Origin: Corbicula japonica
Taxonomy: Eukaryota > Mollusca > Bivalvia > Venerida > Cyrenidae
Assembly: GCA_038501625.1 (NCBI GenBank)
Contig: JAZAYU010000366.1
Location: 1-64,000 of the forward strand
Direction: 5' to 3'
DNA: 64,000 nucleotides
Shown here: piece after piece, positions 1 through 64,000 of the stretch
Layout of the letters: each line of letters begins with the position of its first letter
Position numbering within the stretch: position 1 is the first letter of the stretch
Translations under genes and position numbers: made by a program
The notes under the pieces: model-generated
The model's database searches: none
What the model was told of the DNA's origin: nothing
The model's input: the letters and a program-made list of their open reading frames with translations, nothing else

Positions 1-2
1 TC

Positions 3-3000
3 GACACTGATTTCTATGGGATTCCTCCACCCACCCAGCTTAACCAGATTATTATCCCGATAGCTAGTGCAGTAACCGTCGGTATTGCTTTTTTGGCCGT
101 CGGTCTAAATATGTGGAGGTAAGTTGGAAATAAAACATTCCTTGCTTCATAATTAACTGTTTACTCTATTGATATAGCGTATAAGTAATAGATACTTTTT
201 CTTGTTTTAATACCATTTTGTTCATTTCCTTTACTTCACATGTATAACATCTTTTCAGCAAAAAGAAGGAAGCTGAAATAAGGCGTCAGAAAATTATAGA
301 ACAGAGAAGGAAATCATCAAAACAGAAAAAACAAACCCCGGTATACAATGTCGGAGGTGATCCTTATCCTGTTGGTGGCATAGATGGTAAAAAGTATGTT
401 TGTTTTCTATTATTTTAATCCATTATTTCATAAATACGACCTTATTGGCATGGGGGAAGAGCGTAAATAAATATCCGCTGGCACATCCATGTCACCTGAT
501 CAGTGTCCAAGGTTATAAAACTGAGTATGGAAACCAGTCTCAAATCTCAAGCATCTGACCAGTTGCCATTTCTGTCAATCACATGTTTGAGATTTGAGAC
601 TGGTTTCCAATCTCAGTTTTATAACCTTTACCCCAGAATCAACACTTATTGCTTCTAAATTCATTAGAATATTTCTGACCAAGATGCAAACAGTGCAGAT
701 CAGCCTGTACATCCGTGAAGTCAGATCAGGGTCTACACTGTACAATATTCAGTCGTAGACATTAACTTCATGGATAAGGCTTTAATCACCTGAGTAAATA
801 GTGTAGATCTAGATCAGCTTGCATGTCTGTGACATCTGATCTGGATCAACACTATTAACTATTAACTGTGACATCTGATCAGGATCAAAACTACTTAGAT
901 TCATTAGGACCAAGAAGATTAGATCCTGATCAGACTGCACAGATGTGCTTCCTGAGCAGATCCGTATCTACACTGGTTGTCCATGTGAACCCACTTTCTG
1001 GGCAGCAATATTTGATTTTAATGGGTACTCTGGCTAGAAAGTTGGAGAAAATCATGTAACTATCCCAATTCTGTCTCAAAAATACCCCCTTTCTGGAAAT
1101 CTTGCGTCCAACCCTGCTGTGGTCTATCAAAAGGAGACAGGGGTTCACCCTTGACCCTTTCCTCCATATATGCATTTTGACGCATGTGTGACCAGTGTAG
1201 ATCCAGATCAGCTGGCACATCCGTGCTGATCTGGATCTAAACTGGTCGCCCACACAATAAAAGTGTGTCTATGGAGAAAAGGGTTAAGATATAGCTTGAA
1301 CTACTCTTTTCTTATTCGTCACTTCTGAGTGTTTATGTGCTTTTAATCACTTCTAACCTGTAGTCACCTTTTTTTACAGCCAGAAACCAAAACGGTATGT
1401 TATTTATGTGCATCGTAGTTTTGCTTCTACCCAGATATTAGAGATTAGTTTTTATTCAAACATTTTAACTCTTTACTCCTTGAGATACGACTGTTTTCCA
1501 ATGTTGAACAGTTACAGTGTAGATCGTGATCTGCCAGCACATTCATGCTATCTGACAAGGATCTACACTGTTTGCTTGTAGATTCATTTGGTTATTATCC
1601 CCTGCCGATGAAATCAGGAGGGTGATATTGTTTTGGTGTCCGTCCATCCGTCACGCGTCCGTCCATCCGAATTTCGTTTCCGCGCTATTTCTCTGCAACC
1701 ACCGGATGGATATTAACGAAACTTTGTGGGAACCATAAGTACCAAGAGGAGATGGGCATATCGTCGTCTTGTTCATGTCAGACCATTTAACACAGAGTTA
1801 TGGCCCTTTGATAACCTATGCATTATGCATATAGAGCAGTATTCGTTTCCGCGCTATTTCTCTGCAACTACTGGAATGATTTCAATGAATCTTTCTGAGA
1901 ACCCACAATACCAAGAGGAGATGCGCATATTGTTGTCTTGTTCTGGTCAGACTGTTTAACACAGTTATTGCCCTTTGATAACTTATGCATTATGCATATA
2001 GAGCAGTATTCGTTTCCGTGCTATTTCTCTGCAACTATTGGATGGATTTCAATGAAACTTTCTGGGAACCATCAATACCAAAAGGAGATGTGCATGTCAT
2101 CTTCTTGTTCCTGCAGACCATTTAACACAGAGTAATGGCCTTTTGATGACTTATGCATGATGCATATAGAGCAGTATTTGTATTCGCACTATTTCTCTGC
2201 AACTACAGGATGGATTTCAATGAAACTTTCAGGGAAACATCAATACCGAGAGGAGATGCGCATATTGTCGTCTTTTTTCTGGTCAGACTGTTAAACACAG
2301 AGTTATTGCCTTTTGATAACTAATGCATTATGCATATAGAGCAGTATTCGTTTCCGCACTATTTCTCTGCAACTACCAGATGGATTTCAATGAAACTTTC
2401 TGGGAGCCATCAATACCCAGAGTAGATGCGCATATCATTCCGGTCAGACTGTTTAACACAAAGTTATGGCCCTTTGATAACTAATGAATTATGCATATAG
2501 AGCAGTATTTGTTTCCATGCTATTTCTCTGCAACTACCAGATGGATTTCAATGAAACTTTCTGAGAGCCATCAATACCCAGAGTAGATGCGCATATCATT
2601 CCAGTCAAACTGTTAAACACAGAGTTATGGCCATTTGATAACTTATGCATTATGCATATAGAGCAGTATTTGTTTCCGTGCTATTTCTCTGCAACTACCA
2701 GATGGATTTCAATGAAACTTTCTGGGAGCCATCAATATCCAGAGGAGATGCGCATATCATTCCGGTCAGACTGTTTAAAACAGAGTTATGGCCCTTTGAT
2801 AACTAATGAATTATGCATATAGAGCAGTATTTGTTTCCGTGCTATTTCTCTGCAACTACCAGATGGATTTAAATGAAACTTTCTGGGAGCCATCAATACC
2901 AAGAGGAGATGTGCATAATATAGTCTTGTTCCAATCAGACTGTGTAACACAAAGTTATGGCCATTTGATAACTTATGCATTATGCATATACAGCAGTATT

Positions 3001-6000
3001 CGTTTCTGGGCTATTTCTCTGCAACTACTGGATGGATTTCAATGAATGTATCTGGAAACGCTTATTGTCGTCCTGTTCCAGTCAGATCCTTTAACACAGA
3101 GTTATGGCCCATTGATAAGTTAAGCATTTTGCATGTAGAGCAGTATTCATTTCCTTGCTATTTCTCTGCAACTACTGGATGGATTTCAATGAATTTATGG
3201 AAACCATCAATACCAAGACAAGATGCCCATATTGTTGTCTTGTTCTGGTCTGACCGTTTAACACAGAGTTATGGCCCTTTGATAAGTTATGCACTATGCA
3301 TATAGAGTAGTATTCGTTTCGGCGCTACTTCTCTGCAACTATTGCATGGATTTCAATTAAATACCGCGCTATTTTTTTTACTACTGCCCTCTTCATTTCA
3401 ACAACTTGAAGACTTTACGTCTCATTCTTATATTCTGGTGAGCTGCCCAACCCTTTTCACCATCTGAAGTTTTTTATGCTCCCCGAAGAAATCAGGGGGA
3501 GCATATAGTCACCGGGGTGTCCGTCCGTCCGTCCGTGAATCCGTTCGTCCGTACGTCCCATTTTGTTTCTGGCCCATAACTTTTTTATTTGAAGTCGGAT
3601 TTTCAAATTATTCACAGAAATGATCACCATTATGAGACAACGTGTCGCGCGCAACATTTGGGTCGCTACCTTGAAGGTCAAGGTCACAGCATGACCTGGC
3701 AGCAAAATCATGTCCGACCCATAACTTTTTTTATCGGATTTTAAAATTATTTCACAGAAATGATCACCATAATGAGACGAGGTGTCACACGCAGCATTTG
3801 GGTCACTACCTTGAAGGTCAAGGTTACAGCATGACCTTGAAGCAAAATTGTGTCTGTCCCATAACTTTTTTATTTGAAGTCGGATTTTCAAATTATTTCA
3901 CAGAAATGATCACCATAATGAGACGATGTGTTGCACGCAACATTTGGGTTGCTACCTTGAAGGTCAAGGTCACAGCATGACATTGCAGTAAAATCATGCC
4001 CATAACTTTTTTATTTGAAATCGGATTTTAACATTTATTCACAGAAATGATCACAATAATGAGATGACGTGTCACGCGTGACATTTGGGTCTCTACCTTG
4101 AACGTCAATGTCACATCAAAATCGTTTCCTGTCTATAACGTTGTTATTTATAGTTGGATTTAAAAATTATTTCACACAAATGATCACCATATCGATGTGA
4201 CATGTCACACAACATTTTGGTTGCTTCCTTCAAGGTCAAAGTCACAGCATGAACTTGAAGCTTAATTATGTCAGGTCCGTTACTTTGTTATTTATAGTTG
4301 GATTTTAAAATTGTATGATTTTATAGCACTACACTTTTTTCAAAATTCACCTCAATAGTTATACAACTAACTGTTTTTGTGACAAAGCACCCATTCGGGG
4401 AGCATCACCCGTCTTCAACGGTTTCTTGTTTTTCACTGTTTTTGCCATGATAAATATCTAAATAAAGCCTCATGTCTTCATCTGTTGTGTTAGTAATAAC
4501 CAGTACTCGGCGGGGGATATAAGTTAAACGAATTTTCTTGTTCTGACCAAGAAGCAAACTGCTTCCAATCACAAAACAATACCGTTATTTGAAGTAAGAT
4601 AATTCAATACGTTGTAGGCTTTTAGACACAAAAAGAGGTCACATTTTTAGGACCTTGATTTTTCGCAAAGTTTTATTACTTTATAGACTGGGAAAGGATA
4701 TAAGGAGTAAAGGGTTAAAAACTTAAAATGTGTTTCCCTATCCTCAGTAATACAAACATACAGATACAATAAAACCCCTCATTACGGACACTTGATATTA
4801 CGGGCACCCCGGTATTATGGCCGACTTCTTGATTTAAACCCACAATTAAGGACAACCCGGTATTAATAACAATTTCTCTCAGCCCCTTAGGTGTCTGTTA
4901 TAGAGGGGTTTCACTGTACCTCATATTGTATATAGGTGTTAAACAAAAGGGCACAACAATTGTTGTCAGTAGCATATTGCTCATGTGGGCATTTTAATGG
5001 TGTTTTGTGTTGTTTACTTTTTGTGTTTGTGGGTAAATAGAATTTTAAGTAATTTTAAGATCTAGTCATGTTTCTTTACCATTCTAACTTTGCTTAACAT
5101 ATGCAAAAAAAGATACCTTAATAACATTTATTTGTGCTAAGTTTTATTAAACAGCATTTTGGCGTTAGATAGAATTATTATTTGTATCGATGACAATGGA
5201 ATGACTGTTGTAGATGGCCCTTAACCCTTTCCTCCATATGTACGCACTTTTACGCATTTGCGACCAGTGTAGATCCAGAGTAGCCGGCACATTTATGCCA
5301 TCTGATCAGGATCTGCACTGGTCGCATTTTGGTCAGAAATAACCTAATGAATCAAAAAGCGAACAGTTTAGATCCTGATCAGACGGCACGGATGTGCCGG
5401 CTGATCTGGATCTAAACTGTTCGCCCTAGAAATAAAGGTGTATCTAAACAGGAAAGGGTTAAGTTAATACATGTACTGTGTGTAAAGGGTTTTAGTTACC
5501 ATTATTTCAAGTGCTTTTAACCCTTTACTAAACCCTTTCCTCCATAGATACACCTTTATTGCGTGGGCGAACAGTTTAGATCCAGATCAGCCAGCACATC
5601 TTTGCTGTCTGATCAGGATCTAAACTGAACGTTTTTTTTTTGTTAGGTTATTTCTGACCAAAATGCGACCAGTGCAGATATTGATCAGACAGCACGGATG
5701 TACCGGCTGATCTGGAGCTACACTGGTAGTAACATGCATAAAAAAGTATTTATGGAGGAAAGGGTTAATGGGATATGGCTGTTATCTATGGGTGAAAAGT
5801 GCCAGTCTGAGATAAACTGGCACATTTGTACCATCTGAACTAGATCTACAATGTTTATTTCATGGAATATGTAACCTGATAAATCTAAAAACAAACATTG
5901 TTGATTCTGATCAGACGATCTGACCTGGATTTACGTTGTTCGTTCATGGAATATGAGCAATATCCCATGGAGTATAAAGGTCAGTTAACGCTTTCCTCCA

Positions 6001-9000
6001 TATATACGCATATTTACGCATTTGTGACCAGTTTAGATCCAGATCAGCCAGCACACCCATGCCGTCTGACCAGGATCTGCACTGGTCACATTTTTGTCAG
6101 AAATAACCTAACAAATCAAAAAGCGAACAGTGTAGATCCTGATCTGATGGCACATATGTTCACCCACGCAATGAAGGTGTGTCTATGGAATAAAAATTGC
6201 AATTAAATTGTTGTAATTTCATAATTGGAGTTATCATTTTGTAGATCCGAGTTGATAAATAATTTGATGACTGAGATGTCATCTGGTAAAAATCAAGATA
6301 GGTAAGCTTGCAGAGTGTAACTGGCATTTGTTTTAGTCATTACCGTCATCACCATGCACCATCATATTGGCCGCTTCTCTATTTGAATTATTATAAACCG
6401 TTTAACCCCTTACTCTTTATATATGAGTTTTATTGCATATGCAAACAGTGTAGATCAAGATCTGCCAGCACTTACATGCCATCTGATCAGGATCTTCACT
6501 GTTTGCTTTTAAGTAAAAAATAAGAAAATGAATAAAAAAAAGTGAACAGTGTAGATCCAGATCAGCTGGAATATCCATGCTGAGTCATCAGGATCTTCAC
6601 TGTTTGCTTTTAGTATCATTAGGATATTTCTGACCAAGTAGCAAATAGTGTAGATCCTTATTGGATTGCACAAATATGCCATCTGATCTGGGCTGAAGGT
6701 TATAAAGCTGAGTTTGGAAACCAGTCTCAAATCTCAAGCATCTGATTGGCTGAAATGGCGACTGGTCGCCATTTCAGCCAATCAGATGCTTGAGATTTGA
6801 GACTGGTTTCCATGCTCAGCTTTATAACCTTGGGCACAGGATCTACACTGTTTAATTTTAGTATCATTAGGATATTTTTGACCAAGTAGCAAATAGTGTA
6901 GATCCTTATTGGATTGCACAAATATGTCATCTGATCAGGATCTACACTTTTGGCACATGCGATAAAACCTGTTTATATGGAGTATAGGCTTAAAGAATTT
7001 GAAAAGGATGGGAAAACTGTGAATAAATTAAGCAAGTGCATTGGATGAAGTAATCTTTTTGGGCATAATGTTAATAGAATTCTTTGTTTTTCCTGCATTT
7101 TTGATCAAAGTAAGATTGCTGAGACTTATACTCGGGAGATCATGGTAACTGAAGTTTTGTGTGGACAAAATTAGCAGGTTTTAATATGGTTATAATTTTG
7201 TGATATTTGGTGATTGATATTAAAACTATATTGCACCTTCATATTGGTAATTACTTTATATCTGAATGGAACTACATGTATAATTGTTAAAATAAAATCT
7301 GTAAATTTTAAAAAAATCTGTTATTTTTATATGAACTGAAGATAAATCTAAACAAGAAAGCAAAATAAGGATTTTCCCATTCTATCCACATTGCTTATTG
7401 GTTTAAGCCTGTCTCACACAGAACATGGTTGGGCAAAGGTTCCAATACGGTCTTCTCGGTTATACACAGGTTCAATGGTAAGAGTATTGCGCTCCAACTG
7501 TGCCTGGGGATGAGTTAGTACGATTTAGAGTGAATGTAGCACGAGTATGTACGAATAAAGCACGGATATACTGGGTCAAGCAAGGTTTGTCACGGTTTGA
7601 ACATGATTTGCAAACGATTTTCATACGATTGTTGTACGGTTCCAAGTACGGTCTGTTACGGCCTAGTACGATTAAACACAGTTTTACTTGATTAACTGGA
7701 CATTTTGTTTGATTTATATTCCATACCATTTATATACGATATTGACATGGTTAAGCTCACTTGTGGAGTGGACTTTGTGTGCGGTTGTATATACGGTTTC
7801 GTACGGTCTCACCCAGTCTCTCACGTTCTTGTACGATTGATCATACATGGAAATGGCACCCGTGCCAGTTTTTTAAAGTTTAAAAAATCATACACAGCTT
7901 ACACGGATGCACTCAAATGGCCAGAGTGCAACTCGGATAAGGCCACGGTTGGTTTGGTTGTATGTACGGTTTACACGGGTGGCCAGCCGTATAAGCCGTG
8001 TGTTCTGTGTGAGACAGGATTAAGGCATGTGAGTTCTGAGTAAGGCAGGTGCCTACTGAGAGGAAGGTAAAAAGTATCAGCCCAGTGCCCAAGATCATAA
8101 AACTAAATCTGGAGATCAGTCTCAAATCTCAAGCATCTGATTGGCTGAAATGGCGACCAGTCGCCATTTCAGCCAATCAGATCCTTGAGATTTGAGACTG
8201 ATCTCAAAACTTAGTTTTATGATCTTGGGCCCAGCTCTGGATTAGTTGGTGAGCAACCTTCTAGTAAAAGAATGGTTAGTTATTGTCAGGCCCCTGCTAC
8301 ACAGGACAGGAATCAGAAGGCGGCAATGTTTATATATTTATAAAAAGGTATCTCATAAGACAGGGAAGCTTGCCTTTTAAATAGGTGTGAAAGTGCAATA
8401 AGTAAACAAACTTTATACAATGTATAAAACACAGTTCATGGTCCAAGACATGACCTGTGTACGTTGGCGCTAGGAACTCTGGGATAGAAACTACTTTTAG
8501 GGCGGAGCTACGATCCTGCTGCACTACATTTAAGAATCGGGTTTGCTTTATGTCATCAGCAGATGCTATAGGACATGAAGAATGCCTGAAGTATTATTTA
8601 TTTTTTTAAATTTAAATAGGAAAAGCGTCAACAACATTAAACTTGTTTCGTTTGAAACCTTTATTTACAACTAAAGCCTCCTGTAGTTAATCAATATCGC
8701 CCATTTTAAGTTTCGATGAAATCGGCCATCACTCGGATTTTTAAACACCATCCTTTACAGGCACGCTGACGTCATAACTTTCATTTTGACGTCATTACTT
8801 TCATTTTGACGTCATACTTGCACTTTGTGGCAAAAGATTTAGACAACATAATAATTATACCATCAATTTGAGTTTAATTGTGAAAAATGTGTTACTCTTA
8901 TCATAATTACACTTACATATAGTTATCCAAAAAAGACAGAAATTGCAAGATAAATTACAAACTACATTGCGTGCCTTTTTACACAGTCGCGTAGTAATAC

Positions 9001-12000
9001 TAGCAAAAAACTGCAAGTTATGCGTCAAACCATACAGGTCATTCTTGATCTGGGTTTTATACATTGAACTTTATATGGAGCACATCAAGGAAAAAGGTGT
9101 TGTCAGTGAGATTTTTTTCAGCCCCCACGAAGTGGAAGGCATATAGAGTTGCACTTGTCTGTACGTCTGTCTGTACCTCAGCTCATCTGTACATCCTTCA
9201 AATCTTGTGGCATCAGCTTCTCCAAAATTATCAGGAGGAGATCAGGCAGATCATTGAAGTATTGACCAATAATGTTATTGCTTTTGTTTTCACATGTAAA
9301 AATAGTAACTACGTCGATATATCTATAAAAACCAGCATCATTCTGACCTTGGTATTAATATTTGTTAAAAAGCTCTTGGCACTGACGACGTCAATTTGGG
9401 TTTTTGACGTCGGCAGCAAAAGGGTTAAAATATAAATAGTATAATATCCCACCCGCCACTCCAATATGTGTTGTGAGTATTGATGTTATCATGTTTAAGT
9501 GAGTTTAAAAGGTTATTTTTTTAGTATATCACCCTCATTCTGGGGAAAGAATGTCTTTCCTGTTGGGAACCTGTTGGGGCAAGTGTGAGGTTGGTGCACC
9601 CTAGAACCTGGTTTAAACCCCCAGTGGCAATTTGTTTTGCCACTGACCGTTCCAAGGCGGTATCCCCAAAGGTTCTCTTGTTTATTAATTGTTTGTGGCG
9701 TCCTATTTGAATTGACATACATATATAAAACATGCACTCTCTCTATCTTCCTCTGTTCTTTTTCGCTGCGTGGGGAGGCTGTGTTTTTTGAGTGTGGCGA
9801 TTCCTGATATGCATATGTTGCTTTTTTACTTACAGCAGTTTGTAGATTTGTCTTTTTCTGTATATTTCTTATTGTGGTTTTGTGATTTTCTTTTGTGGGT
9901 GCAGGCATTTGGGTATATAGTTTTGCTGTATAACAAAAATTTTATTTGTGCTTAAAACTTCTTAAACATGTGATAAATATCTGTCGTTCTTTGTTCACTT
10001 CTTGGCTATAACTATCATGTCTTAATAAATTTTATGTCATTACTATTACATATACATTACCATTACAGTTGTTTGTCACTACTATTACATTTTCATACTA
10101 GTTTTTAATTCTACTTATTTCTAGCTATTTAGACATATTTATTTAATATCTTTATACATTACATGTCATCACTTTTACTGTTTACATATACATTACCATT
10201 AAAGTAACTTATTTATGCCATACATTTTGAGGCTATTAGATTATGACATAATACATCACATGTCATCACCATTACATATGCATTACCATTACCATTTCAG
10301 TAAAATGTCATTTTCAGGCTATAACTCTCATGACTTAGTTTACAACAAATATTAGGTCTCACAACTTATATTTGCATAACCAGGCCATTACATTTGCATG
10401 ACCATGCCATTACATTTGCATGACTTTGCCATTACATTTGCATGACATTACCATTACAAAGACATTATTACTTTTCAGCAAGGACCAGTTATACAAAGAC
10501 AACTTACGTCAGAGCACCTTGAAGGCTAAGAAGGCAGAAAGTGTACTAAGTGAGGACTCTGCGATCAAGGTTGACACTGAGCCACGTCAGAGACAGGCTT
10601 ACGCCTATGAGAACCAGCTGGATGGTGGCGCTACAGGTATTTTTGGACCCTTTACTCCATATAATCTATACACCTTTTATCTCGTGGGCGACAGTGTTGT
10701 TCCAGATTAGCTGGCACATCCATGCTGTCTGATCAGGATCTGCACTGTTCGATTTTTGATTTATTAGATTATTTCTGACCAAGAAAAACAGTGTAGATCC
10801 AGATCAGAAGGCACGTATGTCACACTGGATCTACTCTGGATGCACATGTGTGAACATGGGTATATATGGAGGAAAGGGTTAATGAAGGTTTTTACTGTAT
10901 TGTTATTGCTGAAGTAAATTGATTCAGATGCAGCAATCTACTTGTACCTTGCAAAGTTTCAATGTCTTATGACTTTCAAATTAGAACCGAATGCACTGAG
11001 TACTAATAACAAAGTTGAAGTAATATTAACAGAGGAACATTAAAATTTGTATCCATGGTTAATTAAAGGGTTAAATCCTATCACATGTTTGTAGGAAGGA
11101 CCTCTGATATTGATGGGACTCAGTATCGACACCTAGCACCTATTGAGAATCCCCCTGATGCTGACGATGAAGCCAAAGCTGAAAAGAAGAAGAAGAAAAA
11201 GAAGAAGAGGTATAATTTATTAGTGACGCGATATTCTTTTTATATCTTTAGTTGATATTTAAATACAATCAAACCTGTCCTTAAAGACCAGGCAGTCGGT
11301 GGTTATTAGCACAGGTTGGACTCTATAAACAAATAAGATCTTTTTGTGTTTATGGGCAAAAGAAGAAGAGATAAACTGTAAAATATTTTGTTTTAATTAA
11401 CTAATTTTAGTGGGTAAATCAATCCACTAATTAAAAACCACCACAAAATAATTAATTGAACATACATTTTGTAAATGAAATTTGGAACCTATGAAAATAG
11501 TGTATAACGGAAAGCCACGAAATTTTATTCCTACGAACGTAAGTACATCGACAGGAACTATATGGGGCGCATCGCGGGAAAAGGTGCATCGGTCATAAAT
11601 TTAGACATTTAAGTTGTTACTATATTTTGAAAGATCTTACAATTATCTGTTATTTTCTCATAACATACATTGGCAATTTTGTTACACATTTTGACAACAT
11701 AATTTTATTTTTACCGCGAAATGCGTTATAAGTTATATCATCTGCTCAACTTAATGACGTCATTTCAAGAATTGACGTCATATGCCCGAATATACCTTTT
11801 CCGGTGACGCGCCCCATATGTATAAGTTGACAGTCAGGTAATACTCTGTTTATATAAACAAATTATGATCTTAATGCAAGGAGATTTGAATGTTTTTCCA
11901 GTGAATAATTCTCATGAAAAGTACACAAGGTTAACCAAATGTTTAAAACTGTTTATTAGATGTGAGATTCCAAAGATTAAGTGTAGATCAACATCAGGCA

Positions 12001-15000
12001 GCATATTTATGTTTTCTGATCAGGATCTGCGCTGTTTGTTTTTGATTTATTAGGATATTTTTGATCAAGAAGGGACCAGTGTAGATCCAGATCAGAGGGC
12101 ACTGATGTGCTACCTGATCTGGATCTACACTGGTCTCACATGCGATAAAATCTGTATATAGGGAGTAAATTTTTTAACCCTTTCCTGGATATATATGCAT
12201 TTTTACGCATGTGCGAACAGTGTAGATCCAGATCAGCCGGCACATCCGTGCCGTCTGATCAGGATCTGCACTGGCCGCATTTTGGTCAGAAATAACCTAA
12301 TGAATCAATAAGTGAACAGTTTAGATCCTGATCAGACGGCACGGATGTGCCGGCTGATCTGGATCTAAACTGTTCGCCCTGGCAATAAAGGTGTATCTGT
12401 ACAGGAATGGGTTAAGGTAAATCAGGTTAAAGTTATGTTCATGGATATATGATTTCCTGTTCGGGGGACTGAGGTGAAAGCAAGAATATACTAAATGATA
12501 CTAAATAACCCTTTCCTGCAAAGACAGACCTTTATTGCATGGGCGAACAGTGTAGATCAGATCAGCTGGCACATCTGTGCTGTCTGATCAGGATCTGCAC
12601 TGTTTGCTTTTTGATTTGTTAGGTCATTTCTGACCAAAATGCCACCAGTGCAGATCCTGATCAGATGGCATGGATGTACTGGCTGATCTGGATCTACACT
12701 GGTCACATATGCCTAAAAATGTGTATATATGGATGAAAGAGATAAAGAAGAGTAAGAACCTCTTTGCTCCACACCCAAGGAATGATCATTATTTCAGCAA
12801 TGATTCCAGAATGATGTCAATACAAGAGGTAATATTCATGCAATCTGTATATACATGTACAACAAATTTACTGCTCGCACCTCTGACATTAAAAAAGTAA
12901 AAAAAGTACAAATAGTGTTGATCCTGATTTGACTGGACAGGTGTGCAGGTTGGTCTGGATTATACATTGGTAGTACTTAGGATAATATAAGCCATTTCCA
13001 TAATGGAGTAAGGAATAAAACCATACAGTGTTTAATATTTATTTGTTACCATTAATCTTAACCATTTCCTCCATTGATACACCTTAATTGCGAGGGTGAA
13101 CAGTTTAGATCCAGATCAGCCGGCACATCCATGCCGTCTGATCAGGATCTAAACTACTGTATAATGGGTTATTTTCGCGGTCGAAAATTTTCGGGGTTTT
13201 TTCATAATTTTAATTTTCGCGGTTGTAATTTTAGCGAAAAGTGAGCTAATAGAAATTAACGCGAATGTAGTTGGGATTTTTGGCGTTTTTAATTTTAGCG
13301 AATTCACGTCAGTCCCGAAAATAGCGAAAATATTATGCTCGCGAAAAAAAACCATTATACGGTATTCGCTGTTTGATTCATTAGGTTATTTCTGACCAAA
13401 ATGTGACCAGTGCAGATCCTAATCAGACGACATGAATGTGCCTGCTGATCTGGATCTACACTGCTCGCACATGCGTAAAAATGCGTATATATGGAGGAAA
13501 GGGTTAAAGAATTTTAATTTCAGGAACTAAATGTTCTATATTTTCTTGTCTTGACCCTTTCCTCCGTGTATACACCTTTATGGCGCCAGTAAATCCAGAT
13601 CACCCATCATATGCATGCTGTCCAATCAGGATTTGCACTGTTAAAATTTTGATCAGAAATAATCTAATAAATCAGACAGGGAACAGTGTAGATCCTGATC
13701 AGATAGCACAAGTATGCCAGCTGATTTGGATCTACACTGTTTGCCAAGGCCATAAAGGCATATATATGGAAGAAATGGTTCAAAGAATTGAAAATATAAT
13801 TAAGTATGTCCAGTGCTCCAGTATGTATGACTTTTTTAAATCTGGGAATTTTGGAGGAGAAAATGTACCTCTACCAATCAATTCATATTTTTTTATGCCC
13901 CCACAAAGTGGGAGGCATATAGGGTTACACTCATCTGTCTGTATGTCCGTCCGAACGTCCGTCTGTATGTCACCAAATCTTGTGGCATCAACTCCTCCTT
14001 AACTATAAGGCGGATTTCTTTCAAACTTGCACAGATGATCAAGCAGGATGTGTAGATGATCATTAAGAAAGGATTTTTTTCCTGCGACCAATTTTACTAG
14101 AGTTACGGCCCTTTGTTATTACAAATTTTGTTGCAGCAGTTGGGGCATCAGTTTCTGAGGGCACATTCTAGTTTAATCTGATATTATAAAAATATCTAGA
14201 GAAATGAATTTTTTTATCATTTTTATGAACTTAGTATGAAAATTTCTTTTCTTCTTTCTTCATTTTTGTGTTCAGTTAAATTGATTGTTTTGCAGATGGT
14301 ATAATACAGCATTTTATGCAATGCATTATGTGTTTAACCCTTTACTTCATATATAGGGATTTTGTTGCATGTGCAACCAGTTTAGATCCAGATCAGCCAG
14401 CACATTCTTGCTGTGTAATCATGATCTACATATGGTCACTATAAGGACAGAAATAACCTGGTCTGAGTCTTGACTGGACACTTCTTGGTCAGAAATAATC
14501 TAATGAACCTTACAGGGACATTGATCCTGATTGGATGGCACAAATGTGCCATCTGATCTAGATCTACACTGTTTGCCCATGGGATAACAGGCATATCCCA
14601 TGAAGTACGAGGTTAAACACTATTTTATTGAGTGAATTTTTGTGGTTGTGGTAAAGCAAAACTTTATGGTTTTACCAGAAACGTTTAAAAATGTTAGTTC
14701 TTGAAATTTACTAAAATCTGAAAAATATTATTTATATGTTTTATATTGCAGTAGACATTTTGTAAATTTGTTGCTATAACTAAAAATCAGTTTTTAAAAC
14801 AAAACACTTCCTACTCTTGTCACTATAAGAAAGACTTGACAACACTTTTATCACTGCGTGTTTGTAACTTCAAAGTTCGATGGGATCAGAATGTCAGGCA
14901 CTGTTCTTTACTTTTTGTGTATTTGAACTGTAATATTTTCTTGAAGGGAAAAGGACTTACTGCAGTTTTAACCCTTTCCTGCATATCCACACCTTTATGG

Positions 15001-18000
15001 CATGGGCGAACAGTGTAGATCCAGATCAGCTGGCACATCCGTGCCATCTGATTAGGATCTGCATGGTTCACTTTTTTATAAATTAGGTTACAAGTATTAC
15101 TGACCAAAAAGCAAACAGTGCAGATCCTGATCAGACGGCATGGATGTGCTGGCATGGTCTCACATGCGTAAAAAAGTGTATATATGAAGGAAAGAGTTAA
15201 ATTTTATCACAGATAAAACTTATCTGACCTGAAAGTACATTGTAGTTAAAACAAGTGTACTCTTGTAAACTGACCGGAGTTGAAACTTACCTGAAACAGG
15301 TTTCTTTTTTGGAAATGTTGCATCCAACCCTAATTGTCCCTTAATAATTTTGCTTTTTTTTTCCTATTTTCAGATCTAAGTCCAAAGAAAACATGGAAGG
15401 GATGACTAATGGTACATTCCAGCATACAGGTACTATTTCTTAACCCTTTCCTGTATAGATAAACCTTTATTGCTAGGGCGAACAGTTTAGTTCTAACCCT
15501 TTCCTCCATATACACACCTTTATGGCATGGGCGAACAGTGTAGATCCAGATCAGCTGGCACATCTGTCATCTGATTAGGATCTGCATGGTTCACTTTTTG
15601 ATAAATTAGGTTACTAGTATTACTGACCAAAATGCAAGCAGTGCAGATCCTGATCAGTTGACACGGATGTGCCGGCTGATCTAGATCTACACTCGTGACT
15701 GGTGCCATTGCGTAAAAATGCGTATATATCAAGGAAAGGGTTAAAAGCTAATGCTAGAGAGAGAAAAATGTGCAATAGCTTGCAGGTGGGGATGTATTCA
15801 AAGGGGATTCAATGGGTTTGACAGGTTGTTGTAAACCTGTGTAGATCTTCTGATCAGAATCTACACAGATTTACAATAACAAACTGCCTTTTTGACCAGC
15901 TTTATTTAATTTTCATGGGGATTTTTACCAGTTGAAAATTGTGATGTAATACCATAAGACTGCCCCAAAATGAACCCCCTTTCTGAAATCTTGCATTCAA
16001 CCCAGAAGTTGCCTTTAAGACATGGTAATTTAGATGAAATAATTTGTTAATAATTTTCATGAAGTTTGCTTGTAAATATTCAAACTCAGATACCCCTCAT
16101 TTGGGTAACAAATTTAGATATTCCATACAGAGCGTGCGATATTTTGTATTATTTCCATTTGTCATTTTATTCTGCTCTTCCAAAATATCATATAATGTGA
16201 ATACATCTTTTAAACCTTTCCTGTATAGATACACCTTTATTGCTAGGGCAACAGTTTAGATCCAGATCAGCCGGCACATCCGTGCCATCTGATCAGGATC
16301 TAAATTGTTTGCTTTTTGATTCATTAGGTTATTTCTGACCAAAATGCGACCAGTGCACATCCGTGCCGTCTTATCTGGATCTACACTGGTCGCATATGCG
16401 TAAAAATGCGTATATATCAAGGAAAGGGTTAAGAAGTACAGTGAGTCTTTTTACAGTGGAGCAATGAAGTGTGAATATATACAGGTTTTATGCCATGTGC
16501 TGTCAGTATAGACACAATTTAGAACCTTATCAGTGAGCATGGTTGTGCCAGCTAATCGTAATCTACACTATTTGACAGGATAAAAGAAATAGTTGTTGTC
16601 TATATTATCATATTAACATAACATTGTAATGGTTTATAATTGAAAGTACTAACTGGTAAAGGATCTATTTTTAGCTCACCTGAGCACTTGTGCTCATGGT
16701 GAGCTTTTAGGATCGCCCTGTGTCCGTCGTGCGTCGTGCTTCGTCACTTTTTGCTTGAAACAACATCTCCTCTTAAACCCCTGGGCCAAAGTTGATGAAA
16801 CTTGCCACGGATGTTCCTTGCATGAAGCTCTTCCAAAGTTGTTCAAAGATATCAATTCCATGCAGAACTCTGGTTGCCATGGCAACCGAAAGGAAAAACT
16901 TTAAAAATCTTCTTCTCTGAAACCACAAGGCCTAGAGCTTAGATATTTGGCATTTAGCACCCTCTAGTTGAACTCTGCAAAGATTGTTCAAATTATTTCC
17001 CTGGGATCAAAATTGGCCCCGCCCCAGGGGTCACTTCATTTTATATAGACTTATATAGGAAAAACTTTAAAAATCTTCTTGTCTGAAACCACAAGGCCTA
17101 GAGCTTAGATATTTGGCATTTAGCATACTCTAGTGGAAATCTACAAAGATTGTTCAAATTATTTCCCTGGGGTCAAAATTGGCCCCGCCCCAGGGGTCAC
17201 TTCATTTTATATAGACTTATATAGGAAAAAACTTTAAAAATCTATTTGACTGAAACCACAAGGCCTAGAGCTTAGATATTTGGCATTTAGCACCCTCTAG
17301 TAGAACTCTACAAAGATTGTTCAAATTATTTCCCTGGGGTCAAAATTGGCCCCGCCCCAGGGGTCAATTCATTTTATATAGACTTATATAGGAAAAACTT
17401 TAAAAATCTTCTTGTCTGAAACCACAAGGCCTAGAGCTTAGATATTTGGCATTTAGCACCTTCTAGTGGAACTCTACAAAGATTGTTCAAATTATTTCCC
17501 TGGGGTCAAAATTGGCCCCGCCCCAGGGGTCACTTCATTTTATATAGACTTACATAGGAAAAACTTTAAAAATCTTCTTGTCTGAAACCACAAGGCCTAG
17601 AGCTTAGATATTTGGCATTTAGCATCCTCTAGTGGAACTCTACAAAGATTGTTCAAATTATTTCCCTGGGGTCAAAATTGGCCCCGCCCCAGGGGTCACT
17701 TCATTTTATATAGACTTATATAGGAAAAAACTTTAAAAATCTATTTGACTGAAACCACAAGGCCTAGAGCTTAGATATTTGGCATTTAGCACCCTCTAGT
17801 GGAACTCTACAAAGATTGTTCAAACTATTTCCCTGGGGTCAAAATTGGCCCCGCCCCAGGGGTCACTTCATTTTATATAGACTTATATAGGAAAAACTTT
17901 AAAAATCTTCTTGTCCGAAACCACAAGGCCTAGAGCTTAGATATTTGGCATTTAGCACCCTCTAGTGGAACTCTACACAGATTGTTCAAATTATTTCCCT

Positions 18001-21000
18001 GGGGTCAAAATTGGCCCCGCCCCAGGGGTCACTTCATTTTATATAGACTTATATAGGAAAAACTTTAAAAATCTTCTTATCTGAAACCACAAGGCCTAGA
18101 GCTGAGATATTTGGCATTTAGCACCCTCTAGTGGAACTCTACAAAGATTGTTCAAATTATTTCCCTGGGGTCAAAATTGGCCCTTGCCCAGGGGTCACTT
18201 CATTTTACATAGACTTATATAGGAAACCTTTAAAAAGCTTCTTCTCACAAACCACAATGCGTACAGCTTAGATATTTTGTAAGTAGCATTTTCTAATGGA
18301 TGTCTACTAAATTTGTTCAAATTATGTCCCCTGGGCCAAAATCTGCCACGCCCTAGGGTTCTCTTGGTTTACATACAGTTATATAGGAAAAACATGGAAA
18401 ATCATTTTTCTCCGAAACTAATAGGACTAGACCTTAGATATTTGGTGTTGAGTATTTTGAAGAGACCCTTTACCAACATTGTTTAAATGTTGACCCTGGG
18501 GTCAAAATTGGCCCTGTCCTGGGGGCCCTAAATATGTAAAAAAGGAAAACTTTAAAAATCTTTCTACTGGAAACCTCAATGCCTTAAGCTTACATATTTG
18601 GTATGTAGCATTGTCTAGTGGATGTCTACCAAGTTTGTTCAAATTATGTCCCCTGGGCCGAAATTGGCGACACCCCAGGGTTCTCTTAGTTTTCATTGAT
18701 TTATATAGGAAAGCATGAAAAATCATTTTTATCCGAAACTAATACGACTAGACCTTAGATATTTGGTGTTGAGTATTTTGAAGAGACCCTTTACCAACAT
18801 TGTTTAAATGTTGGCCCTGGGGTCAATATTGGCCCCGCCCCAGGGTCCCTTAATATGTAAAAAGGCAATTTTTAAAAATCTTCTTACTGGAAACCTCAAT
18901 GCCTTAAGCTTACATATTTGGTATGTAGCATTGTCTAGTGGATACTTACCAAGTTTGTTCAAATTATGTCCCCTGGGCCAAAATTGGCCACGCCCCAGGG
19001 TTCTCTTAGTTTACATTGATTTATATAGGAAAACATAAATAATCATTTTTCTCTGAAACTAATGCGACTAGACCTTAGGTATTTCGTTTTGAGTATTGTG
19101 AAGAGAACCTTTACCAGCATTATTTAAATGTAGGCCCTTGGGTAAAGCTGAGAGTACTTTTGTACTGAGGTGAGCAATATAGGGCCATCATGGCCCTCTT
19201 GTTTAAGGTTTCCATATTTTTCCACTTATAAGACAAGGAAATTGGGATCCAATTTCAATTAAAAAAAAATATCGGGCCCACTAGCAAAGCCAAGAGAATG
19301 CAAAAGAAATTCAATAAAGCCTATTGTCAGGGGGATAATGTTTTCAATCAGTCCAGTTATCAATTATGCTGTTGAAGGTTGTTGAGCACGATACTTTTTT
19401 TGTACTTGACAGTTCTTCTAAAATTACTTTTGTTTTAACATTTCGGCCAGTTTTAAGATGGGTGGTTTCAATGCCCCTGCCAATTTTTGATACAAAACGC
19501 TGATTTCAGGGGGAAAGATAGGGCATTGTCATATAAGCGTGTGGCCTTATAAGCGGTACAATATGGTAAATGCAAGTTTTTAGTTGTGTATAACAAAACT
19601 CCTCTTGCTTTCAGAGCGTGGTTTGATTATAATGACACATTACAACCATTAAGTATGTTTCAATTTGCTGATTAACTTATTAACCCTTTCCTGTATAGAT
19701 ACACCGTTATTGCTAGGACGAACAGTTTAGATCCAGATCAGCCAGCACATCCGTGTTTGATCAGGATCTAAACTGTTCACTATCAGTACAGCAGAGATAG
19801 GCACATTAGACAATTATCCGAATAAAAAAATAACTTGAATTAATTATAATTGAATTATGATTCTTTTATTTAAGTGACACAAACTGGCTTTTCACAAGTT
19901 CATTTTTGACATAGAGGAAATTAAACCAGTTTTATTTTAAAAGAATTAATTCTGAGTGTATTAAGAACATTATCTAACTAGTTAAACTACTGTAGTATCA
20001 TTTAATTTTGCGGGGACGAAATTTAGCACAAAACCCGTAAATAACAAATTTGCGGGGGCATAAATTCACACAACTGTATTTACCTTTAAAGAAAATGTTT
20101 AATGGTTTAATTTCCCTGGCGTTAAATTTCGTGCTCTTGTCGTAGCACGAAATATGCAAAAATTAAACCAGCGCGAAAAAAAAGGATTAAACAGTAACTA
20201 ACAGATGAACCAAAAAATATGGGACACATTTCAACTATTTCAACCATTCAGATGCTTAAGATTTGAGACTGGTTTCTTTGCTCCATTTGTCTCTGAACAG
20301 CTGATGTCAGTTCTTGAAATGACGTTATAAATTGAGCATATGGCGTTACTTATTATCCAAATTTGCATAAAAATTTAGTCATCATTAATTGATATCACTG
20401 AATTGTATTTTTTTTTTGGATATAATGTTTGAGATTGTGATATAGTGCCTATGTATCTGCTTTACTGTAACTTGTTACAAGTAGTGACCACTCCTTGTTC
20501 TAGTGAGATACAGGGGTCATGCAGTTTTTAAACATTCTATACAAGGCAAAATGGGATAGGCTGGGAAGAACTTTCTATCATGTGTTAACCCTTTACTCCA
20601 TAAATTCAGGTTTTATCAGATGTACAACCCATGTAGATCCAGATCAGCCATCACATATATTTGCTGACTGATGTTTATCTTAACTGTTGCCCTTTATTGA
20701 GAAATAGCCCAATGAATCTAAAAATAAAAATAACAGAATGATCGTGATTCTTTGTAAAAGTGATTTCTTTGGTTGAAAGAAACAGATTAAATTCATTAGC
20801 TCTAATTGCCTAAAGGAACTGTAGGGTTTATTTCATAGTTTAAAATCTGCATCAGATCATTCAGTCATTTCCCATTTTGCCATGTGCCTAACAAATTATT
20901 AGTAATTTAATACATTTTTGAAATGGAAAGATTGCCTTAACAGGTTTTCTTGACATTGTATATTACATCTTCGTAAACAAATAGTAAACAGAATAACAAT

Positions 21001-21390
21001 TCATTTTTCTAATTATTTATCTACATGTAGAAGACTTATAAATTAGTGAACGGATAAAATTTCAGATTTTCTCTTTAAGTATAAACTAAAAGGTAAAGGG
21101 CAAGGTTAAAACAGTTAAGTAAGTCGTGAGTTAATGAGTCGCATAGGAGTTTTCTATGAAAACCATTATATTCAAAGTTTTATTTAGAAACATGCTTATT
21201 GATAACTACCAGTTTTGTCACTCATTTAATTACGCATTTATTGTTCCTAGATAAATAAATAGTAATTTAACACTTTTTCTGAATTTTTAAAGCTTAGTTA
21301 TGTTTGTGCAATGTAAAATTTTGTTTTTATTTTTGTTTAGAAAACCATTTAGCTCAAAGAACAACAGTATGGGATTACAATCTGAAGTGA
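3..21390 (+). CDS. Single-pass membrane protein with Lys-rich cytoplasmic tail (3' part of gene, multi-exon)
   Basis: I do not recognise the family. Exons supported by splice sites and phase are 3-118 (the window opens inside it), 259-386, 6245-6301, 10479-10636, 11095-11209, 15374-15429 and 21341-21390, which ends in TGA. The first exon encodes Y-G-I-P-P-P and then a hydrophobic stretch (IIIPIASAVTVGIAFLAVGL), a clear transmembrane helix. The second starts SKKKEAEIRRQK, a basic stop-transfer and cytoplasmic tail. The exon at 11095 ends in a run of eight lysines followed by RSKSKEN across the junction. Phases join cleanly for exon 1 to 2 and for every junction from 6245 onward. The junction from exon 2 (ends in phase 1) to the 57-nt exon (needs phase 2) does not fit, so at least one small exon between 387 and 6244 is missing from this model. 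A possible 15-nt microexon at 1380-1394 keeps phase 1 and does not solve it. The extracellular part lies upstream of the window. Confidence 0.72.
508..632. repeat. Palindromic fold-back MITE (decayed copy)
   Basis: The two arms read GGTTATAAAACTGAG...CTCAAATCTCAAG and its reverse complement, separated by a short diverged centre. It belongs to the same family as 6697-6831, 8087-8230 and 53142-53290. Confidence 0.75.
640..1150. repeat. Decayed fragments of the TTAA MITE family
   Basis: Several pieces of the 'gtgtagatc...gatcagcctg...catctgatcaggatc' core of the family seen intact at 5221-5462 lie here without recognisable ends. Open frames in this stretch come from these inverted cores and are not genes. 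Confidence 0.6.
1153..1288. mobile_element. TTAA-type MITE, short copy
   Basis: It begins ACCCTTTCCTCCATATATG and ends TATGGAGAAAAGGGTTAAG. The inside has paired GATCCAGATCAGC/GCTGATCTGGATC arms. This is an internally shortened member of the family described at 5221-5462. Confidence 0.7.
1598..3400 (+). mobile_element. Tandem-repeat element, HINE/pearl-like, ~170-bp units
   Basis: It opens with GCCGATGAAATCAGGAGGG and a CCGTCCATCCG microsatellite. About ten diverged units follow, each containing TTTCCGCGCTATTTCTCTGC, ACACAGAGTTATGGCCC and TTATGCATATAGAGCAGTA and repeating every ~165-175 bp. The layout of head hairpin, CCGTCC repeat and variable tandem core matches the elements at 3466 and 16672. 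I infer a Helentron-associated (pearl/CvA-type) non-autonomous element. Open frames inside are shadows of the repeat. Confidence 0.6.
3466..4434 (+). mobile_element. Tandem-repeat element, HINE/pearl-like, ~125-150-bp units
   Basis: The start forms a hairpin (ATGCTCCCC...GGGGGAGCAT) followed by GTCCGTCCGTCCGTCCG. Then come about five units containing CCCATAACTTTTTTATTTGA, CACAGAAATGATCACCAT and ACCTTGAAGGTCAAGGTCAC. The 3' end has CGGGGAGCATCACCCGT, a small hairpin (CCGTCTTCAACGG) and CTTGTTTT. The terminal hairpin plus CTTGTTT is shared with the element ending at 19203. Confidence 0.65.
4435..4763. other. Intronic sequence, nothing recognised
   Basis: AT-rich unique sequence between two mobile elements, with no exon or repeat that I can support. 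Confidence 0.5.
4764..4922. mobile_element. Small MITE with ~28-bp terminal inverted repeats
   Basis: The left end TACAATAAAACCCCTCATTA matches the reverse complement of the right end (TACAGTGAAACCCCTCTATA), followed on each side by a shared GGACAC/AGACAC. The ends resemble Tc1/mariner-type MITEs with TA targets. Confidence 0.6.
5221..5462. mobile_element. TTAA-flanked MITE (full-length, 242 bp)
   Basis: TTAA lies on both sides, with ends CCCTTTCCTCCATA and the matching GGAAAGGG. Inside are two nested palindromic modules (GATCCAGA..GCCGGCACA / GATCAGACGGCACGG..GCCGGCTGATC) joined by TTGGTCAGAAATAACCTAAT. The TTAA target and terminal CCC suggest piggyBac- or Kolobok-type mobilisation. This is the reference copy for the family in this window. 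Confidence 0.88.
5527..5768. mobile_element. TTAA-type MITE
   Basis: Full-length member of the 5221-5462 family in the opposite orientation. The left flank is diverged (CTAAACCC) and the right end GGAAAGGGTTAA is intact. Confidence 0.82.
5984..6206. mobile_element. TTAA-type MITE, right end decayed
   Basis: Starts TTAACGCTTTCCTCC and keeps the core modules. The right terminal repeat has decayed. It lies directly upstream of the 57-nt coding exon at 6245. Confidence 0.7.
6401..6994. mobile_element. Composite TTAA MITE with a nested palindromic MITE
   Basis: Begins TTTAACCCCTTACTCTTTAT and contains three partly duplicated core segments. Two copies of the 'gtgtagatccttattggatt' segment flank the foldback element at 6697-6831. 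The right end is GGAGTATAGGCTTAAAG. Confidence 0.65.
6697..6831. mobile_element. Palindromic fold-back MITE (near perfect, ~135 bp)
   Basis: An almost perfect palindrome centred near 6764 (TGGCGACTGGTCGCCA). The arms include CAAATCTCAAGCATCTGATT and its complement. It is inserted inside a TTAA MITE. Confidence 0.85.
7403..8023. mobile_element. 621-bp element with TTAA flanks and 18-bp inverted ends
   Basis: TTAA at 7403-7406 and at 8020-8023 flank ends CCTGTCTCACACAGAACA and TGTTCTGTGTGAGACAGG. The inside is unusual, with TACGATT/TACGGT/ACGGTT hexamers and heptamers recurring on both strands. There is no coding potential I can support, so it is non-autonomous. Confidence 0.75.
8087..8230. 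mobile_element. Palindromic fold-back MITE
   Basis: Ends GCCCAAGATCATAAAACT / AGTTTTATGATCTTGGGC. The centre GCGACCAGTCGC is palindromic and the arms are near identical. Confidence 0.82.
8231..9115. other. Intronic AT-rich sequence
   Basis: No exon is supported. It contains a short run of three repeats of 'gacgtcat(t)acttKcattttga' at about 8768-8822 and otherwise nothing recognisable. Confidence 0.5.
9116..9428 (+). mobile_element. Head of a HINE-like element fused to a truncated TTAA MITE
   Basis: 9116-9235 carries a hairpin head (GCCCCCACGAAGTGGAAGGC), CTGTACGTCTGTCTG and AAATCTTGTGGCATCA, as at 13893. From about 9241 the sequence matches the right part of the MITE at 51851-52135 (GGCAGATCATTGAAGTATTG ... 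GGCAGCAAAAGGGTTAA). Confidence 0.6.
9555..9930 (+). repeat. SINE-like interspersed repeat
   Basis: Contains GTTTTGCCACTGACCGTTCC, a run around GGTTCTCTTGTTTATTAATT and GCTGCGTGGGGAGGCTGTG. Partial copies of the same blocks occur at 38856-39010 and 40785-40870. It is probably a tRNA/Meta-type bivalve SINE, but I see no clear pol III A and B boxes here. The two long minus-strand open frames across it have no recognisable domain. Confidence 0.5.
10025..10470. repeat. Degenerate short tandem repeat (cattacatttgcatgacc)
   Basis: Variants of CATTACCATTAC and CATTACATTTGCATGACCATG recur up to the polypyrimidine tract of the exon at 10479. The array therefore forms the 3' end of the intron. Confidence 0.7.
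10646..10884. mobile_element. TTAA-type MITE next to a splice donor
   Basis: Starts at GACCCTTTACTCC, only about 10 nt after the exon ending at 10636, and ends GGAGGAAAGGGTTAA. The left TTAA is lost. Confidence 0.78.
11262..11345. repeat. Fragment resembling a TA-target MITE end
   Basis: Contains ATACAATCAAACCTGTCC and TTAAAGACCAGGCAGTCGG, resembling ends of Tc1/mariner-type MITEs. Only one end is clear. Confidence 0.35.
11552..11828. mobile_element. MITE with GGGGCGC termini
   Basis: The left end ATATGGGGCGCATCGCGGGA pairs with the right end (TTTTCCGGTGACGCGCCCCATAT, given here as a description of the complementary end). The inside is AT-rich and includes TTGACGTCAT. A decayed relative lies at about 54792. 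Confidence 0.65.
11975..12172. mobile_element. TTAA MITE, partial
   Basis: Core modules GTGTAGATCAACATCAGG and GTGTAGATCCAGATCAGAGG are present. It lacks the left end and abuts the full copy at 12174. Confidence 0.65.
12174..12415. mobile_element. TTAA MITE, full-length (242 bp)
   Basis: TTAA at 12174-12177 and 12412-12415. Same orientation and length as the copy at 5221-5462. Confidence 0.88.
12504..12745. mobile_element. TTAA MITE, diverged ends
   Basis: Starts AATAACCCTTTCCTGCAAAG and ends ATATATGGATGAAAGAGATA, with all internal modules present. Confidence 0.78.
13058..13507. mobile_element. TTAA MITE carrying another MITE inside
   Basis: TTAA at 13058 and at 13504. The left half stops at GATCTAAACT and the right half resumes at TCGCTGTTTGATTCATTAGG after the insertion at about 13154-13373. 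Confidence 0.82.
13154..13373. mobile_element. Nested MITE, ends CTGTATAATGG / CCATTATACGG
   Basis: The ends CTGTATAATGGGTTATTTTC and (reverse strand) CCGTATAATGGTTTTTTTTT are inverted. The inside repeats TTTTCGCGG/TTTAGCGAA. It sits in the middle of the TTAA MITE and so is younger than its host. Confidence 0.75.
13549..13782. mobile_element. TTAA MITE, decayed
   Basis: Starts CTTGACCCTTTCCTCC and ends GGAAGAAATGGTTCAA, with both internal modules recognisable. Confidence 0.72.
13893..14180 (+). mobile_element. HINE-like element head, single unit
   Basis: Hairpin head TGCCCCCACAAAGTGGGAGGC, then TCTGTCTGTATGTCCGTCC and AAATCTTGTGGCATCAACTC. Related to 9116 and, by layout, to 3466 and 16672. 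Confidence 0.6.
14334..14616. mobile_element. TTAA MITE, diverged
   Basis: TTAACCCTTTACTTCATATA at the left and GAGGTTAA at the right. The core has a small internal duplication (TTGGTCAGAAATAATC). Confidence 0.72.
14968..15200. mobile_element. TTAA MITE
   Basis: TTAA at 14968-14971 and 15197-15200, with CCCTTTCCTGCATA / TATATGAAGGAAAGAG ends. Confidence 0.83.
15440..15744. mobile_element. Truncated TTAA MITE plus a full copy, next to a splice donor
   Basis: The first TTAA is at 15440, which is intron position +11 after the exon ending at 15429. That copy stops after about 55 nt (AACAGTTTAG) and a full copy runs from about 15495 to TTAA at 15741-15744. Confidence 0.8.
16209..16432. mobile_element. 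TTAA MITE
   Basis: Starts TTAAACCTTTCCTGTATAG and ends TCAAGGAAAGGGTTAA. Slightly shortened in its second module. Confidence 0.8.
16672..19203 (+). mobile_element. 2.5-kb tandem-repeat element, HINE/pearl-like, ~165-bp units
   Basis: The 5' head AGCTCACCTGAGCAC-TT-GTGCTCATGGTGAGCT forms a hairpin, followed by GTCCGTCGTGCGTCGTGC. About eight very similar ~166-bp units follow (each with AAGGCCTAGAGCTTAGATAT and GGTCAAAATTGGCCCCGCCC), then about six diverged ones. The 3' end has GAGGTGAGCAATA, a hairpin (AGGGCCATCATGGCCCT) and CTTGTTT. Similarity falls towards the 3' side, so expansion occurred at the 5' end of the array. Confidence 0.8.
19204..19678. other. Intronic sequence, nothing recognised
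   Basis: No exon or bounded repeat is visible between the tandem element and the next MITE. Confidence 0.5.
19679..19780. mobile_element. TTAA MITE, left half only
   Basis: TTAACCCTTTCCTGTATAGA through GATCTAAACTGTTCAC, about one module. The second half is missing. A more decayed fragment lies at about 20586-20710. Confidence 0.7.
19985..20212. mobile_element. MITE with GCGGGG / CGCG blocks
   Basis: The left end CTACTGTAGTATCATTTAAT and the right end ATTAAACAGTAACTAAC are imperfectly inverted. The inside holds TTTGCGGGGGCATAAATTC and a hairpin GTGCTCTTGTCGTAGCAC. Confidence 0.5.
20720..21330. other. Intronic AT-rich sequence before the last exon
   Basis: No repeat or exon is recognised. 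A polypyrimidine tract and TTTGTTTAG precede the exon at 21341. Confidence 0.5.
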
Positions 21391-23200
21391 ACAAAAGCAA
21401 ACAAACATTTTGGTGACTGAATTTTATAATTTAAAATGCATTATGTTGTTTTCATTTCAACATTGTTTTTGTTCATTTATGATTGCTTTTGTCATATGTT
21501 AATTTACGTAGTTAAAAAGGTATTTAAACTTTTAGAAAAATAGTAAAATCAGCCGCCATATCATATCTTTCATAGAAGTCAAAGCTAGATTTCTCTCCCC
21601 TACTTGTAATATCTAGATGATATTTTATTATTTTCTTCTCTGTTACATTTAAGTTCTCATTTAGATGAAACTATTTCTGTAGTTTTACTGGTATCATTTT
21701 TATTTCTGTATTATTTTGCTATGCATTCTGGAGTCCTTATTATACCAGTTTAATATACACTTATTAACCAATGTTCTAAGTACACTGATAAAATTTTTTT
21801 AATTTCTCTGCATAGATTGGAGTACAGTCTTCAAATTTGAAACATAATAAGATACATCTTTCTTACTTCTTTTCCTGAAATTTCCACTGTAATCCCTCCG
21901 TGCTTTCTTAAACCAAGGACATTTAATCGAGGTGAGAATTGTCCAAAATTACTTAAAATTCCATGAGATATGATGTTTCATTTACGGCGAATATACCCAC
22001 TACCGATAATTTTGAGACTTTTTATTTAAAAAACATATATTTTTATCAATATTTCAAACTTTTATGCATATATTTTATTGTTTTTCATACCTTTGTCATA
22101 CTTTACACTGACTTTGTCATAGTTTAAACTGACTTTGTCATACTTTAAACTGACTTTGTATGACTTTGTCTGACTTTGCAGTGTTTAGTAGGACCCTAAA
22201 CCTACCTTGATTTAAATGTCAGTGTTTCTAAACGGGTGAAGAGAATTTAATAATTTTTTCATTCAAAGAAGTAAGAATGATTTATCTTATTATATTTCAA
22301 GTTAGCAGTGTATATCCCGAATCCTTGCTGAGAAATTAAAAAAATATGATCGGTGTTGTTAGAACATTGGATATTGTGTTTAGCGTTAGCTGCTTAGATC
22401 AAACTTCAGCATACATAAATTTATCTATAACACGTTCTTATTTCACATTAGCTAAACATGATTTAATTTATTCTACAAATGCTTTCTGCATCATTATAGT
22501 CAGTCCCTCAAAATATGAAATTATAATAAAATGCATCTGGTAAACTTAATACCTTTGTTGCATTGTTTCAAAGAATATGTATACATTTTTTTGCATGGCG
22601 CCGCTAAATTATAAATAATTGTATATACACATCACTGTACTCAGAATGAATTATTGAGTTGAACTTTTATATTTCAGATGAGAAAGATGAAAACCAGTCT
22701 TGAGGGGAACAGTATTTCGTCTCTACATTCCAAAGAAAAGAAGGATCAGCATTGGACACATTATATTCTATTTTGTGTAGTTTTATTATCATATGACTAA
22801 TTTATTTTATTTTAAACTGTACCATAATTAATATTTTGGATTAAATTTCGAAGATCGACATTTCAGATCAGACTTACGGTATTTATTGTGTATTCCACCA
22901 TGTTAATACATCTAAAATGTAAAAGAACACCTCGACATGTATCGGTTAAAAAGATGTAACCCTGAATGTTCAATAAATGATGCTATAGAATATATTGAAA
23001 TCGCAGAATGCATTTTATATGTAATAGGGTATGTCAGAAAAAGTGTCTTTATTTATATTTTTCAGGGAAGGGCACACGATAATGTTGAAAGAACTTCATG
23101 CCCAACCCTTTTTGCTTTTCTAATTATTGCTCATTTGTATGTATATATACCTGTAAAACAGAATAGCAAATAAAATATGTTTAAACTAAAACTAAAAACT
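21391..23200 (+). other. 3' UTR / downstream region of the membrane-protein gene
   Basis: Contains the alternative last exon and a short tandem array of ACTTTGTCATACTTTAAACTG at 22090-22180. AATAAA occurs near 23167. There is no other coding evidence. Confidence 0.4.
22678..22703 (+). CDS. Alternative last coding exon of the membrane-protein gene
   Basis: A TTTCAG acceptor ends at 22677. Read in phase 1, the phase left by the exon ending at 15429, it gives DEKDENQS and then TGA. It is therefore an alternative to the last exon at 21341-21390, which is also open in phase 1 and ends VWDYNLK. The two would give different C-termini. AATAAA-like signals follow near 23167 and 24470. This could be a chance acceptor, but the tail is as charged as the rest of the cytoplasmic region. 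Confidence 0.4.
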
Positions 23201-23469
23201 AAACTATTTTTATATCAATGTTGTAACTATATCTGGGAAGCCCTTAGTACTACCATTATCTTTTTTATCTCTTAACTAATGGGTGATTTTGTTACTAATG
23301 GGTGATTTTGTTAAACATTTTGACAAAAGGATATTTTAGTTAGCAATGTCGCCTGCTTATTACTCTCGGCCTCCTAAGGACACTTTTTTCAGTGACTTTC
23401 CCTAACCAGTGGGCTGAGTTTGATTTAGGCCGTTCCCCGGGGTGCATTGACACTGTTAGGCCGCGATTC

Positions 23470-23685
23470 CAAGGTTGCGTGATCCGTGTCCGCGTCCACG
23501 TCCGTGTCCGCGATTTTTCACTAACCAAAGATATCGTTGGGTATATTACATACCTACGTGTCCGTTCCACGTCGCGGACACGAACACGAAAGCGGAGGTA
23601 TGGAATATACCCAACGATATCTTTGGTGAGTGAAAAATCGCGGAAACGGACACTGATCACGCATCACGGAATTATGGAATACTGG
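23470..23685. mobile_element. CG-rich hairpin MITE (~215 bp)
   Basis: The arms GCGTGATCCGTGTCCGCG and CGCGATTTTTCACTAACC...CAACGATATCTTTGG fold back on each other around about 23575. Because of this symmetry both strands are open, so the overlapping frames here are not genes. Confidence 0.75.
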
Positions 23686-23929
23686 CCTTACTCCTTTATG
23701 TAGCCATGAATAGATTCAGCTGAATTCTATCATGGAGCCAAAGTAATTAGAACACTAAATTGAAGTAAGGAGTAGCTTTTTAATAGATGAAAATAAATTA
23801 CATCAATTAAATAGAACAAACTTGGAGAAATAGTAGTTGAAACTTTGTTTTTATGTTATTGTTTAAGTTGGTTGCATTTAATTTATTCATTTCATGTTAC
23901 ACTTGTTAACATTTACCTTTGGAAAGCCA

Positions 23930-24050
23930 GCTATGTTAACCTGTTAGTTTACCTTTAAACCTATGTAACCTGTTAGTTTACCTTTAAACCTATGTGAACC
24001 TGTTATATGTAGTTTACCTTTATAACCTGTAAGTTTACCTTTGATCTTGT
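23930..24050. repeat. Short tandem repeat (AACCTGTTAGTTTACCTTTA)
   Basis: About four imperfect copies of a ~28-bp unit. Confidence 0.75.
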
Positions 24051-24725
24051 AGAACAAGAGCTTCTGACATATTTTTATTTTCTGCTTTACAATTTTTGCA
24101 TTTGTGTAATTTCTTTTTAAGGTTCTGACAAATAGTTAATAATGCATAATATGTACATGTAGTATAAATCATACTACCTTTTACGAGCAATACTTTTTGT
24201 GATGTTTATATTCTTTCGAAGTGATATGTTTGTATGATTTTATTGATATACCTCATATTTATCAATATCTGGTACATATTTTTACCATATATTATTAATT
24301 TTTGTTAGACATATTTTTTATTGGTGTTGTTACTATAGTTACTGTGGTCCAATGGCTCCCTCCTTAACCCCTTAGAATTTTTTAGTGCTAAAATGACATA
24401 GATGTGTGTATGATATCCTAAAGTATGTGCTGTAAAACCTTTTCTAACCAAAATGATAGTCTAAGAATGTAATAAACAAAACAAATTTTACTGATTGTGG
24501 AGTATTTTGTTTGTTTTTGAAATAATGTTAAAATGTAAGTTTAAGAGGCATTATTATGCATGGATTTTCATTTGAATATGTTTTCATTTGATTCACATAT
24601 ATTTTGCTGACAAATGATAGGCAATGGTAGAAGTTATTGTTGTCAATGAAATGTGGGTTTATATTTGTTTAAAGAAACATGGATAAGAATGCATAGAAGA
24701 ACTGTTAAAATTGTTATATTCCCAC

Positions 24726-25240
24726 TAGTGATGTGCTGATGATCGAAAGACATCGATAAATCATCAGTAAGAACCTCCCGATGCCGATAATCGATGTTAT
24801 TATCCCATAATCGAATCAAACCGATGTATTCCACCGGCTTTAAACTACTGCACATTTAAACATATCTTGGTCAATATTTGTACTATAGTCATGATTGAAA
24901 TTAATTGGTAGGGCCTTTTGGGCATTAAGTGCTATCAACAACGTATTTTGGGGTGTGTATTCTTTGTTATGCATTGTTCATTCATTCTAATCGGTGCATA
25001 TTTAATAAAAACACGCGAAAAAGTTTTATTTTTGTAATTGGAACACCAACCTTTATGTAGAAAGTAGCAGCAAACACACAATAATAAGGGATATTATATG
25101 AGCAACTTATTAGAAACCATTTGTTAATGTAACACAGATATGATTTTTAAACTGATTAATAATCAGTGAAATTACATCGGAAGTGGCAACCGATTCCAAC
25201 TGATGATCGATAGTGATTTGCAACAGATATCCCAACACTA
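24726..25240. mobile_element. hAT-like non-autonomous element with perfect 8-bp target duplication
   Basis: ATTCCCAC occurs at 24718-24725 and again at 25241-25248. The ends are TAGTGATGTG and (reverse strand) TAGTGTTGGG, the TA-G pattern of hAT transposons. The left part repeats ATCGAT/CCGAT motifs. No transposase frame is present (515 bp). Confidence 0.8.
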
Positions 25241-25248
25241 ATTCCCAC

Positions 25249-26520
25249 TCTATATATGCATAATTTACATGTATTTTAACATACAGCCCTATCCATCTAA
25301 TTCAGTATTAATGTATTGGTAAACAATATTTTTATTTCCTTTTCATTCTTATCCAAAGCATTGAAATTTAATTATTGGTCTTTATTCATAATTAAACTAT
25401 TCAAAATCAGTTATTAGAAACTACTGTGGACTCCTTTTATCTAATCTAATTTAATTGCTTTATATTTCACAAATCATATGGAAATGCAGATGATCAAAAC
25501 TGTCTTTTCTGCCTAATCTTAAAACAATGCATACTTTAATTGCAAAGAAATTTTCTCGAAACAAAAGCAGAAAATACAATTACTTTATTTGTAATAAATA
25601 CTCATTATTAATCTTTTCTTTATTAGTCATGTTAGTCAGATTTTTCTTTGTTATTGTTTATACATGTAAGTCATTGTTAAGAGTTGTTTTATTAAAAGTA
25701 TTAGTTTTCTTATTTTATTATTTAGAGTTCATTTGAGAAAAAAATTTTGTTTGTGTTTTCTTGATTATATTTTATACAACTTTTTGGGAGAGAAAATGAA
25801 AGGGTGTTTTCGTAATCCCTTTAACACTTCAATGATTCTTAAGTAACATACAAAAAAGGGTTTGAAAACTATCAAACAAATATCCAAATATTGCAGGCTT
25901 GGTTTGATTGCGCAAAGAATTAGAGCTGCAAGAGCTAGTCATATGCACATATGTTGATAAAATTATTTTGGTTTACAAATTATTTTTTAAAATGAAATGG
26001 ATGTATATTGCTCAATTTATTTAAACATATTTGTTTGAGAAGTCAGTTACAAGGAATTTGTCTTTTTAAATTCCTAGCATATTTTTGTATTATATAAAAG
26101 ATACATTAAGTCATTACAGTATTACAATTTTCTATAATGTTAATGTTAGCATTACATATACATTTCATATATAATTGTTTTGAAAGGTATGTCTAAATGA
26201 AAGAAATGTGGGCGACTTGACAATCATTTAATTCAATTTTTAAACAATTACTCTTAATTAAAAATGGTTATATATTTATAATCCCTGCCAGGATATTTAA
26301 AAGGATTATCATTTAATGATATATTAAGAAATTTGTGTCATTGTTAACATATTTTGTTAGATACATAAATTTTGTAGAAATACTTTGTGTGTTTGTCACT
26401 TTTTAGAGCAATACAAAAATTAATTTAGAGGTGCAATGCACGAAGCACTGCTGCTGTGATATCTTCCTTGATCATGAAATTGTAAATGTTTTTCTAATTA
26501 TTTGACCAAACTAGTTAAGA
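25249..26520. other. AT-rich intergenic sequence between convergent genes
   Basis: I see no gene, RNA or bounded repeat. Short frames here have no recognisable features. Confidence 0.5.
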
Positions 26521-26535
26521 ACAAAAATGTAGTTA

Positions 26536-26611
26536 TTTATTTATTCATTTTTTATAGATAATAGACAGCTTCGATTTTGTAGATCCTCGTCCATCAAAAT
26601 CATTCTTATAC
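26536..26611 (-). other. 3' UTR exon of lectin A with poly(A) signals
   Basis: On the minus strand a TTTCTTTCAG acceptor starts this exon at 26611. Overlapping AATAAA signals lie at 26536-26545. It is the natural partner of the strong donor directly after the lectin A stop codon. The exact cleavage site is unknown. Confidence 0.5.
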
Positions 26612-27583
26612 CTGAAAGAAACAACAGAAAATATTAATGAAATATGATTGCATAATGCTCATAAAATACTAGTATACTTTTAAGGCGCTCTTTTACTCAC
26701 ATTGCTAAATAATACTTGATCAAACTTCAGGCAGTCTTCGAGTCATTGCACGATTGCTACCTTGTCATTCGACCTTGTCTATTAAGACATTATTAAATGT
26801 AACTTTTGAAGACCTGTAAACACTGTCTGCAAAAGGGTGAATACGTATAGCCTCTCTAACGCAGTAATATTCACTCGCGACAGATCCCAATATGTGATGA
26901 ATAGTCCAATATTTCGGTGAAATTCTCTCAATTTCAGTAATCTATATGCATAATACAGTAGTACAATTAATATTAAATACAACATAGACATTGAAGCATT
27001 CTACCCTGATCTAGGAAGAGGCAGCGTTATAGTGTATTGGAGACTTGGATGTCATAACTGTAGTTTTGAAAACAATCGAAACTGAATTACTGTTTAAAAA
27101 ATCAAAATTAATCGCACTGTCATTGCTTAAACGGATAGAACTAAAATAAAGGTAATCAGGCGAAAGCGAACTGAATCAAATCATTGAAAGAACTGAGGGG
27201 TCGGCATACCTACTGTCAGGACTTTGAAAATTAGAACTACTTTTTGGCGTTTCTTCGGCTTGCAGTTTGTTTCTATTATTACACCAGTTGAGACTGTTAA
27301 GAGTCAGTGAAGTGATTACAGACTTCCCAAAATTTGAAAAAAGTGTTAGACATTTGGTAAGACAACATGTGAAAACCTGTCTGACCGAAACAAATTCTGT
27401 CTGACCGAAACATGTTAAAAAGGAATTAGCCGTTCAAAGCTTGTCTGACACTCGGTCTGATAACATAAGAAATCATGTCAAAATGTTACCGGACAGGTCC
27501 GCCGGTCTGGCAACTTTCGGGTAGTCTTAGTCTGTCAGATTAACTCTGGGTCTGCCGAATCCAAAATGACATTTGAAACTCAC

Positions 27584-30500
27584 CTAACCATAAATTTCAC
27601 AGATATAGTGAAATGGATAAGTGCAGTTATGGTCGTTCCATCCATACCGCGGTGCATTTACAATCTGGGCACAGTTCTCGCCGCCGAACGCGTTATTGGG
27701 CTCTCCACCACCCCAGTGCGACACGACCTTTTCTTTAGTTCTCCACCAGCGCCATACACCTTCGATTTCAAGATCGTTTGCCCCAATCCAGTAATACCTT
27801 CCTAAACGTAATGAAAAAGATATTTGTTATTTAATTTTGTTTATAAACACGTTATAGAAATATGTTTATAAAAAGTTACAGAAATATGTTTATTAACACG
27901 TTATAGAAAAATGTTTATAAACACGTTACAGAAACATGTTTATAAACACGTTACAGAAATATGTTTATAAACACGTTACAGATACATGTTTATAAACACG
28001 TTACCGAAACATGTTTATAAACACGTTATAGAAAAATGTTTATAAACACGTTACAGAAACATGTTTATAAACACGTTACAGAAACATGTTTATAAACACG
28101 TTACAGAAACATGTTTATAAACACGTTACAGAAATATGTTTATAAACACGTTATAGAAATATGTTAATAAATATGTTATTAAGGTATGTTTATAAAAACG
28201 CGTTACAGAAATATGTTTATAAACAGGTTACAGAAATATGTTCATAAAAAGTTACAGAAATATGATTATCAACACGTTATAGAAATATGTTAATAAATAT
28301 GTGATAAAGGTATGTTTATAAAAAAACACGTTACAGAAATATGTTTATAAACAGGTTACAGCAATATGTTTATAAACAAGTTACAGAAACATTTTTATGA
28401 ACACGTCATTATGTATGTTTATAAAAACACGTTACAGCAATATGGTTATAAACAGGTTACAGAAATATGTTTATAAAACGTTACAGAAATACGTTTATTA
28501 ACACGTTATAAAGAAATATGTTTATATACACGTTTCAGAAACATGTTTATAAACTCGTTACAGAAACATGTTTATAAACTCGTTACAGAAACATGTTTAT
28601 AAACACGTTATAAAGGTATGCTTATAAAAACAGGTTACAGAAATTTGTTTATAAACAGGTTACAGAAATATGTTTATGAACTTGTTACAAAAATATGTTT
28701 TTAAACACGTTATAGGAATATTTGTAGGAGAAGGTTATAGAAATATGTTATATAATTGTCACAAATATGTTTATAAAAACGTAACAGAAATAGAATAAAA
28801 CATGCTACAAACACTAATCTTTTTTACCAAAGCAGCTTTTATTAAGTTTCTATTATACAGAATTAAATTACTACAAGTTTGTTCTCAACCGTCGCCACAT
28901 ACCTTTGATTTCAAGGTAGTCACCAACCCAGTAGGTTTGTAAATAATATTGAAAAATATCGATTTTGTTTTTTGTTTATAAAAACGTTATAGAAATAGAA
29001 AAAAACCTGCTTTAAGCACTAATATAAGACCTAAGAAATAGTTGGTTTGTTTTTTTTAAAACCGTACTTAGTTTGAACACATGCAAATTAGTCATGTTAT
29101 AGAGTATTTAGAGGCCGAAATAACATGTGTACTAAAATTTTACTGAATGCACCGGCATAAACTGTAGATGCAATTATATGATATATAATCATAAAAGTTT
29201 GAGGTTTTCCTTTTGTCACAATATTCATTTGTTCTTAATTTCGCGGAACTCAATTTTGTAAACAATGTATGTTCAAGTCTACTTCCTGGATTGATCTACC
29301 CAAGAAATCCACGAAACTTAGTACCCTGTGAATATTTTATTTTACAGTACCTGGTAATTTCACCACTTCTGTTTCCAGGAAAATTTCCTCTTCTTGTGTT
29401 TCTATTTCAACAAGATGTCCTCCGTATCCCGGACATATCAACTAAAATCAAATATTTTATAGTTATAAATATATACACTCAACAAAAGTTCTTATTGGTC
29501 ATCAATTGTATTTGTTTACAATGCATGCTAGTTTCGTTTCTTCCCTACGTCAAGAGAGGTTGTGGAAAGAATTTTTTTGTCTTGAAGTCAGTTCTCTAAT
29601 GTCTTTTTAATCTTTATTCATTGTTTTCTTTAATAAATCCAATACCATTTACTCACACCGCATGGTCAAAATAAGAACAGTCTTTAATTGAAAGGGAGCT
29701 AATTTTAAAATTTGATACTTTGAAGGGGATTTATTTAAACAAATGTGCTGTTGATTATTAAGTGTTTATGTTTTCCTACTAATGAGGGGTCCTATAAAAG
29801 AAAACTAGAGATTTAGAGCGAATTTCTGTTTGCTTGACCTTTTTATGCAAGAATTGCATTTTTAGCAAAACTAAGGATAACTCTCAACAAACTGTTCCAA
29901 AGTCAATTATTTCAATATTAAAGTTTAAGTTGAAGACTGTTGTTTGCATATAATCATAAATAAAAAGTGAATTCAATGTCTTTCTAATAATAAAATACGA
30001 ACAAAAAGTGACCAATTAGAACTTTTTTTGAGTGTATTATATATTATGGCGTAAATATCGTTAACATGTGCGTATGAAAATACATAATCAAACCGAGCCT
30101 GCCGTAGTTTTATATTTGCCGTGTCTGATAGCTTTAAGGTATTGCGACCTTCGCCATTGATTTGCCGTAGGCAAAAAAGGAGAAATATAAAAAAATCTCT
30201 TGAACAACACAATGCACTTCCATCAAACTTTGCACACACAAATGTTATTAATATATACTCGGCAAAAAAAGTTCTGCACACTTGGACTTTTTATAAAATA
30301 TATTTTTAATTTCACCATACACAACAAAATGATACATACCAAATAAATCAGCAATTCAATGTTAACAATGTAAACAAGTCCGAAATAAAATCCGTTCAAT
30401 ACTTGTTAAGCAATTCATTGTTATAGCCACTGGTGGTTACTACACAAAAGTTGCAAAAATCGCTAGACTTATACTGAGTAAATTCACCACGATGAATCCG

Positions 30501-32795
30501 GCATTCTTTCAAGCGGCTTCGCACGGAATTTAACAGCCGACGAAATTTTATTTGTGGAATTAGGTTCCATTCGTGAACAAGAGAACCGGGTAGATCAACT
30601 AGCTTGGCCAACATCACGTGTTCTTTCTTGTTTAGAAAGACGTCTAGGTGGCCGGTGTGGTCCGACATTTGCCATGACGGTCAAATAAACAAAAACCTTT
30701 CTTGTTGACCATGACAAATAAATTAATTTGAAAAACAATGCAGATGTGTTTTTCTCAAATTAGATTAGGTGTTGATTGCATTGGATGGCTGCTTTTATAC
30801 ACTTTATAAACTGGATGCTTTGGTTCATCAATATAATATGGAAACTGTCCGAATCATCACTAAACTGCTTTGTCATACCTTTAGGTCAATGAGTGAGACA
30901 ATGTGATACTTTAATTAATAAAAACTTAAGTTTGATCGTAATTCTGGGAATGGCTTGGTATCAAATTTTGATTACCAACTGTTACTTGCATCACAGTGCA
31001 TGCTCATAATCGCTTAAAACAGACACTGGTGAATTGTTGATTGATTTCTTAGATTTGACACCTCTACCTTTATATGGCAAATTTTGCAACTTTTGACTGT
31101 TGACCCCTATCATACTCAAAATGACGTTTCTCGCTTATTTACCAACCAATTTTAATTATGTTTTTTGTCTTTAACTCCGCAAACAATTAATCTTGATATA
31201 CATGCATGACGTTTCTCGCTTATTTACCAACCAATTTTAATTATGTTTTTGTCTTTAACTCCGCAAACAATTAATCTTGATATACATGTAAGAGTTTATA
31301 CCAGTTATTTGCTATATTATAAAATTTACGCAAAAGAACACTTGTGTGCAGAACTTTTTTTGTTGGGTATATGTTTAATTTACATATGCTTAGAAAAGTT
31401 AGAATAGTAAAGCAAAGCAATGGCTAAAGGCGCAATACCTTAAAAACACCATATCATCTCTTACTGTATAAGGCAACACTTACCATGGCCAGCATCCAGG
31501 GTTCTTGGTCATGACTAAAGTGGTAGCAGCTTGTATTGAACCCCTTCCAGCCCAGTGGACAGTTTATGGCTAAAAAACAATATAGTTGATAAATATTACT
31601 GAAATATGGATAAACTTTTATTTGATGCAAATAACACCGTAATATAGTAGGTTTCGAACCAACATTGCATTTTGGACTACTTGGATAAGCTTTTTTCCGG
31701 ATGTTGCCATTTCTGATATGCATATTTCAGGGTTTTATCGAAGCAAAGCAAAACCTTTTTTTTTTTTCAATTAATATAAACGCAATAAAATAATATATCG
31801 TGATAGTATTCATCTTAGAAATACTATTTAACTCTCCTCCATAGATACACCTTTATTGCGTGGCCGCTGGCAGCTGGCTGGCATATCCGTGCCGTCTGAT
31901 CAGGATCTGCACTGTTCGCTTTATACTTTGGTTAGGTTATTTCTGTCGCACATGCGTAAAAATGCGTGGAGGAAAGGGTTAAATAAGACATAAACCAAGG
32001 CAGTCATTTGCAAGCACTTGAAGGTGTTTGCGTTTCAATGGTGAGACAGAAGTTAACGAAAACTGCAGAATCCTAAAAATTTGCGGGGATCAAATTTCGC
32101 GCACAGGACATAAATGGAATATTCGCGCATTGATAATTGATGAACTTGTGTGGCAGCCGTAAAAAGTCTCCCCGTACATATAGTCAGTACTGTTATCAGT
32201 AAAATAACCTGTTACCGATGTCATGCAGTGATTGTTACGTATATCAGGGCTATCCGATCAACCTTTTTGGGGGTTGTCCCGGTTAGCTCAATTGGTTGCG
32301 TCGCAGGAATTGCATGGCTAGGCAGTCGCCGTGACGGTGCGGGTTCGCTCCCAGCTAGAGGTACTATCATTTGAAATTCACAGTAGCGCTATTTGTGCAG
32401 TGTGGCGGCCGTAAAAAGTCTCCCCGTACATATAGTCAGTACTGTTATAAGTAAAATAACCTGTTACCGATGCCATGCAGTGATTGTTACGTATATCAGG
32501 GCTATCCGATCAACCTTTTTGGGGGTTGTCCCGGTTAGTTCAATTGGTTGCGTCGTAGGAATTGCATGGCTAGGCGCTGTCGCCGTGACGGTGCGGGTTC
32601 GCTCCCAGCTAGAGGTACTGTCATTTGTATAATTTTTATATGGATAGATATTCGATCGTTTGATTTCGCGCACTTCATCTAGCGTGAAATACTCCCGCTA
32701 AAAATAATTATATCACAGAAGGTAAATATGCTTAACAGCTTACCTTGACTTGTAAAAACACAGCTGAACAATAAGAAAATATAAAGAGCCGACAT
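27584..32795 (-). CDS. Secreted C-type lectin (lectin A), 4 coding exons
   Basis: Coding exons on the minus strand are 32744-32795, 31484-31569, 29351-29441 and 27584-27801, with phases 1, 0 and 1 at the junctions, giving 148 residues. Exon 1 is a signal peptide (MSALYIFLLFSCVF). A single C-type lectin domain follows with six cysteines: INCPLGW, SCYHF, the third exon's LICPGYGGHLVEIET, then ENC, HNCT and YICE. The last exon has WIGAND, the EPN carbohydrate/calcium motif in GGGEPNNAFGG, and the WND motif in YGWNDHNC. EPN predicts mannose-type sugars and calcium dependence by family knowledge. The protein is little more than the domain itself. The stop is TAG at 27584-27586, immediately followed by a perfect donor (GTGAGT), so the 3' UTR is spliced. 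Tandem paralogue of lectin B. Confidence 0.92.
27830..28790. repeat. 25-bp minisatellite in lectin A intron 3
   Basis: The unit ATGTTTATAAACACGTTACA-GAAAC/T is repeated about 35 times, regular in the middle (27880-28160) and degenerate at both ends. It begins about 30 bp inside the intron next to the last lectin exon and ends just before a broken copy of that exon. Confidence 0.92.
28884..28942 (-). pseudogene. Truncated copy of the last lectin exon
   Basis: On the minus strand this reads TYWVGDYLEIKGMWRR, matching RYYWIGANDLEIEGVWRW of the functional exon. Similarity continues into the flanking intron. The splice acceptor AG is lost (TTAC) and the second half with EPN and WND is absent. It is a relic of a partial duplication. 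Confidence 0.8.
28960..29350. other. Lectin A intron sequence
   Basis: AT-rich. A short stretch after the pseudo-exon resembles the minisatellite flank (TTTATAAAAACGTTATAGAA). Nothing else is recognised. Confidence 0.5.
29476..30034. mobile_element. Tc1/mariner-like MITE (559 bp)
   Basis: TA flanks at 29474 and 30035. The ends CACTCAACAAAAGTTCTTAT and (reverse strand) CACTCAAAAAAAGTTCTAAT are followed by TGGTCA on both sides. No transposase is visible. Confidence 0.7.
30396..30668 (-). pseudogene. Tc1/mariner transposase C-terminal fragment
   Basis: The frame includes HEWNLIPQIKFRRLLNSVRS and then RLKECRIHRGEFTQY. This fits the W-x-x-IPQ ... L..S...R......G..T.Y tail typical of Tc1-like DDE transposases. 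The upstream catalytic domain is not present in any frame, so the gene is dead. Confidence 0.7.
31119..31288. repeat. Tandem duplication, two 85-bp copies
   Basis: ATGACGTTTCTCGCTTATTT through CTTGATATACATG occurs twice with one indel in a T run. It lies within the Tc1-like element. Confidence 0.9.
31828..31982. mobile_element. TTAA MITE, internally deleted, in lectin A intron 1
   Basis: TTAA at both ends with CTCTCCTCCATAGATACACC and GTGGAGGAAAGGG. Only one core module remains. Confidence 0.8.
32148..32632 (+). repeat. Two tandem copies of a SINE-like unit (period 252 bp)
   Basis: Each copy runs from GTGTGGC(A/G)GCCGTAAAAAG to GCTCCCAGCTAGAGGTACT. The 3' half looks tRNA-like, with an A-box-like GGTTAGCTCAATTGGTTG and a B-box-like GCGGGTTCGCTCCC, although the middle is not a cloverleaf I can draw. 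The first copy starts at 32148 and the second at 32400. A related 5' piece lies at 33561-33640. Confidence 0.65.
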
Positions 32796-33161
32796 ATTTG
32801 AGAATTTGACATCTAGGCCTTTTTCAGTAGTGCAACACTGATAAGGTCGTTAGTACCGGTCCGCTGAACATCTTATCTGGTCCTTTAGACCAGTTTAGGG
32901 ATATGAATATAGTTCATGTTTTTAGTTTAGGTATTCAGGCCTCAAATTTAATTTTATTTGATACTCAAGTATAGAACCTGTTACTATTGAATAAATTAAA
33001 CAGTAGAAACAGTAGAATGTAGCTATATAAATAGCACAGGTCGAAAATAGGTAAAATGGCAAGGGTCCCTAGAATTTCAGAATCAGCAACTGTTTGTAGT
33101 TTTTAATTTGGTTTGATCACTAAACATTGCAGTGAACACACCACTAAAATCTAAAAAGTAT

Positions 33162-33233
33162 AGGTTCCACCGAGATTTGAACTCGGATCGCAGGATTCAG
33201 AGTCCTGAGTGCTAACCATTACACCATGGAACC
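33162..33233 (-). tRNA. tRNA-Gln (CTG)
   Basis: A 72-nt cloverleaf read on the minus strand. It has acceptor GGTTCCA/TGGAACC, D arm TGGTGTAATGGTTAGCAC, anticodon stem CAGGA/TCCTG with loop CTCTGAA (anticodon CTG), and T arm with GAGTTCAAATCTC. It is close to metazoan tRNA-Gln. The identical gene occurs at 39047. Confidence 0.93.
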
Positions 33234-33352
33234 GCTATGTACCGATGTTGTCAACCGATCGATATTTGGTTGTTCTATTGCCCGCCTAACTTGCACCGAT
33301 TGAGTGTTTGTAAAGTAGTAGTTTTTATGTTATCAGTGAACTTCGTTCAGCC

Positions 33353-33424
33353 GGTTCTATGGTGTAATGGTTAGCACTCTGGACTTTGAATCCAGCGATC
33401 CGAGTTCAAATCTCGGTAGAACCT
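33353..33424 (+). tRNA. tRNA-Gln (TTG)
   Basis: Acceptor GGTTCTA/TAGAACC, anticodon stem CTGGA/TCCAG, loop CTTTGAA (anticodon TTG) and an intact T arm. It is 119 bp head-to-head from the CTG copy. A short T run lies just downstream (CTTACTTTTAAT), a weak pol III stop. Confidence 0.93.
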
Positions 33425-33730
33425 CTTACTTTTAATAAATCAAAATAAAAGTAGTCTATGCTATATCTAAAAAAGAGATTCATTATTTCCTCGGTGAAAA
33501 AAATATTCTTTCTTTTAAAGTTTCATTTTTCATCTTTTAATTATCACAGTAGCAGTGTTTGGGTCGTGTGGCGGCTGAGAATCGTCGCCCCATACACTCA
33601 TTCAGTGTTGTTATCAATTACGCACTTTGATGGCCATTGAGACCGATATTTATATTAATAAAAATATGGAGTTGCGTTCAACCCAGGCGGCGTGTTCAGT
33701 AATACCCATTTCCATTAGGCCAGAGAAAAA

Positions 33731-33944
33731 ATATTAGATTCTCATCCGGATTTTGGGAGAAAAAGGGGCGGGTGGGCACTTTTTAATTTTTATTGTTTAT
33801 CAAACGAAATACCTTAAGAAGGTATTTCGGGATGGTCTAAAATCCGTTCAGTCCGGAACAGAATATGTTTCGATTTTTTTACCAATAAATTTTTTGGGGG
33901 CGGGTGGTTTTGGACAGGGGCGGGCGGGGATGAGAATCTAAAAT
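33731..33944. mobile_element. MITE with TTAGATTCTCATCC ends (copy 1)
   Basis: The ends TTAGATTCTCATCCGGATTT and (reverse strand) TTAGATTCTCATCCCCGCCC match. A small hairpin ATACCTTAAGAAGGTAT is central. A second copy lies at 39810-40018, also beside tRNA-like sequences. Confidence 0.78.
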
Positions 33945-34061
33945 ATTTTTTTCTATTGCCTTACTACTCATGAACAGGCTCAATTAAATCGAGCCTGCAA
34001 TAGTTTGATATTTGTCGTGTTCGGTGGCTTCACACTTTCTTTTTTCGTAGACCAAAAAAAT

Positions 34062-34133
34062 GGGTTCCACCGAGAATTGAACTCGGACCGCAGGTAGCAG
34101 AGCCCTGCGTGCTTGCCTTTACACCATGGAACC
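34062..34133 (-). pseudogene. Decayed tRNA-Gln (CTG) gene
   Basis: Acceptor and T arms are intact (TGGAACC, GAGTTCAATTCTC). The anticodon stem has a G-A mismatch, the loop reads CTCTGCT, and the D arm is altered (TAAAGGCAAGCAC). The anticodon is still CTG. It is probably not functional. Confidence 0.7.
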
Positions 34134-34139
34134 CGCTTG

Positions 34140-35155
34140 TAAAGTTGTGATCTCGTACGCAGTATTCAGAATTGTTAATACATCGGTAATTTTGGTTGAC
34201 TATCAATGGACAGGTATGTAGGGGAGTAGGCATGAAAAAAGCAAGACTGGTAACTGTAAAACAGCTGTTATTTTATATGCGCAAGTGTTGAAATTTAGGC
34301 ACGACTGCTAAATTTGTAATTATATACGGAACAGGGCAAGTTGTTTCTTATTTAAGACGAGCGTAACCTCGATTTTTTTTATTTATATTAACAGCAAAAG
34401 AAATAAGCGTTTCAATTAGTTGATAATTATTGGTGAACAGTGATTGTTAAAATATGATTTTACTGTGCATAAATCTGTGCGGTTTAACAATCAGATTGGC
34501 TAAAACATGCCTAGTGTATGATATCTGGATGTACTGCCATTAGTGCAGTTGCACATGAAAAGAGTGTTTAATTATACATGATATATTAGTATCAATTGAA
34601 TAGGCTGTACCTTCCCCGCTAAGAAGAATATTCAGCGTGCCAATGAGCAGTACACATTATTGTTTAGATATTCGGACCGGATATTTAATATAATTGGGTA
34701 CACAAGTGTAAGACAGAGGTGTATTTATTGTTTTCATCATAAGAGATTTTGCGACTAAATGGCTTTCGTCATTCATCGTAAATTGGTGATCTTTTTATAT
34801 AAATTCCTTCATATTAGTCATTATATAATTATTATTTTTAATGTATTCAATTCTTAAAAAGAGGGGGCTATGTTGTCGCTTTATTCTTCAATGGCAATTT
34901 TCGTGGATGCAACAACATTATTCTAAATGATAAGAGCATTACAAAATACTTTTGCGAGATATAAACATTTTTATTCATTTGTCGTCTATTTACGCGACCA
35001 GGAAAAGCAAGGTCTAACACACTTTTACAAATATCTCTACTTTATACATTTATTAGACAAAATGACCTCACATAGTGTTGTCAGTTTCATATTACTCATG
35101 TGGACATTTAAACTGATGTTTTGTATGGTATTTAGTTTTTGTGTTTGAATTTAAA
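34140..35155. other. Intergenic AT-rich sequence
   Basis: I see no gene or bounded repeat. Short frames carry no domain signal. Confidence 0.5.
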
Positions 35156-35161
35156 TATAAA

Positions 35162-35480
35162 TTTTAGAATACCTAGGGCCTTTGCATACGAAGGCCTTTA
35201 TATGGTAACCCAGGGTCAATTATTTGGGGGGCCTTTATGTAGTACGTCCTATATAAAGGCCCTGACAATGTCAAAATGTAGAATACCTAGGGCCTGTGCA
35301 TACGAAGGCCTTTATATGGTAACCCAGTGTCAATTATTTGGGGGCCTTTATATAGTACATCCTATACAAAGGCCTTTTATTTTGGTGTCGGAAATGCCAA
35401 AGTGTAAAATATCTGGGGCCTTTGTATAAGAAAGACGGCCATTATATAGTAACCCTGGGTGTAACCATCACATTAATCAC
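35162..35480. repeat. ~120-bp tandem repeat, 2.7 copies
   Basis: AGAATACCTAGGGCCT, ACGAAGGCCTTTATATGGTA and AATTATTTGGGGGGCCTTTA recur at a period of about 120 bp. The third copy is diverged and partial. Confidence 0.82.
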
Positions 35481-35699
35481 ATACACAGAGGCCCTGATAA
35501 GAGAAAGTACATGAGCAAAGGTCAGGGCGATCTGGCTCGAACATATTTCCAGGGTTAGCTCGAGAGGTCAATCGGGCGCCCTTAAGGTCAAGACCCCACA
35601 AGTCATCGTGTAGGAGCTGACGGAAACTTTGCTTTAATTGCAATCCGATATGAATCATCTACTGAAAACCGTTACGCTAACATGTTAGGCCGGTGGCCA

Positions 35700-37290
35700 G
35701 GAACATGTTTGCTCCCCCCCCCCCCCCCTTAGGGAATTTTGTAGACATGATTTTTCTGAAAGCCTGTTATGTTCTGGATATTTTGCAGTTTGTTTGCACT
35801 CTGGCGAGTGGGGCATAAGGGTATTACGGAGGTTTTAATATGTTACCCCTAAAATTTGTAGAAAAAATATATGGATTTTGAATCTTTAATTCTGCTCTAT
35901 TCCAGATACGATTTAATAAAACTTATATTTTTATATAAGGATGAAGTATTATCTGTTGATTGATGTAGCTTTCGTTTCAAAATTTTTGCACTTAGGTAAC
36001 ATATTTAGTGTATAACATACATAACCCTAAAAAGATGAAATTTAAGTCAGAAACTTACAAAATTATCTAAAACTAAAGTTATAGATAATATTAACAAAGT
36101 GTTTAACACAGTTTACCTTTAAATCACACAATATGTCTTTCAGAGTTTATTTCTTTATAATTTATTTTATTTATAAATATTTTATTTGCTATCTTTGAGA
36201 TGTTTTTCCATTGTTTTTTTTTCAGATATTTTGGTTTTTGGAATTTACAAATATATGTATTTATTTACATACATTAAACAAGAAGTGTGTCTCAATGTGA
36301 CTTTATTACATTTAAATACTGCATTCTTATTTATATTAATGTATTAAGCAAACAAAACAGAAATTACTTCCTAATGTAAGTAAGAAATGTTTCATACAAT
36401 TTTTTAAACTAGGTTTTGATGTTAAGTAACATATCTTAATGACTATTTATATGCGTATACCTTAGATTGCAGATGTTTTATTGCATTAAAAATAAAAAAA
36501 ACATCTTCCTGGTGTAGAAAAAATAGGTTTATTTCAGAATTATAATATAATATATAATTATAATTGCCAATTATTTCTTCAACGTATAAAATTTTCTCAA
36601 AGGTCACATATTCAAACAGGCGTTACGGTAAAACACCCCACTCGCCAGAAAGCAAACAAATTGCAAAATGCGAAGAATGGGATAGGCTTTTAGAAAAACA
36701 TACCCTTCAAAATTCCCCCAGGGGGGAGGGGGGTCTATTGACAGCTCAAGGTCTAATACATTTATGGCTTGTTTTCCCATTTTCTCTTCTTTCGGTAACA
36801 TATTTCAATATAGCGTTACGGACTTATGTCCCAATGTATATCACTGTATTACATTTGTCCTGAATTCTCATTTACCTTACTATATTTTACCTTTAAGCAC
36901 AAATTACTTGCTACTGCACGTAAGAAATGTTTCATACATCTTATTTTACTAGGTTTTTATGTTAGGTAACATAACTTAATCACTATTTTAGACCAATACC
37001 TTAGGTTACAGATGTTTTATTGCATTAGTAATGTAGATTAGAGCTTCCTGGTGTAGAATTAATAGATTTATTTTAGAATTTTTACAATAACCAAATGTTT
37101 CATTCTTACACAAACTTTTTTCAAAGGTAACATATTCAAACAGGCGTTACGGAAAAACGCCCCACTCGCCAGAGTGCAAACAACTTGCAAAATGCGTAGA
37201 ATGGTATAGGTTTTCAGAAAAACATACCCTTCAAAATTCCCTTAGGGGGGGGGGGGGGGGGGGGGGGGGGAGGGGGGTCTATTGGCAGCT
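35700..37290. repeat. Complex inverted and direct repeat with poly-C/poly-G ends
   Basis: 35709-35835 (a C run, then TTAGGGAATTTTG ... CTCTGGCGAGTGGGGC) is inverted at about 36640-36730 and again at 37150-37275, each ending in a G run. About 395 bp before each G run is a direct duplication (36360-36760 versus 36895-37290). This suggests a TIR-like element with a duplicated right half. Confidence 0.7.
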
Positions 37291-37299
37291 CGAGGTCTA

Positions 37300-37920
37300 T
37301 GTTCTTAGATATGACTTGAATGCAATTGCTTTAATAGCGGACTCGAAGTTTTTTCGCGTAACATATTACACGTAGTTGCCAGATTTAAGACAAGTAAGCA
37401 CATTGTAAAATCCTCAGTCGCGATAAAGAATGAAGTTTATTGTAAAAGGCCTTAGTTGTGTTTATTCTTATAACATAATGTATAAGATGATATATCAATT
37501 GCTAAAAGAATAAAATATATTTAGTGAGGACTTCAAGACTTACATAGCGAACTCATTGTTTATATCACGTAGCATATTATATACGGGTAAACATTTTAAT
37601 TACTGAAAGAGGGGATAATTTTCCATTAACTAAAAACTCACAAATATTACAATGATTCAAGCTCGCAGAATTTATTACTTAAATTTTAAGCTTTAGGGTG
37701 AAAGTGTAACATCGTTTTCTTTAAGCCATTTCCGCTTACTTTCACTTTCATTTTGTATAGGTTGATATAAAAGAGTGACTGTATTGTTGTTGACAAATAA
37801 TACTAGCCAATGACGAGTACTGTAGTGTGCCTCATTTCAACATCTTTCAACACAAGAGAATAGCAAAGATCTAAACGTCACAGCAATAATCGTTTCAGAT
37901 AGTGTAAACTAATTGTTTAA
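37300..37920. other. Intergenic AT-rich sequence
   Basis: Nothing recognised. Confidence 0.45.
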
Positions 37921-37922
37921 AA

Positions 37923-38093
37923 ATCCCACTAGATACCTCTTCACCCTGCTAGATGCCTCTCTGGTGGAAATAGCTACCAATCGAAATAGTTTATTTAATT
38001 TTCCCGCTGCATAGTAATATAATACGAGTATTATTTACAACACTTCATTGGTTAATAAATTAGGTCAAAAGTGAGCTTAGACAGCTACGCCGA
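37923..38093 (+). repeat. Left ~170-bp inverted repeat flanking tRNA-Gln sequences
   Basis: It pairs over its whole length with 39228-39401 on the other strand (for example CTGCTAGATGCCTCTCTGGT and AAAAGTGAGCTTAGACAGCT). Partial further copies lie at 39395-39455 and 40455-40540. Confidence 0.85.
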
Positions 38094-38159
38094 AAAATCC
38101 TCTGGCGACAGCGTTTTGCAGCAAAAAACATATCTTAGAAGATCCTAAAGCTACCAATG

Positions 38160-38225
38160 ATATTTTACCTCGGAACAAAGGATTCATAGTCCCCAGTGCT
38201 AACAACCAGACCATGACATCGATAA
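38160..38225 (-). pseudogene. Strongly decayed tRNA-Gln relic
   Basis: AAGGATTCATAGTCC and AGTGCTAACAACCAGACCATG match the anticodon and D arms of the CTG gene at 33162, and the flank (ACGTACCTATTTTGTCAACTG) matches that gene's 5' flank. It is head-to-head with 38349, the same layout as 33162/33353. Confidence 0.6.
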
Positions 38226-38348
38226 ACGTACCTATTTTGTCAACTGACAGTTATTTGTTTCTAGTTTGTACATCATTTGCCCACATTACTTTCCCCTATG
38301 TAATATCTAGAAAGTGATAACATTTTATTTCATCATCCCTGTTCAGGT

Positions 38349-38420
38349 GGTTCTGTGGTGTAATCGTTAGCACTCTGGACTTTAAATCCAGCGATCCGAG
38401 TTCAAATCTCGGAAAAAAAA
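38349..38420 (+). pseudogene. tRNA-Gln-derived relic with UUA (ochre) anticodon
   Basis: The 5' acceptor, D, anticodon and T arms match the TTG gene at 33353. The anticodon loop is CTTTAAA, so the anticodon is TTA, which would read UAA. The 3' acceptor strand (TAGAACC in the parent) is replaced by an A run after CTCGG, so the acceptor stem cannot form. Confidence 0.8.
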
Positions 38421-38855
38421 AACTCTTACTTTTATGAAAGCATTGTTAAAGTAGTACAGTACAATTTGTCTACTGTCTTTGGTGGAACAAACATCATACA
38501 ATAACTAGGATAATGTGAACGCGAGATGTCTACTGTTTTACAGGTTAATGGGTCATTGAGTACCCGCCCTATTACTTTACCATGTAATTTGCTTCTTATC
38601 TTTTATATGTTTGTGTGCTTTTGCATGCAATATTGTCAAGTTAAGGTTGAAGTTATTTCACCAAGGCAACTTGTACTTGTTTGTTCATATGAAATAGATG
38701 AAAAGGGAACTTCGAAAGCCATCGAACACGACAGATATGAAAATACTGCAGACTCGGATTGATTGAGCCTGTTCATGGACAGTAATAGAAATGCATATTA
38801 CTGCCCACGCCTGAGCGCAACTCATTATTTACACAAATAAACAGAACAATTTATG

Positions 38856-39010
38856 AGAACCTGTTGGTGCAAGTGTAAGGTTTGTTTTGCCAATGACCGT
38901 TCCATGGTCGTTTTATAAACCATGCTTTGTCTACCTCTCTTCTTCTTGGCTCTATGGAGACGCTGTGTCGTTTGAATTTGGAAATTCCATATTTCACTTT
39001 TTAACTGTAA
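38856..39010 (+). repeat. SINE-like fragment
   Basis: Shares GAACCTGTTGGTGCAAGTGT, GTTTTGCCAATGACCGTTCC and a GGAGACGCTGTGT block with 9555-9930. Confidence 0.55.
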
Positions 39011-39046
39011 TTGTAAATTGCAGCAAGAAAACGTACCTTAAAACAT

Positions 39047-39118
39047 AGGTTCCACCGAGATTTGAACTCGGATCGCAGGATTCAGAGTCCTGAGTGCTAA
39101 CCATTACACCATGGAACC
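39047..39118 (-). tRNA. tRNA-Gln (CTG), second copy
   Basis: All 72 nt are identical to the gene at 33162-33233, including acceptor, D arm, CTCTGAA loop and T arm. Its 5' flank is also related. It lies inside the pair of ~170-bp inverted repeats. Confidence 0.93.
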
Positions 39119-39227
39119 GCTATATACTGAGCACGTAAACCGATTGATATTTGATAGTAGCCTACCTTTGCCCGCATTAAACTTTCACTGATGTATTACC
39201 GGTAATAAGAAAGTAGTAGAATTTTTG

Positions 39228-39401
39228 TTCGGCGTTAGCTGTCTAAGCTCACTTTTGACCTAGTTTTTCGACCAAAGAAATGTTGTAAATAATACTCGTA
39301 TTCAATTATTATGCAGAGGGAAAATGAAATAAACTATTTCGATTGGTCTTTATTTACACCAGAGAGGCATCTAGCAGGGTGGAGAGGTATCTAGTGGGAT
39401 T
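39228..39401 (-). repeat. Right ~170-bp inverted repeat
   Basis: Complementary partner of 37923-38093. Together they enclose about 1.1 kb with two tRNA-Gln relics and one intact tRNA-Gln. Confidence 0.85.
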
Positions 39402-39679
39402 TTTATTATTATGCAGGCAAAAATCAAATAGATTATTTCGATTGGTTGTTAGTGGGTGTTGTATTGGAGAAAAACATATTTACGATTTAAATAACCAGTT
39501 AAGTCAATATTGATGGCTTAAATACAATTTTATATGAAATATTCTTGTGTGTCAGGTAAACACTTGCATACAATACACAGTGTAAAACGAAAGAAAAGTG
39601 TAGATATTTCTAGTTCTTACTGGTTTCTTTCTAGTTCCTTTGATACTGATTGTTAATTTCGAGTACAAAATACAAGTTC

Positions 39680-39752
39680 ATTGTAGTGTAGTGGCTAACA
39701 CTCTCGCCACTCAAGCGGAGGCCCCGGGTTCAATACTCAGGGCGGACACTTT
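39680..39752 (+). other. tRNA-like sequence, decayed or SINE head
   Basis: GTAGTGTAGTGGCTAACACT resembles a D arm/A box and CCCCGGGTTCAATACTC a T arm/B box. It is followed by TTTTTTT, a pol III stop. The acceptor strands do not pair and the anticodon arm is ambiguous, so no isotype is assigned. Confidence 0.45.
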
Positions 39753-39809
39753 TTTTAAGTTAATTTACGTAAAAGTTGGTAGATTTCGCTAAGGCCAGAG
39801 AAAATAAAT

Positions 39810-40018
39810 TATTAGATTCTCATCCGGATTTTGGGAAAAAAGGGCGGGTGGGCACTTTTTAATTTTTATTTTTTATTAACGAAATACCTTAAGAAGGTAT
39901 TTCGGGATGGTCTAAAACCAGTTCTGTCCGAAACACAATATGTTTCGATTTTTTTACCAATAATTTTTTGGGGGGCGGGGTGTTTTGGACAGGGGCGGGC
40001 GGGGATGAGAATCTAAAA
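39810..40018. mobile_element. MITE with TTAGATTCTCATCC ends (copy 2)
   Basis: Near-identical to 33731-33944 over its whole length. Confidence 0.78.
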
Positions 40019-40454
40019 TATTTTTTTCTATTGCCTAACAGGCTGTTTTTATTTATTTTTATTAAATTTCAAGAACATTTATTCATCTTGAGTTCTAACT
40101 CTACAAGATATATTTTATTGAAACTGATTAAATGTAGATCAAGACTTAATGTAAGACATTGCTTATTTAATCGACTTGTTATCACTTTATGAAATTGTTG
40201 CAACAGCTTCAACATTTTTTTAAAGACACTTTCAATGAATTTATGAGTTGTCATGATTCGGTCGCTTAATCTCTAGGTCATACTAAGAAGGCAGAGGCTG
40301 TTCTTCAACAGCTATAACAAGTAAAATAAAATAACTAAACTGTGTCTGCTTCGCCTCTCTCTATTTCTTTCTTTCTTATAAACATGTATACATAAATCTT
40401 TTCCATCGACGCCGTTTATCTTTTTTAAAGATATTTCTTGTTTATAATCACCTT

Positions 40455-40700
40455 CTTTTGACCTAGTTTTTCTACCAATGAAATGTTTTATAAATAACTT
40501 ATAATGCAGCGGTAAAATCAAATTGATTATTTCGATTGGTTGATTGTGGTTATCGTAACGATGTTTATATTGTGCGTAAGTATTTTTCTGCTTCGCCGCT
40601 CTATATTTATTTCTTTCTTATATATAAAAAATCTTTTCCATACTATTATATAAGGCTGGCACTCTGGACTAAAAAATCCAGACACTTACTTTTAGAAAAT
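40455..40700. repeat. Third copy of the inverted-repeat arm plus a tRNA-Gln remnant
   Basis: 40455-40540 matches 39245-39345 in the same orientation (TTTTGACCTAGTTTTTCTAC). At about 40650-40680, GGCACTCTGGACTAAAAAATCCAG is left of a tRNA-Gln, followed by CTTACTTTTAGAAAATCATT, the same trailer as at 33425. Confidence 0.6.
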
Positions 40701-40784
40701 CATTATAAAAGTAGTCTGCGGCATTATTAATAACACAGAGGCAATGTTTCCTCATTTTATAAACCCAGGCTACTATCTTTATCT

Positions 40785-40870
40785 AGTTTTTTTGTTGCGG
40801 GGAGGCTTTGTTTTCTGTGTGTAGCGATTCCATATATTCATATTTCACTTTTTGGAATGGATATGATGTA
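40785..40870 (+). repeat. SINE-like 3' fragment
   Basis: GTTGCGGGGAGGCTTTGTTT and GTAGCGATTCCATATATTCA match the 3' block of the repeat at 9555. Confidence 0.5.
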
Positions 40871-41690
40871 AAATATCAACAACACATTTGGGATAATTTG
40901 GCAATATAGTTTGTCTAAACAAATACACTTTTTTAAGTAAAATAAAAGGCTTTTCTTTGTTAGATTTCTAATATTTTCAATATAGGAAGGTTTGTTTAAA
41001 AACGAATAGATCTTTATAACATTTTAACTATGACGGATTAAAGATTTATAATTTATTTTTTGAGAACATGTATGACAAAAAAAGTGTCACTAACAAACAA
41101 ATCGATTTTTCCCGCCAATATTATCCAACGATGGCAACTTCCTCGCTGAAAAATAAAAACAACAGAAGAGACTATTACCGTATAATATTCATGTTACTTT
41201 TATTTGGAACTTGTTCGTCTTCATAAATAAATAACGGAACATTCCATAGATAATATATTTATCAACGTTAATAGACTTTATTAATAAATAAACTCTTGTA
41301 TCATCGCCTGACTGCAGTACACTATCGGTTATGCATTTAGTAGTTATTGCACGTCAAGCATTTTAAAACGATTGTATTGCGTCATCAAGAATTCAGTGAG
41401 TGCTATTTCAGTCTTCTTGTGCAAAACTTGACTGTTAAAATGTCTAATGAGCTGATTTGAACAAAGTCTCGAAATAAATAGGGTCGTATTGAACTGGCTT
41501 TACATTTAGCCAATACAATTGACGTTTACAAACTACATCTAGCAAAACTATTCTCGTGACCCACAGATGATACAGTCAAACTTGTCTTCGAGACCATTCA
41601 GGAAGAAACCAAAATTTGATCTTTGAATGCAGGCGATCTTTTTTAAAGGATTATGTGTTCTTTAAATAAGAGGTTAGTGGGCCAACTAAA
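40871..41690. other. Intergenic sequence downstream of lectin B
   Basis: AT-rich. On the minus strand AATAAA at 41698-41703 is a candidate poly(A) signal for lectin B, about 165 nt beyond its stop. Nothing else is supported. Confidence 0.45.
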
Positions 41691-41865
41691 TATATCCTTT
41701 ATTCATATCTCATCTTTGTTTACAGGTGCTGCTTTGAGCGCAGGCTGGACTTTAGTTGTATTCCATCACATTAAAATTGAAGGACCTTGCTAGAGGGGAC
41801 TTCGGAATAACAAACAGGACGAGTTCGACCTTTTTCAGCTGACGTTTTGAATCTTTTTCCACAGC

Positions 41866-44800
41866 TCATAAAGATTCGTTTCCCGAATCTCGCTTATAAT
41901 AACTGTAAAGAAGATAGAAAAAAAGAAGGTATGTATTACATCCCGGTAGGCAGTACGAAACGGACTTAGTCTAATGGTTTACCTTGGTTTTTCACAGATG
42001 TAGTTTTGAGAGTGGTCACATTCCTCATCATTCCATCCTGGAATTACCCTCAGATCCATACAATTTTCATTCGTCCGGAGATTATTAGGCTCGCCCTTCA
42101 GCCAGTTAGTGTAGTCGAATGGTGCGTTTGAGTTTACCCACTCCCAGTCATTTTCGTTCATCAAATCGTTGCCACCGACCCAATGGTTTACTATAGCAAA
42201 GCAGTTATATAAAGGTTTATAGATTGCAAACAGGAAAAATGCTAAACTGACGAAGGCTACATCATTTTGACCACTGTTTATCTTAAGGTAATGTTTTCGA
42301 AATGCATGGCTTAAATGACACTGGCAGACGAACGAGAAAGAGAAGAAAATGATACTATTGTCATGACCATGTAAAAACACTCGTGATCATTTATAATAAT
42401 GAAACAAGACCTTTAAGTCTCTGAACATTGCTCTGCAGAAACGTATCTTCCTTCGCAGAGTTGATGTCTGCCAGGTGAGCTCCGTGCGTCTGACAGAACA
42501 TCTGAAAGTACAGCGAAGCCCGAGTCCAAGATATAAATTGAGGTTGGAGACAAGTTTTCAATCTCAAACACCTGATTGGTTAAAATTTAGACGAGTGTTT
42601 AAACTGACCAATCAGCAATGAGCTACTGCGAGACAGCGATTCCGCTGCACATTAATGAGGGGTCAATAAAAGGATAAGCATCAGATTATACTTTTGAGGA
42701 CAAAAAATATTTTACGTACTAACTTATTCTATTTACACATCATTTTAATTATTCGAAACAAACGTTTATGTAATTAAAAAAGTGAAATATGCATATCCGC
42801 AATAGCCACATCCAGATGGTCTTTGCAAACAGCCAAAAGCAGGCAGGAAAAGAAAACATGAACTTCTATATATATAACAATTTTAAAACGAAGGCCGCCA
42901 AAAATTCACGAAAATTGGAACCCGGGAGATTTACAGCCTTCAAACGATCAGTGGCAAATCATTTTGCCAATAAAAAGGAAAACAGTAGAAGTTTCGTTTC
43001 ATTTACGACATATAGCTAACAATTTGCAAAATACCTTCAAATAACGTGACACGCTTATTAACACAAAGTTTCGTAAAGATTTAACCTACCTACGAGGTCT
43101 TATTAATGATCCAAGCACTTAAATTATTCCTACCTACGAGATCTTTAATAAATGAAAACTTTATATTATATTTTAAAGAATATAATAAAAGCATGTACCT
43201 GTGCTAGCATCCAGGGCTCTGTATCATGACTGAAGTGGTAGCAACTCTCCTCATACCGAATCCATCCTGAGGGACAGTCCGCTCCGACTGCACAAGAAAT
43301 TAAGGCATTCATTTTAAAAGTTAAGTCACGGATCAAGTGCAGTACGTCAACAACGCACGCTCTAGCAATTCAATCCACGTATCAAACAATTATATAAGTA
43401 GTATTCCTCGGCCCGTTCAGGAGAGTGCCTGCTGCCCTGCTGCTACACACGTGACTGCGCACGGACAATGGGGAGGGTATCATATGACCGAGCACGAACA
43501 ATGGGGGTGGCGTCGTATTACGGAAACCCATCGGTCGCACCCTAGTTTAATTATTGAGTCATCTATTATGACACGGCCAATGGTTTTAGGTTACATTCCA
43601 TCACCTTTATTCCGAAGGTGACTCATTCAGATTCGAAACAATTCAACCTCTATTATTTATATAATTTTATGAATGTCATAACGCACCTATACGATTATCA
43701 TAACCATATCGAATGTCGTGTTATTATAACCATACGTGTACCCATTGAAAAGAACATCGAGGTCATTGATACTCCGGTGTCAGTTACCTCGTGTGCGTGA
43801 AGCGTGTTAGATCAAAGATAGATAACGAAAACAACCTTTAAAGAGTTTGATGATACTATATTCACCATTTTAAACCAATTAAATAGAACTTGTATAACAT
43901 GTTTATAATTTTGTACATATATGTGATTTGTTAATTAGTTCACCTCAAATATTTTACAATCTTGTGAATACAATAATTTTAACCGTGATTATATTCACTT
44001 AAAATCGGATTTCATTTTATTTTAAGTGTGTCCAGTGAAAGAGCTCCAAGTTCATTTACCTCGTGTGCAGGAAGCGTGATTGATCAAAGAAAAAATAGCG
44101 AAAATGTGTCAACAAGCTTCAAAGCGTTGAATTATTAATAAAATCACCTAAAATTCAGCCTTTCATTTCATTTAGTGAATAGAACCGAATGCAGAATACG
44201 TAATCTAATCGGGTGACTTAAATAAATTTTGTTAATGTCTCTAAAAAATACAACCGTATTACCGCCCGAACTATGTAAACAAATGTTCCGCGATTTAGTT
44301 AAGAAACCCTGGATATCGTTAAAAAACATTTTGGACTATGAACTTTACACCGTAGTTTTGAATTACATTATGCCCGAGGATTGTAACGTTACACTGAAAG
44401 GGGAAGAAAATATTAAAGAATGGTTATCTCGAACGCAAACATTCCAAAATTTCAAAGATCTGGTTGAAAAAGCGGTTTTAGTAGGTGACTGCAACATCAA
44501 TCTAGATGCAATTAATGCTAGAGATTGGCACCAGTATGTTTGCGAAAATGTTAGGGTGTATGACTCGGTCAAGGACTGGATAAGAGGCGGCGGTTTTACT
44601 TACAAAAGGCACTGGGCATGCTTAAATCAATCCGAAGATAGGAGAGAGGATATGTGGCGTTTGCTCGCATTGGCATGATTCACACCTTACACTATTTGAT
44701 CAGTTTCGACCTATATGCGAAATAATTAAAATATAATAGTGACTTAAACCAAAAGAGATAGGTGGTATAATATATCGATCATTGACTGCTTGGGTGTCGA

Positions 44801-47800
44801 AGAGTCAAGACGTGCGTTAGAAACATGGACTTATTGGATTACAAAGACATTACGAGGATACGTAAGAAGAAGATGAAAAGACGCAGGAATAAAAACGAAC
44901 AGAGACCTCAGTCTGAATTTTATGTTAAAATGGTTTTACCGGCAGAGCAGACAACCGCTATAGCTAAAAGTATGCTCGAACGTCAAGCTAAACCTAAAGA
45001 TGTATCAATTATAGGTCAGAAAGAAATGCAACCCACCAATGAAAAAGTCAGGAATTCAAAAATAAGTGATAAAGACGGGAAGAGTAAGACATCAAGACAG
45101 GAACTGCCCTCTGTCGGAGGAAATAGAAAAGAGAACGCAGGTGAACTTCGCAACATCGTAATTATAGGACGAGTATTAAGTTGAATGATTCATTCACTTC
45201 TCCTCATTCTTGTTTAAAACGTCGAAGAGGATGTATCGGTGCGACATTTGTTTGAAAACTTTTGGGAGAAAGGATAATATGTTGCGACATAAACATTTAG
45301 CGCATTCAGATATGGATTCGGATGAAGACGTACCAATGGATCGGGATATTTTTGGGCCCATAAACGACAATGAGTCAAGCCACAGTGACAGTGATGACGA
45401 TACATCTGTCACTTCGGAGGATCCTTTGGAGTTCGATCCTTGGAAATACATTGTAGAACAAGCGTATCAAGAGAACCAGTCGGAGTATGAATCTTCGGTT
45501 AATGAGCTTATGGAGAAAGATGCCGACATCAGTGAATCTGAAGCCAAAGAAAACGTTTTTAGAAGTATGAAAAGCACCTACAGGAGAGCAATGATGAACA
45601 GCCTTGCGAAAGAATTGATTTGGTTTGATGCCATGAAAAACGATCCTATCTACAAATCTATAAAAAAAACAATTAGTCACCTGATTGATACAGATGGGTA
45701 CGACAAGGACGAAGCTTTTAAATACGGAATACTCAAGCGACAGTTTCTTTTTGACAAGGTCCTAGAAACATACCAAATTCCAAAGCTGGAAAGAGGGGAT
45801 GCCATGGAACAAGATGATGAATCTGAATGAGTGTTTAAAACGTGATGCAGATAGTTACGGACGCTATAGGGCGACCGCGAGTATTTCAGGATAAAAAACG
45901 TTTAAATGCGTTGAGTGCAAGGGTTCATCGTCCCTTGTTTGTAAACATTATCACGAGACTGACAGACGTCATCGTTGAAAACATGAGATGTCGATGTATC
46001 TAAAGATGTATACATGTATATATAAGTATTCGTGGATTGCTAATTAATAAATCTTTAGAGAAATCTTACGTGACAATAATGACAATTCATCTTACTTTAG
46101 TAGCTTGTAATCTTATCCGTTAAAATGTGAAGATACAGATGTAACTGCTACAATTATGATACGAATAAAATCGATGAAACCATCTTTTTGTTGAGTCTAT
46201 TCTATATCTCAATTAATCACATTCTATTTACCTACACGAACGTAACTTAATTACTTACCCAACAATCATTAAGTACATGCCCGTACATCTCTCACACTCA
46301 TCATGCCTCCTCATTCCCTCCTCATTCACTCCTCATGCCTCCTCTTTCACTCCTCATACCTCCTCATTCACTCCTCATGCCTCCTCTTTCACTCCTCATG
46401 CCTCCTCATTCCCTCCTCATGCCTCCTCTTTCCCTCCTCATACCCTCCTCATGCCCTTCTCATGCCTCCTCTTTCATTCCTCATGCCTCCTCTTTCACTC
46501 CTCATACCTCCTCTTTCCCTCCTCATTTACTCCTCATGCCTCCTCATTCACTCCTCATGCCTCCTCTTTCACTCGTCATGCCTCCTCTTTCCCTCCTCAT
46601 ACCTCCTCTTTCCCTCCTCATGCTCTTCTCATGCCTCCTCTTTCACTCCTCATGCCTCCTCTTTCACTCCTCATACCTCCTCATTCACTCCTCATACCTC
46701 CTCACTCACTCCTCATACCTCCTCTTTCACTTCTCATGCCTCCTCATAACTCCTCTTTCACTCCTCATGCCTCCTCATTCACTCCTCATACCTACTCTTT
46801 CACTCCTCATGCCTCCTTGTGCTTAATATAATTGACTATAGACCCATGGAGACCATTGCCAGAAACAGTCACATGCAATGGTCTCCATGGGTCTATAGTC
46901 AATTATATTAAGCACAAGGAGGCATGAGGAGTGAAAGAGTAGGTATGAGGAGTGAATGAGGAGGCATGAGGAGTGAAAGAGGAGTTATGAGGAGGCATGA
47001 GAAGTGAAAGAGGAGGTATGAGGAGTGAGTGAGGAGGTATGAGGAGTGAATGAGGAGGTATGAGGAGTGAAAGAGGAGGCATGAGGAGTGAAAGAGGAGG
47101 CATGAGAAGGGCATGACTCAATATACATGTATACATCTTTAGATACATCGACATCTCATGTTTTCAACGATGACGTCTGTCAGTCTCGTGATAATGTTTA
47201 CAAACAAGGGACGATGAACCCTTGCACTCAACGCATTTAAACGTTTTTTATCCTGAAATACTCGCGGTCGCCCTATAGCGTCCGTAACTATCTGCATCAC
47301 GTTTTAAACACTCATTCAGATTCATCATCTTGTTCCATGGCATCCCCTCTTTCCAGCTTTGGAATTTGGTATGTTTCTAGGACCTTGTCAAAAAGAAACT
47401 GTCGCTTGAGTATTCCGTATTTAAAAGCTTCGTCCTTGTCGTACCCATCTGTATCAATCAGGTGACTAATTGTTTTTTTTATAGATTTGTAGATAGGATC
47501 GTTTTTCATGGCATCAAACCAAATCAATTCTTTCGCAAGGCTGTTCATCATTGCTCTCCTGTAGGTGCTTTTCATACTTCTAAAAACGTTTTCTTTGGCT
47601 TCAGATTCACTGATGTCGGCATCTTTCTCCATAAGCTCATTAACCGAAGATTCATACTCCGACTGGTTCTCTTGATACGCTTGTTCTACAATGTATTTCC
47701 AAGGATCGAACTCCAAAGGATCCTCCGAAGTGACAGATGTATCGTCATCACTGTCACTGTGGCTTGACTCATTGTCGTTTATGGGCCCAAAAATATCCCG

Positions 47801-50800
47801 ATCCATTGGTACGTCTTCATCCGAATCCATATCTGAATGCGCTAAATGTTTATGTCGCAACATATTATCCTTTCTCCCAAAAGTTTTCAAACAAATGTCG
47901 CACCGATACATCCTCTTCGACGTTTTAAACAAGAATGAGGAGAAGTGAATGAATCATTCAACTTAATACTCGTCCTATAATTACGATGTTGCGAAGTTCA
48001 CCTGCGTTCTCTTTTCTATTTCCTCCGACAGAGGGCAGTTCCTGTCTTGATGTCTTACTCTTCCCGTCTTTATCACTTATTTTTGAATTCCTGACTTTTT
48101 CATTGGTGGGTTGCATTTCTTTCTGACCTATAATTGATACATCTTTAGGTTTAGCTTGACGTTCGAGCATACTTTTAGCTATAGCGGTTGTCTGCTCTGC
48201 CGGTAAAACCATTTTAACATAAAATTCAGACTGAGGTCTCTGTTCGTTTTTATTCCTGCGTCTTTTCATCTTCTTCTTACGTATCCTCGTAATGTCTTTG
48301 TAATCCAATAAGTCCATGTTTCTAACGCACGTCTTGACTCTTCGACACCCAAGCAGTCAATGATCGATATATTATACCACCTATCTCTTTTGGTTTAAGT
48401 CACTATTATATTTTAATTATTTCGCATATAGGTCGAAACTGATCAAATAGTGTAAGGTGTGAATCATGCCAATGCGAGCAAACGCCACATATCCTCTCTC
48501 CTATCTTCGGATTGATTTAAGCATGCCCAGTGCCTTTTGTAAGTAAAACCGCCGCCTCTTATCCAGTCCTTGACCGAGTCATACACCCTAACATTTTCGC
48601 AAACATACTGGTGCCAATCTCTAGCATTAATTGCATCTAGATTGATGTTGCAGTCACCTACTAAAACCGCTTTTTCAACCAGATCTTTGAAATTTTGGAA
48701 TGTTTGCGTTCGAGATAACCATTCTTTAATATTTTCTTCCCCTTTCAGTGTAACGTTACAATCCTCGGGCATAATGTAATTCAAAACTACGGTGTAAAGT
48801 TCATAGTCCAAAATGTTTTTTAACGATATCCAGGGTTTCTTAACTAAATCGCGGAACATTTGTTTACATAGTTCGGGCGGTAATACGGTTGTATTTTTAG
48901 AGACATTAACAAAATTTATTTAAGTCACCCGATTAGATTACGTATTCTGCATTCGGTTCTATTCACTAAATGAAATGAAAGGCTGAATTTTAGGTGATTT
49001 TATTAATAATTCAACGCTTTGAAGCTTGTTGACACATTTTCGCTATTTTTTCTTTGATCAATCACGCTTCCTGCACACGAGGTAAATGAACTTGGAGCTC
49101 TTTCACTGGACACACTTAAAATAAAATGAAATCCGATTTTAAGTGAATATAATCACGGTTAAAATTATTGTATTCACAAGATTGTAAAATATTTGAGGTG
49201 AACTAATTAACAAATCACATATATGTACAAAATTATAAACATGTTATACAAGTTCTATTTAATTGGTTTAAAATGGTGAATATAGTATCATCAAACTCTT
49301 TAAAGGTTGTTTTCGTTATCTATCTTTGATCTAACACGCTTCACGCACACGAGGTAACTGACACCGGAGTATCAATGACCTCGATGTTCTTTTCAATGGG
49401 TACACGTATGGTTATAATAACACGACATTCGATATGGTTATGATAATCGTATAGGTGCGTTATGACATTCATAAAATTATATAAATAATAGAGGTTGAAT
49501 TGTTTCGAATCTGAATGAGTCACCTTCGGAATAAAGGTGATGGAATGTAACCTAAAACCATTGGCCGTGTCATAATAGATGACTCAATAATTAAACTAGG
49601 GTGCGACCGATGGGTTTCCGTAATACGACGCCACCCCAATTGCTCGTGCTCGGTCATATGATACCCTCCCCATTGTTCGTGCGCGGTCACGCGTCTAGCT
49701 CCAGGGCTGCAGGCAGATGACTCATAGGGAAACATAGGGAAACTAGGGTGGTGCTGATGACATCATAGCACGGTAATACGATGCCACCCCCATTGTTCGT
49801 GCTCGGTCATATGGCACCTTCCCCATTGTCCGTGCGCAGTCACGTGTGTAGCAGCAGGGCAGCAGGCACTCTCCTGAACGGGCCGAGGAATACTACTTAT
49901 ATACGTGCGCAACGCATAGAAGACTACCCCGGCTGATGAATTTCAAACAATTATATACGTACGCAACTCATAGAAGACTACCCCGGCTGATGAATTTCAA
50001 ACAATAATATACGTACGCAACTCATAGAAGATTACCCCGGCTGATGAATTTCAAACAATTATATACGTACGCAACTCATAGAAAACTACCTCGGCTGATG
50101 AATTTCAAACAATTATATACGTACGCAACTCATAGAAGACTACCCCGGCTGATGAATTTCAAACAATTATATACGTGCGCAACTCATAGAAGACTACCCC
50201 GGCTGATGACTTTCAAACAATTATATACGTGCGCAACTCATAGAAGACTACCCCGGCTGATGACTTTCAAACAATTATATACGTGCGCAACTTATAGAAG
50301 TCTACCCCGGCTGATGAATTTGGAAGGTGCTCCACGGCCGGCTTTTTAAATCAGAAATGAAATGCGAGATCGGAACATTGTATATTCATTTTACACATTT
50401 AATTTGTTTAAAAGTACCCTTTTTAATTTTCGAGGTTATTCAGTACATATATTACTGTTTCAAGTTAACAATCTTGAACGATGCGTTTTATGACCGGCGA
50501 GCTTTTCAGACAGCTAAAACTTGTTTTTCTCTTCATAATAGTTCAAGTGACTTAGTAATTCAAATTTGGAGATTTTTGTAAATAATAAATGGTAAGAAAA
50601 ACGTTTGAAATCTTCATGGACACTGGTTTTTGTTCGGATCTTGAATACACGATTTAATCATTAATGATGGGTTGAGCAAATGATGGGTTGAGCAAACTCA
50701 AACTACTGCATTCTTGTAAATTTTAATACATGTAGCCGAACTCTTTTAAATCATTAAAGCTTTATAAATTAAACAAGTATTATTAATTAATTGATCATAC

Positions 50801-50994
50801 AATTTTCCGCATCCAATTGGCTCGGACGCAACAGACACACAAGTATACATATATAACAAAACCTGATAAGCCTTCATAAGGTACGAATGAATATTTAAAG
50901 CGAAATTCATATTTAAAAACGCAATAAACCAAATACCTTGTATAGCAAAAACAATGGCCAAAGACAGTTTTATATACAATATAGTTCTCTTCAT
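41866..50994 (-). CDS. Secreted C-type lectin (lectin B), 5 coding exons
   Basis: Coding exons on the minus strand are 50937-50994, 43199-43287, 42411-42501, 41983-42190 and 41866-41902, giving 160 residues. Phases at the first three junctions (1, 0, 1) equal those of lectin A, and exon 3 has the same 91-nt length. Exon 1 is a signal peptide (MKRTILYIKLSLAIVFAIQ). The C-type lectin domain has cysteines in DCPSG, SCYHF, MFCQTHG, ENCMD, EECDH and YICE. The EPN motif is in LKGEPNNLRTN and the WND motif in PGWNDEEC, predicting calcium-dependent mannose-type binding. Unlike lectin A there is a fifth exon adding a short polar tail (SYYKRDSGNESL). Intron 1 is 7.6 kb long because of the palindromic element at 43397-49897. 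The choice of first exon rests on phase and signal peptide and is the least certain part. Confidence 0.88.
44235..44678 (+). CDS. Unknown protein 1 of the palindromic element, left arm (147 aa)
   Basis: I do not recognise this protein. It opens MSLKNTTVLPPELCKQM and is mostly alpha-helical in character, with several aromatic residues (WLSRTQTFQNF, WHQYVCENVRVY) and a C-terminal stretch RRREDMW-like (DRREDMWRLLALA). No signal peptide or transmembrane segment is seen. It is the first of three ORFs in a row on this arm. The start at 44235 is the first ATG in frame. An internal ATG at 44283 would match the frame that survives in the mirror copy. Confidence 0.6.
   Translation: MSLKNTTVLPPELCKQMFRDLVKKPWISLKNILDYELYTVVLNYIMPEDCNVTLKGEENIKEWLSRTQTFQNFKDLVEKAVLVGDCNINLDAINARDWHQYVCENVRVYDSVKDWIRGGGFTYKRHWACLNQSEDRREDMWRLLALA
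44825..45184 (+). CDS. Unknown protein 2 of the palindromic element, left arm (119 aa, basic)
   Basis: Unrecognised. The N-terminal half is strongly basic (RIRKKKMKRRRNKNEQR), followed by a polar, probably disordered region and a short hydrophobic end (NIVIIGRVLS). The basic cluster could be a nuclear localisation or nucleic-acid-binding signal. It lies 146 nt after ORF 1 and 46 nt before the zinc-finger ORF. Confidence 0.6.
   Translation: MDLLDYKDITRIRKKKMKRRRNKNEQRPQSEFYVKMVLPAEQTTAIAKSMLERQAKPKDVSIIGQKEMQPTNEKVRNSKISDKDGKSKTSRQELPSVGGNRKENAGELRNIVIIGRVLS
45231..45830 (+). CDS. C2H2 zinc-finger protein of the palindromic element, left arm (199 aa)
   Basis: One classical C2H2 finger at residues 2-25 (YRCDICLKTFGRKDNMLRHK, then HLAH; C-X2-C-X12-H-X4-H). 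A long acidic, serine-rich segment follows (ESSHSDSDDDTSVTSEDP) and then a helical C-terminal half (KKTISHLIDTDGYDKDEAFK). The start is the ATG four residues before the first cysteine. An AATAAA lies about 215 nt after the stop, on this arm only. The single finger plus acidic region suggests a DNA-binding or regulatory role, but this is inference. Confidence 0.7.
   Translation: MYRCDICLKTFGRKDNMLRHKHLAHSDMDSDEDVPMDRDIFGPINDNESSHSDSDDDTSVTSEDPLEFDPWKYIVEQAYQENQSEYESSVNELMEKDADISESEAKENVFRSMKSTYRRAMMNSLAKELIWFDAMKNDPIYKSIKKTISHLIDTDGYDKDEAFKYGILKRQFLFDKVLETYQIPKLERGDAMEQDDESE
46288..46817 (+). repeat. 21-bp pyrimidine-rich minisatellite, left arm
   Basis: Units like TCATGCCTCCTCTTTCACTCC repeat about 25 times, almost all C/T on this strand. 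Frames of 148-184 codons here are by-products of the repeat. The strand asymmetry and mirror copy could form triplex or hairpin structures. Confidence 0.93.
46810..46918. repeat. Palindrome centre with 15-nt spacer
   Basis: GACCCATGGAGACCATTGC ends at 46859 and its exact complement starts at 46875. The spacer CAGAAACAGTCACAT is unpaired. Pairing continues outward into both minisatellite arms. Confidence 0.95.
46919..47107 (-). repeat. 21-bp minisatellite, right arm (shorter)
   Basis: Mirror of the inner ~200 bp of the left array. The outer units and the following ~400 bp of the left arm are missing here. Confidence 0.93.
47312..47911 (-). CDS. C2H2 zinc-finger protein of the palindromic element, right arm (199 aa)
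   Basis: Identical in all residues to the left-arm protein at 45231-45830, including the finger YRCDICLKTFGRKDNMLRHK. The AATAAA seen downstream on the left arm is lost in the right-arm deletion, so the 3' end must differ if this copy is expressed. Confidence 0.7.
   Translation of the reverse strand: MYRCDICLKTFGRKDNMLRHKHLAHSDMDSDEDVPMDRDIFGPINDNESSHSDSDDDTSVTSEDPLEFDPWKYIVEQAYQENQSEYESSVNELMEKDADISESEAKENVFRSMKSTYRRAMMNSLAKELIWFDAMKNDPIYKSIKKTISHLIDTDGYDKDEAFKYGILKRQFLFDKVLETYQIPKLERGDAMEQDDESE
47958..48317 (-). CDS. Unknown basic protein 2 of the palindromic element, right arm (119 aa)
   Basis: Identical to the left-arm protein at 44825-45184. Perfect conservation of two separate copies argues for a recent origin of the palindrome or for gene conversion between the arms. 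Confidence 0.6.
   Translation of the reverse strand: MDLLDYKDITRIRKKKMKRRRNKNEQRPQSEFYVKMVLPAEQTTAIAKSMLERQAKPKDVSIIGQKEMQPTNEKVRNSKISDKDGKSKTSRQELPSVGGNRKENAGELRNIVIIGRVLS
48464..48859 (-). CDS. Unknown protein 1 of the palindromic element, right arm (131 aa, shorter start)
   Basis: Matches the left-arm protein from MFRDLVKKPW to the C-terminus. One A is missing from the A run just after the left-arm start (five instead of six), which puts the upstream ATG out of frame. Either this copy is broken at its 5' end or the true start is the internal ATG used here. Confidence 0.55.
   Translation of the reverse strand: MFRDLVKKPWISLKNILDYELYTVVLNYIMPEDCNVTLKGEENIKEWLSRTQTFQNFKDLVEKAVLVGDCNINLDAINARDWHQYVCENVRVYDSVKDWIRGGGFTYKRHWACLNQSEDRREDMWRLLALA
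49904..50330 (+). repeat. 54-bp minisatellite at the right flank of the palindromic element
   Basis: Eight copies at exact 54-bp spacing of a unit containing ATAGAAGACTACCCCGGCTG and AATTTCAAACAATTATATAC. The left flank of the element (TCAAACAATTATATA at 43382-43396) is the other half of one unit, so the element is inserted within the array. The 101-codon frame across it is a by-product. Confidence 0.93.
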
Positions 50995-50999
50995 TGTAT

Positions 51000-51850
51000 A
51001 TGTGTTCCCCATACGTACTCTTTGTAACTTGAGATAAGGCATTTCTCTTATTCCTGGGTCATGTGCATTTATGCAAATTCTGACATGTCGATAATACAGT
51101 AAAACAAAGACGACCTTTGAAGAAAAAGACTCTTTTTTTGTCGAAATGACTGATTTAAAGAACAACTTGATCTTTAAAAATTACCACCTGACGTAAACGA
51201 CCATTTTGGGTGTTCTTCAGAGTTGTCTTTGAACACAAGTTTGATTGTATTTAGATGTCATTGAATAATTCCGGTGGCAATAAAGAATACCTTTACGATA
51301 TTTGCAATCTGCAATATCATGCTAAATAGCTGTTTTAAAGGTATATTAAACTTTTTTTCAATGGGGTAAAATTTAACTCACCGTTACTATTTCTAGGGGG
51401 TAATCAGGTTCTATAGTTACCACACAACACAGTATCTTGCGGGCCGGAGTATCCGAAGACTTGCGATAGAAACATTATCTTCCACAGCATAATATATTTT
51501 ATTCAAATTCATTTCCAAACTCATGTTAAAGCTACGGAGGAATTCATTTCTCAAATTCATAATTTTGTAAATACGTTCACGTCGCATCTGTCGTTTTACA
51601 CGGGGTCGTAATTTGAATTCTTCATATAATTTTACAATAAAATTATAAAACATACACACACACATTATGGAAAGAGAATATTTATTAAAAAATCATACAA
51701 AAATACAATTAAATACATTCAATCCCGAATAGAACACACTCAAGATATATTGTAAACGCACAAAACAATGAAATATTACCTATAATAAGGATGATATAAA
51801 TTAGAACATCATGACATAAAAATGGCATACATTAAACCTCTATACTAAAA
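51000..51850. other. Upstream region of lectin B
   Basis: 5' flank of the first lectin B exon. I see no clear TATA box or other motif that I would defend, and no other gene. Confidence 0.4.
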
Positions 51851-52135
51851 TTAACCCTTTCACTGCCATAAGGACGGCATATGCCGTCCATATTATTTTC
51901 GGCGTTTTTTGCCGTTTCTATATATAGACCAGCATGCAAAGCGGGGGTTTCTGCTGACTAAGGCAGATCATTGAAATGTTGACCAATAATGTTATTGCTT
52001 TCGTTTTTACATGTAAACATAGTAATTATGTTGATATATCTAAAAAATAACCAGCCTCATTCTGAAATTGGTATTGGTATTTGTTTACTGACGACGTCAA
52101 TTCAGAATTTAAGACGTTGGCAGCGAAAGGGTTAA
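51851..52135. mobile_element. TTAA-flanked MITE, second family (285 bp)
   Basis: TTAA at 51851 and 52132. The ends are CCCTTTCACTGCC and GGCAGCGAAAGGG. A hairpin GGACGGCATATGCCGTCC lies near the left end. A truncated copy is at 9241-9428. Confidence 0.83.
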
Positions 52136-53141
52136 ATAATTGTATGCCTACGCCGGGATTCGAACCCATACGACGACAGCGGTCTTAATAGTGGGGTGGC
52201 CTTCATTCTGGAGGTAAGAACATAGCTCAAATCTGTTAGAAGGGACATTAAAGTAGTTTGTCTTATTATCGATGTGGTCTGAATTTCGGGGTGATTTTTA
52301 ATAAGGGTTTTACTGTATGAGCATTAATGCTGTCTTTGATATGTAAATATTAGAGATATAAATAACATCTGTAGTTCACAGACTAAGGTTTAAATAACAA
52401 ATTAGTTTCTAAACAATCAAAACACAAAGAAAGTTTGAAATAAAAAGTCAATATGTAAGCTACATTTTTTGATATAACAGTATTTGTAAATACTGTACGG
52501 TAGGTCGTGACTCTCCTCGGTTCTTGCTACACTGAACTTCATGACTTGTACTATGCGAGTAGTCAGTACAGTATGCCGTACAGTGATCAACCACTTTAGA
52601 CAAAAGTGCTCGGTGAACGTTTCTTAGAGTTACAAGAACTGTACTGTATACTGTACATTAAGCAACAACCACGTGCAGTATCATTTACCTAATAAAATTA
52701 AGATCAATTTTTTAATAAACCTGTTTTTGTTAAACTGTGTAGATGCATGACCGATGTACAGTGCACTTGAACAAATAAAAATTAAACTACATTACTTTTA
52801 CACATAGGTCACATAACGCATTTAATAAAACTATATAATTTGTAATGAAGGCAAGTGTCAAACTATTAATAAGATTCACCAACGTTTTGGCAAGATTTAT
52901 TTTTTTGTTGTTTTTTTTTGTTGTTTTTTTGGTTTCCACTACTGGGCATTTTTATTATATTTCATACTGACAATTATTATAAATAGAAATACCAGTCATA
53001 ACTGAAGGATACATTCGCTACTGTTTATTGTACAACTTTTCTTCATTTTTCTATAAAACTAAATGAATTTGTGTTTGCCATATTTATCGATTTAAAAAAA
53101 AGAAACAACTTTTAACCGAGTAGCTGCCTATTTTGTTTACT
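52136..53141. other. Intergenic sequence with a tRNA-like B box
   Basis: At 52145-52185 the minus strand has GGGTTCGAATCCCGGCGTAG, a T arm/B box without a cloverleaf, probably a SINE remnant. The region around 52490-52670 is rich in TACTGTACGGTA-like short palindromes. Nothing else is seen. Confidence 0.4.
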
Positions 53142-53290
53142 GGGCCCAAGATAATAAAACTGAGATTTGAAACCCGTCTCAAATCTCAAGCATCTGATTA
53201 GCTGAAATGGCGATCAGTCGCTATTTCAGTCAATCAGATGCTTGAGATTTGAGACGGGTTTCCATTCTCAGTTTTATAACATTGGGCACC
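53142..53290. mobile_element. Palindromic fold-back MITE
   Basis: Ends GGGCCCAAGATAATAAAACT and its diverged complement, with centre GCGATCAGTCGC. It belongs to the 6697-6831 family. Confidence 0.82.
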
Positions 53291-53891
53291 GGTCATTGAA
53301 TCAATTGGACTGCATGCGAATTTGTTTTAACCGTTTGACTAGTCTTAAAGTACACTTACAGATTTCATTTAGATTGAATTGGAATCGGATTATAAACAAA
53401 CAAATATTTTTTGCGAAATGATGTGAAAATGACTTAGTCTCCTTAACAGTTGTTCAGCTATACATAAAAGAAACATTTTATACTCATGTACATAAAGTTC
53501 AGAAATTCAGATTCATATTAAGCACAATGGATACAGAGACATGACTTGGAATTTCCGTTTTGGGGTCGGCAAAACCAGAGTTATCAGTTTTCAGACACTT
53601 GACGGTCTCAACTAGTCTAATAATAGTAACAAACAGCAGGCCTAATAACCGCCGCCGAAATGTAGTTTTAATTTTCAAAAGTTTTGACAGTGTGTATGCC
53701 GACCGTCAGTACTTTCAATGCTTTGATTCTACTTGACTTTGTATATGAGTCTAATAAGTTTTTGATATATTTAGTATCTCTTGTCTATATCGTCGCATAT
53801 GGCAGCAACTTGAAACATTTTCTATGAGATTGGCATTGAACATGTTTGGAATAGTATGGATAAAACACCATAGTTCTGGACGAAATGTGTG

Positions 53892-56203
53892 TTAGTCCTT
53901 TCTCAGCTCCGAAATAATACAGCACGCGAAGATGACGCATATAACCTGAAATAAAAAAATAACAGGTAAGGGTTGTTAAAAAAGTACAGCATCTCCAAAC
54001 TGCATTTAAAACAAAAAAATATTATAAAAACTTATATTTAAAACCTAAATCAATCAAATATTATTTATTGCCCGTTCGTGTTTTACATATCTGTATTGAA
54101 TTATCTCCCTTCAATCGATAATACTTTCATTTCAGCTTATAAGATTATTATAATTAGGAACATGTCCCTCACATAGCAATAAGGAGCATAAAATAGATAA
54201 ATGCCGACTGGTTCGGATGTACACTGTTCGCACATGCGATTATACAGTACAAATGCAGTGAAGGGTAAGTAATGCTGACCCATTTTTCTGAGCGAATTAT
54301 ATCGTACAACCCTATGATTTTAGTGAATACCTGAATTAAAACGATGAAACTGTAATCGGATGCAAGAAGGATTGGATAATTCTCGATTTTTTTAGTTCGA
54401 TGATAACTTTTAAATAATTGGAATACCATAGATTTATTGAGCAGTGCAAAATTATACAAGTTATACAAAAAAGTATTTTAGAACTGTTTGTGAATTGAAA
54501 AAAAAGTGATACATGTATTAGTCACATCTCAATTTTCATTAAATTTTGCCATGTATAACATATGCGCATGTTATACTTTTCTTTGTTATAATGGTACTTA
54601 TTTATATGACAGTGTTTACCTCTAAAGCAGCGACACCACAAGCAATGCCGATCACAATAGCAATCCTGCCCTTCAAGAAATCCTTAATAGAGTCCCAACA
54701 GGGCTGAAAAAATAACCAAATATTTTTACTGCAACAAAGTAAATTATCAACAAAATTGTGTTCGTGTGCGATGTATCTTAACTGTTAAAATTGGGGCGCG
54801 TAACGGGAAAATGTACCTAAAAACACTTGACGTCAATTCTTGAAATGACTTCAAAAAGTTCGCTACACTTTTCCATTTTTATCCCCGGTGTATCTTTATG
54901 TTAGTTGTTGCTTTCATATTATGTATTTAATATATTACTTTGACATGTAGGATGGGAAAATATACTAGTATTTGATGAAATTTACAGATACCTTTATTAA
55001 CGTTAGATGTGTCCCAGGCCAAAGTATCAATCAAAGCATTGAAAGTATTGAAGGGTTGGCATAACTACTGTTGAAATTATAACTACTAAGAATTTAAAAA
55101 TTCTAGAAAATTAATTTTCCGCGTAACTGTAGGTCCATTTATGTCTGTTTTCTGTTTTAAGTGGAACGATCTGTAATTGTGTATATGGCTACACTTTGTG
55201 CCATTTTATCCACAATGTATTTTGTTTTGCTTGAATTAACTTAAATTTATCTATTATTGCCATGTCATTTCTATGATCTGCTTCTCAACGCAAGTATACA
55301 ATATCAAGTGAGCTTACTTTATACATGTTGGAGTTATTTCCATCGAAAGGGCATTGTGGGTTCACTAGATCGTACTTTTGGTTCTTGAGGAATTCGTCTT
55401 TATCTACAAAACATAGTACCGCTGAATATCAAAAGAAGTAGATATGCAGTAAGTGAAGACAAGTGGGAACAATTTAAGATGATCTTCATTGTTTTACTTT
55501 TTAGATTCTTAACGCCACTCAGTGGTCTTGGAAGACAGAAGGTTTGACTGAACATGTATCTTAAGTTAGGTTTTTCGCTTTCTCCTTTATTCCTTAATAT
55601 TGTTACTTTTCTAAATGATCAAATGATAATTATATTCTATTTTCATTAAAAAAGTAAGTAAAAACAATAATCCATTGTTTAAGCATTTCCTCCATAGACA
55701 CCTTGGATGCGTGGGCGAACAGTGTAGGGTCTGCACTGTTCGCTTTTTGATTTGTTTTTTTTTTTCTGACCAAAAGCGACCAGCACAGATCCTAATCAGA
55801 CGGCACGGGTGTGCCGGCTGATCTGTATCCACACTGGTCACACATGCGTAAAAATGCTTATATATGGAGGAGAGGGTTAATTACCTTTCATCACACAGCA
55901 GCTTGGGGGAATTATCATCTGCTTCCCAGTGGCATTTCTATTCCAGTTCTTTGCTGCATAAAAGTCAGTGTAATTGTCAACTCCGCAGCACCCGAACTGA
56001 AGAGAAAATATTTAAAATGTTCAACGGTGCACACATGCGCACTTCATGATCATAAACGGAATATGCACAACAAAAATATATAGAGCTACGTCAGTTATAT
56101 GACTCTATAAACGTCAGTTCTAAGGTGATTGTGTTCAAATTTTCAATATATTGACTGAAATCACACGCAAAGAGAGAAAGATAGAGAGAGAGAGAGGGAG
56201 GGG

Positions 56204-56245
<42 letters not shown>

Positions 56246-58989
56246 TTCATGCACATTTATAGTTTGTTCTTGGACGTCAAATGAAAAAAAAAACTAACGG
56301 TGAATCTAAACGTAAAGGCAAATTTGCACAATAATTATACTATCAATATTTCTTGATATTATTTTATATTTTAAACAATTTTAACTCTGGGACTGTCGAC
56401 CAAAAAATCCTTGATCTGTCCCTTTCAATGAATTGTACTTACATAAACTTGTGAGTAATCTATGCCTAGAGAAAATTCTTCGGCAGTGTCGACTTTTCCT
56501 TCATATCTTGTGTCTATTGCTTTCTTTAAGAAGGTTTTCATTTCGTCTGTTACCTACAAATTTCAATAAAATTATGACACGCTTCGGAAAACGACACTCT
56601 TCCCTATTTTATCTTAAAATTCAAGTTGGTTTGAAGGAGCCAATCTAGACATTCATGGTGCCAAGAACTGTTGAGTTGTCTAGCAATTTGGGAAGTTGCA
56701 TAGCTCTTTGATACATACGTAACATCATTTCAAGCGGTAAAATGACTTCATTTCCATGAATATCAAATTCTGCATAAAATGTTAACATTTCTATAAAACC
56801 AGTAGAACTATTTTTGTAGAATAGCATCGCCCCACCCCTCTAAACAAATTATTTTTACTTAGATGGTGAACAAGAATACAATTTTTAACGCTGTCAAAAT
56901 AAATAAATAAATAATAATTGGAATAGAAATTTGAGCTTTCATTCAAACATGATAAAATTTGATAAAACAAATGCAAGTTAGAGTTATGGTACTTGGTAAA
57001 TCAACCTAGAACATGACGCCATGTGATCAAAGTTTCAAAGCTCTTACGGTAAAAAAGGTTATGAGTTTGTACAACCGCAAATTTTAACTTTTCAAGTTCT
57101 TAGTTAAAAAAAACGAGCCATTATTTCAACAAAATGAAAATTAAACCTATGTTCTTAGCATACACAACCGGGTCTAGACTGGCTCCCGTCCCTATGTTCG
57201 GTTATATATTCTCATGTCACTTATACAATAATCGTCAATACCTCTAAGAAAAGCAACTCCTGCAGGTACCTTACTGATATGCATTTTACTTCCCTTATCT
57301 CCCAGAACATAGATGGTTCAGCATATCAGTAAAAAAAGAAAAATGAAATGAATAAAAAGGGAGATAATAAAACTTCAGTGTGTTATTTAATAAACCATCT
57401 AGCTGGTGCCAGACTAAGCCGGGTCTTACGACATTTATCCTGCAGACTAAAGATATGATGGTGAACCAGTGCGCCAAGTTAGAAAGCTAAAAATAACGTC
57501 AGTACTTGCTATAGACGGAAACTTTAACCGGGACAGCATCGGCGACGCCGACGAAAACGTGTGGATAAAATCTAAATCTTCAATAATGTTAACGAATGTC
57601 TGCATATATAAAAAGGAATAAACTTACCTTTCCACTGAAAACTGCTGCAAGGACGACGGCGGCGATTTCAATTATGAGAATTAGGATGAGGAACACAGTA
57701 TACTGAAATGTAAACAGCAAACTGAGGACTGAAGTTCTTATGTCGCGCATTGCATAGTTGTATTATAATACTATTTTGTGTATTCGTGTGCGTGTCCCTT
57801 TAACCGTTCAGCATTATTTTACACCCCGAAATAAAGACCAGCTCAAAATTAAGATCACTTTTAACCTGTCCAACTGTGGTCTTAATATGGGGTTATGTAC
57901 GTGGACAGCTGACAGAGAACTCAGCCGTAAAGCGAGGTGTTCTGGCGTCACGTGATGGTCTTAATTTTTTTCAAATCAAATCAAACTTACCAAGGTGAGT
58001 AAGCATTTGTTCTGTTTCATGGCACCACAACAACCGAGAAATCCGATTAGTAGAACAGCAGCGCCACCTACCAGCAACACAATGGCGGCTGACTCCAACA
58101 AGCCTAAAATGCGAAATTATTGTGTTTCATTAATGCACCAAGTCGTTTACTGTTTGATTCGCATTAAAAAAGAATACTACAGGGTCAGAACAGGTTTGAT
58201 TCTCGGATTAATGTGATTCAGTAGTTGATTGGGGCAGGGGTCAGAGTAATGTAAAATTATCTATGTTATGGGAATATTAAACTTTAAAACTTTAAAAAAG
58301 TTTTGAATGGTGTTAATGAGTTAAGTTTTCCGACAAAGACAAAAATATAAAAACAAGCATGGACGAAAAGAGTAAATTGGAGAATAAAATAAAGGGTGAT
58401 CAAAAGAATGAAGTCGGACAGAAATTAAATTCATTCATAAATCGGAAGACAAACATTTAATGGCATAATCCAAACACATGAATATTGACTTCAAAACAGT
58501 CAGTATGCAGTCATCTTTTAAGTAATTAAGTAACGGTTATATCTGCTTGAAGAGAAAAAAAATATATAGGTGCGGCGTTTCTTTCGTACACGAATATATT
58601 AGAAACTTACGCAGCAGACTGCGCAACATTCGTGATTTTCGCCCAGATTATTTTCATTGTTTATTTGCTGCTTTGCTGCTACCCATTAAAAACAAATCCT
58701 CAGCCAGATGGGAGATCGAGTTGTGCACACTGTCAACAATGATTTTAATTCAATGCAGGAGGGAGAGGTATCGAGATCGAAAGTTGTAATAAAAAAAATA
58801 AGTACGGGAGAGTTGAATTTAGTCATAAAGACGCAATAATATCCACAGGTCAGTTTATAAGTTCAAGGGAACGTACTCACCAATAACATTTAAATTGGTG
58901 TTATCTGCCCCTACTTTCGCAAGCACGTTCATTTTGTTTTTGTCGACGAGCGTCCATATCCCTAGAGCAAGTGCTGCTGCACCGAGAAG
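53892..58989 (-). CDS. Tetraspanin (first coding exon not found)
   Basis: Exons on the minus strand are 58881-58989, 57991-58103, 57628-57702, 56443-56553, 55885-55996, 55318-55403, 54620-54703 and 53892-53945 (TAA). All phases join, giving 247 residues. In order they show the end of TM1 (LLGAAALALGIWTL), a small extracellular loop, TM2 ending GFLGCCGAMKQNKC, TM3 (YTVFLILILIIEIAAVVLAA), and a large loop with the diagnostic CCG motif (FGCCGVDNYTDF). The loop also has PSCC, PQC and PCW, so six cysteines for three disulfides. TM4 follows (RIAIVIGIACGVAALEVICV) and a short tail ELRKD. This is a typical membrane organiser by family knowledge. The Met and first half of TM1 (~20 residues) lie on an exon upstream of 58989 that I could not find; it may be outside the window. 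Confidence 0.93.
54190..54290. mobile_element. TTAA MITE fragment in a tetraspanin intron
   Basis: Only GCCGACTGGTTCGGATGTAC...TTCGCACATGCGATTATA and GTGAAGGGTAAG remain. Confidence 0.45.
55679..55880. mobile_element. TTAA MITE overlapping a tetraspanin 5' splice site
   Basis: TTAA at 55679-55682 and 55877-55880, with ends GCATTTCCTCCATAG and GGAGGAGAGGG. The right TTAA occupies intron positions +5 to +8 after the exon ending at 55885 (donor GTAATTAACCC). Confidence 0.85.
56174..56243. repeat. (AG)n microsatellite
   Basis: About 70 bp of nearly pure AG with a few GGG interruptions, in a tetraspanin intron. Confidence 0.95.
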
Positions 58990-59499
58990 CTGAAATGTAA
59001 AATATTCTTCTTAGCTAACAATTTCAGCAGTTTTGCTAAGGCTCGTATAGAAAAGTGCACATTCTCGACCCGTCAAGTGCAACAAACTCAAAGAAATGAG
59101 AGCACCGACTGGTCGGCTTTACACTGAACTATTTTCACCCACACGTTGCTAGTTCTATATTTCACTAAAATAATTATCGGGCTTGAAAAGATCGGATACT
59201 GCTTATCAGCTTAGCAGATAGGAACTATTTTCTTTGCATCGCATACGCAAGTGTTTTTCGGTTTTGCAAGATTATATTTTAAGATTTTTTTTCAAAACTA
59301 GTGTTTGTTTTGGTTTCAAATCTTGGTCTAGGATCAATTACCTGACAGTAAAAATAAACTGTAAGAATTATTCTTTGCATACAATGTATATCTTCCCTCT
59401 ACCCTTGATCAATATTACACGTTTCAATTCCATTCCTTCAATAGATTTAAAGCCATCTTCCGAAAAAAATACTTATCTGCACAGACGCACCCATAGAAG

Positions 59500-60065
59500 T
59501 CCGGACTGACTGCAAACTCATACGAAAGACCCCTTCTTCCACCGGGTTGTCGAACGAAATACTCACTTCATCATCTGTGTATCAAATGCCCCGTCTGGTT
59601 ATCGAAGTTCTATCAAGGTATCGAATACACTACCCTTGTCCCACCTAGGCATCGAACACAAATCCCAGATGTCCCACAAGGATACCAGTATTGAACAAAT
59701 AATCCCTTGGCTCTCCGTGGTATCGAATCAAATCCATTTTTGTCCAATCTAGGTATCAGTATCGAACCAATGACCTATTAGACCGAAGGAGTTTGTAACC
59801 AAAAACCCCAGTGTTCCACCTTAATATTAATATTGAACTTATACCTCCACCCCCTTAGCGACTTCAAAACAAACCACTTATGTCCCACATGGGTATTGCA
59901 CCAACGATCCCTTACCGAGACGGCTTATCGATCCCAAACTCCTGGATATCAGTATAGAAAAAACGAACCCCTGCCCCTCCGGGTTATTGAACCCGACTCA
60001 TTCTTTCCCACGTTGATATCCATTTCCGACCATCAAGTGAAGTATAAAACCAAACCCCCATTCTT
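59500..60065. repeat. Strongly diverged tandem repeat (~50-60 bp unit)
   Basis: Blocks of the type CCCAC(C/A)..GGTATC(A/G)...GAAC followed by AAT/CCCCTTG recur about ten times with many changes. Open frames across it are not supported as genes. Confidence 0.55.
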
Positions 60066-60069
60066 CTTC

Positions 60070-61915
60070 CTGAACATCAGTACCGAACTTGGCACTTGCC
60101 ACAGCGTACGGGTGAAAATTTTCTCTATTTGTATTATACGAAACATACGAAATTAATAAATTAATTAATTAAGGTGCTTATAAACCGATTGCCTCTACTT
60201 AAAATTTATGGCCTTGTTTTTCAAATATATTCAAGTGGACTAAAAAACTGTCACTTCCTCATTTAAGATAAGGGTATTACAAGGCATTACTTGCACCGTT
60301 TTTATCATACAAGCTGTTTACATATATAGAAGATTAATTTTTTTCATTTCTTTGTGGCACAGACATTTTGATGGTCCTGGTAGATAGAATAATTTTTATT
60401 TCGCACTTCTTCTCCTATACTACCGAGAGGATTTTAGTCAAACTGTTTATGATATACGTATATTAATAACCAAGCCAACATACGCACATTCTAAGCAATT
60501 TCCATTTGGTTGATTTTTTTACACAAGTTATGACCATTTCTTTGCGGCATCAAATAATTCTTGATGTTACCGAAGTATTGCCATGCCATCAGGTAGAACA
60601 ATGTCATTGCATGTTCTGCTACATAGTTATGTGACTTTGGAAAGCTTTCTAGTACACGTGGCAACAGTTGCAATTGTCTGTTGTGATATCAATGTCTCAT
60701 TATCCTAACGGGTTTTTTTTATTTGGACGTAAGGTTCTTGACGTGTTTTTGGTGTAATAGCTATATATATTCATATCCAAGGGGAAAAACTGCAGGAAGA
60801 CATAAATACTAACATATTTGAATTATCTCCCTTCTTCGGGTAACTTGACTACTATACAGACCCTTATTTCAATTTCCATTTGGAAATACTTTGTACGAGT
60901 CTTGCAGATTTTTTTGTAGGCACATAATCATTATTGATGATTTCTATATTTCCTACAAATCAAAATCAATGGACACCATTCAAATCAACTTTGAATGGCG
61001 GATTCATCTGACGCAAATGTACCCTTTTATAAGTTTGCCTAAACAACAGGACTCTTAAGTTCACCTACCTCCCCCAAACACACAAACCAACACAATCACC
61101 AAGCCAATCGACGGCTTACGGTGGGAAAACTGCCTCAGCCTTACTATCAAACAATTATTAATGCCATATTTTTAATTAAAAAGATAGGCAGTACGTTCAA
61201 TCCAGAAAAGCTATGCATTTTGAAATACAATGACCTCGTATTTGGAAAGAAACAAGTGGAATTCAAAACTGAAGCTTCCTCATTTGAGATAAGGGTATTA
61301 CGTCAGATTACCTAGAGCAGTTTCTTTTATCATAAGGCTATTTGCTGGCGGAATATTTTAAATCTAGGTGGTTTTCGATTAAGGTTAAAAAAGATATGAC
61401 TGTTTGGCAAGTTAACAGGTTTCTGTCGCATTAGAATACTAGTATGATTTATGTTACTTTTAAATAGATTGTTAACATTTCGCAACGTATTTCATCCACT
61501 TTCACTAGAACTTTAATAATGTTAAATGATTTTCGATAGTTTGTTAACATTTTTGAAACATATTTTAATTTGAAGAGCTTATTCACCCCACTTTCACATG
61601 ATTTTATTACAATATCAAAATGGTTATACTTTAGACTCCGTGGTTAAGGATTTTATAGACGCGAGTTTTACCATTTGGATTCACGAATCAAATTACAAAC
61701 ACATGGGCGGACGGATCCAAAAGGGGGTTAAAAGGGATCGCCCGGACCCACTTTTTGAGCAGCAAAATGAGAAATTTTCATGGGGATTTTGACCAGAAAG
61801 TTGGAAATGTTCGATAAACTACCATAAGACTGCTAAAAACGAACACCCTTACTAGAACTCTTGCATCGCCCTGCATAATGCATACAATTTAATTCTTTGT
61901 GTTTTTAATTGATTT
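60070..61915. other. Non-genic sequence upstream of the tetraspanin exons
   Basis: I see no exon that fits the missing tetraspanin start, and no bounded element. CAAGTGGA...CTGTCACTTCCTCATTTAAG at 60232 recurs diverged at 61254 (a short dispersed duplication). Confidence 0.4.
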
Positions 61916-61935
61916 TAATAATAATAATAATAATA

Positions 61936-62026
<91 letters not shown>
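61916..62026. repeat. (AAT)n/(ATT)n mirror microsatellite
   Basis: A short AAT run is followed by a longer ATT run, so the array can fold back on itself. Confidence 0.95.
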
Positions 62027-62099
62027 GTCGTTTTCGGTTTATTAAGGAAAGTTATTAATTCATCCTTGATATTGCTTCATTCTTCATCCCACAAAATAT

Positions 62100-62318
62100 G
62101 GCGTAGGGCCCATTTGTGATCAGTAAAATCCTGATCAGCCTGCACATCCATGCAGCGTGGTCAGTGTCTAAATTTTTACATTCTTAAATGGTTTTTTTGC
62201 AATTTTTTTACATTCTTAAATATTATTTCTGACCAAAATGCGACTTGTGTAGGCATAGATTAGACTTCACGGCTGATCTGAATCAACACCGGTTGCCCAT
62301 GGCAGTAAGTGGTTAAAA
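62100..62318. mobile_element. TTAA MITE, decayed
   Basis: Core pieces GATCAGCCTGCACATCCATG and TTCTGACCAAAATGCGAC are recognisable, and the right side ends GTGGTTAA. Confidence 0.6.
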
Positions 62319-62899
62319 ACGATAGCTCTCAGTGGCTGAACATTTACATAAACTCTAGTAGAGGTATAATTTGTTAAAAGAACACAGCTTATGAGTCTAT
62401 ATGATTAATACTGAAACAAGTCCCTTTAGGTAGTTAAATCGTGACTGAAAAAGATACCCGGATTTACATTGTTAATGACTAAGCGACTGATGAGAAATGA
62501 ACGATGCAAATTCACGGACGGATACGTGATACCCGATGCATACTGGTCAGAGGACTGACAAGGAAGTAAACGAAGTAATTAAAAAAAAAAAAGAATGAGA
62601 CACGAACTGTAGTAAAATAATGCCATGTAGGGAAACCTACACCTATTAAATGTCTTGCGCGAAACTTTACTTCCTAGAAGGGAAATTTGCTCTGACATAT
62701 ATCTGTTTATGTATGAAATAGTTTTCTAACTCTCAAATGATGTTAACAAATGATAAAAGCAAAAGTTTTTATGTTCAAAGGCTAAATGCGGGGATAGTTT
62801 TTCTGAAGATCTGTTTCAGGGAATGTGCCATCTACTGCTGAGGTTAAACGAGTTCATTCCGATTGGAGTCTTCCGATTTTAGAAGTTTACTGGTGATGA

Positions 62900-63809
62900 C
62901 CCAGTAAACACCCGACGTCAAAACGACGTTGGATATAGGTTGGATTTTGGTCGCGACGTCGGCGACCTAAATCCAACGTTAATCCAACGTCGAAAATGCG
63001 ACGTCGTTCAGACGTCGGGAAATGACGTCGGAGAGACGTCGGATTTTGCTCAGATATATTTTACTTCTTAACCTACTAGGAATAGTTATTTTCGAATAAC
63101 TTTTTTTTCAAATTTTCTATACATATGCAAAAGTTCAATTTAAAAAATACGAATAAAAATTATTTCTTAATTTGAATGGTTTGCTGTTCAGTGGAAGGGA
63201 TATTGTCAAAACCTGTGCAATCGAATCTAAATGTAAACAATCTGCGCCATTTGAAACAAAGAAACAAAGACAAAGTAGCCAAACAAACACATAATGGGAA
63301 AAAGGAATATTTTATATTTGCCAGAGAAGGAGGATTAAGCAAGTAAGTTTTTCGTATTCGTAGTTTGTTGTTTAATTTTAGTTTTTGCTTAAATCTTGTT
63401 GAAATGCATACCCACTTCATGTATGAGACACGTGGAGTTGTTTTCAAGAAATACGTTTCGTCCCAAAAAAGTCTCGTTACCGGGCTATTGTTATAATACA
63501 GAGCTCATAAAACACATTACGTTTAGAAGAGAGGTTTAGTGATGAATTAAAAAACCACATTGATGGTATTTTTCAAATGGTGTTATTACACTGATAGTAA
63601 TAAAAGGAAGATGGAAGAGGTTCGATTTTGGTCGGATTTCGGTCGGATTCTGGTCGGAATGTAGTTGGATTTTGGTAGGATCCCGACGTCAATCCGACGT
63701 CGGGAAATGACGTCTAAAAAACTTTCATTTCCAACCAAAATCAGACGTTGATCCGACGTCGAGTTCTGACGTCAATCCAACGTCTTTTCGACGTCAAATG
63801 TTTCCTGGG
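62900..63809. mobile_element. Element with CCCAG(T/G)AAACA ends and ACGTCGG-rich arms (~910 bp)
   Basis: The left end CCCAGTAAACACCCGACGTC pairs with the right end CCCAGGAAACATTTGACGTC on the other strand. Each arm (~150 bp) is packed with GACGTCGG, GTTGGATTTTGG and CAACGTC variants. The ~580-bp centre is unrelated AT-rich sequence without a transposase. The target duplication is not clear. The family is unassigned. Confidence 0.6.
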
Positions 63810-64000
63810 GATACGTTTACAAAACTTGACAAAGCAGACTTTATGGAAATTATCACAGTAAAATCTTTTTACAGTGAAGACATTAAAAGAACTAGCAATT
63901 TTGTTAAGAGAAATGAGCATTTTAATTTATTGTCATCTATTTACGCGAGGAGGAAATAACAATGTCAAACACACTTTCACAAATATCTCATTATTTTAAC

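What the first reader, a model, noticed from the sequence alone, without database searches (positions are those of the whole stretch)
43397..49897. A 6.5-kb, almost perfect palindrome with Polinton-type ends and three mirrored genes
Seen: identical AG...CT ends, TATATA on both sides, two inverted ~3-kb arms around a 15-nt centre, and three ORFs duplicated in mirror image with identical proteins for two of them. Known: Polintons/Mavericks have AG...CT ends and 6-bp target duplications. Inferred: a non-autonomous Polinton relative whose whole body is an inverted duplication of one end. I know of no described Polinton with this design and gene content.
Basis: partly seen in the sequence, partly recalled or inferred. 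Interest (0 to 1): 0.88.

Follow-up and report, generated by a model that had tools for sequence, protein, structure and literature searches.

The report
Palindromic snap-back Polinton, non-autonomous family
A 6.5-kb mirror-image jumping element carries the ends of a Maverick/Polinton virus-like transposon and belongs to several families of such palindromes in one genome, which suggests that these transposons copy themselves through folded-back DNA strands that later re-enter the chromosome.

Summary
In detail: 43397-49897 is a 6501-bp palindrome (arms 3463/3023 bp, 3 mismatches in 2870 aligned bases, four indels, 15-nt loop) with (AGT)2...(ACT)2 ends and the 6-bp duplication TATATA. It belongs to a family: its centre occurs in 8 further places of the genome, counting one longer-loop variant, and 12 of 12 scored insertions (window included) have exact 6-bp duplications. 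The same genome holds Polintons with integrase and protein-primed polymerase. One (C55, 11.6 kb) has the same end motif and a 6-bp duplication; another (C70) has sequence homologous to the window's terminal region at both ends. The Polinton-type reading is supported; 'inverted duplication of one end' of a known Polinton is not proven. The window element encodes neither integrase nor polymerase, and no listed ORF3 match lies within 20 kb of a listed one. New: palindromes arose repeatedly, with different centres and polarities, from the integrase end too. Arms differ at 0-12 of about 1350 sites within five elements; 8 of the 10 pairs of elements differ at 44-126. Asymmetries shared between elements lie only within about 42 nt of the loop. 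Best explanation: snap-back replication intermediates of Polintons, reintegrated by Polinton integrase; one lineage keeps a conserved zinc-finger gene.

The parts
43391..43396 (.). left copy of the 6-bp target duplication TATATA
43397..46859 (+). left arm (terminal region-ORF1-ORF2-ORF3-minisatellite), starts AGTAGT
43397..44005 (+). terminal region; positions 133-606 and short blocks are homologous to both ends of the C70 Polinton and to the integrase-side subterminal region of the C55 Polinton
44235..44678 (+). ORF1, 147 aa, no Pfam family; without stop in 6 of 7 full-length copies picked, broken alike in both arms of L022 and L023
44825..45184 (+). ORF2, 119 aa, basic, no Pfam family, dN/dS 0.77-1.01
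45210..45830 (+). ORF3, 206 aa counted from TTG (199 aa from the first ATG): one C2H2-like zinc finger (below Pfam cut-offs), acidic stretch, C-terminal part; without stop in 9 of 9 copies picked as near full-length; dN/dS 0.04-0.48
46295..46817 (+). CCTCAT-type minisatellite next to the centre (left arm)
46860..46874 (+). 15-nt loop CAGAAACAGTCACAT at the palindrome centre, shared by the family
46875..49897 (-). right arm, mirror of the left; 592 bp of array and neighbour missing, 153 bp extra near the end
47312..47932 (-). mirrored ORF3, protein identical
47958..48317 (-). mirrored ORF2, protein identical
48464..48898 (-). mirrored ORF1, one A fewer at its start
49898..49903 (.). right copy of the 6-bp target duplication TATATA; the site is the first unit of a 54-bp satellite

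Best explanation
It is a non-autonomous, palindromic element of Maverick/Polinton type. Shown: Polinton-type ends, 6-bp target duplications, terminal sequence shared with Polintons of the same genome, recurrent palindromes with different centres, and arms that agree within an element far better than between most elements. Inferred: Polintons replicate as linear DNA from both ends by a protein-primed polymerase; a displaced or broken strand folds back near a short inverted repeat and primes copying of its own arm. The product is a self-complementary genome with the replication end at both termini. The Polinton polymerase can copy it and the Polinton integrase can insert it, both in trans. Fold-back repeated in later cycles makes one arm the template of the other, so the arms stay alike, while bases between the loop and the priming point keep their asymmetry. 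The window lineage retains ORF3, perhaps a DNA-binding protein useful to its own spread.
For: Ends and duplications: 12 of 12 scored; vertebrate Mavericks have 5'-(AGT)2//(ACT)2-3' ends and 6-bp duplications (passages of PMC8097293). Relatives with INT and pPolB: C55:2050848-2062418 with duplication AAAATT and C70 with window-like sequence at both ends. Recurrence: window centre (8 exact-loop places, plus the longer-loop variant L016); opposite-polarity centre on C273 and 4 more places; INT-end palindromes L040 and L035. A duplication GATCAG predicted for C273 from one end was found at the other, one hit in 1.07 Gb. Arms within elements differ at 0, 4, 0, 3, 12 of 1340-1359 sites. A broken ORF1 is mirrored in both arms of L022 and L023. 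Asymmetries shared in the same phase lie only 12, 17 and about 42 nt from the loop.
Against: No free linear or hairpin molecule was seen. The polarity near the loop rests on two clear sites and one uncertain (in a minisatellite); the 12-nt asymmetry is present in 6 of 9 centres read and absent in the window, L016 and C24. Gene conversion in place would also make arms alike. No intact parent carrying ORF1-3 with INT or pPolB was found. L009's arms are no closer to each other (4 differences) than to the window's (4). In C55 the window-like sequence is not part of its terminal repeat but lies just inside it on one side. L042, a distant mirrored ORF2-ORF3 pair, shows no (AGT)2 ends or duplication at its arm edges.
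Confidence: 0.66

Rival explanations
1. The palindromes are ordinary long-TIR, foldback-like non-autonomous Polintons, mobilised by the integrase, whose arms are kept alike by gene conversion in the chromosome, without a special replication form.
For: Arms are alike within elements; gene conversion between inverted repeats is well known (recalled). Long-TIR relatives that are not full palindromes exist (L020, L024, L026).
Against: L028 keeps 40 mismatches between its arms, nearly all private, and a 296-bp indel; the window keeps 422-, 170- and 153-bp indels, so conversion in place is not efficient. It does not explain why palindromes arose anew with other centres.
Confidence: 0.22
2. The palindromes formed by host break repair or template switching at inverted repeats in an integrated Polinton and were then transposed by cut-and-paste.
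For: By eye, the L041 centre holds a ~40-bp inverted copy of the ORF1 3' region bounded by CCGCGAGCAA/TTGCTCGCGG, as template switching would leave.
Against: A host event would not by itself place a working Polinton end at both termini so regularly, nor keep arms alike in later lineages.
Confidence: 0.09
3. Assembly artefact: reads that turn round at a hairpin were joined into false palindromes.
For: Inverted joins are a known artefact (recalled); contig C972 starts inside a palindrome (L016).
Against: Different flanks with exact 6-bp duplications at 12 of 12 scored loci, private indels between arms, and a duplication predicted and then found for C273.
Confidence: 0.03

Closest known systems
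Maverick/Polinton transposons (polintoviruses)
   Same: (AGT)2...(ACT)2 ends, 6-bp target duplication, terminal sequence homologous to INT+pPolB elements of the same genome
   Different: no integrase or polymerase found in the element; whole body palindromic; private ORF1-3
Snap-back (5'-SBG, 3'-SBG) and deletion genomes of adeno-associated virus (PMC8235507, passages seen)
   Same: self-complementary genomes from either end beside internal-deletion genomes; here window and L041 types, INT-end types, and small elements with ORF1-3 and INT pieces fused (L026, L029, L031, L033, L034)
   Different: AAV uses terminal hairpins and Rep, not protein priming; those forms are packaged molecules, these are chromosomal insertions
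Palindromic defective genomes of adenoviruses and of linear killer plasmids (recalled, no call)
   Same: protein-primed linear replicons with one end duplicated in mirror image
   Different: not integrated; not a long-lived family with its own conserved gene
Foldback/Galileo-type transposons (recalled; a Galileo paper was seen only in the listing)
   Same: very long inverted repeats
   Different: other transposase superfamily and target duplication (recalled); ends here are of Polinton type

Membership tests
Maverick/Polinton | (AGT)2//(ACT)2 end motif (one of those described) | tested here: met
   window and 11 relatives (L013 has AATAGT on one side); motif described in PMC8097293
Maverick/Polinton | 6-bp target site duplication | tested here: met
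   12 of 12 scored; 2 of 14 tried (L014, L027) had no AGTAGT at the ends and were not scored
Maverick/Polinton | terminal repeats homologous to Polintons with INT and pPolB | tested here: met
   C55 sequence homologous to window arm 133-606 (77%) is found at both ends of the C70 element, which has INT and pPolB matches between; in C55 itself it lies inside the TIR on one side only. The left terminus of C70 was not read
Maverick/Polinton | encodes an rve-type integrase | tested here: not met
   no such Pfam match in ORF1-3; no INT match listed on the window's contig. So it is filed as a non-autonomous Polinton-type derivative, not as a Polinton proper
Maverick/Polinton | encodes protein-primed DNA polymerase B | tested here: not met
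Maverick/Polinton | capsid, protease and packaging ATPase genes | tested here: inconclusive
   only ORF1-3 were scanned against Pfam, none found; divergent proteins could be missed
Snap-back genome of a linear replicon | self-complementary body with the same terminus at both ends | tested here: met
Snap-back genome of a linear replicon | arises from either end of the parent | tested here: inconclusive
   INT-end palindromes L035 and L040 and ORF1-3 palindromes exist, but no intact parent with both gene sets was found
Snap-back genome of a linear replicon | exists as an extrachromosomal hairpin or linear palindrome | not testable with these tools
   no reads or DNA
Foldback/Galileo (P superfamily) | target duplication of another length and P-type transposase partner | tested here: not met
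   6-bp duplications and Polinton-type relatives; no search for P-type transposases was made and the Foldback values are recalled

The most novel reading that the evidence does not exclude
Polintons of this genome replicate as linear DNA outside the chromosome and repeatedly shed snap-back genomes from both ends. One such form has become a stable palindromic satellite lineage with its own conserved zinc-finger gene, whose two arms are renewed from one another by hairpin-primed synthesis in each mobilisation cycle. The inserted copies are a fossil record of a replication mode not yet observed directly for Polintons.
Probability: 0.37. Interest if true: 0.87.

Novelty: new variant of a known kind. 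Interest (0 to 1): 0.72.

Why it matters
Polintons are inferred from their polymerase to copy themselves as linear DNA, but I recall no described replication intermediate. Recurrent palindromic insertions with arms renewed from one another, except next to the loop, are the trace that fold-back of displaced strands would leave. They give a concrete test: look for hairpin or palindromic linear Polinton DNA. They also suggest that virus-like transposons carry satellites of their own. Seven searches of the open-licence PMC library listed no palindromic or snap-back Polinton; I judged by titles and abstract starts, and most subscription papers are not in that library.

Tried and rejected
ORF3 as a known fold: the AlphaFold model has mean pLDDT 50 and no viral-library match at E <= 0.001; not used. 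Relatives in IMG/VR: none confirmed for ORF3 (76 pattern stretches) or ORF1 (1 stretch). ORF3 has 12 metagenome relatives on short contigs, ORF1 one. ORF2 as a selected gene: dN/dS 0.77-1.01 in the 7 pairs with a value, so no evidence of function. L042 as a further Polinton palindrome: no (AGT)2 ends or duplication at its arm edges, not counted. L025/L037 as the autonomous partner: polymerase-like pieces (named by eye; Pfam did not call them) beside a homologous end, a BEL-type retrotransposon-like frame inside (named from recall), other end not found; the C55 and C70 elements were used instead. The pattern for the left end of C70 with its expected duplication did not complete. Confidence was lowered slightly (0.68 to 0.66, novel case 0.38 to 0.37, rival 1 raised from 0.20 to 0.22) for the C55 correction and the centres without the asymmetry.
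Full report
Observation. The window stretch 43397-49897 is a 6501-bp palindrome. Its arms (43397-46859 and 46875-49897) have 3 mismatches in 2870 aligned bases and four indels, around a 15-nt loop at 46860-46874. Both ends read AGTAGTATTCC inwards. TATATA flanks both sides; the right flank is a 54-bp satellite whose unit reads across the site, as a true target duplication would. Three ORFs are mirrored. The ORF2 and ORF3 proteins are identical; the right ORF1 has one A fewer at its start.

Family. The window lies in a 1.07-Gb assembly. The first kilobase of the arm has 126 matches there (40 of 109 candidates scored), many as mirrored pairs. I fetched 28 regions and tried 14 elements (the window and 13 of the 28 loci, those with inverted repeats at or near both ends). 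Twelve had recognisable AGTAGT-type ends, and all 12 had an exact 6-bp duplication, no two alike; L014 and L027 had no such ends and were not scored. The 12 comprise palindromes (window, L009, L022, L023, L028; L035 of the INT end), rearranged ones (L010, L013, L015) and long-TIR elements that are not full palindromes (L020, L024, L026).

Polinton identity. Vertebrate Mavericks are described with 5'-(AGT)2//(ACT)2-3' ends and 6-bp duplications (PMC8097293, passages). The genome has 166 matches to the polymerase family PF03175 (83 of 211 candidates scored, not all listed). A chromodomain piece found beside the terminal region in L029 has 150 matches (150 of 255 candidates scored). In many places it lies 5-6 kb from a polymerase match and in opposite orientation, for example on C55, C70, C79, C263, C50, C310, C170, C1079, C210 and C5. 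I read it as the C-terminus of a Polinton integrase: in L040 it follows an rve-like domain (E 1.8e-6, below the curated cut-off). The C55 element runs from 2050848 to 2062418 (11,571 bp), with AGTAGT...ACTACT ends, the duplication AAAATT, a terminal repeat 98% alike over 575 bp, INT and pPolB. The sequence that it shares with the window arm (77% over arm positions 133-606, plus short blocks) lies just inside that repeat, on the INT side only. The C70 element carries this sequence at both ends (3571468-3572094 and 3581404-3582039), with INT and pPolB matches between; its right terminus is (ACT)2 at 3582190, its left terminus was not reached. Capsid genes were not looked for, and the window element itself has no INT or polymerase.

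Where ORF1-3 come from. Of 95 ORF3 matches (150 of 186 candidates scored) none lies within 20 kb of a listed polymerase match (nearest about 38 kb, C87) or a listed INT match; these comparisons were made by eye on capped lists. Yet L029, L031, L033 and L034 carry an ORF1 tail, ORF2 and the first 14-17 residues of ORF3 fused to the INT C-terminus, and L026 has an ORF1 tail fused to it. A window-type centre on C24 (1049555) lies 3.5 kb from an INT match and 15 kb from a polymerase match; only 151 bases could be read there, and they are palindromic (57 of 60 positions agree). So a parent with both gene sets is possible but was not seen.

Recurrent palindromes. L041 (C273) is a palindrome with another centre and opposite polarity: ORF2 and ORF3 (74% identical to the window's ORF3) point outwards. 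From its right end (ACTACT then GATCAG) I predicted GATCAG-AGTAGT at its left end. The 24-nt pattern has one hit in the genome, at C273:498289, on the predicted side, none on the other strand and none for the reversed control. The element is thus 498295-506449, 8155 bp; the first 905 bp were not read. Its centre occurs at 5 places (C14, C273, C275, C518, C4), 4 exact and 1 with one mismatch. L040 is a palindrome of the INT end with a zinc-finger/P-loop-like ORF and INT ORFs mirrored (3422 aligned bases, 20 mismatches; the P-loop label is by eye, Pfam support is weak). L035 is a shorter INT-end palindrome (1994 aligned, 10 mismatches). In one search, eight INT pairs lie mirrored within 10 kb with C-termini outwards (C49, C1026, C565, C284, C635, C1073, C4 twice) and one inwards (C1214), counted by eye; only C49 (L040) and C4:4.37M (L035) were read as sequence.

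Arms. In a core of about 1350 sites, arms differ within elements at 0 (window), 4 (L009), 0 (L022), 3 (L023) and 12 (L028) sites. Of the 10 pairs of these five elements, 8 differ at 44-126 sites; the close pairs are window-L009 (4) and L022-L023 (2-5). L010_R, L013_R and L015 were dropped by a length filter. The tree pairs the arms of L009, L022, L023 and L028 by element; the window's arms are identical. L009 does not discriminate, since its arms are as far from each other as from the window's. L022 and L023 carry the same stop and one-base deletion in ORF1 in all four arms (the deletion also in both arms of L028), so changes reached both arms before or during mobilisation. L028, with 40 mismatches and a 296-bp indel between its arms, shows that arms drift after insertion.

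The centre. The motif of stem and 15-nt loop occurs at 8 places (7 exact, 1 with one mismatch; 3 on one strand, 5 on the other; none for the reversed control): C16, C40, C320, C366 (window), C742 twice, C874 and C24, that is L010, L012, L028, the window, L022, L023, L009 and one new place. L016 has a longer loop. A one-base asymmetry 12 nt from the loop is shared in the same phase by L009, L010, L012, L022, L023 and L028; the window, L016 and C24 are symmetric there. A G/A asymmetry at 17 nt is shared by L022, L023 and L028. A ten-arm alignment adds one possible shared site near 42 nt; of its 77 columns that are asymmetric in two or more elements, 74 are gap columns that were not interpreted, and one further substitution column has different states. 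This polarity is what hairpin priming just beyond the loop predicts: the primer keeps its own bases, and everything outside is recopied.

Selection. ORF3 has no stop in 9 of 9 copies, but these were picked as near full-length; broken or partial copies exist (L011, L012, L015, one arm of L013, L024; matches with stops). Its dN/dS is 0.04-0.48 (2 of 28 pairs without a value). ORF2 gives 0.77-1.01 and ORF1 0-0.92 on few changes. ORF3 has 12 metagenome relatives at 53-91% identity. I infer a protein kept by selection, perhaps DNA-binding; no usable fold was obtained.

Mechanism. Shown: palindromes, Polinton-type ends and duplications, relatives with integrase and polymerase, recurrence, concerted arms. 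Inferred: linear protein-primed copying, fold-back of a displaced strand, copying of one arm from the other, integration in trans. The mixture of full elements, mirror genomes of different origins and fused deletion elements resembles the snap-back and deletion genomes of AAV (PMC8235507, passages). Several centres lie in or beside low-complexity arrays (window CCTCAT, L040 GCGCATTTAGGAGCG, L035 CCG/CCA), which may stall copying or result from it.

Limits. Counts from the genome searches are lower bounds. L023 and L032 contain N stretches (428 and 500 bases). No reads, no extrachromosomal DNA and no second species were available.

Noticed in passing
window 49897-50321: 54-bp satellite (7.9 copies, 95% matches); the palindrome inserted in its first unit.
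   Followed up: partly
window 1673-3361, 16891-19059, 27838-28792: Other long tandem arrays (periods about 161, 166/333 and 25 bp).
   Followed up: no
window 41979-42380 (-): ORF with a C-type lectin domain (Lectin_C E 1.2e-11).
   Followed up: no
L042 1190-4631 (C4:10403200-10409000): Mirrored ORF2-like and ORF3-like genes (ORF3 37% identical), arms of 1278 bp with 100% identity around an 887-bp spacer, no target duplication seen: perhaps a distant palindromic lineage.
   Followed up: partly
L047 (C24:1049496-1049646): A further window-type palindrome centre, 3.5 kb from an integrase match and 15 kb from a polymerase match; a possible link between palindrome and Polinton.
   Followed up: partly
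C14:8830184, C273:502561, C275:590597, C518:90680, C4:12731052: The L041-type centre is on the + strand at all 5 places; probably chance.
   Followed up: no
L040, L035, L031, L033 and window 46295-46817: Minisatellite or trinucleotide arrays sit at palindrome centres and beside deletion junctions.
   Followed up: partly
C152:1295383-1302773 and 1345545-1352576: Two INT+pPolB match pairs with equal scores in mirror orientation about 43 kb apart.
   Followed up: no
L016 (C972:1-9000): Contig C972 starts inside the second arm of a palindrome, as if the palindrome broke the assembly.
   Followed up: no
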